DNA from: Thermoplasmatota archaeon
GTDB taxonomy: Archaea > Thermoplasmatota > Thermoplasmata > Thermoplasmatales > Thermoplasmataceae
NCBI GenBank assembly: GCA_023487205.1
Contig: JAMDBT010000052.1
Span: 1-34,131, forward strand
Direction of reading: 5' to 3'
Length of the DNA: 34,131 nucleotides
Within the stretch, counting starts at the first letter, position 1; each line of letters begins with the position of its first letter. The position numbers were made by a program, and so were the translations under genes. Shown one piece after another: positions 1-34,131 of this stretch. A model generated the notes under the pieces. It worked only from the letters and a program-made list of their open reading frames with translations, searched no databases and was not told the origin of the DNA.

Positions 1-331
1 GGACTTCCCTCAAAGGAAACCTTCTTATTTTCTCAAGGGATGAATATCTGTCCACCCCTGAAACGGGAAGGCACTCCCTTGAGGAGAAAGACGGTTAAGA
101 TGGACTGTTCGTAGGAACACATTGGTTCCAGCGGCATGTTCTCCGTGAGGAGAAGGGATGAATGCGTCAAGCCTTCTGCTGAAATCAGGCTGCCGAGGCG
201 TGAAATAGTCAATAGCCCTCTGACCCTCGCAAGGAAAGTCAACCAGCCAATCGTTGCGGTCCGATGAATCCATGTCCACGGACATGGGGGAGACCAGCAA
301 CAAGCCCACTCCTTCAGGGGTGGGTAGTTGA
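1..331 (+). mobile_element. Decayed 3' end of an IS200/IS605 (IS1341-type) tnpB element
   Basis: The plus strand looks like the C-terminal end of a TnpB-like transposon nuclease that is no longer readable. One frame is open from base 1 to 258 except for a TAG at 118-120. It gives Cys-Ser, then a glycine-rich zinc-ribbon-like stretch, and ends VNQPIVAVR. The reading then moves to another frame that ends ETSNKPTPSGVGS at the TGA 329-331, an ending style familiar from archaeal TnpB proteins. A terminal hairpin follows at once. The element enters from outside the window, so the 5' part and any transposase gene are not seen. The family call rests on the tail and the hairpin, not on a complete domain. 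Confidence 0.5.
305..324 (+). repeat. Terminal hairpin of the IS200/IS605-type remnant
   Basis: CCCACTCC, loop TTCA, GGGGTGGG: an 8-pair stem with one T-G wobble, followed directly by TAGTTGAC. This is the usual look of the right end of IS200/IS605 elements, where the hairpin is recognised by the transposase and also forms the 3' end of the TnpB guide RNA. The call is by resemblance only. Confidence 0.5.
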
Positions 332-400
332 CATACTCACGTACAAGATTCTGGGATATGCTAATGTGTAAAGATCAAGCCAATCTTGAGTCGAACTCGC

Positions 401-747
401 TCAACTGTATATGCATTTGGCGTCTGGTATCTTCAAGTCTCTTAACTCTTGGATGAACCCATCAATATTCTCTTCGGTCGGTATCTCATTTCTTTGCAGG
501 GAGATAGAAGAGTGCTTAACATCACAAGTGACAAGAGAGGAAAGAGTCTTTTCCATAACAGCAGAATGCGGTGAATAAGTGTTTCATTGCTAGTATTAAT
601 GTTTGACGTCTTAACTTCTTCACAGGCCAATAACTGCAGCGCGTTAGTGTTGAACTCTTGATCCTGTGAATATCCTATAATTGATTGAACTTTTTCACGA
701 ATTGCCTGAACGATCTCTAAAATTTCCTGTTCATCACCAGATTTCAA
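401..747 (-). pseudogene. Unknown gene broken by a frameshift
   Basis: From a TTG at 747 the minus strand reads KSGDEQEILEIVQAIREKV and onward to about base 580, a charged, coding-like stretch. Past that point the same frame turns into a leucine-rich, unlikely sequence, while the neighbouring frame becomes coding-like (VMEKTLSSLVTCDVKHSSI, then FIQELRDLKIPDAKCIYS) and stops at 401-403. The simplest reading is one gene of about 115 codons with a single indel near 575-582. The frame upstream of 747 is also open for several codons (AKWDL), so the original start may have lain further out. I do not recognise the family. It sits between an IS remnant and other fragments, which fits decay. Confidence 0.4.
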
Positions 748-875
748 GTCCCACTTTGCTATGGCGAAAATAAACCGTAATCCCTTCCGTAAATGCAGTT
801 ACTTGATAAATGCTTAAAATCACCGTTCTTCTAAAGCATATTCTGTGCACTACATTTTGTGTGCGATGAGAAGCA

Positions 876-1055
876 TCAAAGAAAGCAGCAGCGTACTGTG
901 AACTCTGTCAAAGTGATCTTCCCGCCTTTCGCCGCGATAGCCTCATGCCCAAATATTATTCCGCCGTATTTATTGTACTCTAATGGGTCGGCCAGAGTGC
1001 CTTGCCTCCAAACCAGCCAATTTCCACAGATCGCGAGCGTTGTCGGGTTTCTTGG
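876..1055 (-). pseudogene. Start-less coding-like fragment, unknown
   Basis: Within the 343-base gap between 748 and 1090 the minus strand has a 59-codon open stretch with no plausible start codon. It begins just after a TAG and reads PRNPTTLAICGNWLVW, then DPLEYNKYGGIIFGHEAI, ending at the TGA 876-878. The residue mix is protein-like. I cannot name the family. It is best taken as the tail of a lost gene. The rest of the gap shows nothing I can support. Confidence 0.25.
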
Positions 1056-1090
1056 CTACTCTCTACCCTTGTTGAGGTTCACCCTCAGCC

Positions 1091-2053
1091 TCAAAGCCAA
1101 GTCCAAGCCCCCTTCTGCAGTGGAGAAAATACCTCCAGTCTCAATTGGCTCTTCTTCCGAGTAGACATCATATGAAAAAGTTGAGAAATGTAGTCTCCCG
1201 CCTCAGTGGTGGGAATGAAAGTAGTTTCTACCAGCCTATCCTTTAACACTCGCAGAAAGACAGCTAACCTTGGAATCCTGGCTTCATTTCCCATCCTTCT
1301 ACCCTCCATGAATGTTGCTATGTTTGTTCTGGATTCGTATATGAAATCCTCTTCCGAAAGTGTAGGAAACGGGATACCCAATCTTTGTTTCGAATAAATG
1401 ATCGTCCTGGCACCGCCATCTGCGGAATTCCTCAAATCTGCCTCGCCAAGTATCTCAGCACCGGATCCTGCCGCAGTCAGCATGGGGTGGTCGGACGTAT
1501 TTTCGCTGGAAAGATCCAGGGATACCTGAACGATTGAAATCGGCGTTTCTGCATTCAGCCTGTCAAGCATACTCACTATACCGGGAGATTTGCCCATATA
1601 CGCAATCCTTGCACGCCCATTTATTCCGAACAGCGTAGCCAGATGGACCTCTAAATCGTCCTGGACGCTCCGGTGAAATCTGAATGACACAAACAGTTCC
1701 TGGCCACTGAGGTAGGAATTTGTAGCTACAACCGACGGCAGATCCATGATTTCCGAAACAATGGAAAAGTGCTTCACATTATTTATCCGCTCCGTGATTG
1801 TCAGGTAGGTTCTCTTTTCCATTCCCGCAGGATTTGCCATTATTGCTGAAATGTCCTGTTTCCTCAACTGATCTCTTGGGTAGTCGATCTGCAGCATGGT
1901 CTTGTCTGACTCGCTGAAAATGTAAGCGGGAGCCGGCTTTTCCATTCTTGAGGCCATCCTGAACCAGGGTGATTCCTGATGCAATGCAAGGACGCACATT
2001 TTGTCCAGCTTTCTGTCCACCTCGGAGATCAGCAAAGACGACTTCGCCTCCAA
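1091..2053 (-). CDS. Unknown protein, paralogue of the gene at 8803-9732
   Basis: A 320-residue soluble-looking protein of unknown function. No membrane helix or signal peptide is evident. It aligns along its length with the protein encoded at 8803-9732. The shared landmarks are SFRFHRS near the middle followed by a RIAYMGKS / RVEYLGNS segment, then RLG-x2-F-x-TLSEED-x-IYES / RLGKGFNTISEENGIYQA, and a closing strand-rich segment. The pattern suggests two or three alpha/beta domains. The start is a TTG at 2053, the first possible start after an in-frame stop, and no clear TATA box is visible, so the true start is uncertain. A possible relation to the N-terminal regions of archaeal HTH-10 (Bat-like) regulators is only an impression, and no helix-turn-helix is visible. 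The neighbours are gene remnants. Confidence 0.75.
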   Translation of the reverse strand: MEAKSSLLISEVDRKLDKMCVLALHQESPWFRMASRMEKPAPAYIFSESDKTMLQIDYPRDQLRKQDISAIMANPAGMEKRTYLTITERINNVKHFSIVSEIMDLPSVVATNSYLSGQELFVSFRFHRSVQDDLEVHLATLFGINGRARIAYMGKSPGIVSMLDRLNAETPISIVQVSLDLSSENTSDHPMLTAAGSGAEILGEADLRNSADGGARTIIYSKQRLGIPFPTLSEEDFIYESRTNIATFMEGRRMGNEARIPRLAVFLRVLKDRLVETTFIPTTEAGDYISQLFHMMSTRKKSQLRLEVFSPLQKGAWTWL

Positions 2054-2110
2054 ACAAAGGTCATTCCTGGTATTGCTTTCATATCCATCTCAAGTCTTGA
2101 CGAAGAGTAA

Positions 2111-2365
2111 TCTGCTGAAGATTTAAGCTTGAGTGATCCCGATCTACCTTTCAAGGAACGTTTCCGGGTAAACAAAGGATTGAATGCCTTTGCGCCAAAC
2201 GCGACGGATGTAATCGCCATGGGAAAATTTGCTATCAGGCTGGGCCTTACGATAAAGGATATCATAAGTACCGTACACATTTTCCCCTCATTCTCGGAGG
2301 GAATATAACTCGCGCCCCAGACCTTCATAAGAGACTTATCAAAGATCAGTTACTGCGTTGAATAA
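2111..2365 (+). pseudogene. 3' remnant of an FAD-dependent disulfide oxidoreductase (mercuric/lipoamide reductase family)
   Basis: The plus strand frame starting after the TAA at 2108-2110 gives the end of a Pyr_redox dimerisation domain: NATDVIAMGKFAIRLGLTIK, then DIISTVHIFPSFSEGI. In intact enzymes the His-x-x-Pro-Thr-x-Ser-Glu motif supplies the catalytic His-Glu pair of the partner subunit. A TAA follows at 2306-2308, but the same frame continues LAPQTFIRDLSKISYCVE to a TAA at 2363-2365, which matches the usual archaeal tail (IKLAAQ...DLSK.SCC.E). One nonsense change therefore interrupts the tail. The FAD and NAD domains are absent upstream, where the opposite-strand gene 1091-2053 lies. 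This is a truncated, dead gene. Confidence 0.7.
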
Positions 2366-2550
2366 AAGATCCTTAAGCGCAATACTGCTACGCATTCCTG
2401 AAAGCGGATTGTGGCTCGCCAGCAGGATGGCTGGGTCCGTTCGTTCAGTCGCGTCAGGGTTAAGAAATTATGCCGGGAAGTTCCGTTCCTACAGCAATTT
2501 CCAATTCCCTGAGGAATACCACTTAAATATGAATCAGAGCGATCCAGCAC

Positions 2551-3087
2551 TCAGTCCAGGATAATTCCTAACATAAGCATGTCCACATACCTGTCATAGA
2601 ATAGAAAATGTTCCTTTCTAACACCCTCGAGCAAAAATCCCGCCTTTTCCAGCACTCTCGCAGACGCATGATTGGTGGACATTACGCTGGTGTAAAGTCT
2701 ATGCAGTTTCATCTCATTACGACAGTAACCCACTATGAGATTCGTTGCCCTTGTGGCAGCGCCTTTTCCCCTGTGCATAGCACCGATCCAGTACCCGATA
2801 TGGGCGTTCCTGTCATCATAATTGATCTGGCTAATACCTATTACGCCGACCATGTCCCTGCCTGACATTATTCTGAAGTCTATGGCGAACGGTCTGCTCC
2901 CATCGAACCTGTTCTTTGTGATAAAGGTCTCTGCATCTTCCTGTCGATATGGGTAGGGAAACGCGTGCGCACCAATGTTGTCATACACGGACTTGTCGTT
3001 CGCAAGTCTTGCGAGTATCGGTGCCCAATCCAGGGTGATGGGGCTCACGAGTTCGATGATACCGTCGGATATCGTTATTTCAGTCAA
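2551..3087 (-). CDS. GNAT-family N-acetyltransferase, RimJ/RimL type
   Basis: A 178-residue acetyltransferase that transfers acetyl from acetyl-CoA to an amino group. The substrate is not predictable; ribosomal-protein N-termini, a polyamine or an antibiotic are all possible. The CoA-binding loop is HRGKGAAT after a strand HIGYWIGAM. The later motif NHASARVLEKAGF, followed by LEGVRKE, is the standard RimJ/RimL ending. The length is typical. The start is a TTG at 3087. It is supported by a TATA-like CTTAATAG centred 25 bases upstream, giving a leaderless message. It is transcribed alone, divergent from the zinc-ribbon gene at 3239. Confidence 0.85.
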   Translation of the reverse strand: MTEITISDGIIELVSPITLDWAPILARLANDKSVYDNIGAHAFPYPYRQEDAETFITKNRFDGSRPFAIDFRIMSGRDMVGVIGISQINYDDRNAHIGYWIGAMHRGKGAATRATNLIVGYCRNEMKLHRLYTSVMSTNHASARVLEKAGFLLEGVRKEHFLFYDRYVDMLMLGIILD

Positions 3088-3108
3088 CGGTGAGTCAAGG
3101 CTTCACTC

Positions 3109-3116
3109 CTATTAAG
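3109..3116 (-). promoter_or_regulatory. TATA box of the GNAT gene
   Basis: CTTAATAG on the minus strand, centred 25 bases from the TTG at 3087. It supports that non-ATG, leaderless start. Confidence 0.5.
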
Positions 3117-3209
3117 GCATCAGCTTAACCAGCTGGCTGGGGAAGGAGGTCCGATCCTTCTCGCATCCAGGTAACAAAACCCGTTCTATGCCAGTAGTAC
3201 ACTCGCCAG

Positions 3210-3218
3210 TTTTATTTA
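3210..3218 (+). promoter_or_regulatory. TATA box of the zinc-ribbon membrane protein gene
   Basis: TTTTATTTA, centred 25 bases before the GTG at 3239. An ATG at 3188 in the same frame lies upstream of this box, so it should not be on the transcript. Confidence 0.6.
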
Positions 3219-3238
3219 GCTCGTCGGAATTGAACACA

Positions 3239-4276
3239 GTGACCAAGACCTGCGGAAACTGTGGCAAATCCAACAGGGAAAGTGCGACATATTGCGCGTA
3301 TTGCGGCTCCGGACTCGATGACAAGAACGGATCAGAATCTTTGCGTACCCGAAGAAAAGGAGCAGAAGGGATTGATCCAGGAGTCTTTCTGAAGTGGGGG
3401 GGCATCATAACCGGCGCATCCCTCGTACTGGCAGCAATTTCTACCATACTGTATTTTCTGTTTGCCGCAGGAAACGCCCCTACAGTCAGCCCGGCCTTCC
3501 TTTCTGCAATTTTAGGAATAGTATCTTCCATCGTGCTCGTATTGATTGGCTTTTCTGTGCTACGAATCTCAAAGTCGATGGAATTTCCTGAAAATTTCCT
3601 GCCGTTTGGGTACCTGATCTTTTTTTTCTTCGTGCTTGACGGCACCGGCTTCCTGGTCAATGGGCTTATCTCTGCGGGGATCTCCATGGTGATCGGCGCT
3701 CTGCTGATTCTTGTGACTGCGTATGCATCTGCCCTGAAAACCTTCCCATCTAGAGTTTCAACTCCCGTGTTAGGAATCCTTGGAACCTTGCTGGTATTCA
3801 CCGCTTATGTTGGCGTTCTACCAAGCCCAGGCTATGGTGGGATTATTCCACAAATTATCGTTTCCGGATCCGGACTGAACATTCTTCTTCCCCAGGCTGT
3901 CTATTCTGTATTTGGGTTCATGGGTGCATATCCGTACCTTGGGTTGATAGCCGCCCTGACCGTGCTTCTCGCGACGCTTTTCAAGAGTTTCGATCTATCG
4001 AGGCCTGTTAAGGACATCGTTTCTTCGGTTTTCGCTGCAGGGCTGGTCATCTTTTCAATCGGGGAAATCCTCAGTGGATACCTTGCAGCCATTGAAGCTT
4101 CCGCGTCCCAGAATGCAAGCTATTATGCTGGTTCAAGCTACCAGTATCTGATTCAGGGTTTCCTGTACGCGACAATCGTGGCTGGCATCTTGTTCGCGAT
4201 TGGGGGATTCTTCCTTCTCCTGGGTTCATTTATTTACGCTGCATACAAAGCATCGGATACTTTGGTTCCCGAATGA
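3239..4276 (+). CDS. Zinc-ribbon polytopic membrane protein, function unknown
   Basis: A 345-residue membrane protein with an N-terminal cytosolic zinc ribbon (CGNCGKSNRESATYCAYCG, four cysteines in two CxxC pairs at residues 5-23), a charged linker, and roughly eight hydrophobic segments. Such ribbon-plus-helices proteins are common in Thermoplasmatales, and no function is established for this one. The GTG at 3239 is chosen over the in-frame ATG at 3188 because the TATA box falls between them, and the protein then begins directly before the ribbon. It is not in an operon. The malate dehydrogenase downstream has its own promoter. Confidence 0.8.
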   Translation: MTKTCGNCGKSNRESATYCAYCGSGLDDKNGSESLRTRRKGAEGIDPGVFLKWGGIITGASLVLAAISTILYFLFAAGNAPTVSPAFLSAILGIVSSIVLVLIGFSVLRISKSMEFPENFLPFGYLIFFFFVLDGTGFLVNGLISAGISMVIGALLILVTAYASALKTFPSRVSTPVLGILGTLLVFTAYVGVLPSPGYGGIIPQIIVSGSGLNILLPQAVYSVFGFMGAYPYLGLIAALTVLLATLFKSFDLSRPVKDIVSSVFAAGLVIFSIGEILSGYLAAIEASASQNASYYAGSSYQYLIQGFLYATIVAGILFAIGGFFLLLGSFIYAAYKASDTLVPE

Positions 4277-4290
4277 AATTTCGGCGTACA

Positions 4291-4298
4291 TTATTTAT
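4291..4298 (+). promoter_or_regulatory. TATA box of malate dehydrogenase
   Basis: TTATTTAT, centred 25 bases before the ATG at 4320. This predicts a leaderless transcript and rules out longer in-frame starts inside the upstream gene. Confidence 0.65.
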
Positions 4299-4319
4299 GA
4301 ATTGTGGAAATCCGGTTTC

Positions 4320-5285
4320 ATGAACAGACCTAAAATATCTGTCATTGGCGCAGGAAATGTCGGTGCATCCGTGGCTCAGTTTCTTGCCGCAAAGGAACTT
4401 GGAGACGTATATCTTTTTGATATTGTCGAGGGTGTCCCGGAGGGCAAGGCTCTCGATATGTATGAGGGGAACCCGCACTGGGGATCAGATTCTCACGTTG
4501 CAGGCTTTAACACCAAGGACGAGTCAGCCTATTCGAACCTTTCCGGATCTGATGTTGTCGTCGTTCCAGCAGGCCTTGCCAGAAAGCCCGGCATGAGCAG
4601 GGACGATCTGCTTGCGAAGAACGTGGACGTGATTAAGGGAGTTGGGCTTAATATCAAGAAGTACGCACCTAATGCCATCATCGTGGTGGTGACGAACCCG
4701 GCTGATATAATGGCTTATGCAATGCAGAAAGTCACTGGATTCAGCCCGGAGAAGATTATGGGTCTCGGGGGTGCACTGGACAGTGCCAGATTCAGGGCTT
4801 TCCTATCCATGGAACTGGGAGTCTCAGTTCAGGATATCAACGCCTTTGTAATCGGCGGCCACGGAGACGATATGGTGCCTTTTATCCGGTATTCCAGCGT
4901 TGGTGGAATTCCCATAACAAAACTCCTTTCGAAGGAAAAGATTGATCAGATCGTCAACAGGACCAGGATGGGGGGCGGGGAAATCGTGAACTTCCTGAAA
5001 ACAGGCAGTGCTTACTATGCTCCTGGAATTTCAATTACCGCCATGGTGGAGTCCATCATCCAAGACAAGAAACGCATAATTCCAAGTGCAGCGTTTCTTT
5101 CCGGCGCTCACGGGAAGCACTACGGCGCCAGCGGAATTTACATAGGCCTTCCCATTAGAATCGGTTCCAAGGGGGTCGAGCACGTCTACGACATCGACTT
5201 CACCGATGAGGAGCTCTCATTGTGGAAGAAGACCGTCGAGTCCGTAAAGGAAAACTGCAATAAGGTCGATGCTTTTCTAAAGTAG
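4320..5285 (+). CDS. mdh: Malate dehydrogenase (NAD-dependent, LDH-like family)
   Basis: A 321-residue cytosolic enzyme interconverting malate and oxaloacetate in the citric acid cycle. The Rossmann loop is VIGAGNVGASVA, and Asp34 at the end of the second strand favours NAD over NADP. The substrate loop ARKPGMSRDD carries Arg88 and Arg94, the malate-specific arginines. VTNPADIMAYA precedes the third substrate arginine region, and IGGHGDD carries the catalytic His181. The length is normal. The start is the ATG 4320, supported by the TATA box 25 bases upstream. The 3' end is convergent with queC, with 11 bases between them. Confidence 0.95.
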   Translation: MNRPKISVIGAGNVGASVAQFLAAKELGDVYLFDIVEGVPEGKALDMYEGNPHWGSDSHVAGFNTKDESAYSNLSGSDVVVVPAGLARKPGMSRDDLLAKNVDVIKGVGLNIKKYAPNAIIVVVTNPADIMAYAMQKVTGFSPEKIMGLGGALDSARFRAFLSMELGVSVQDINAFVIGGHGDDMVPFIRYSSVGGIPITKLLSKEKIDQIVNRTRMGGGEIVNFLKTGSAYYAPGISITAMVESIIQDKKRIIPSAAFLSGAHGKHYGASGIYIGLPIRIGSKGVEHVYDIDFTDEELSLWKKTVESVKENCNKVDAFLK

Positions 5286-5296
5286 TCGATTCTTAT

Positions 5297-6022
5297 TCAC
5301 TTGCCTCTGGTCAAGTAGCTCCTGTAGAAATCTGGCAGAGACGAATACTCCAGCGGGTCCCTGCTGTCTGCCAGCATAAATCCACGAAGCCTCAGGAGGC
5401 ATGAATCGCATTTCCCGCATGCCTTGCTTCCCCCCTCGTAGCATGACCATGTCAGTTTGTAAGGGACTCCAATCGAGAGCCCTTTCCTTATTATCTCATC
5501 CTTGGTCAGCTTGATCAAGGGGGCCATTATCCTGATTTTGGCGCCGCCATTCCTGTGCGTTCCAAGATTCAGTGATTCCTCCATGGCGTTGAAGTATTCC
5601 TGCCTGCAGTCCGGATATCCGGAATAGTCCAGCGAATTGGCACCGATAAATACGGTTGAGGACCCGGAGGATTCGGCCAATCCAAACGCGATAGATAGAA
5701 ACACTGAATTCCTCGCCGGGACGTAACTGCTTGGAATCCTATCGGTAATGTCCTCAATCTTTCTATGTTCAACCGGAACATCACCGTCGGTGAGGGAACT
5801 CCCACCCACCTTTCCCAGGTCAACGGACACCGTTACCTGTTTTACGCCATAGTGTTTCGCAATACTGGCTGCGCTTTCTAACTCCCTGGAATGCCTCTGT
5901 CCGTAGCTGAAACTCAGCGCCAGGGGAGAGTGCCCCTGACTGAGGGCAATACCAAGAACGGTAGAAGAGTCCAGTCCCCCAGAAAGAAGAACTACCGAAT
6001 CATTCCTACCTGTGGATTTCAA
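5297..6022 (-). CDS. queC: 7-cyano-7-deazaguanine (preQ0) synthase QueC
   Basis: A 241-residue ATP-dependent enzyme converting 7-carboxy-7-deazaguanine to preQ0. In archaea preQ0 is the precursor of archaeosine at tRNA position 15. The PP-loop SGGLDSS is at residues 14-20. The zinc site near the C-terminus has Cys194, Cys202, Cys205 and Cys208 (CYEGGSKACGKCDSC). The start is taken as TTG 6022, which places the PP-loop at the usual distance from the N-terminus and overlaps the queD stop by 17 bases, so the two genes are probably translationally coupled. The longer reading from an ATG at 6154 adds 44 residues from queD's frame shadow and is unlikely. Confidence 0.9.
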   Translation of the reverse strand: MKSTGRNDSVVLLSGGLDSSTVLGIALSQGHSPLALSFSYGQRHSRELESAASIAKHYGVKQVTVSVDLGKVGGSSLTDGDVPVEHRKIEDITDRIPSSYVPARNSVFLSIAFGLAESSGSSTVFIGANSLDYSGYPDCRQEYFNAMEESLNLGTHRNGGAKIRIMAPLIKLTKDEIIRKGLSIGVPYKLTWSCYEGGSKACGKCDSCLLRLRGFMLADSRDPLEYSSLPDFYRSYLTRGK

Positions 6023-6476
6023 CCCAAGCCCCCATCCCAGGGCCCTCGTCGATCGACAATTCGATCCTGCTGACGTTTTCATTCGGTGAAAGCCTTTCCC
6101 ACAGTTTGCTGCCAACTTGCTTGGCAAGGGCCTCGCTCGAGGAAGTGGTGTCATTCAGGTAATAGACGTCGGGAAGGAAAAAAGAGAATTTCTTTCCCTG
6201 GTATTCCACAATTACCTGGTTCCCCTCCTCTCGATGGCTGGAAATTCCATCCACTATGGGGACTATGACTCTATGATCAATGGGGCCAATGATTTCAAGA
6301 ATAATCCTCCTGAGTTCCAGAAAATCAACTATGAACGAATCCTTCACTACGCCGTGCACCCTCGCACGAACCCCGTAGTCATGCCCGTGAAGTCGGGAAC
6401 ATTTATCATGCGAAGGAATGAAATGAGCTGCGGCAAACCTGACCTCAGTCTTCCAGCCGTCCAGTTCAAGGAACAT
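6006..6476 (-). CDS. queD: 6-carboxy-tetrahydropterin synthase QueD
   Basis: A 156-residue member of the PTPS fold. It converts dihydroneopterin triphosphate to 6-carboxy-5,6,7,8-tetrahydropterin, an early step of 7-deazaguanine synthesis. Zinc ligands are His18, His30 and His32. The CSRLHGH motif (Cys26) is the Cys-x3-His-Gly-His form that marks QueD rather than the Glu form of folate-type PTPS-III. The start is ATG 6476, supported by a TATA box 25 bases upstream. Earlier starts would lie before the promoter. It is first in a queD-queC operon. QueE and the archaeosine-inserting enzymes are not in this window. Confidence 0.9.
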   Translation of the reverse strand: MFLELDGWKTEVRFAAAHFIPSHDKCSRLHGHDYGVRARVHGVVKDSFIVDFLELRRIILEIIGPIDHRVIVPIVDGISSHREEGNQVIVEYQGKKFSFFLPDVYYLNDTTSSSEALAKQVGSKLWERLSPNENVSRIELSIDEGPGMGAWVEIHR

Positions 6477-6497
6477 GAATCTGTATTGAAACGGGGC

Positions 6498-6505
6498 AAA
6501 TAATA
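6498..6505 (-). promoter_or_regulatory. TATA box of queD-queC
   Basis: TATTATTT on the minus strand, centred about 25 bases upstream of ATG 6476. Confidence 0.6.
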
Positions 6506-6601
6506 CTGATTTAGTCAGATCTGTATCCTTCCGCAAATCCCTCCCTTCGCAGGTGTACAGTCCATAAAGGCATCATACGACTGCATCTGCCAACAATATA
6601 G

Positions 6602-6620
6602 AAAATGGAAAAAGAAAAAG
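6602..6620 (-). terminator. T-rich terminator of the phosphate transporter gene
   Basis: About 40 bases past the stop at 6659 the minus strand reads CCCCTTTTTCTTTTTCCATT, a pyrimidine/T-rich run typical of archaeal intrinsic termination. There is no stable stem directly before it. Confidence 0.45.
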
Positions 6621-6658
6621 GGGAGATCAATGCCCCCCCGGGTTCTGGGGTTAAGGTC

Positions 6659-8110
6659 TTACTTTGAAGCGTTTCCTGCTGGAACGCTGTTGACCTCGGT
6701 GATCGCTTCATCGGATGCCTCCTCAAGGGAAACATCCTTGGTCTCTTTGAGGAAGAGTGAAAGCGCCATTCCTCCCAGGGAGGTTACTGCCAGCATTATC
6801 ATCAGGGGCTTAATCCCATAAGCCACAAGAAGTCCAGCAAAGGTGAAGGTGGTTATTGCAGCGCCGACCTTTCCCATGGCAGCCGATATCCCGTGTCCTG
6901 TTGTCCTGAACTTCACCGGGTAGAGTTCAGCCGGTACCACGAAGGTCGTGGTGTTTGGCCCGAAATCAATGAAGAAGAACGACAGAGAATAAAGAATCAG
7001 CGCGAGACCAGGGGCTATGGTGAAACCGGTAAGTTTTGATCCGTTCGTTACCATCACAGAAGCAAGGGTCAGGTAAATCACAGCCATCATGAGGAATCCC
7101 ACTATTTGGATCCTCTTCCTTCCGAGGCGATCCATTGCTCCTACAGCCGTAAAGTATCCAAAGAATCCGACAATGAACGGAAGTCCTGCAAGCACCACCT
7201 CTCCCACAAGCGTACTGGAAGAGATGAACTGCCCTGTTATTGCTCCCGAGTAGAGACCTGTGCCGTAGAACGCCATGTCAAGCAGGAACCAGGAGCCTGC
7301 AGTGACTACGAGCATCTTTCCGTAGTTTGTGAGGAACGAGCCTAGGGATGTCAAACTCGCTATGCCCCCAACCTTCAGGTCCGCGTTCGGGTTCGTGACC
7401 TTCATCGCCTTCTTCGCTTCTTCCGAATTGCCTTTCACAAGAGCGGAATATCTTGGCGTCTCTGGTAGCTTGCGCCTCATGTAAAGCACTGCCAGTGCAG
7501 GAATAGCGCCGAATCCAAGCATAAATCTCCAGGCCATTTCTGGCGCGAATATCGAAACCGAGATTATTCCGATTGCCACTGCAACCACGGATCCTATCCC
7601 CTGGTTTGCGAATACCAGGGAAAGCAGCTTCCCTCGGTCTTTCTTGTTGGAGTATTCGCTCATTATAGTTGCACTGACCGGGTAGTCTCCCCCTATGCCG
7701 AATCCTAGGATGAACCTGAATATAAGAAGTTCAGTGTAACTCGTCGCAAACGCGCTCAGGATCGCCCCGATCGCAAGTATTGCAGCTTCTATCCCGTATA
7801 CTCTCTTCCTGCCAAGCAAGTCCGCCAGCCTCCCGAACGTCAACTGCCCAAATACTGCAGCTATAATCGCCGAGGACGCAAGCAACCCGGCACCGAAATA
7901 TGGGTTTCCGGCAGAGACCCGGAAACTGGTACCGAAGTTTCCCTCAAGCAGGATCAGGACTATACCGATGATGAAAAGATCGTAGGCATCGGTGAAGAAT
8001 CCCATTCCTGCCGTGAACCACACCTTGAGATGACCCAAGTTCAATGGCACACTGTCTGTGTCACTAAACATTTCGTGTTCTGTCACGCTTCTATTATGAC
8101 CGGTCCACAT
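6659..8110 (-). CDS. MFS transporter, PHS family (phosphate:H+ symporter)
   Basis: A 483-residue, 12-helix permease of the cytoplasmic membrane, most like Pho84/PiPT phosphate symporters. FFTDAYDLF at residues 38-46 carries Asp41 and Asp44, equivalent to the conserved aspartates of PiPT. The loop GRLADLLGRKRVYG (93-106) is the MFS A-motif. RFILGFGIGGDYP supplies the family Asp142, and the second half has MDRLGRKR. Near helices 10-11, VVPAELYPVKFRTTGHGIS is also a PHS-type segment. Phosphate is the likely substrate, but related transporters carry organic acids, so this remains inference. The start ATG 8110 has a TATA box 24 bases upstream. It is transcribed alone and ends at a T-rich terminator. 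Confidence 0.85.
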   Translation of the reverse strand: MWTGHNRSVTEHEMFSDTDSVPLNLGHLKVWFTAGMGFFTDAYDLFIIGIVLILLEGNFGTSFRVSAGNPYFGAGLLASSAIIAAVFGQLTFGRLADLLGRKRVYGIEAAILAIGAILSAFATSYTELLIFRFILGFGIGGDYPVSATIMSEYSNKKDRGKLLSLVFANQGIGSVVAVAIGIISVSIFAPEMAWRFMLGFGAIPALAVLYMRRKLPETPRYSALVKGNSEEAKKAMKVTNPNADLKVGGIASLTSLGSFLTNYGKMLVVTAGSWFLLDMAFYGTGLYSGAITGQFISSSTLVGEVVLAGLPFIVGFFGYFTAVGAMDRLGRKRIQIVGFLMMAVIYLTLASVMVTNGSKLTGFTIAPGLALILYSLSFFFIDFGPNTTTFVVPAELYPVKFRTTGHGISAAMGKVGAAITTFTFAGLLVAYGIKPLMIMLAVTSLGGMALSLFLKETKDVSLEEASDEAITEVNSVPAGNASK

Positions 8111-8129
8111 ATGAATATTCCTAGATTAG

Positions 8130-8137
8130 AATATATA
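8130..8137 (-). promoter_or_regulatory. TATA box of the PHS transporter gene
   Basis: TATATATT on the minus strand, centred 24 bases from ATG 8110, in an AT-rich tract (8110-8180) that may hold further regulator sites. Confidence 0.6.
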
Positions 8138-8429
8138 GTCATATTGTCTCTACTGTATCTATATATAATAGTTAACCGCGCTCTGGAGCACAGGTTCCAA
8201 TTTTTAAGTAATGCCCAGGGGGCTCGAAGATTGCTCGGATATCGAAATGTCCTGACCTTCAGGAAATAGATCTCATTCTCCCTCTTACGGGGTTGCTGAA
8301 AAGATAGAATATGCGGGTCCTTCAGAATGATCAACCCTTTCTTCTCCCCATCATCATGGAGAATCAAGTTAAGCAACCCCGGTCAGGGGGAGATGCATGT
8401 TCAGAAATGAGCGGGAATTGCCAACTTTC
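8138..8429. other. Intergenic region, no gene seen
   Basis: The space between the transporter promoter and the tRNA promoter is AT-rich up to about 8170. It then holds a 10-base inverted repeat pair (8288-8297 and 8372-8381). No reading frame here has a credible start, promoter and composition together. Confidence 0.5.
8288..8381. repeat. 94-base segment bounded by a perfect 10-base inverted repeat
   Basis: CGGGGTTGCT at 8288-8297 and AGCAACCCCG at 8372-8381 are exact reverse complements. A smaller inverted pair, TTCTCC (8342-8347) and GGAGAA (8358-8363), lies inside. It could be a small mobile remnant (MITE-like) or a structured transcript. No target duplication is obvious and no second copy is visible in this window. 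Confidence 0.4.
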
Positions 8430-8435
8430 TTATAA
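8430..8435 (+). promoter_or_regulatory. TATA box of tRNA-Arg
   Basis: TTATAA centred about 27 bases before the first base of the mature tRNA. Confidence 0.5.
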
Positions 8436-8459
8436 CAGCCACCGATCGTCCTGCACGTA

Positions 8460-8534
8460 GGGCGCGTGGCCCAGTCCGGATATGGCAACAGCCTCCTAAG
8501 CTGTAGATCGGGGGTCCGAATCCCCCCGCGCCCG
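8460..8534 (+). tRNA. tRNA-Arg (anticodon CCU)
   Basis: A complete cloverleaf without intron. The acceptor stem is GGGCGCG (8460-8466) with CGCGCCC (8527-8533), and the discriminator is G8534. The D-arm lies between them. The anticodon stem ACAGC/GCTGT (8488-8492, 8500-8504) has a seven-base loop with anticodon CCT at 8495-8497, and the T-stem is GGGGG/CCCCC with loop TCCGAAT. It reads AGG codons, which are frequent in the genes here. The 3' CCA is not encoded. The antisense frame gives the well-known spurious GGIRTPDLQLRRLLPYPDW peptide. Confidence 0.95.
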
Positions 8535-8768
8535 TGTGGAACGTGAACTATGTTCCTGTACGAAGGAAGAAACGCTTCAATAACCGGATAAATTACCACG
8601 AATCCTATCCTTTTAACCTTGATGTGATTTCAAACTTTCAAAGCGGGAACTTTTATTAACAGTTGTTTGCTGCAACACCAGCGGATCTAATCTATGGTTC
8701 ACCGGTTAACTGGTTTTCGTCATTTGGAATTCAAACCACGGGTAGGATCCATTCGGTTGCGCAGAGGC

Positions 8769-8776
8769 ATTTATCA
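8769..8776 (+). promoter_or_regulatory. TATA-like box of the unknown gene at 8803
   Basis: ATTTATCA within GGCATTTATCAGG, about 28-30 bases before the TTG 8800 / ATG 8803 starts. Confidence 0.45.
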
Positions 8777-8802
8777 GGTTGGAAGAGTGAATTGGTGGTT
8801 TG

Positions 8803-9732
8803 ATGGAAGTTTTTAACGAGGAACTGTTGAAAGGCCTGGACATGCAGTGCCATATTTCGTTTCTGCTGAACAGCGCCATGGAAAAATCATCTGCGGAACT
8901 GGGCATAGGGATTGTCGGATTTGTTGTAATGGACGAGAACATACGGATGATTACCTATTTCAAGAATTCTGAAAAGTCCACAAAGTTCCAGGCAGTAATG
9001 AATAGCCTCAACGGCGTGCGGCTCAACGAGGTGTGGTACGTCGAGTCTGAAGAAAAGGAGGTTACAGGTTTTGTAAGGAAGATAGTCAAATTCAGTTCCG
9101 TCGTAATTGGCAAGGGTTTCTTGCTTAATGGACGGACCCACTTGTCCTTCAGGTTCCACCGATCTGACCTTGACGGTATTTCCGAGTCTCTGCTTGATTC
9201 GTCAGGTCAGTTGAAGGAGATGAGGGTAGAGTATCTTGGAAATTCATTTGGTTCGGAGTATCCGGTGAGCTTTGGTAAGTTTGGTCTGCCGCTGCAGAAG
9301 CTTACACTGACGGCCAAGCCGCCCAAGAGGGAAATGACTCCGGATTCAAATCCGCTGGGGCAGGAATGGGTTAGAGAGGTCAGGTACTGTTGTACCACCA
9401 CTGTAGATGGAATCTATTACCTGACTGCGGGAAGGAGGCTTGGAAAGGGATTCAATACAATCTCCGAAGAGAATGGAATTTACCAGGCACTGACTCAGAA
9501 CGAGCTACTTGCTTTTCTTAGGGAAAAGACCTCAGGCAGTAAGGCCCTGCCGGGAGGGGAATTACACTACCTTCAGGACGGACAGTTTAAGATAGAATTT
9601 ACCATCCTTTCAGTCATGAACCCCGAGTTTATGGGGATAATCAGGGAAATGAGAGATAAGTTCCCGGATTGGCATGTGGGTGTTGGACAAGCAAGAACAA
9701 ACTCTCTCTGGGATGGCGAAGCGGTTTCGTAA
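8803..9732 (+). CDS. Unknown protein, paralogue of the gene at 1091-2053
   Basis: A 309-residue predicted soluble protein. It shares with the product of 1091-2053 the central block SFRFHRS, a RVEYLGNS segment and a RLGKGFNTISEENGIY block, plus similar length and domain spacing. A CC pair (RYCCTTT) between the two blocks is not shared. No known catalytic motif, helix-turn-helix or membrane segment is visible. The ATG 8803 directly follows an in-frame TTG at 8800. The TATA-like box puts the transcript start close to either. It is transcribed alone, 268 bases after tRNA-Arg. It is probably a lineage-specific family whose function I cannot assign. Confidence 0.8.
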   Translation: MEVFNEELLKGLDMQCHISFLLNSAMEKSSAELGIGIVGFVVMDENIRMITYFKNSEKSTKFQAVMNSLNGVRLNEVWYVESEEKEVTGFVRKIVKFSSVVIGKGFLLNGRTHLSFRFHRSDLDGISESLLDSSGQLKEMRVEYLGNSFGSEYPVSFGKFGLPLQKLTLTAKPPKREMTPDSNPLGQEWVREVRYCCTTTVDGIYYLTAGRRLGKGFNTISEENGIYQALTQNELLAFLREKTSGSKALPGGELHYLQDGQFKIEFTILSVMNPEFMGIIREMRDKFPDWHVGVGQARTNSLWDGEAVS

Positions 9733-9817
9733 GGCACGACATCGCAGAACGATGTGTGCGCCCGCAAAGGAATATCTGGTTGGATTGCTTGTGAGTCGTT
9801 CGTGCATCAACGCAATC

Positions 9818-9985
9818 TTATGACGTCTTTCGGGTGGCGACGACTTCCGGTAATGCCTCCGGTATGTATTTCCTGAACTTGCCCTTGAACTTATGAAGAT
9901 TTTCGAGGTTGTCGAACCATTTCCTATGAAGTCGATTCTGTTCAACAACAATGGCAAACCATGTTTCCAGGATCTCCCTATCCAT
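9818..9985 (-). CDS. Small ORF of 55 codons, probably the second half of a split gene
   Basis: It reads MDREILETWFAIVVEQNRL and goes on to LENLHKFKGKFRKYIPEALP, a charged, helix-forming, coding-like sequence. Its ATG lies one base after the stop of the 47-codon ORF 9987-10130, in a different frame. The two may therefore be one gene of about 100 codons cut by a single indel, or two coupled tiny genes. I do not recognise the family. Confidence 0.35.
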   Translation of the reverse strand: MDREILETWFAIVVEQNRLHRKWFDNLENLHKFKGKFRKYIPEALPEVVATRKTS

Positions 9986-9986
9986 G

Positions 9987-10130
9987 CTATAACTCAAGAT
10001 ACAAACTGCCCAGGTCGGCATAAGACTGACGTTTCTTGCTCTTGTTAAAGGTGTACACTGACCCCAAAAGTGCAAAAAAGGGCTCCCCTGCACCCAGGAC
10101 GATGTTCGCCAGCAGTCCTGAACTGATCAT
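9987..10130 (-). CDS. Small ORF of 47 codons with a hydrophobic N-terminus
   Basis: ATG at 10130 with a strong ribosome site (GGGAGGGT, ending 7 bases before the ATG) just after the GNAT stop. It reads MISSGLLANIVLGAGEPFFA, then LLGSVYTFNKSKKRQSYADL, and ends LELstop. The ribosome site, spacing and composition argue that it is translated as the next gene of the PCNA operon. One hydrophobic segment may cross the membrane. The next ORF begins one base later in another frame. The family is unknown. Confidence 0.45.
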   Translation of the reverse strand: MISSGLLANIVLGAGEPFFALLGSVYTFNKSKKRQSYADLGSLYLEL

Positions 10131-10148
10131 CGAGTTGACCCTCCCTTA

Positions 10149-10817
10149 TTATACTAAAGCAATCCTCTCTCCGATGGTGGACATGGTCTTGGCGACCAGT
10201 GGATGGTGCAGGTCCATCCCGTACACCTGTTCATATAAAGCCGAAACTAACTTGCGCACAGAATTTCCACTCAGGCTTGATGTTGATCCGAGAGGATATG
10301 CGAAAAGAAGCATATCCGTTGGCTTGGTGCCGTCAAGCGGGGGCAGAAGGTATTTCATACCTTTCAGCATTTTCGCTCCCGATCTCCTGTAGAACGTGAT
10401 CCTCCTCTTTCTCTGATTAACGTTATCGCCACTGGAGGGGTCCTCAACCTCCAGAACCACGGATTTACCACTTGACACTACCTTGTGCGTCAGCATTTCA
10501 ATGAAGGACATTCCGATGCCCTTGCCTCGCATATCCTTGCTGACAGCCATTGTAGTCCAGTAGGAGGTAATCCATACCGGATAACGGAAAAACGAGGCTC
10601 ATGAATACCACCTTCCCCCCTCCTTTCCTACCCAGAGATGTTCACTTCCGGTTGTCACTCTCTTCTCAATAACTCTTCTGAGCTGTCTCTCACGGGAAGG
10701 AAATGCCTCCTCATAGATCCGCATTGCGGCGTCGAAATCCTTCTTCGCCTCTTTGAATGAAATCCCAGATTCCTTCAGTGGGAAATAATCCAACTCACTG
10801 CTCCATTCTGGGTGCAA
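10149..10817 (-). pseudogene. GNAT acetyltransferase with two compensating frameshifts
   Basis: The N-terminal part (10817-10600) reads EAKKDFDAAMRIYEEAFPSR and reaches HLWVGKEGG. The C-terminal part starts with MAVSKDMRGKGIGMSF, the acetyl-CoA loop of GNAT enzymes. In the shared frame a TGA separates them. In the neighbouring frame the gap reads VVFMSLVFPLSGMDYLLLDY, exactly the strand expected before the CoA loop. Losing one G in the GGGGGG run (near 10608-10615) and gaining one A near 10551 restores a continuous protein of about 220 residues. The gene therefore carries two opposite single-base indels, either real or from sequence error. The start is TTG 10817 or TTG 10793. It overlaps or abuts the PCNA stop, so it is in the same operon. 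Confidence 0.6.
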
Positions 10818-11526
10818 GAAGGAACGAGCCTGTCATATCTCCCTGTCTGCCGAACTTGAAATCAATAATCATAGGATAATCGTCCTTGAAGCTGATCTTT
10901 ATTTCTTCGGCCGACGCCAGGGAGCGCATGAATCTCAGCAGGTATTCCAGGGGATAGAGGCTCTTAACGGTTCCCTTGCAACTGATCTCCTTCAGCATGT
11001 CCTTGGGGAGGCGCATTTCAGACTCTTCGGTATCAGAGAATGATCTGGCAGAAAAATCATCTGCCGACAAAGTGAATCTTATCGCATCCGAAACGTCCTC
11101 TGCCGCCTTCAGTCCTCTCTCCGCGTCCGTTTTCATGAGAACGACGAAGGAGTCTGAGCTAATATGTGGAATCTTTGGGGTTGTGACAGACGAGTTGTCA
11201 AGGAGATTTATCTTCTTGTTTATGGTGCCAATCTCGAAAGACAGTTTGCCGTTTTCCTTGCTGACAGATATGTCGTCTTGGTCCTTGGCAACCTTCAACA
11301 CGCTCTTGAGTCTCTCCACGTCCACAGCCATTTCGTCTTCGCCTTCCACCGAAAACTCGGTGAAGGACTGCTTTGGAAGCTCAAGGCTAATCATCGCAAC
11401 ATGCGCAGGATCCACGGCTTTCACAGAAATCCCGTCTGGGGACACTTGTAGCTTGACCTCGGTTACAACGGTGTTAAGGAGGTCGGTTATCTCTTTCAGG
11501 TTCTTAACGGGCAAAGTTATCCTCAT
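10795..11526 (-). CDS. pcn: DNA polymerase sliding clamp (PCNA)
   Basis: A 243-residue homotrimeric ring that tethers replicative polymerase, FEN1 and ligase to DNA. The two-domain clamp fold is complete. VKAVDPAHVAMISLELP is the first-domain hallmark, followed by the interdomain connector (LLDNSSVTTPKIPHI) and a C-terminal strand DDYPMIIDFKFG before the LLAPRMEQ tail that meets partner PIP boxes. The ATG 11526 has GGAGTG about 9 bases upstream, and a TATA-like ACATAATAC lies farther out, so this message has a leader of about 30 bases, unlike many neighbours. The GNAT gene follows with overlap. Confidence 0.95.
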   Translation of the reverse strand: MRITLPVKNLKEITDLLNTVVTEVKLQVSPDGISVKAVDPAHVAMISLELPKQSFTEFSVEGEDEMAVDVERLKSVLKVAKDQDDISVSKENGKLSFEIGTINKKINLLDNSSVTTPKIPHISSDSFVVLMKTDAERGLKAAEDVSDAIRFTLSADDFSARSFSDTEESEMRLPKDMLKEISCKGTVKSLYPLEYLLRFMRSLASAEEIKISFKDDYPMIIDFKFGRQGDMTGSFLLAPRMEQ

Positions 11527-11577
11527 TTGTCTTCACACTCCGGAAATCAGCGGGTTGCAGATGATCCTCAGATCATT

Positions 11578-11586
11578 ACATAATAC
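11578..11586 (-). promoter_or_regulatory. TATA-like box of PCNA
   Basis: GTATTATGT on the minus strand, about 55 bases from the ATG. It implies a leader that contains the GGAGTG ribosome site at 11536-11541. Confidence 0.4.
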
Positions 11587-11635
11587 TTTTCATCAGCGTT
11601 GGGAACTCGCATTTTATGCACTCTGGACAATGCTA

Positions 11636-11645
11636 GAAAAAGAAT
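11636..11645 (-). terminator. T-rich terminator after the SpoIIM-like gene
   Basis: CATTCTTTTTCTAG on the minus strand begins about 8 bases beyond the stop at 11653, before the PCNA promoter. Confidence 0.35.
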
Positions 11646-11652
11646 GAGAGGC

Positions 11653-12378
11653 TCACACCCGGTTCCATCCTTCCGGCTCTTTATTTCCCTGGGGAGCGGG
11701 TTCAACCTGATTACCACGATATTCCCCCCTGCTAATGCTCCTGAACAGCATTGTCAATAGAATGAGTGCGATAGCCGCGGGTATCCAGAGGATAATAATG
11801 TAAAGCAAGAACGAGTTATTGAGTGCCGGATTATTCTCCATATAGATTATGACAGATTCGAATATGGCGGCGACTAGAAGTTCTAGCCCGACAAACGCGT
11901 AAATCTTCACAAATCTTATCAGCCGTGCCTTAAGAAGCGGTCCCCGCTTGGCCAGCGCGTAAATGAGGAAGATGCTGTTTGCTGCAGCAATCGCATACGC
12001 AGGCAGTTCGAGCCACGTATGCGGCAATAGGGCAAGAGATACAAAAACAACCCAGCCGGGATAATTCAGGGCAGCCGCTTCAGCTGACAACTCCAGAGCG
12101 GTTGCAATCATTGAAAATATGAAAAAGATCGGGCCAATTATGGGTATAGTCAATATCGTAGCGATCTTGAAGTTGTTCGTGAAGATGGAGACGACATCCC
12201 CCGCAATGGAACTAGACGCCGCATTTTGCTGACTGTGGCTTAATGAGTTGTAAATGCTCTGGTTGGCTATGGCCATACTTGTAATTACGGCCAGTATCAG
12301 GATTTCAAGAATGAACAGGACCCAAAAAAGCATACCAATCGGGAAACCTTGCTTGTTCGGTTTGTAGTGATTCTCCAC
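11653..12378 (-). CDS. SpoIIM-like (DUF95) integral membrane protein
   Basis: A 241-residue polytopic membrane protein with about five helices. The segment LLPHTWLELPAYAIAAA is the signature of the SpoIIM/DUF95 family (Pro-His-x3-Glu in a membrane loop), preceded by FTNNFKIATILTIPIIGP, the other conserved block. In spore-forming bacteria SpoIIM acts in engulfment. The archaeal members have no established role. The start is GTG 12378, with a TATA box (TTAATTAT) centred 24 bases upstream, so it is leaderless. It is head-to-head with the MscS gene. Confidence 0.75.
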   Translation of the reverse strand: MENHYKPNKQGFPIGMLFWVLFILEILILAVITSMAIANQSIYNSLSHSQQNAASSSIAGDVVSIFTNNFKIATILTIPIIGPIFFIFSMIATALELSAEAAALNYPGWVVFVSLALLPHTWLELPAYAIAAANSIFLIYALAKRGPLLKARLIRFVKIYAFVGLELLVAAIFESVIIYMENNPALNNSFLLYIIILWIPAAIALILLTMLFRSISRGEYRGNQVEPAPQGNKEPEGWNRV

Positions 12379-12397
12379 CTAGTGCGAATGAAACGTG

Positions 12398-12405
12398 ATA
12401 ATTAA
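12398..12405 (-). promoter_or_regulatory. TATA box of the SpoIIM-like gene
   Basis: TTAATTAT on the minus strand, centred 24 bases from GTG 12378. It supports the GTG start. Confidence 0.6.
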
Positions 12406-12532
12406 GGTTGATCTATGAAAATTCTTCGGAAACCAAGACGCATTTGGCAACACACATTCTTGTCAAACCGCCCAGAATAGGCTGTGATTGCCGTCCACCA
12501 CAGTTAAGTACGATCAGGTCTATGGAAGCTCC

Positions 12533-13438
12533 ATGGATAACGACTACGGCAGAAGAGTCCTGATGCAGGTGGCAATTGTTGTCGCTGCACTTATGGTCGC
12601 CGTGATTTCATATTACCTGTTTGATAACTATTACGCACACATTCTGGGACCGAACCTTAGCAGGTTTGTGTATGCTGCCATTGTTTCCCTCTTCATCTAT
12701 GCTGCAGTGAGAGTCGTAGTTGCCGGCGTGGAGAGATTCCTGCTCAGGTTCATGGACGTTTCCAGGGCCCATCCTTTCGTGTTCTTGGTTTCCCTGGTAG
12801 GATATGTCATCCTTGCGCTTGCGGTTCTGTGGGCTATTGGAATCAACGTAACTTCGGTGGTCCTAGGCGGAACCTTCCTTTCGCTGATAATCGGACTTGC
12901 GGCACAGAGCGTACTGGCAAACATGTTCGCAGGACTGATGATCATTGTGTCAAGACCGTTCAGGGTCGGACAGCAAGTGGGAATACTGGCGTGGCAATAC
13001 GGGATAGCACTTCCATCTTATCCTCCGAAATTCTTTTCGAAAGACGAGATACGTCCTTCCTACAACGGAAAGGTGGTTTCTGTCTCGATCAATTATACAA
13101 CAATAGAAGAAGAATCCGGAAATCTTGTCAGGATCGCAAACAGTGTGTTGTTGCAGGCATCTGTCACCATAAGGGGGAAATATCAGATGGTAAGGGCCCG
13201 ATATGAAATTCCAAAGTCTTTGCAATTTTCCACAATTAGCAGGGAAATTGCGGGTAGAGTCGCGGAAATAAAGGGCTGCCAGGAAGCTCCGGTCGTTACG
13301 ATAGATGAGACGGCCATCAATACTTACGTGATATCAATTCTGGGGAAGTTCGAAACTAAGAGCACTGACGTAACCAGGAGTGAAATTCTGAGAAGAGTTA
13401 TGGATTACGTGGAACCATTGAAAGGAAAGACTGACTGA
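12533..13438 (+). CDS. Small-conductance mechanosensitive channel, MscS family
   Basis: A 301-residue membrane channel that opens under membrane tension and releases solutes on osmotic downshift. Three to four N-terminal helices are followed by the pore helix and family signature LAAQSVLANMFAGLMIIVSR and PFRVGQQV, then a cytoplasmic beta/alpha domain. The beta domain is larger than minimal, with an insertion around WQYGIALPSYPPKFFSKDE. The start is uncertain: ATG 12533 has an AT-rich TTAAGTA at about the right distance, while an in-frame TTG at 12488 would add 15 residues. It is convergent with fusA, 25 bases apart. Confidence 0.88.
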   Translation: MDNDYGRRVLMQVAIVVAALMVAVISYYLFDNYYAHILGPNLSRFVYAAIVSLFIYAAVRVVVAGVERFLLRFMDVSRAHPFVFLVSLVGYVILALAVLWAIGINVTSVVLGGTFLSLIIGLAAQSVLANMFAGLMIIVSRPFRVGQQVGILAWQYGIALPSYPPKFFSKDEIRPSYNGKVVSVSINYTTIEEESGNLVRIANSVLLQASVTIRGKYQMVRARYEIPKSLQFSTISREIAGRVAEIKGCQEAPVVTIDETAINTYVISILGKFETKSTDVTRSEILRRVMDYVEPLKGKTD

Positions 13439-13463
13439 CCCGGTCTGCGATTCCAAGATAGGA

Positions 13464-15668
13464 CTAGAGGCCCGCGTAGTAGGCCTCATCGTACGGTTCA
13501 GGTCTAAGACCCTTTCTCTCCCGTATTTTTCTGGACACTTCAGACTGCAGTTCAGGCGGGACCCTCTGGTATCCATGGTTCTCGGAGCTCCAGAGCACCT
13601 TTCCGCCTGTTGCTCCTCTTATTGAGGATGCGAACCCAAACATTCCAGCGACAGGAACCCGTGACTCGATCATCATGTCGTCACCCTCCTGTTTCATTTC
13701 CTCCACCACTCCCCTTCTCTGCTGTAGCTCATTCGTTACAGATCCCATTAGCTCAATGGGCACATTCACGAACACTTTCTGTACCGGTTCCAGCAGGACC
13801 CTGTAAGCCTGGCACATGGCACCGTAAATGGAGTTTCTGCCAGCGGGAATTACCTGTGCCGGACCCCTATGGATGCTGTCCTCGTGCAGCTTTGCATCTT
13901 CGAGGCTCACTTTCAGCCCATACACCCTTTCGTTAGCCAGCGGGCCTTTCGCGCAGACCTCAAGGAACGACTCAATCAGCAGTTCCATGGTCTCATCAAG
14001 ATACTGGATTCCCTTTGTGATATCGAGCATCACATTGGTCCCTTCCACGCAGATCAGCCCTCTTGCCTCTTCACGCGAAAAGCCTGCTTTCTGCAGCAAA
14101 TCTATCAGCGCCTTCTTATCCTTGAACTTTGATCCCTGGGGTACGCGGTTGTCCTTGATCAGTTCTATAACTGATTCCTGAAGCGGTTCCACCATGAAAT
14201 AAAATTTGTTGTGCTTGTTGGGAGATTTTCCCTCGAAGGGGCCGCCTTTACCATCTACTGTCTCCCTGTACACCACAATGGGATCGGACGTGTTCACCTC
14301 GAGCTTATAGTCATTCTTTACCCTGTAGAGAGTAACCTCCAGATGCAGTTCCCCCATTCCGGAGATAAGGTGTTCCCCTGTTTCTTGGTTAATATCCACC
14401 TGAATGGACGGATCAGCCTTGGACACGTTTCTCAAGACGTCTATAAGCTTCGGCAAATCCGCAGTATGTTTTGCTTCAATAGCCAGAGTAACCACTGGAT
14501 CAGTGTAATGTACCATGGGCTCGAAAGGTTCCATATCGGCACCGGACGAGACCGACGACCCCGCCATAGCGGACTTTAGCCCTATCATCGCGGCAATGTT
14601 TCCTGCAGTGACCTGTTCCACCTGAATCCTGTCCGGCCCGACCATAAAAGCCAGGACCTGGATCTTGAATTTGGAACTTCCAGCTCCGGATATATAGACT
14701 TCCGTTCCCTTCTTGATGGTTCCGCTGAAAACTCTTCCAACGGCTATTTCGCCAGCATGCGGGTCTATAATCATTTTCGTGACCATCATGCTCACCGGTC
14801 CTTTCGGATCACACTCGCGCATTGATTTCCCAAGGGACGATTCCAGGTCTCCTTTCCAAATCTGCTGAATCCTGTATTCCTGTGCCTCTCGAGGATCCGG
14901 CAGATGCCTTATGACCATGTCGAGAATGACTTTGTGCAGTTGCGTTTTCTTTGCAAGATCCTTCTGCTTTCCATTCCTGACCAATTCGACGATATCCTTG
15001 AACGATACCTTCGTGGTCTCCATGGCGTGGGCGGAGATGGCCCAGTTGTTAAAGGCGGAACCAAATGCAACCTTTCCGCCCTGAACGCTTACCTGCCAGT
15101 CTTTTCTGAACTCATCTGCAGAATACTTGGAAATAAGTCTATTGACATCCGTAATAATCTTCACGAATCTCTTTTGCATTTCGTCAGGGTTCAGTTTGAG
15201 TTCATTGATCAGCCTGTCAACCTTGTTGATAAATAGAACAGGATGAACCCTTTCCCTGAGTGCCTGTCTTATTACAGTCTCAGTCTGAGGCATGACGCCT
15301 TCCACGGAATCCACCACTATTACTGCCCCGTCTACAGCTCTCATGGCCCTGGTTACGTCCCCGCCGAAGTCAACGTGACCCGGCGTATCGATGAGGTTTA
15401 TCAGGTAGTCCGTCCCTTCGAAACTATGTACCATAGATGCAACTGCTGCGTTGATGGTGATCCCTCTTGCCTGTTCCTGTTCATCGAAGTCAAGCATTAG
15501 CTGCTTGCCGGCAAGTTCCTCGCTCATCATCCCTGCGCCAGCGATAAGGTTGTCACTGAGCGTTGTCTTTCCATGGTCTATGTGGGCCGCAATACCGATG
15601 TTCCTGATTTTGGTGTGGTCGCCCATGATGGATATCGCTTTGGCTATATTGTCCTCTTTTCGCCCCAT
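13464..15668 (-). CDS. fusA: Translation elongation factor aEF-2
   Basis: A 734-residue GTPase that drives ribosomal translocation. The P-loop is AHIDHGKTT, the G3 motif DTPGHVDF and the G4 motif NKVD, followed by the standard domains II to V. The domain IV loop IHRGPAQVIPAGR carries His600, the site of diphthamide, a modification restricted to archaea and eukaryotes. A ribosome site GAGGTGAG lies 6 bases before the ATG. It is the last gene of tuf-rpsJ-fusA. Confidence 0.97.
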   Translation of the reverse strand: MGRKEDNIAKAISIMGDHTKIRNIGIAAHIDHGKTTLSDNLIAGAGMMSEELAGKQLMLDFDEQEQARGITINAAVASMVHSFEGTDYLINLIDTPGHVDFGGDVTRAMRAVDGAVIVVDSVEGVMPQTETVIRQALRERVHPVLFINKVDRLINELKLNPDEMQKRFVKIITDVNRLISKYSADEFRKDWQVSVQGGKVAFGSAFNNWAISAHAMETTKVSFKDIVELVRNGKQKDLAKKTQLHKVILDMVIRHLPDPREAQEYRIQQIWKGDLESSLGKSMRECDPKGPVSMMVTKMIIDPHAGEIAVGRVFSGTIKKGTEVYISGAGSSKFKIQVLAFMVGPDRIQVEQVTAGNIAAMIGLKSAMAGSSVSSGADMEPFEPMVHYTDPVVTLAIEAKHTADLPKLIDVLRNVSKADPSIQVDINQETGEHLISGMGELHLEVTLYRVKNDYKLEVNTSDPIVVYRETVDGKGGPFEGKSPNKHNKFYFMVEPLQESVIELIKDNRVPQGSKFKDKKALIDLLQKAGFSREEARGLICVEGTNVMLDITKGIQYLDETMELLIESFLEVCAKGPLANERVYGLKVSLEDAKLHEDSIHRGPAQVIPAGRNSIYGAMCQAYRVLLEPVQKVFVNVPIELMGSVTNELQQRRGVVEEMKQEGDDMMIESRVPVAGMFGFASSIRGATGGKVLWSSENHGYQRVPPELQSEVSRKIRERKGLRPEPYDEAYYAGL

Positions 15669-15692
15669 TTCAACTCACCTCAAAAAAATGGA

Positions 15693-16007
15693 TCAACTCT
15701 TGATCTGGATTTCTATCTGCACACCATCCGGGATCGGGATTCTCATAAGCTGCCTGAGAATTCTTTCGTCTGCATCAACATCAATTAGGCGCTTATGGAT
15801 TCTCATCTCCCACCTGTCCCAAGTTGCAGATCCTTCCCCATCAGGGCTCTTCCTGACAGGTACAAAAAGTCTCTTGGTTGGAAGGGGGACAGGTCCGTGG
15901 ATCTCTACCCCGGTTTTCTTTGCAATCCCTTTGATCTCCTCACAGACGTTATCGACGATTTTGTGTTCCGTTCCGCTTAGCGAGATCCTAGCTCTGTAGG
16001 AGGCCAC
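15693..16007 (-). CDS. rpsJ: Ribosomal protein uS10
   Basis: A protein of about 104 residues of the 30S head. It has the archaeal/eukaryotic S10 form: [14 protein letters not shown] at the N-terminus, [18 protein letters not shown] in the middle, the [16 protein letters not shown] loop, and [12 protein letters not shown] at the end. Two starts are possible, TTG 16010 or GTG 16007. The ribosome site AGGTGA overlaps the tuf stop and spaces better to GTG. It sits between tuf and fusA in the same operon. Confidence 0.95.
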
Positions 16008-16015
16008 CAAGTCAC

Positions 16016-17290
16016 CTATTTCTTCACTACTTCAATACACTGACCAGCGGCCACTGTCTGGCCGGAGTCACGTATTGCAAATCTAGCGAGCTGTGGAAAA
16101 TCGGAGAATTTCTCGATGACCAGAGGTTTATCTGGTATGACCTTCACAATCGCAACGTCTCCCGTTTTGATGTAGTCTGGCTTCTCCTGCTTGGTAGTTC
16201 CATCTGCGGGATTCAGTGTCTTCACAATCTCCTCGAACCTGCAGGCAACCTGCGAAGTGTGTATGTGGAAGACAGGCTTGTAGCCATTTGCAATGACGCT
16301 GGGGTGGTTAAGGACCACGATTTGGGCTGAGAACTCACTTACGACAGTGGGAGGTGAACTGACGCTGCCACATACGTCGCCCCTTCTGATATCATTCTTA
16401 GCTATTCCCCTGACGTTAAACCCAACGTTGTCTCCTGGTTCAGCAGAAGGCATATTCTCGTGGTGCATCTCAATGCTCTTGACTTCTCCCTGCTTGTCAG
16501 CAGGAAGGAATATGACTTTGTCTCCAACCTTCATTACCCCGGTTTCAATCCTTCCAACCGGTACTGTTCCAATTCCTGTGATAGAATAGACGTCCTGTAT
16601 TGGCAGCCTAAGCGGCTTAGTCGTAGGCTTTTCAGGTACCTTCAGTTCATCAAGTGCCTGTAGAAGGGTCGATCCCTTGTACCAGGCCATATTAGGACTC
16701 GCCTTGGTAATATTGTCTCCCTTGTACCCGCTTATCGGGATAATGGGCACGTCCTTAAATCCGATGGAGGCAAGGAACTTTTCAACTTCCGCCTTGACCT
16801 TCTTGAATCGCTCTTCGCTGTAAGGTGGCTGGGTGGAATCCATCTTGTTTGCAGCCACAATCAACTGCCTTACGCCGAGTGTTCTGGCAAGGAAACCATG
16901 TTCCCTTGTCTGCGCCATTATGCCTTCTCCATCCTTGAATGAAATCACAAGGATAGCCGCGTCAGCCTGGCTTGTTCCAGTTATCATGTTTTTCACAAAG
17001 TCCCTGTGTCCAGGGGCGTCAATGATTGTGAAATAGAACTTGTCAGTTTCAAACTTCTTATGGTTGAGGTCTATGGTAACTCCTCTTTCCCTTTCTTCCT
17101 TGAGTCTGTCCATGACCCAGGCGAACTCAAAAGTTGCCTTTCCCTTCTCAGTTGCTTCCTTCCTGTACTCTTCAATGATATGGGGAGGTACCTCTCCATG
17201 CTCAAACATGAGTCTTCCCACCAGGGTAGACTTTCCATGATCTACGTGTCCGATTGTTATCAGATTAATGTGCGGCTTATTTGATGCCAT
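16016..17290 (-). CDS. tuf: Translation elongation factor aEF-1alpha
   Basis: A 424-residue GTPase that delivers aminoacyl-tRNA to the ribosome. The P-loop is [14 protein letters not shown], with G3 [13 protein letters not shown] and G4 ANKMD. Domains II and III are complete, ending [18 protein letters not shown]. It is the first gene of the operon. The TATA box lies 34 bases upstream, so the message should carry a leader of about nine bases that contains the ribosome site GGTGA. Confidence 0.97.
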
Positions 17291-17320
17291 TTTTTCACCG
17301 ATTTCTCCACATTGTTAGCC

Positions 17321-17327
17321 TATATAT
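17321..17327 (-). promoter_or_regulatory. TATA box of the tuf-rpsJ-fusA operon
   Basis: ATATATA within CCATATATAGG, centred 34 bases from ATG 17290. It predicts a short leader holding GGTGA. Confidence 0.65.
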
Positions 17328-17650
17328 GGATTTTCCCAGCAATAGGGAAATTCCTAGGGTTAACCCCAAGCAAGCCCCGCTATTTATTTCTTTGCTGGAA
17401 GATTCAAAGGAAATCGTTCTGCACGCTGTACTGTCCCATCGGGCGCACAGGTCAATAGGAGTACTTTCCAGTAATGGTTGATGAACTAGTGTATCTGAAG
17501 CTGATGGGGTTGCAGAGCAACTCCCATGCTGTGTAGTACTGGGTTTAGGCGTAGTAATTACCGTAACTCCGAGAAAGGGCCCGAAGCCTGAGGAAGGAAT
17601 ATTGTCAACGCCCGTCTCAGTGGAATGCGCAGGTTCTTTTTTGGCAATTG
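17328..17650. other. Intergenic region of about 320 bases, no gene assigned
   Basis: The space between two divergent promoters holds a small hairpin (ATGGGGTTG / CAACTCCCAT, around 17504-17527) next to TGATGA, CTGA and TGATGG boxes (17483-17506) that recall a C/D guide RNA but lack a final CTGA. A 55-codon plus-strand open stretch before the LigB promoter lacks any start. Nothing here is firm. Confidence 0.4.
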
Positions 17651-17656
17651 TATAAT
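17651..17656 (+). promoter_or_regulatory. TATA box of the LigB-fold gene
   Basis: TATAAT in TTGTATAATG, centred 24 bases before ATG 17678. It fixes that start over an upstream in-frame TTG at 17648. Confidence 0.6.
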
Positions 17657-17677
17657 GTTGTAGAACGGAGTGCACTT

Positions 17678-18454
17678 ATGCTTCTGAACGTACATGTGAT
17701 ACCGCATGGAGACGAACTAATAGAACTCCCGGACAATGACAGTAGGAGACTAAATTCTGCGATTGTGAATATTTCCAGACTGGAAAGTGCTGACACAATA
17801 GTGGTGTTGTCTCCGCACGGGATGCGCCTGGACCAATTCGGGACCATTGCAATGACCCAGTATGTTGGAGGGAACCTCAAACTTCGGGGGCACTACATAA
17901 AGAGAAAATACCCCAACGACCGGGATCTGGCCGAATCCATTTCCGCAATGTCGGGAGATCTTTTCAAGAAATCTTTCTTCATCACGTCATCAGGCGAGGC
18001 ATCGGTGTTTCCGCTTGATTTCGGCACCCTGATCCCAATTTCGTTTTTCCGCCCGAAACATCTGATCGTCATCGGACAGCCGCGGATCGATAACAGGAAC
18101 AAGCTGGTTGAAGGCGGTAGAGGTCTCTTTAAAGCGATTGACAGTATTAGCCGCAAAGTCTCGGTCATTTTCAGTTGCGATCAGGCCCACACACACTCGG
18201 ATGCCGGCCCGTACGGTTTTTCTCCCGAAGCAGAGAATTATGATCGCCTGGCCAGGGAATTTCTGGGTTCCGGAAAGAGCGAAATTATTGAAAATATCAG
18301 GGAGAAGTGCGTGCTGGATGCAAAACCGGACAGCTATTGGAATCTGCTGATTCTTGATGGTCTCCTCAAGGAGTCCGGCAGGAGACTGAGATTCCTCGAC
18401 TATTACGTTGCCAAGTACTTCGGAATGATGGTTGCAACCTCGCTCCAGGCGTAA
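17678..18454 (+). CDS. LigB-fold protein (class III extradiol dioxygenase / MEMO-like)
   Basis: A 258-residue protein of the class III extradiol ring-cleavage dioxygenase fold, which includes DODA, LigB and MEMO. Candidate metal ligands are His10 (VIPHGDE) and His47 (LSPHG). Later motifs are DFGTLIPISFF and FSCDQAHTHSDAGPYGFSP, the usual conserved active-site signature. The substrate is unknown, and catechol cleavage should not be assumed in this organism. The start is ATG 17678 by the TATA box. The isomerase gene starts 12 bases after its stop, so they are probably cotranscribed. Confidence 0.75.
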   Translation: MLLNVHVIPHGDELIELPDNDSRRLNSAIVNISRLESADTIVVLSPHGMRLDQFGTIAMTQYVGGNLKLRGHYIKRKYPNDRDLAESISAMSGDLFKKSFFITSSGEASVFPLDFGTLIPISFFRPKHLIVIGQPRIDNRNKLVEGGRGLFKAIDSISRKVSVIFSCDQAHTHSDAGPYGFSPEAENYDRLAREFLGSGKSEIIENIREKCVLDAKPDSYWNLLILDGLLKESGRRLRFLDYYVAKYFGMMVATSLQA

Positions 18455-18466
18455 GAATGGATAGAA

Positions 18467-19426
18467 GTGGGAAATGTTATTTGGAACGGCTTCCATCACT
18501 CCCATATGGACTTTCTCGATGAACTGAGGTCGCTCAAGGACCAATTCAAATTCAAGGGGAAATTCGATCTGCACATTTCGGATTTCACAAGGATCGTTTA
18601 CGTTGGAATGGGAGGATCTGCGATTGCGGGGAGAATATTTTCCGAAATATTTGATGAAAAGGAGTTTCTTGTGCTGGGTGACGGGAGTCTTCCACAATAT
18701 CTGGGAAAAGAGTCACTGCTTATCGCAGGTAGCTATTCAGGCTCCACCGAGGAAACCCTGTCGGCCGTCAAGCAGGCCAAATCAAGAAATATGACTGTAT
18801 TTGGTTTGGGCACCGGCGGACCACTGGAGAAACTGTGTGACCAGTGGGTGTCGATCCCGGCCGGATTCCAGCCAAGGAGTTCCATAGGGTTCTTCATCAC
18901 AGCTCTTGCAAGGACTTTTCTTCGGGAAACAAAGGATCTGGAAGAGGCGTCCAGAGTTGTTGAAGGACTCGACTCAAACAGCAAATTCCTCAGCAAGATT
19001 GTCGACAGGATATTTTCAGGCAAGAAGACTCCCGTTGTGTATTCATTCCTCCCATATTCCTCGGTTGCGTACAGGTGGCGTACCCAGTTCAACGAGAATG
19101 CGAAAGTCATTGCGATGTCGCATGTTTTTCCGGAACTGGATCATAACGAAATAGTAGGGCTCTGGAAAACCTATGGTAAGGAAAACCTCTTCTTCATCGT
19201 TGCAGGCAAGCCGGAAGATAAACGGCTGGAAAAGAGGATCTCAGTAACGATGGAAATGACCAATACAGAATACACCATTGTAGAGCAGAGGGGGGAGAGC
19301 CTGCTGGCGAGAGCCATGTATTTGGTTCATTGCGGGGACTACCTGTCGTATTATCTGGCACTCAGGAGAAAGATAGATCCGGAAGACGTGTCGATTATCA
19401 CTGAACTGAAGCGTTCTCTTGCTTAG
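18467..19426 (+). CDS. Bifunctional phosphoglucose/phosphomannose isomerase
   Basis: A 319-residue cytosolic SIS-domain enzyme of the archaeal PGI/PMI family. It interconverts fructose-6-phosphate with glucose-6- and mannose-6-phosphate, feeding gluconeogenesis and glycan synthesis. GMGGSAIAG (residues 47-55) and SYSGSTEET (89-97) form the sugar-phosphate site. Glu210 (FNENAK) and His226 (ELDHNEIVG) match the catalytic base and ring-opening residues of the family. The start GTG 18467 follows the LigB-fold gene by 12 bases. The 3' end overlaps the convergent NFACT gene by 29 bases. Confidence 0.92.
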   Translation: MGNVIWNGFHHSHMDFLDELRSLKDQFKFKGKFDLHISDFTRIVYVGMGGSAIAGRIFSEIFDEKEFLVLGDGSLPQYLGKESLLIAGSYSGSTEETLSAVKQAKSRNMTVFGLGTGGPLEKLCDQWVSIPAGFQPRSSIGFFITALARTFLRETKDLEEASRVVEGLDSNSKFLSKIVDRIFSGKKTPVVYSFLPYSSVAYRWRTQFNENAKVIAMSHVFPELDHNEIVGLWKTYGKENLFFIVAGKPEDKRLEKRISVTMEMTNTEYTIVEQRGESLLARAMYLVHCGDYLSYYLALRRKIDPEDVSIITELKRSLA

Positions 19427-21251
19427 TGCGGTTCATCCTCACTATTGAAGAATTCCCGGGCGGAAGGAGGGCATCAAGCTCGTCTTTCTTTACGTCCAAC
19501 AACTTGGCAATGGTAGCTACAACCGAATTTCTCTTCTCAGTACCAGGTCTCAGAGTGACTGAGATACTGTCCACGGCAATTACTCCTGAGGGGGATATCA
19601 TTGGTATGCTCCCGTCCCGTATCTTTGCGAAGCCAATCTCAAGTTCCAGTGGGAGGTTGAAAAGGTAATTCCTCCTTCCTCTTACAATCCACGATCCAGT
19701 GGAAACGTATTCACCAGACTCTGGTGTCTTGCTTACCTGTTCAGGAAATACCCAGTACGCACTTCCAGATGCTATACCTGCCGACCAGGCCCTGGACATC
19801 GAAAGCGAGAAGACACATGCCTCCCTGATGCTGGTCTCTCCAGGCTTCCTAGGAGGATCAGCTTTCAGCACTGTACTGGGGGCTCCGTACAGGTCTGCGT
19901 GTATGTACAGGTCCCCCGGTGCCATGTGCTTCTTTACGACCGTTTCGTTTGTCTTTCTATCCCTGCCTGAAATAACCAGGAATCCTTCGGACGTGAAAAA
20001 CCAGCGAAATGACTCAAACCATTGCTTGGATCTTTTCACCTCAGGTCTAGCCTGAGTAATCGTAGACTCAAGCATCGATCTTGACAGCGCTTCCCTGGCG
20101 CCAGATGCCTTGTCCCTGTACGATTTTGATTGGTTGAAAAGACTTTCTGCATTTGCGCCAGCACTCATCTCGTAGGAAAGCTCCAGATCAGTTTCCAGGT
20201 ATCTGACGGACACGGTTCTATGTCCCCTGTCCACCTTTAAGTCGGTGAATTCGCTACCACTGCCCGGCTTAACTTCTGTCCCTGCAGGGCCCACGGAGGA
20301 CAGGAGCTTCGAAAACTTGTCAATTTGCGACATGACCAGAGACCCCTTTCTAGCTAGTTCCTCAGATAGCTTTTCAAACTCCTGTATGCTCTTTTGCTGG
20401 GATCTGATCCTTCTTTCCAGTGAGGTCTCCTGGGGCTGGGAGTAGGGAAATTGTTGAAAGTAATATGCATAGCCCTCGTTGAGGGATTCAAAGATCCTGT
20501 CAGGATCCGTCGCGAGATGGGTGAGCCTTACGGGAGAGACAATGGTCTGGGCGGAATAGAAATACGCCTTTTTCTCCAATGCCTCAGCCAATATCGAGTG
20601 GAACAGTTCCACAATTGAGGGGGAAGAATCAGCCATCTCCCTTGAGGGAGATTCCTTTCGCAAGCCGGACCTGAAGATCAATTCCTCGCTTACTTCGCCG
20701 CCAAGGTTCATCCTGGTTGCCAGGGTCTGGACCAGAGATGCCTTGCTCTCTGAAAGGACCTTTGCCACCGCCTCGGGATTCATATTCAATGGATCAGTGG
20801 GTGAAGGTGGGCTGTATGGCTCGCCCTTCACGATTTTCCTGTTCCTCCACTCTCTCTGGACTAGCGCCCACTGGATTGCATTGCCTTCGGTGACGATCAG
20901 ATTTCCTTCCCTGAAAAGTTCCAGAATGATGGAATTCCCCGTGCCAAGCGAAATCCGGACAACACGATCGAAGTTGATCTGTTCAATACCCGTTATCCTT
21001 TTCTCTGAAAGCATCTTTCTCAGCAAAGTGGCCAGGCCGGAGGACTGGGATGGTAGAAGGGGGTCATAGAAGGCGATGCCTCGTTCAAGTGAAATATACA
21101 GCCCCACTCTCTTGAGATCCTGCCTGTACAGCTGAAAATAGAATTCCTTCGCACCTACCTGGTAAATTTTCTTGATGAAGCATCCCACAATTCGATCCCT
21201 ATAAGTTTCCACAAATGCGTAGAAATCAAGAGAGGATTGCTTCATCTGCAT
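19398..21251 (-). CDS. rqcH: NFACT-family protein (RqcH/Rqc2 homologue)
   Basis: A 617-residue cytosolic protein of the ribosome quality-control family that binds obstructed large subunits and, in bacteria and eukaryotes, directs C-terminal tailing. The NFACT-N domain keeps Asp9 (SSLDFYAFVE) and Asp95-Arg96 (NFDRVVRI), the residues equivalent to Asp9 and Arg98 of Rqc2. A long coiled coil covers roughly 280-410. The NFACT-R domain follows (KWFESFRWFFTSEGFLVISG, then HMAPGDLYIHADLYGAPS). The TATA box CTTTAAAG is 26 bases from ATG 21251, so it is leaderless. Tailing activity in archaea is inference from the family. Confidence 0.9.
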   Translation of the reverse strand: MQMKQSSLDFYAFVETYRDRIVGCFIKKIYQVGAKEFYFQLYRQDLKRVGLYISLERGIAFYDPLLPSQSSGLATLLRKMLSEKRITGIEQINFDRVVRISLGTGNSIILELFREGNLIVTEGNAIQWALVQREWRNRKIVKGEPYSPPSPTDPLNMNPEAVAKVLSESKASLVQTLATRMNLGGEVSEELIFRSGLRKESPSREMADSSPSIVELFHSILAEALEKKAYFYSAQTIVSPVRLTHLATDPDRIFESLNEGYAYYFQQFPYSQPQETSLERRIRSQQKSIQEFEKLSEELARKGSLVMSQIDKFSKLLSSVGPAGTEVKPGSGSEFTDLKVDRGHRTVSVRYLETDLELSYEMSAGANAESLFNQSKSYRDKASGAREALSRSMLESTITQARPEVKRSKQWFESFRWFFTSEGFLVISGRDRKTNETVVKKHMAPGDLYIHADLYGAPSTVLKADPPRKPGETSIREACVFSLSMSRAWSAGIASGSAYWVFPEQVSKTPESGEYVSTGSWIVRGRRNYLFNLPLELEIGFAKIRDGSIPMISPSGVIAVDSISVTLRPGTEKRNSVVATIAKLLDVKKDELDALLPPGNSSIVRMNRTKQENASVQ

Positions 21252-21273
21252 AGAGGTGTATTATTGCGCATGT

Positions 21274-21281
21274 CTTTAAAG
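21274..21281 (-). promoter_or_regulatory. TATA box of the NFACT gene
   Basis: CTTTAAAG, a palindrome, centred 26 bases from ATG 21251. Confidence 0.6.
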
Positions 21282-21296
21282 GCGCGGCATGATAAC

Positions 21297-21784
21297 AGGA
21301 AACGACTTTAGCTGCTTTCCTGGATGGCCCGGCAAACGACCCCCTGCTCATGGAAATAAGGACCAGGCTGGAAGATCGGGGAATTGCCACAGGTGATCTC
21401 GCGGACCTGCAAAACTCAACGTACTCGCAAACTGCAGCCAAAGAAGAACGGAGAATTGGTATTTCAACCGGGCCTGGCTGCTATCGAACCCTTTCCATGT
21501 GCATGTCGCCCGGGGCGCTGCTATCGGCAGCAGCCTGCATTAATCCGGTATTCAGCGATTCTATCAAGAAGGACCTCCACAGGATTGAGATTCCGTTAAT
21601 GCTTGTCAGTGGAAATGACGACGAAAGCATGGAATGCATTTCGGCAACAAGCTATCACGACCTGGTGGAGAATTCCTTCCACCTGAGGATCAGGTCTGTC
21701 AGTTCAGACCTGGCCAAACGGTCGGACTTCATAATCAGCTCATTTGCCAAATTCCTGATTGATCAGATCGGGGAGAAGATGTAG
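21297..21784 (+). pseudogene. Truncated alpha/beta-hydrolase-like gene
   Basis: The open frame from 21297 reads LDGPANDPLLMEIRTRLEDR, which looks like the first strand and oxyanion loop of an alpha/beta hydrolase, then RRIGISTGPG with a Gly-x-Ser-x-Gly elbow, and IEIPLMLVSGNDDES like the strand carrying the acid. Histidines lie in SFHLRI. The first usable ATG (21350) lies after the oxyanion-loop region, and the distance from it to the elbow is far shorter than normal. The gene has therefore probably lost its start and an internal piece. The 3' end overlaps the convergent CPBP-like gene by 22 bases. An intact short esterase is possible but less likely. Confidence 0.4.
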
Positions 21785-22410
21785 GGTATCCAATAAAACG
21801 ACAAGGGCATATACTGCGCCATGTAGGATAACCCGAGAAATGACAGGTGCAGGGCAATATCACCATAAACGTTCCTTCTGAAGTAATAGATGATGCCGTA
21901 CAGGATTCCCATGGAGAAGGTATCCAGCAGGTCCAGCAGGTTATATGGCCACGGATAGCCTGCCTGCTCGAAGACAGTAAACGAGGAATAGAATAGCGTA
22001 AATGCAAGTGCCTGCGCCAGCACTGCCTTTTCCTTTCCCACATATCCGGTCAGCTTGCGCTGTATTACAAACCTGAAATTGATCTCATCCAGGTATGCAG
22101 GGAAATAGAGCAGGAGCTGGTATGTATCCTGCCTGAAAACAGCGAATATCAAAATCCAGGCAGCGACTGCAATCATAAGTATCGCCATGTCTTTGGAAGC
22201 CACCAGGTCGGTAAGCGACTTTCTCAGGTCCGAATCAGTTAATGAAACGTAGCCAGCGAAAAGGACGATGAACACCAGGTAGAGTATGTAGATACTTGCA
22301 GCGTTCGCAACGCTTCCGGACGTCGCAAGATAGACGAAAACGAAGTACAGGATGAATGCTGCAGCTTCTCCAAGAACGAAAACCAGGATCATCCTACGCT
22401 GTGGCGCCAT
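21763..22410 (-). CDS. CPBP-like (CAAX-protease-related) membrane protein, degenerate site
   Basis: A 215-residue protein with six or so helices. Asp108-Glu109-x3-Arg113 (AYLDEINFRFVIQRKL) matches the Glu-Glu-x3-Arg motif of CPBP/Abi proteases and His188 (DIALHLSF) the last motif, but the expected Phe-x3-His in between reads FTLFYSSF with no histidine. It may be a non-proteolytic relative. The start ATG 22410 has GGAG 8 bases upstream and overlaps the preceding stop by 17 bases. It is the last gene of the oxidase operon, so a role in assembly or quality control of the oxidase is inferred. Confidence 0.65.
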   Translation of the reverse strand: MAPQRRMILVFVLGEAAAFILYFVFVYLATSGSVANAASIYILYLVFIVLFAGYVSLTDSDLRKSLTDLVASKDMAILMIAVAAWILIFAVFRQDTYQLLLYFPAYLDEINFRFVIQRKLTGYVGKEKAVLAQALAFTLFYSSFTVFEQAGYPWPYNLLDLLDTFSMGILYGIIYYFRRNVYGDIALHLSFLGLSYMAQYMPLSFYWIPYIFSPI

Positions 22411-23842
22411 GAACGTCTCCTTCACGTATATGGTATCCAAGTATGGATGCGACAGTGACAAGCCACAATATCGGGATCGCCAGTTCAGTCATCACAACTG
22501 CAAAGGTGAACTGTGAAAGCAGGGAAAACTGTGGCCAGATTGGGTTTGGTGATACCACAGAGTAGTAAAAGATGAATAGCCCCAGGAGCGGGAACATCAT
22601 GGCAACAGTCTCCATGTATATGCCAGACAATCTTTTTCCAACCAGGATCAGGCCGATGCCTCCAGCGAGCCCGCCCAGGATGGATGCGAGGTCCATCACA
22701 AGGTAAACGAGGAACTTGTTGAACGCCAACGCAGAAAAAAAGGGGAAAAACCATGCGAGCATGGAAACCATGGATAATGCAAGCAAAGCGAATCCCGCAC
22801 CCGGCCTGTTACTGTCACGGAGAACCGGATGGATAGCTGAAAATCCTCCAAGGAATCCTCCGAAATACATAACAAGCGCTAGACCGTAGAAATAGAATAT
22901 GGAGTATTCCAGGCCAAGAAGTGCGCCCAGAAATGAAACGGTCATTGTAATCACGAGAAGAGCCACTGAAGGAATTCTCACACCGGACGCAATCCGCAGG
23001 AGTATAATGATCAATCCGCTCCTGTTTTTCAATGCTCCCAAGAACAATATGTTGCCCACCAGAACGAGAATAACAGCTTCCCCAATCAGGGGAAGGACCA
23101 GGATTCCCACGAGAAGCGAGGAGATCGCAGGAGCCGCTGCCACGATGCCCTCGCACTGGCAGCTCAACGCCACCACCGACCCGCTGAGAGTTGGTGTCGA
23201 GAGACCCCTGATTCGGGTCCCATCACCGGCATGAACAATTCTCCAGATAAGGTAGAAATTCTCTGGGATCAGGTAAGCAAGGATGACAAGAATCACGACA
23301 TACTGAAAGCTGAAGGTCAGCACTGCGTACTTGCCGTAGAGAATAATTGCTGACGCGAACAGAAGCGAAACTCCGGCAGGCGCTTCATCGTCATAGATTG
23401 ACCCAACTAGGAAAAGGTTAGGTCCAGAAGTGATGGAAGTTGCCTCTATTCTAAGCAGGCTGGACACAAAGAACATAAACAAGAGAAACGACACCGATAC
23501 GATCCACCTGTTGCGCAATCCCCTCTCCTGCCTTGCGACTATCCAAAGCTGCAGGAAGGCGAGAGCCGCGAGGGGGACCGTAGCAAACGCAGATCCCGCG
23601 TATAATATGGCGAGAGTGATCCACATGGTAAACGACGCAGCGGAAAGATAAGTCCTGGACTTCCACTCTTTGGGCAAGAGTGGAAAAATCCCGGCGAACC
23701 CGACAAGAGCCAGGAACAGAAGATACTCCAGCTTAACGTACGGTTCTATGAAGATTCCACCCATGAATAGAAAGATAGTCGATATTGCAAGGAGCAGTTC
23801 AACTAAAGAGAAATGAAGGAAGTTCAATGATCGTTCATTCAA
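22394..23842 (-). CDS. Unknown polytopic membrane protein of the oxidase operon, Cys-Gln-Cys-Glu motif
   Basis: A 482-residue protein with about twelve hydrophobic segments. The one striking motif is SVVALSCQCEGIVAAAP, with Cys228 and Cys230 and a glutamate at the mouth of a helix. I do not recognise a family. Its start overlaps the ctaB stop: TTG 23842 shares bases with the TGA 23839-23841, and an alternative TTG at 23857 would add five residues. This indicates coupled translation with haem O synthase. Position and cysteines suggest copper or haem handling for the oxidase, which is inference only. Confidence 0.75.
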   Translation of the reverse strand: MNERSLNFLHFSLVELLLAISTIFLFMGGIFIEPYVKLEYLLFLALVGFAGIFPLLPKEWKSRTYLSAASFTMWITLAILYAGSAFATVPLAALAFLQLWIVARQERGLRNRWIVSVSFLLFMFFVSSLLRIEATSITSGPNLFLVGSIYDDEAPAGVSLLFASAIILYGKYAVLTFSFQYVVILVILAYLIPENFYLIWRIVHAGDGTRIRGLSTPTLSGSVVALSCQCEGIVAAAPAISSLLVGILVLPLIGEAVILVLVGNILFLGALKNRSGLIIILLRIASGVRIPSVALLVITMTVSFLGALLGLEYSIFYFYGLALVMYFGGFLGGFSAIHPVLRDSNRPGAGFALLALSMVSMLAWFFPFFSALAFNKFLVYLVMDLASILGGLAGGIGLILVGKRLSGIYMETVAMMFPLLGLFIFYYSVVSPNPIWPQFSLLSQFTFAVVMTELAIPILWLVTVASILGYHIREGDVHGATA

Positions 23843-24714
23843 ACAACCACCACGCAAATGCCCAGTAACAGCAGCATGAGGTAGTAGTTGGAAAAGTGAA
23901 ACGTTTTCCTGTAAACATCAACAGAATACTTTGATTGGTACTGCATCAGCGTATAGTAAAGCAGGAATACATTAAGAATAATGGCGAGGGCGTAAAAGAC
24001 CATTCCTACGTTGATAATCTGCCCCTCTCCGGCCAGATAGAGAAGAACTGGAACCATTGTGTAAAGGATCAGGATTGCGGAATTCAGGGAGATGTAGTTT
24101 GCTGTGGCCTCGGGGGACTTTGTGGAGGGCAACATGGGCACGCCAGCTGCGGTGTAATCGGTTTTGTTCCCTGATGCAAGGCTCCAGAAATGCGTTGGAG
24201 TCCATATGAAAACAAGGAAAGCAATATAGAGGGAAGTCACAGAGACCGAATTCGTGACTGCCGACCATCCGGCAAGTGCAGGAAACCCACCTGCAATGCC
24301 TCCAATGACAATATTCCACGTAGTCCTCCTCTTAAGTAATATGGTATAAAGGAAGAGATATGACAGAAATCCCGAGAGGATGAATACCGCTGTGATCAGG
24401 TTAATGAGAAACCAGGATATGAAAAAGGAGGCGACCATCATAGCAGTGCCAAGGAAGTAAAGAAACCTCTCCCTGGACGAAATCATAGACTCCCTGCTTC
24501 TGGTCCTCCTCATCACCACGTCAATGTCCCTGTCGTACAGGTTATTGAATAGTCCCGCAGACATGGATGCTAATGCGCCGGTAAGTATCAGGACAGGAAA
24601 GGCATACAACCTCAAAAGAAAACCGGGCGCAGATAGGAATCCAGCAGCAGCGACGAGCAACACCAGCAGTGTTATCTCGCCCTTCAGAAGTTTCCAGGCT
24701 TCCCTAAACTTCAT
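23839..24714 (-). CDS. ctaB: Protoheme IX farnesyltransferase (haem O synthase) CtaB
   Basis: A 291-residue UbiA-superfamily membrane enzyme that joins farnesyl diphosphate to haem B, giving haem O for the oxidase. The first Asp-rich motif is Asn57-x3-Asp61-x3-Asp65 (NNLYDRDIDVVMRR). The second conserved region includes FIWTPTHFWSLA, and the loop KRRTTWNIVIGGIAGGFPAL is also typical. Nine hydrophobic segments are visible. The ATG lies inside the last codons of the cupredoxin gene (11-base overlap). No haem A synthase gene (ctaA) is visible in this window. Confidence 0.93.
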   Translation of the reverse strand: MKFREAWKLLKGEITLLVLLVAAAGFLSAPGFLLRLYAFPVLILTGALASMSAGLFNNLYDRDIDVVMRRTRSRESMISSRERFLYFLGTAMMVASFFISWFLINLITAVFILSGFLSYLFLYTILLKRRTTWNIVIGGIAGGFPALAGWSAVTNSVSVTSLYIAFLVFIWTPTHFWSLASGNKTDYTAAGVPMLPSTKSPEATANYISLNSAILILYTMVPVLLYLAGEGQIINVGMVFYALAIILNVFLLYYTLMQYQSKYSVDVYRKTFHFSNYYLMLLLLGICVVVV

Positions 24715-26248
24715 TTTTCCCAGCAGAGTTCAGAATCAAGGGTGAGTATATTGGCATAACTGATGCTATTGCAGGGGCGGTCGTTCCTTTCGATCCGGTC
24801 ACTGTTATTCTCCCGATTGCCGTGTTCGGGTGGTAGTAGTCCCAGTAGGTGTAATTCCCCGTCTGATTAAACAAATAATAGCCTGATGAAGAAGCATTTC
24901 CATTCGTCACTTCGGCTACCTTTACCGCCAGGGTTGAATTGTATGAGTTTCCGTAGTTCACTTCAAGGGTATGGTTAAGATTGTCAGTGTTGACAATTGT
25001 GAAGTTGACGAGGTCCCCCGCGCTAACGGACAATGTCGGATTAGTGGTGCTATTCTGGTTCCATACAAAATTGGCTGCGCTCAGGGAATAGTTTACGATA
25101 TTGACATAGGTGAAAAGGTGATGGTAGGTAGAGGAGCTAAACCCGTCATACAGGGTGAATGCCTGGGCCACGGAAGGCACATAGACCACGGTCTCATTGG
25201 AGCTGTTTGTTCCAACAATGGTGATGTTGGTCTTTGATGGCGAGTACCCTTTTGCCAACAGAACGTCATAGCTGATCTTGGCCGAATCGTTGATCCCGAT
25301 ACGGAGAAGCGATCCATTTTTCACCAGGATTGAGCTATTCAGATTCCCGTTAAGGTCCAGCCCGTTTGACGTGACTGTCAGGATTATGGAATTGATCCCG
25401 ATGACCACGAATATGTGGCCCTCCGTTGCATTGGCATAGTTGGGGTCCCAGTATGTGTACTCCCCCGTGACATTAAAGTATGCAGTGAAGTTTGACGTAG
25501 CTCCTACCTTTGTGGAAAGTGATGAAGGCTTGAGCAGCACTTCATTGTATGACGACTCATTGCTCCCGGGAGCTATATAGAAGCCGTGCTGGTTTCCATC
25601 TTCCTGGATAATGGTGAAGTTCACCAGCGTACCCAGTCTGAAGTATAAGACAGGGTTGACCGCGCCGTGGCTGTAGTTCCAGCCGTTCGAGTCTGCGTAC
25701 AGGGTCTGGTTTGCATTTGCGCTCATGTTTGCGGGAGGCGTTGGGAGACTGAAAGTGGGCAGTGAGTTATTCACCCAAAGGTGCCCAATCATTGTCTGGG
25801 GATGTACGACGCACCAGTACGTGTACTCGCCGAGTGTATCAAAGTAAGCCTGGGCAAAAGATACATGACCTGTGGTGGTAGTTATGTCTGACGTGGAAAG
25901 TAGCGTGTCGCTGGTCGAAGAAATAGACGAACCCTGCGCAATAGTAAGGGTGTGGGGCTGATTGTCTTCCTCAATCACGGTAAAATTAACCACAGTACCA
26001 GGAAGGACGACGATTGTCGGATTCACTTTCAAACCTGACTGTACCGGTAGCCCTTTCTGGTTCGAGTTCCATCCATTTGCATCCGCGTATAGCGTTACGT
26101 TGACGTAATGCGCGGGGTGTGCTGGTATGCCTGGCAAGGAATATGCCGGCGATGTAGGAACAGAGAGTTCCAAGCCCAGGGCGATTCCAGCCACCAGAAG
26201 TATTGCGATTACAAATATGGGGCCGGTTGCAGCAGATTTTTCAGCCAT
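24704..26248 (-). CDS. Membrane-anchored multi-cupredoxin protein (sulfocyanin/rusticyanin-like)
   Basis: A 514-residue protein with an N-terminal membrane anchor (residues 10-27) and an extracytoplasmic part made of repeated cupredoxin units. Unit 1 (about 50-160) keeps a full type 1 copper site: His99, Cys146, His149, Met153 (EYTYWCVVHPQTMIGH). Unit 2 (180-283) repeats LYADSNGWN and EYTYWDPN but has Asp268 in place of the cysteine. The last unit (394-485) has His426 and NYTYWDYYHP, again Asp (470) for Cys. The segment between, 284-393, is a still more divergent unit. Many Asn-x-Ser/Thr sites suggest heavy glycosylation. The likely role is electron delivery to the oxidase. A ribosome site AGGTGAT precedes ATG 26248, and subunit I ends 6 bases upstream. 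Confidence 0.88.
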   Translation of the reverse strand: MAEKSAATGPIFVIAILLVAGIALGLELSVPTSPAYSLPGIPAHPAHYVNVTLYADANGWNSNQKGLPVQSGLKVNPTIVVLPGTVVNFTVIEEDNQPHTLTIAQGSSISSTSDTLLSTSDITTTTGHVSFAQAYFDTLGEYTYWCVVHPQTMIGHLWVNNSLPTFSLPTPPANMSANANQTLYADSNGWNYSHGAVNPVLYFRLGTLVNFTIIQEDGNQHGFYIAPGSNESSYNEVLLKPSSLSTKVGATSNFTAYFNVTGEYTYWDPNYANATEGHIFVVIGINSIILTVTSNGLDLNGNLNSSILVKNGSLLRIGINDSAKISYDVLLAKGYSPSKTNITIVGTNSSNETVVYVPSVAQAFTLYDGFSSSTYHHLFTYVNIVNYSLSAANFVWNQNSTTNPTLSVSAGDLVNFTIVNTDNLNHTLEVNYGNSYNSTLAVKVAEVTNGNASSSGYYLFNQTGNYTYWDYYHPNTAIGRITVTGSKGTTAPAIASVMPIYSPLILNSAGKNEV

Positions 26249-26254
26249 GGATAA

Positions 26255-27931
26255 TCACCTTCCGCCTGAACCCGCGACTTCGGCCGCAGGCACCATCTCA
26301 AGGGCATTCTCAAGGCCGAGCGTGGGATGCTTCAGCCAGCTGGTAGCAATGTTATACAGGAAGATCAACTGGCCGATTCCGATAATAATTCCGCCAAAAA
26401 TCGACACATCCTGATAAGTCTGGAAAATTGGAAGGTATCCGGCTACTGCTCTTGGCATTCCAACCAGTCCACCCAGTGTCCACGCACCTGCCATGATAAG
26501 CGATCCAATGGCGGTAAAGTAAAAGTGCAACCTCGCAAGGAAGACATTATAGGTTCTGCCGTTGCTGATCGTTGGGAATATCATATAAAAGGCAGCAAAC
26601 GAAATACCAGTGGTGATCCCCATGAAGATGAAATGGAAATGTCCGGTGACAAAATAGGTACCGTGAACAAGCTGGTTAACTCCCTGGTTGACTTGCATCA
26701 CTCCTGTTACGCCGCCAATTATGAAGTCTACAATTCCATTGATTACAAACAGCATAGGAGTCGTAATTCTTATCTTATCCGCAGACCACAGCGATGCTAC
26801 GAAGTTGAACACCGTTATGGCGGAGGGCACAACCACAGCAAAAGAAGTGATTGAAAAGAACAGGTCCCAGTATATCCCAAGTCCGGAGTTAAGAAGATGG
26901 TGCCCCCATACAACTTCACTTAGCAGGAGGAGGAGCCCAAGTCCGATGACGGCTGATCCGTAACTGTAAATCGGCTTTCCCGTGAACCTGGGAATTATTT
27001 CGTAGATCAGGCCGAAATAGGGAAGTACGGCCACGTAAACAATTGGGTGCCCCCAAAACCAGAATAGTATGGTGAACAGCAAAACCTGATGAGTTGGGCC
27101 TGTGAAGAAGATGGGGTTGAAGTAGTCATAGAAAAGCATCCCGAGGCCGACCATCAATGGGGGGGCAGAAAACACAATCATTAGTGCGGTGAAAAGTACC
27201 GACCATGAGAAGATGCTCATATTGGTCCACTTTACTTCTGGACCGCGGTCTTTCCAAATCATCAGGATGACGACTATGCTGGTGATCATGACCCCTAGAA
27301 ATACCATCTCCAACCCGATGACTGCGAGCCATTCCAGCAGGCCCGCCTGGTTTGGGCCAAGCTGGAGTGAAAGCGGGGGATAGAAATACCACCTTCCTGC
27401 GGTTCTGGAATAAATGATCAAAACCCCACCAAGGAACCAGAGCCAGAAGCCAGCGGAAGAATATGTACCACGCGTGTCCCTGGCAACCTTGAGGTGTGAC
27501 GGAAGCAGGTAATATGCGAAGGCAAACGCGCTTCCTACCGCCCACATATATATCATAAGTGTTGCGTGTTCAGAAAGCAGAACATTATATTCGTCCGGAG
27601 AAAGCAGGTAGGGATTTGGTACAGTCAGGTTCAACCGCATCGTCAGGCCGAAAGTCCCGGCTATGAAGAAGAAGAATATGCTGGCGATCAGGTACCTGAT
27701 TCCGATACTCTTTGCATCATCATTCAGAAATGCAGATACTGACAGTAGCCTTGGTCTGGAACCAAGCGTGTCCCTCATAAATTGCTTTGGGTTTTCGTAG
27801 CCGGCGGTCTCGGCTGCCCCCCCGATCTCAGATTTCCTGTTTAAAATGTAATAGAAGGTTAGGAAAATAATCAGTAATATGACTGAAAGCGCAACAGAAA
27901 GATCAACCATCAGATTGAAATAATCCTGCAC
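26255..27931 (-). CDS. Haem-copper oxidase subunit I
   Basis: The 558-residue catalytic subunit of the terminal oxidase, reducing O2 to water in the cytoplasmic membrane. It has an extra N-terminal helix (9-30). His122 (SEHATLMIYMW) and His433 bind the low-spin haem, and His431 the haem at the active site (GHFHF). CuB ligands are His295, His344 and His345, and Tyr299 (GHPIVYVAVLPYFG) is placed for the His-Tyr crosslink. Ile297 replaces the glutamate of the GHPEVY motif of A1-type enzymes. The start is GTG 27931, two bases after the subunit II stop. No subunit III gene is seen nearby. Confidence 0.95.
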   Translation of the reverse strand: MQDYFNLMVDLSVALSVILLIIFLTFYYILNRKSEIGGAAETAGYENPKQFMRDTLGSRPRLLSVSAFLNDDAKSIGIRYLIASIFFFFIAGTFGLTMRLNLTVPNPYLLSPDEYNVLLSEHATLMIYMWAVGSAFAFAYYLLPSHLKVARDTRGTYSSAGFWLWFLGGVLIIYSRTAGRWYFYPPLSLQLGPNQAGLLEWLAVIGLEMVFLGVMITSIVVILMIWKDRGPEVKWTNMSIFSWSVLFTALMIVFSAPPLMVGLGMLFYDYFNPIFFTGPTHQVLLFTILFWFWGHPIVYVAVLPYFGLIYEIIPRFTGKPIYSYGSAVIGLGLLLLLSEVVWGHHLLNSGLGIYWDLFFSITSFAVVVPSAITVFNFVASLWSADKIRITTPMLFVINGIVDFIIGGVTGVMQVNQGVNQLVHGTYFVTGHFHFIFMGITTGISFAAFYMIFPTISNGRTYNVFLARLHFYFTAIGSLIMAGAWTLGGLVGMPRAVAGYLPIFQTYQDVSIFGGIIIGIGQLIFLYNIATSWLKHPTLGLENALEMVPAAEVAGSGGR

Positions 27932-27933
27932 CT

Positions 27934-28377
27934 CTAGGCCACCACCTGAAGAGTCCCCGTCATCTTGTAGTGGTATTCACCGCAGTATTCTACGCACTCA
28001 AAGAAATATGACCCTGTCCCGGAGGGACGAAAAACCACTGTGTTATTGTTGCCAGGAACGGCATACGCCTGTATGTCCATTTGCGGAATGTACAGGTCGT
28101 GTATCACATCAGTGGAATTCACGATGAGTGCAATTGTGGTATTCACAGGAACAGATAGAAAATCGTGGGTTACCGTGCCATTAGGATAAGTGAAAGTCCA
28201 AACCCACTGGCTTCCTGTCACGTGTATGACGTAAGCGCCCGCCGGGATGCTCCCATTCTCCTGTGCGACCGAACTGGAAATATCAGAAATAAGCGCTGCA
28301 TTAAGTATGGCGGACCCAACCAATATGGCTACTACGGCCGATATGAAGATCAACTCCTTCCTGATCTTATCTTTCAC
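27934..28377 (-). CDS. Haem-copper oxidase subunit II (CuA protein)
   Basis: A 147-residue protein with one N-terminal membrane helix (10-30) and an extracytoplasmic cupredoxin domain. The binuclear CuA site is complete: His93, Cys128, Glu130, Cys132, His136 and Met139 (CVEYCGEYHYKM). The aromatic electron-entry region is GSQWVWTFTYPNG. A single anchor and short length resemble ba3/SoxH-type subunits rather than two-helix bacterial ones. Its GTG start overlaps the stop of the preceding small gene by four bases. Confidence 0.94.
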   Translation of the reverse strand: MKDKIRKELIFISAVVAILVGSAILNAALISDISSSVAQENGSIPAGAYVIHVTGSQWVWTFTYPNGTVTHDFLSVPVNTTIALIVNSTDVIHDLYIPQMDIQAYAVPGNNNTVVFRPSGTGSYFFECVEYCGEYHYKMTGTLQVVA

Positions 28378-28619
28378 TTGAAGTCAACCCCGCTTTCGCG
28401 CACTCCCTTTGTCCACACCGGATACACGAGGAGCGCAATTGTAAAGAAAGCAGCAGCAACGCCGGTGGCCATGAATGGCGGTGTCAGTGAGGCAGTATAA
28501 TTTCCGGGATATCCGTTGAAGAAGGTGGAAAAGAATGCATAAAACTCGAAATCAAATAAAATCCAGACAACAACTGTAGCAACAAAAATCGCCACAACCA
28601 CGTTGCGTTCATTGCTCAT
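28374..28619 (-). CDS. Small two-helix membrane protein, first gene of the oxidase operon
   Basis: An 81-residue protein with helices at about 8-30 and 48-68 and a short charged tail (TKGVRESGVDFK). I do not recognise a family. Being first in the oxidase operon and overlapping subunit II by four bases, it is a candidate accessory subunit, or the missing second helix of subunit II supplied as a separate chain. ATG 28619 lies 25 bases after a TATA box, so it is leaderless. Confidence 0.75.
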   Translation of the reverse strand: MSNERNVVVAIFVATVVVWILFDFEFYAFFSTFFNGYPGNYTASLTPPFMATGVAAAFFTIALLVYPVWTKGVRESGVDFK

Positions 28620-28640
28620 ATGCTGTGTGATAGAAGCAGA

Positions 28641-28648
28641 TTATTTAA
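28641..28648 (-). promoter_or_regulatory. TATA box of the oxidase operon
   Basis: TTAAATAA on the minus strand, centred about 25 bases from ATG 28619. It is the only clear promoter seen upstream of the seven-gene run 28619-21763. Confidence 0.65.
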
Positions 28649-28860
28649 TTTTCACCCACTTTTGTTTTATTAGAAGAACGATTTGCTAATCACTTTGCTG
28701 CAGATCACCAGTTAGAGATATGGTATGAAATCCTGCGCGGAAAGGTTTCCCAAAAGCAGCACTCAGTACCGTTCCTTTCGTGAACACGACATTCAACCAG
28801 CAGCAAGGGGTGATTTCTTTTAGTCTTTCCATATTGTAACGGTCCATCCACTCTGTATGA

Positions 28861-28875
28861 TTAATATTACATATC
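28861..28875 (+). promoter_or_regulatory. Promoter region of the M50 protease gene
   Basis: TTAATATTACATATC. Depending on which part TBP uses, the transcript starts at or a few bases before ATG 28897. Confidence 0.5.
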
Positions 28876-28896
28876 AAGTTACCATCTGAGTCCGGA

Positions 28897-30465
28897 ATGG
28901 TGAATTACCTCATTCTATTGCTATTAATTTTGCTGGCGTGGATTCTCGCCCTTGCGTTACTCGCCCCTTTCATCTCAAAATCAAAGAATTTCTCATTCTT
29001 CGGGCCAGCCCTGATGCTCAAGGTCACAAAGAACAGGAAGATTCTGGATAGGTTCGCCAGGCCAGTGCCGAAAGAAGCATTCTCGAAGCTGTCAGTTGCA
29101 ATTGTACTGGTTTTCTCACTGTTGGCAGTGTTGTTGCTCGTGTACGAGGCGTATCTGTCTCTTTTCATCAGGATTCAGGCATCCACTTCGCTGGGGGTTT
29201 ATCTTGCCCTGCCAATAGTCAATCCCTACATTCCGGTTGTCTACGGCACTTTCGCGCTAATCTTTGCCGTGGTGATTCACGAGGTTATGCACGGAATTGT
29301 TTCCAGGAAGCACGGAATAAAGGTCAAGTCGGTGGGGGCCCTCTTTTTCATTATTCCCATTGGGGCATTCGTAGAGCCGGATCAGGATGAGATTAACGCA
29401 ACCGATCCCGTTACAAGACGAAGGATATTCGCTGCCGGTCCCGCGGTTAACCTCATCATCGCCTTCGTCATTTTCATCATGCTCGCTGGAGTCATGATGC
29501 CTTCGGTTCATCCGATCCACGACGGAGTATACGTGAGCGGGGTCGATGGCGGCGGAATTGCTCAGACAGCCGGGATTGCACCGGGTGGAGAAGTGACATC
29601 CCTTGGGAACTTTACCGGCAGTCAACTGTACAATGTTGGTGTAAATACCAGTATAGTCCCGGGAACTGTAGTGAATTTCACCGAGTTTAATGGTAAATCA
29701 TACACAAGGGGAACCATCCCGGCTGGCATCGTTTTTCCCGCTCTCCTTCCGGGCTATCCTGCCGAGAAGGCCAATATTCCTGCCGGGGCAATACTTTATT
29801 CTCTTGACGGGAGAACAATGTGGAACCTGACCACATTCACCAACACCCTGGATGGCATTCTTCCCGGAACCACCATACCATTGACGGTGATAAATGAGAC
29901 ATATTCGGGTGGTGCATGGACACAGAAGTTCAGTTCGTACAACGTCACCACAGTATCAAAGTACAATTACTATCAGCAGAATTACCCGCTCGATAACAGC
30001 CCTTCGTACAAGCACGCCAGTTTCATCGGCGTATCGTCGGACTATTCCGGTTTTCAATATGTATCGATGCCGGCACTGACGCAACTGATATTTGGAGATA
30101 CTGCATTCCAGAATTTCCCCAATGGATTCTTCGAGATGCTGGCGCTTCCCTTCATTGGATATTCCCCAGTTCCTGCGGGAGTATACTCGCTGTATAGTAC
30201 ACCAGTGGCACCCTCCATGTTCTGGGTGACCGTCAACATCTTCTACTGGGTTTTCTGGTTGGATTTCCTGCTTGGACTGATGAACGCCCTTCCCTGGTTC
30301 GTGTTTGATGGGGGGCAGTTCTTCAAGGAAACTCTTGCCATAGTTTCCAAGCGTCGTCGATTTTCATTCCTGACCGAACAGAGGAGGAATGCCATATCCA
30401 GAGCCATTGGTATCCTTGTGTTCGCTTTGATACTCTGGGAAATAATTGTTCCAAGAGTGATCTGA
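28897..30465 (+). CDS. M50-family intramembrane metalloprotease (site-2 protease-like)
   Basis: A 522-residue membrane zinc protease. HEVMHG at 128-133 provides the His-Glu-x2-His zinc site within a helix, and LMNALPWFVFDGGQ carries Asp471, the third ligand, in the Asn-x2-Pro...Asp-Gly family motif. Between them is a long extracytoplasmic region with PDZ-like segments (about 205-350). Such enzymes release membrane-held regulators or clear signal peptides. The substrate is unknown. It is divergent from the oxidase operon across a 277-base space and is followed by the separately transcribed grpE operon. Confidence 0.9.
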   Translation: MVNYLILLLLILLAWILALALLAPFISKSKNFSFFGPALMLKVTKNRKILDRFARPVPKEAFSKLSVAIVLVFSLLAVLLLVYEAYLSLFIRIQASTSLGVYLALPIVNPYIPVVYGTFALIFAVVIHEVMHGIVSRKHGIKVKSVGALFFIIPIGAFVEPDQDEINATDPVTRRRIFAAGPAVNLIIAFVIFIMLAGVMMPSVHPIHDGVYVSGVDGGGIAQTAGIAPGGEVTSLGNFTGSQLYNVGVNTSIVPGTVVNFTEFNGKSYTRGTIPAGIVFPALLPGYPAEKANIPAGAILYSLDGRTMWNLTTFTNTLDGILPGTTIPLTVINETYSGGAWTQKFSSYNVTTVSKYNYYQQNYPLDNSPSYKHASFIGVSSDYSGFQYVSMPALTQLIFGDTAFQNFPNGFFEMLALPFIGYSPVPAGVYSLYSTPVAPSMFWVTVNIFYWVFWLDFLLGLMNALPWFVFDGGQFFKETLAIVSKRRRFSFLTEQRRNAISRAIGILVFALILWEIIVPRVI

Positions 30466-30544
30466 TGATGCTGCCACAACTATCAGGAAAGAACGTAATT
30501 CACGGTGTTTCTTTGGTATTAGGGCCTCCGTTGTTTCACAAGAC

Positions 30545-30550
30545 TTATAA
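30545..30550 (+). promoter_or_regulatory. TATA-like box of the grpE-dnaK-dnaJ operon
   Basis: TTATAA about 33 bases before ATG 30581, giving a leader of several bases. An alternative is ACATATTC at 30556-30563. No clear heat-shock operator is recognised. Confidence 0.45.
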
Positions 30551-30580
30551 TGAAGGACATATTCACCTCTGACTGCAACG

Positions 30581-31114
30581 ATGAATAGCCGACTGGATAA
30601 TCTGAAGTCCCCGATCAATTCTGAGATCAGGGAAGCTAAAGAAAGGATAGCACACAACCTCCCTCTCGCACTGAGCACGATGGAGGAACTGGTTCAGAAA
30701 CTAACGCTGGAGAAGGAGTACGAGAAGGACAGGCTGATGAGAAGGGTCGCGGACGCAGATAACCTGATGAAGGCAAAAGATCGCGAGGTGTCTGTTGCCG
30801 TTAGAATGTCAAACAGGGACCTGTTACTGGCAATACTGCCTTTCCTGGACTCAGTGGATTCAGCCATATCCGCGCATCCGGATAACGACGGAATAATGAC
30901 CCTGAAGGATCAGATATTGAAGATCCTGAAGGGGTACGGCCTTGAAACCATTGACGCAAAGGGAAAGAAATATGATCCGTATCAGCATGAGGCTGTAGCT
31001 GTTATCGAAGACGGGGAAGATGGTCTTGTGGTTGATGAACTTCAAAAGGGCTATAAATTAAATGATGAGGTAATAAGGACCTCTAAAGTTGCGGTTTCAA
31101 AAGGTGAAAAATAA
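30581..31114 (+). CDS. grpE: Nucleotide exchange factor GrpE
   Basis: A 177-residue cytosolic dimeric cochaperone that releases ADP from DnaK. An N-terminal long helix (10-75) is followed by the family core with [15 protein letters not shown] and PYQHEAV, and the beta-wing [20 protein letters not shown]. The stop TAA overlaps the dnaK ATG by one base, so the genes are coupled. The operon order grpE-dnaK-dnaJ and its presence in an archaeon reflect an old gain from bacteria known for this group. Confidence 0.93.
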
Positions 31115-32985
31115 TGTCTAAAGTGATTGGAATAGATCTTGGCACGAGTAATTCTGCCGCTGCTGTTGTAATATCCGGAAAAGCCACCATAATCCCGAGC
31201 GCGGAGGGCGTTTCCGTTGGGGGAAAAGCGTTTCCCAGTTATGTCGCATTCACGAAGGATGGCCAGCTGCTTGTGGGCGAGCCCGCGAAGAGGCAGGCAC
31301 TCCTGAACCCGGAAGGCACCGTGTACGCTGCCAAGAGAAAGATGGGCACTGACTATAAGTACAAGATACTGGGGAAAGAGTATACGCCTCAGCAGATCTC
31401 TGCATTCATACTGCAGAAAATCAAGAGGGATTCAGAGGCATTTCTTGGAGAACCGGTAACTGAGGCGGTCATAACAGTTCCCGCGTATTTTGACGATAAT
31501 CAGAGACAGGCTACAAAGGACGCAGGGCAGATAGCGGGACTGGAAGTGAAGAGGATAATCAACGAACCAACCGCGGCATCATTATCCTACGGGATTGACA
31601 AACTGAAGGAATCAATGAAGATACTTGTCTTTGACCTTGGAGGAGGAACGCTGGACGTAACGATTATGGACTTCGGAGATGGTGTGTTCGAAGTTGTCTC
31701 AACTTCCGGCGACACCCAACTTGGAGGGACGGACATGGACGAGGCCATAATCAGGTATGTAAATGATAAGTTCAAGGCCAAGGAGAATGTGGATCTGATC
31801 TCGGACAAGTCTGCCTACATAAGGCTGAAAGATGCTGCGGAAAAAGCCAAAATAGAGCTTTCCACGACACTATCCACCGAAATCAACCTCCCCTACATTA
31901 CTTCAGCGAATGGAACCCCCAAGCACATCCAGATGACCTTTACCAGGGCGGAACTGGAAAATCTGATAAAACCCATTGTGGAAAGGGCAAAGAAACCGGT
32001 CGACGACGCGCTTAGGGCTGGCAAGCTTACCGTTTCAGATCTGAACAAGATAATTCTGGTGGGGGGTCCCACGAGAATCCCCTATGTCAGGCAGTTTGTT
32101 GAAACCTACATTGGCAAGAAGGTGGAGGGCGGAGTTGACCCCATGGAATGTGTTGCAATGGGCGCAGCACTTCAGGGTGCGGTCATTTCAGGGGAGATCA
32201 GAGACATTGTCCTCTTTGACGTTACACCCCTCACGCTGGGCATTGAAACGCTTGGCGGGGTTGACACTCCTATAATTCCATCGAATACGACGATTCCAAC
32301 GAAAAGGTCACAGGTATTCTCGACTGCCGCGGACATGCAGACTGCGGTGACCATACATGTGGTGCAGGGAGAGAGGCCAATGGCGAACGACAACGTTTCG
32401 CTGGGCATGTTCAACCTTGTAGGAATACCTCCCGCCCCAAGAGGCGTCCCGCAAATAGAGGTTACATTTGACATAGACGCAAACGGGATTCTGAACGTTT
32501 CCGCCGTTGACAAGGGATCTGGCAAGAGTCAGAGCATCTCCATAACTGCCAGCAACAAGCTATCGAAGGAAGAAATCGAGAAGATGAAGACTGATGCCAA
32601 GAAATTCGAGGAAGAGGACAAGAAAAAGAAAGAAGAGATTGAAACCATCAACTCCGCGGAAAACCTGGCATACCTCGCAGAGAAGACCGTCAACGATGCG
32701 GGAGATAAGGTGACTGATTCGGAGAAGACTGAAGTCAATAATGCGGTGAAGAATCTCAGAGACGCATTAGCCGCAAAGGATTTGGGTAAGATCAAAGCGG
32801 AACAGGAGTCATTATCCAAGAAGATCCAGGATATCGGAGCGAGAATGTACCAGGCTCAGCAGGCGGCGCAGTCACAGACTGCCTCTCCTGAACAAGGAAG
32901 CACGGCTTCGGAGGAAGGCCCGTCTCAGGATACGCCTCAGGATAACAAGGATGACAGCGTCATTGATGCGGATCAGACGAAATAA
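31114..32985 (+). CDS. dnaK: Hsp70 chaperone DnaK
   Basis: A 623-residue ATP-driven chaperone. The ATPase domain starts with [14 protein letters not shown] and carries [19 protein letters not shown] and [12 protein letters not shown]. The substrate-binding domain begins near [14 protein letters not shown]. The C-terminal lid has a charged helix and a low-complexity Gln/Ser/Pro tail ending [10 protein letters not shown], instead of the bacterial EEV-type end. It is full length. DnaJ follows two bases after the stop. Confidence 0.97.
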
Positions 32986-32987
32986 GC

Positions 32988-34091
32988 ATGGCCAAGGACT
33001 ACTACTCAACACTCGGGGTGCAGAAGACCGCCTCCCAGGACGAAATAAAGAAAGCATTTCGGCAACTGGGTAAGAAATTCCACCCCGACCTGAACCCAAA
33101 CAACAAGAAGGAAGCAGAGGAGAAGTTCAAGGAAGTAAGCGAGGCATACGAAGTCCTTTCGGACCCGCAGAAGAGAAGCAATTACGACAGGTTTGGAACG
33201 GTTGATTTTGGCCCGGGAAGGAGTGATTTCACCTGGGACGACTTCACGCACTACTCAGAATTCAGCGACATCTTTGAACGGATTTTCGGTTCATTCGGTG
33301 GAATGGGTGGATTTGGGGATTCTTTCTTCGGCAACACCAGAAGCCGGGGACCAGATCTTGATCTGGTAGTAAGGATAAATGTCACTCTGGAAGATGTCTA
33401 TTACGGTGCGAAGAAGAACATAAGGTACCGCCGGAACACTCTTTGCCACACTTGCAACGGAACGGGTGCGAAGGACGGAAAGTTGAGCTACTGCAATACC
33501 TGCGGAGGAACCGGACAGGAACGGATCACCCAGGGTAGTGGGTTCGTGAGGATGGTCACGGTCACTTCCTGCAGGAAATGTGGCGGACGCGGCAAGTTGC
33601 CAATTGAAGCCTGCAAAGACTGTAAAGGATACGGGAGCATTAGCGCAACCGAGGAAGTGGAAATAAATATACCACGAGGGGTCCCGGATAACCAGAAAAT
33701 ACGGTACAAGGGAAAAGGCCAGGCGCACCAGGGAAGCGTGGGAGACCTGTTTGTAATCGTAGCTGTAAATGACCAGAAGGGGATAGTACGCAACGGATCA
33801 GACCTTATTGTAAGAAAGGAGATCTCCTTTCCCGAAGCTGCCCTGGGATCAGAATCGGAGATTTCACTTTTCAAGGAAAGCATCTCACTGAAAGTTCCTG
33901 CGGGGACGCAACCCGGGGAGATTATCCGGGTCAAGGGAAGTGGCCTACCAAGGATGGGTGGAAGTACCTCCGGAGATCTTCTGGTTGAGATTTCAGTTTC
34001 AGTTCCAAAACATGTTACGGGCAAGCAGAAGGAACTTCTGCAGCAGTTTGAAGATGAGAGCGGCAAGAAAAGAATTTGGAACAAGAAATAG
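32988..34091 (+). CDS. dnaJ: Hsp40 cochaperone DnaJ
   Basis: A 367-residue type I J-protein. The J-domain has His32-Pro33-Asp34 (KFHPDLNP) that triggers DnaK ATPase. A Gly/Phe-rich linker ([16 protein letters not shown]) is followed by the zinc domain with four CxxCxGxG-type repeats between about 153 and 216, and two C-terminal beta domains. All parts are present. It is the last gene of the operon. The window ends 40 bases later with no further feature. Confidence 0.96.
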
Positions 34092-34131
34092 TCCAAAGAA
34101 CCAATCAATACCGTATTGTGTGGCTGCTGAT

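Follow-up and report, generated by a model that had tools for sequence, protein, structure and literature searches.

We analyzed a window comprising 34,131 nucleotides of contig JAMDBT010000052.1 (assembly GCA_023487205.1) from a Thermoplasmatota archaeon of the Thermoplasmataceae. Read from right to left, the genes at the locus of interest encode an 81-residue membrane protein, COX2, COX1, a cupredoxin, a UbiA-family protein, a 487-residue membrane protein, and an Rce1-like protein (Table 1). The gene order O81-COX2-COX1-cupredoxin-ctaB was identical in approximately 60 loci, indicating an operon conserved across the order. An initial sequence-only reading of the window had placed the cupredoxin gene beside a CuA oxidase, and the complete CuA motif of the COX2 encoded in the operon supported this assignment. 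All COX2 proteins of the compared operons contained the motif except that of L032, whose sequence is partial or divergent. The 81-residue protein that opens the operon is possibly a small oxidase subunit. The 487-residue protein directly behind ctaB, for which a Pfam search gave no match, is possibly a heme A or oxidase assembly factor. We also observed a gap of about 1.2 kb between COX1 and the cupredoxin gene in genome G044 (L038, 4636-5878), unlike the remaining loci.

Table 1. Genes of the operon and segments of the four-unit cupredoxin, with positions in the window.
Feature	Position	Strand	Basis
81-residue membrane protein at operon head, conserved; overlaps the COX2 start	28374..28619	-	Gene-order comparison
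COX2 with complete CuA motif CVEYCGEYHYKM	27934..28377	-	PF00116; motif read in the translation
COX1, heme-copper oxidase subunit I	26255..27931	-	PF00115, E 9e-109
Four-unit cupredoxin, 514 residues, membrane-anchored	24704..26248	-	ORF list; profile matches; orthologues at the equivalent operon position in ~60 genomes
N-terminal transmembrane helix, residues 8-28	26165..26227	-	AlphaFold2 helix; N terminus conserved in orthologues
Short linker between anchor and copper unit, residues 29-46	26111..26164	-	AlphaFold2, low confidence at 28-33
Unit 1, residues 47-162; intact type 1 copper site H99, C146, H149, M153	25763..26110	-	PF00127; ligand alignment
Unit 2, residues 177-283; ligand positions H221, D268, Y271, T275	25400..25720	-	HMM, i-E 3e-27; ligand alignment
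Unit 3, residues 284-383; degenerate cupredoxin, ligands absent	25100..25399	-	hhalign; shuffle control; strands in full-length model
Unit 4 (last unit), residues 384-486; ligand positions H426, D470, H473, A477	24791..25099	-	HMM; PF13473; ligand alignment
C-terminal tail, residues 487-514; neither a fold nor a further anchor predicted	24707..24790	-	AlphaFold2, pLDDT below 50
UbiA family, probable heme O synthase ctaB	23839..24714	-	PF01040, E 3.5e-44
487-residue membrane protein directly behind ctaB, conserved across the order	22394..23857	-	Gene-order comparison

The same reading described the cupredoxin as an anchored protein built by internal duplication, and both parts of this description stood. 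An AlphaFold2 model computed with 17 sequences (mean pLDDT of 80) predicted an N-terminal helix at residues 8 to 28 and β strands through all four units; with a pTM of 0.60 for the full-length model, the packing of the domains was uncertain. The predicted N-terminal helix may instead be a signal peptide that is removed by cleavage. Units 1 and 2 share the LYAD-NGWN motif, the YTYW motif is present in these two and in unit 4, and an HMM made from single-unit orthologues only detected units 1, 2, and 4 at i-E values of 1e-37, 3e-27, and 3.5e-19, respectively. Unit 1 matched PF00127 (Copper-bind) just over the curated cutoff (22.6 versus 21.2 bits), and residues 400 to 483 of unit 4 matched PF13473 (Cupredoxin_1) just under it (25.8 versus 27 bits). 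The NCBIfam equivalogs for plastocyanin (28.1 versus a cutoff of 87.85) and rusticyanin (21.7 versus 146.7) were not reached, and a sequence search of the PDB gave marginal matches only, to a Thermus NirK and a plastocyanin. Units 2 and 4 thus combine cupredoxin homology in the HMM search with β-sandwich strands in the model.

Unit 3 had been called almost unrecognizable, and it scored accordingly with the single-unit HMM, which was not significant for the window protein (0.07) and reached 7.5e-5 in the congener G090. However, hhalign connected unit 3 and its orthologues to a profile of the other units with a probability of 90.9 and an E value of 1.2e-6, and unit 3 scored 23 bits in an HMM comparison in which the best of 999 shuffled sequences reached 9.7 bits. 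For unit 3 of several g8 proteins and one g10 protein, the score did not exceed those of the shuffles. The full-length model, with β-sandwich units throughout, agrees with a cupredoxin fold for units 2 to 4; unit 3 folded alone reached a pLDDT of only 50. Because of this weak lone-unit model, we assigned the fold of unit 3 mainly from homology.

We detected a match in 66 of 117 genomes of the order. Most genera and a second family, f5, have single-unit proteins of approximately 180 to 270 residues, which share the anchor-copper layout of the multi-unit proteins; among their records are Cuniculiplasma sp., Thermogymnomonas acidicola, and I-plasma. Three-unit proteins of about 405 residues occur in genera g18 and g19, and four-unit proteins of about 490 to 527 residues in g1 (the genus of the window), g8, and g10, with all named multi-unit records being uncultured Thermoplasmata MAGs. 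In a tree of individual units, the last units of the three- and four-unit proteins formed one clade (UFBoot of 97 and SH-aLRT of 62, from a short alignment). Thus, the extension appears to be old, with the last unit predating the split of these genera. The backbone of a COX1 tree was unresolved and did not settle whether the five multi-unit genera form a single clade. Two loci are probable binning contamination of their genomes: that of G108 (g17), which at the protein level is identical to the one in G086 (g10; L070 and L071), and a g1-like contig (L131/L084) in G174, a genome of another family.

The type 1 ligands His-Cys-His-Met were intact in 44 of 44 single units and in unit 1 of 15 of 15 multi-unit proteins (59/59 in total). 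In contrast, none of the 30 extra units retained the Cys ligand, with Asp or Asn found instead, and unit 3 of the window protein has no Cys at all. These counts agree with the earlier proposals that unit 1 holds the single intact copper site and that Asp replaces Cys in units 2 and 4, and the search of orthologues extended them: the Cys-to-Asp/Asn changes recur, and none of the multi-unit orthologues contains another intact site. Calling the extra units dead was too strong for the last unit, in which 12 of 15 proteins, belonging to four genera, keep His-Asp-His. In the window protein, unit 4 has lost only Cys and Met and retains both His ligands, whereas unit 2 retains one His. Across orthologues, unit 2 has His1 in 6 of 9 proteins, Asp in 7 of 9 (Asn in the others), and His2 in none of 9, and the middle unit of g18 and g19 has Tyr, Asn, and Asn or Asp at the ligand positions. 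The last unit has His1 in 12 of 15 proteins, Asp in 13 of 15 (otherwise Asn), and His2 in all 15, with Ala or Ser at the Met position (Asp or Asn in g8).

The His1 and Asp positions covary. Among the extra units, all 18 with His1 had Asp, and 10 of the 12 without His1 had Asn (Fisher's exact test, 2e-6, computed on related rows). A fairer count is of the three unit lineages without His1, which are g8 unit 2, the g8 last unit, and the middle unit of g18 and g19. Asn appears in some or all members of each of these lineages and was not found where His1 stays. Judging from these alignments, the replacement of Cys by Asp is not random decay, and His1 and Asp change together.

We analyzed selection and predicted N-glycosylation for the separate units. 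In three close pairs of proteins, dN/dS was 0.068 to 0.135 for the outer units and 0.010 to 0.050 for unit 1, suggesting that the outer units are relaxed relative to unit 1 yet clearly constrained by purifying selection. As had been proposed, the outer units are rich in glycosylation signals at the level of N-x-S/T sequons: across 14 proteins, unit 1 had 2.15 per 100 residues and the other units had 6.4 to 9.7. The outer part of the window protein contains 25 sequons versus 11 expected by composition shuffling. Densities in neighboring proteins of the window were 0 to 1.5, and 3.4 in COX2; single-unit orthologues of the window's family were mostly near chance, and those of f5 were somewhat higher. 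These counts are of predicted sites rather than occupied glycans and come from related sequences that are not independent. The genome of the window has an STT3-family match (L150, G000:C11:16477-17247). This match falls in an open frame reported as 2,100 residues, which is unusually long for an oligosaccharyltransferase.

Blue-copper proteins encoded beside complex IV have been proposed to replace cytochrome c as electron carriers in Thermoplasmatales and Lutacidiplasmatales (PMC9287336). In the 96.5% complete MAG containing the window, single family searches gave no match for the c-type cytochrome family PF13442 or for the SoxE/sulfocyanin family PF06525, the latter ruling out that the window protein is itself a sulfocyanin. 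Searches of this genome with PF00127 and PF13473 found no further cupredoxin other than COX2. Two Rieske-cytochrome b gene pairs (L151 3278-5700 and L152 3372-5802) are candidate electron donors to the cupredoxin. In Cuniculiplasma strain PM4, neither a monoheme cytochrome c nor a rusticyanin or sulfocyanin was found, and the link between complexes III and IV was not predictable (PMC5155288). We found a single-unit cupredoxin within the cox operon of a Cuniculiplasma record (L021/L103), making the operon-embedded cupredoxin a direct candidate for this missing link.

Considering these results together, we favor, as rather probable, a model in which the protein is an operon-encoded blue-copper carrier of the CuA oxidase of an acidophilic Thermoplasmatales archaeon, a carrier whose duplicated, copper-less outer units provide a glycan-covered cap or a partner surface, with a His-Asp pair replacing the metal. 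In this model, unit 1, tethered just above the membrane, would take electrons from the Rieske/cytochrome b complex and hand them to CuA of subunit II, filling the role of cytochrome c or sulfocyanin elsewhere. The extra units likely arose by tandem duplication of a single cupredoxin in an ancestor of the five genera. The sequences show that the copies have since lost the type 1 site through Cys-to-Asp/Asn changes and accumulated sequons, and they retain the predicted sandwich fold. Because the chain runs from anchor to copper unit to extra units, the extra units would be on the side of the copper unit that faces away from the membrane; given the uncertain domain packing, this outward position is based on chain order and length. 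There they may form a canopy over the copper unit or hold partners at the surface of a cell without an S-layer, a layer mostly absent from Thermoplasmatales (PMC12448462). The most economical role for the extra units would be that of a glycan-bearing cap, either shielding the copper unit or keeping partners in place. As a structural tie, a buried His1-Asp pair most likely takes the place of the metal, which would explain both the joint change of His1 and Asp and the independence of His2.

The last unit bears on a different possibility, that it is not empty but binds a non-blue metal through His-Asp-His, with Ala or Ser for Met, providing a second site for redox chemistry, copper storage, or metal sensing. 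His-Asp-His is invariant in 12 last units from four genera, where 19 of the 103 columns are invariant and all three residues are among them (hypergeometric, 0.0055), and His1 and Asp were lost jointly in three unit lineages. Cu(II) is present in the crystallized azurin variants C112D and C112D/M121L (PMC8915257), and FtrB, a cupredoxin that naturally lacks the Cys, reportedly binds Cu2+ via D118 and H121, with the same Asp-x2-His spacing (PMC11966278). However, g8 retains His2 after loss of His1 and mostly of Asp, and unit 2 retains His1-Asp without His2; therefore, the three positions are not conserved as a single site. Furthermore, the conserved positions sit in a motif, YTYW-D-xYHP, that is conserved for other reasons, and His and Asp ligands would not easily stay deprotonated in habitats of such a pH. 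We consider a metal site in the last unit unlikely, and on the sequence pattern a structural His-Asp pair fits at least as well as an Asp-ligated metal site. A narrower form of this idea, which we regard as distinctly doubtful, is that a hard-ligand (His2-Asp, non-Met) copper site, of the "type zero" kind described for engineered azurin, has evolved naturally in the last unit, beside a type 1 site in one chain and facing an acid, metal-rich medium. The aligned ligands of unit 4 fit the type zero pattern of two His and one Asp in equatorial positions and a non-Met axial residue, a match of alignment rather than geometry.

Other readings of the extra units fared less well. The sequence-only reading had them as a spacer or arm that carries the copper head, and the outer units are indeed predicted sequon-rich sandwiches with short linkers, as a stalk holding the head off the membrane or swinging it between complexes might be. 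This proposal did not survive the chain order: the N-terminal anchor is followed from residue 47 by unit 1, so that the copper unit is membrane-proximal and the extra units are farther out. Since the model also has no second membrane segment at the C terminus and the single-unit orthologues have an identical anchor-copper arrangement, we regard a stalk as improbable. Similarly, we consider it quite improbable that the outer units are functionless leftovers of duplication that are drifting. Their ligands are gone and their amino acids change faster than those of unit 1, with unit 3 the fastest, but dN/dS is well below 1 for every unit, and approximately 15 multi-unit genes contain no stop codons or frameshifts. 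The old last-unit clade, the sequon enrichment, and an architecture common to several genera also argue against drift, and recent decay is ruled out by the dN/dS values and the common architecture. Finally, the top Foldseek matches were multi-cupredoxin proteins (ceruloplasmin, factors V and VIII, three-domain NirK, and laccases), as might be seen for a relative of multicopper oxidases or nitrite reductases with copper between units. With TM-scores below 0.25, these matches reflect repeated sandwiches, and the HxH and HCHxxxH motifs are absent from the sequence, making such a relationship very improbable.

The preferred model of a copper carrier with a copper-less cap has partial counterparts in known systems. 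Ceruloplasmin and coagulation factors V and VIII are glycoproteins built of several cupredoxins, not all of which have copper sites, but they have no close sequence relation to the window protein and a different unit packing. Sulfocyanin (SoxE, PF06525) is likewise a blue-copper carrier to a heme-copper oxidase in acidophilic archaea; strong matches to it within the order (E below 1e-17) were in g2, g5, g13, and g7, all but g7 without an operon cupredoxin. The single-domain blue-copper protein described beside complex IV of Thermoplasmatales and Lutacidiplasmatales (PF00127; PMC9287336) has the equal operon position and type 1 ligands but only one unit, and the part of that source available to us does not mention three- or four-unit forms with Cys-less units. 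A limited search of the literature on tandem and multi-domain cupredoxins did not find a multi-unit form combining Cys-to-Asp/Asn loss with sequon gain. Thus, the single-domain protein at this locus is already known, and within the limits of that search the multi-unit form with Cys-less, sequon-rich extra units is apparently new. The locus offers a natural graded series of one, three, and four units, in which a redox domain appears to have been duplicated, stripped of its type 1 site by repeated Cys-to-Asp/Asn changes, and turned into a sequon-rich surface domain.

For the last unit, the closest likenesses are azurin C112D and C112D/M121L, in which Cys is changed to Asp, both His ligands are kept, and in the double mutant Met is replaced. 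These azurins are engineered with copper demonstrated, whereas unit 4 is natural, is described from its sequence, and has Met changed to Ala or Ser; were the last unit to bind metal, the engineered site would have an equivalent in nature. FtrB of Brucella also has a cupredoxin fold with Asp-x2-His replacing Cys-x2-His (PMC11966278), but it is a single-domain iron uptake protein with an additional acidic metal site, and we liken it to unit 4 by description rather than sequence. Two-domain cupredoxins of family f27, from the same class, are tandem too, and several lie near COX2 (L133, L135, L138, L143, and others). They differ in a C-terminal hydrophobic helix and in Cys-His-Met ligands that are apparently intact in both domains of most members, so that f27 presents tandem duplication without site loss in most of its proteins.
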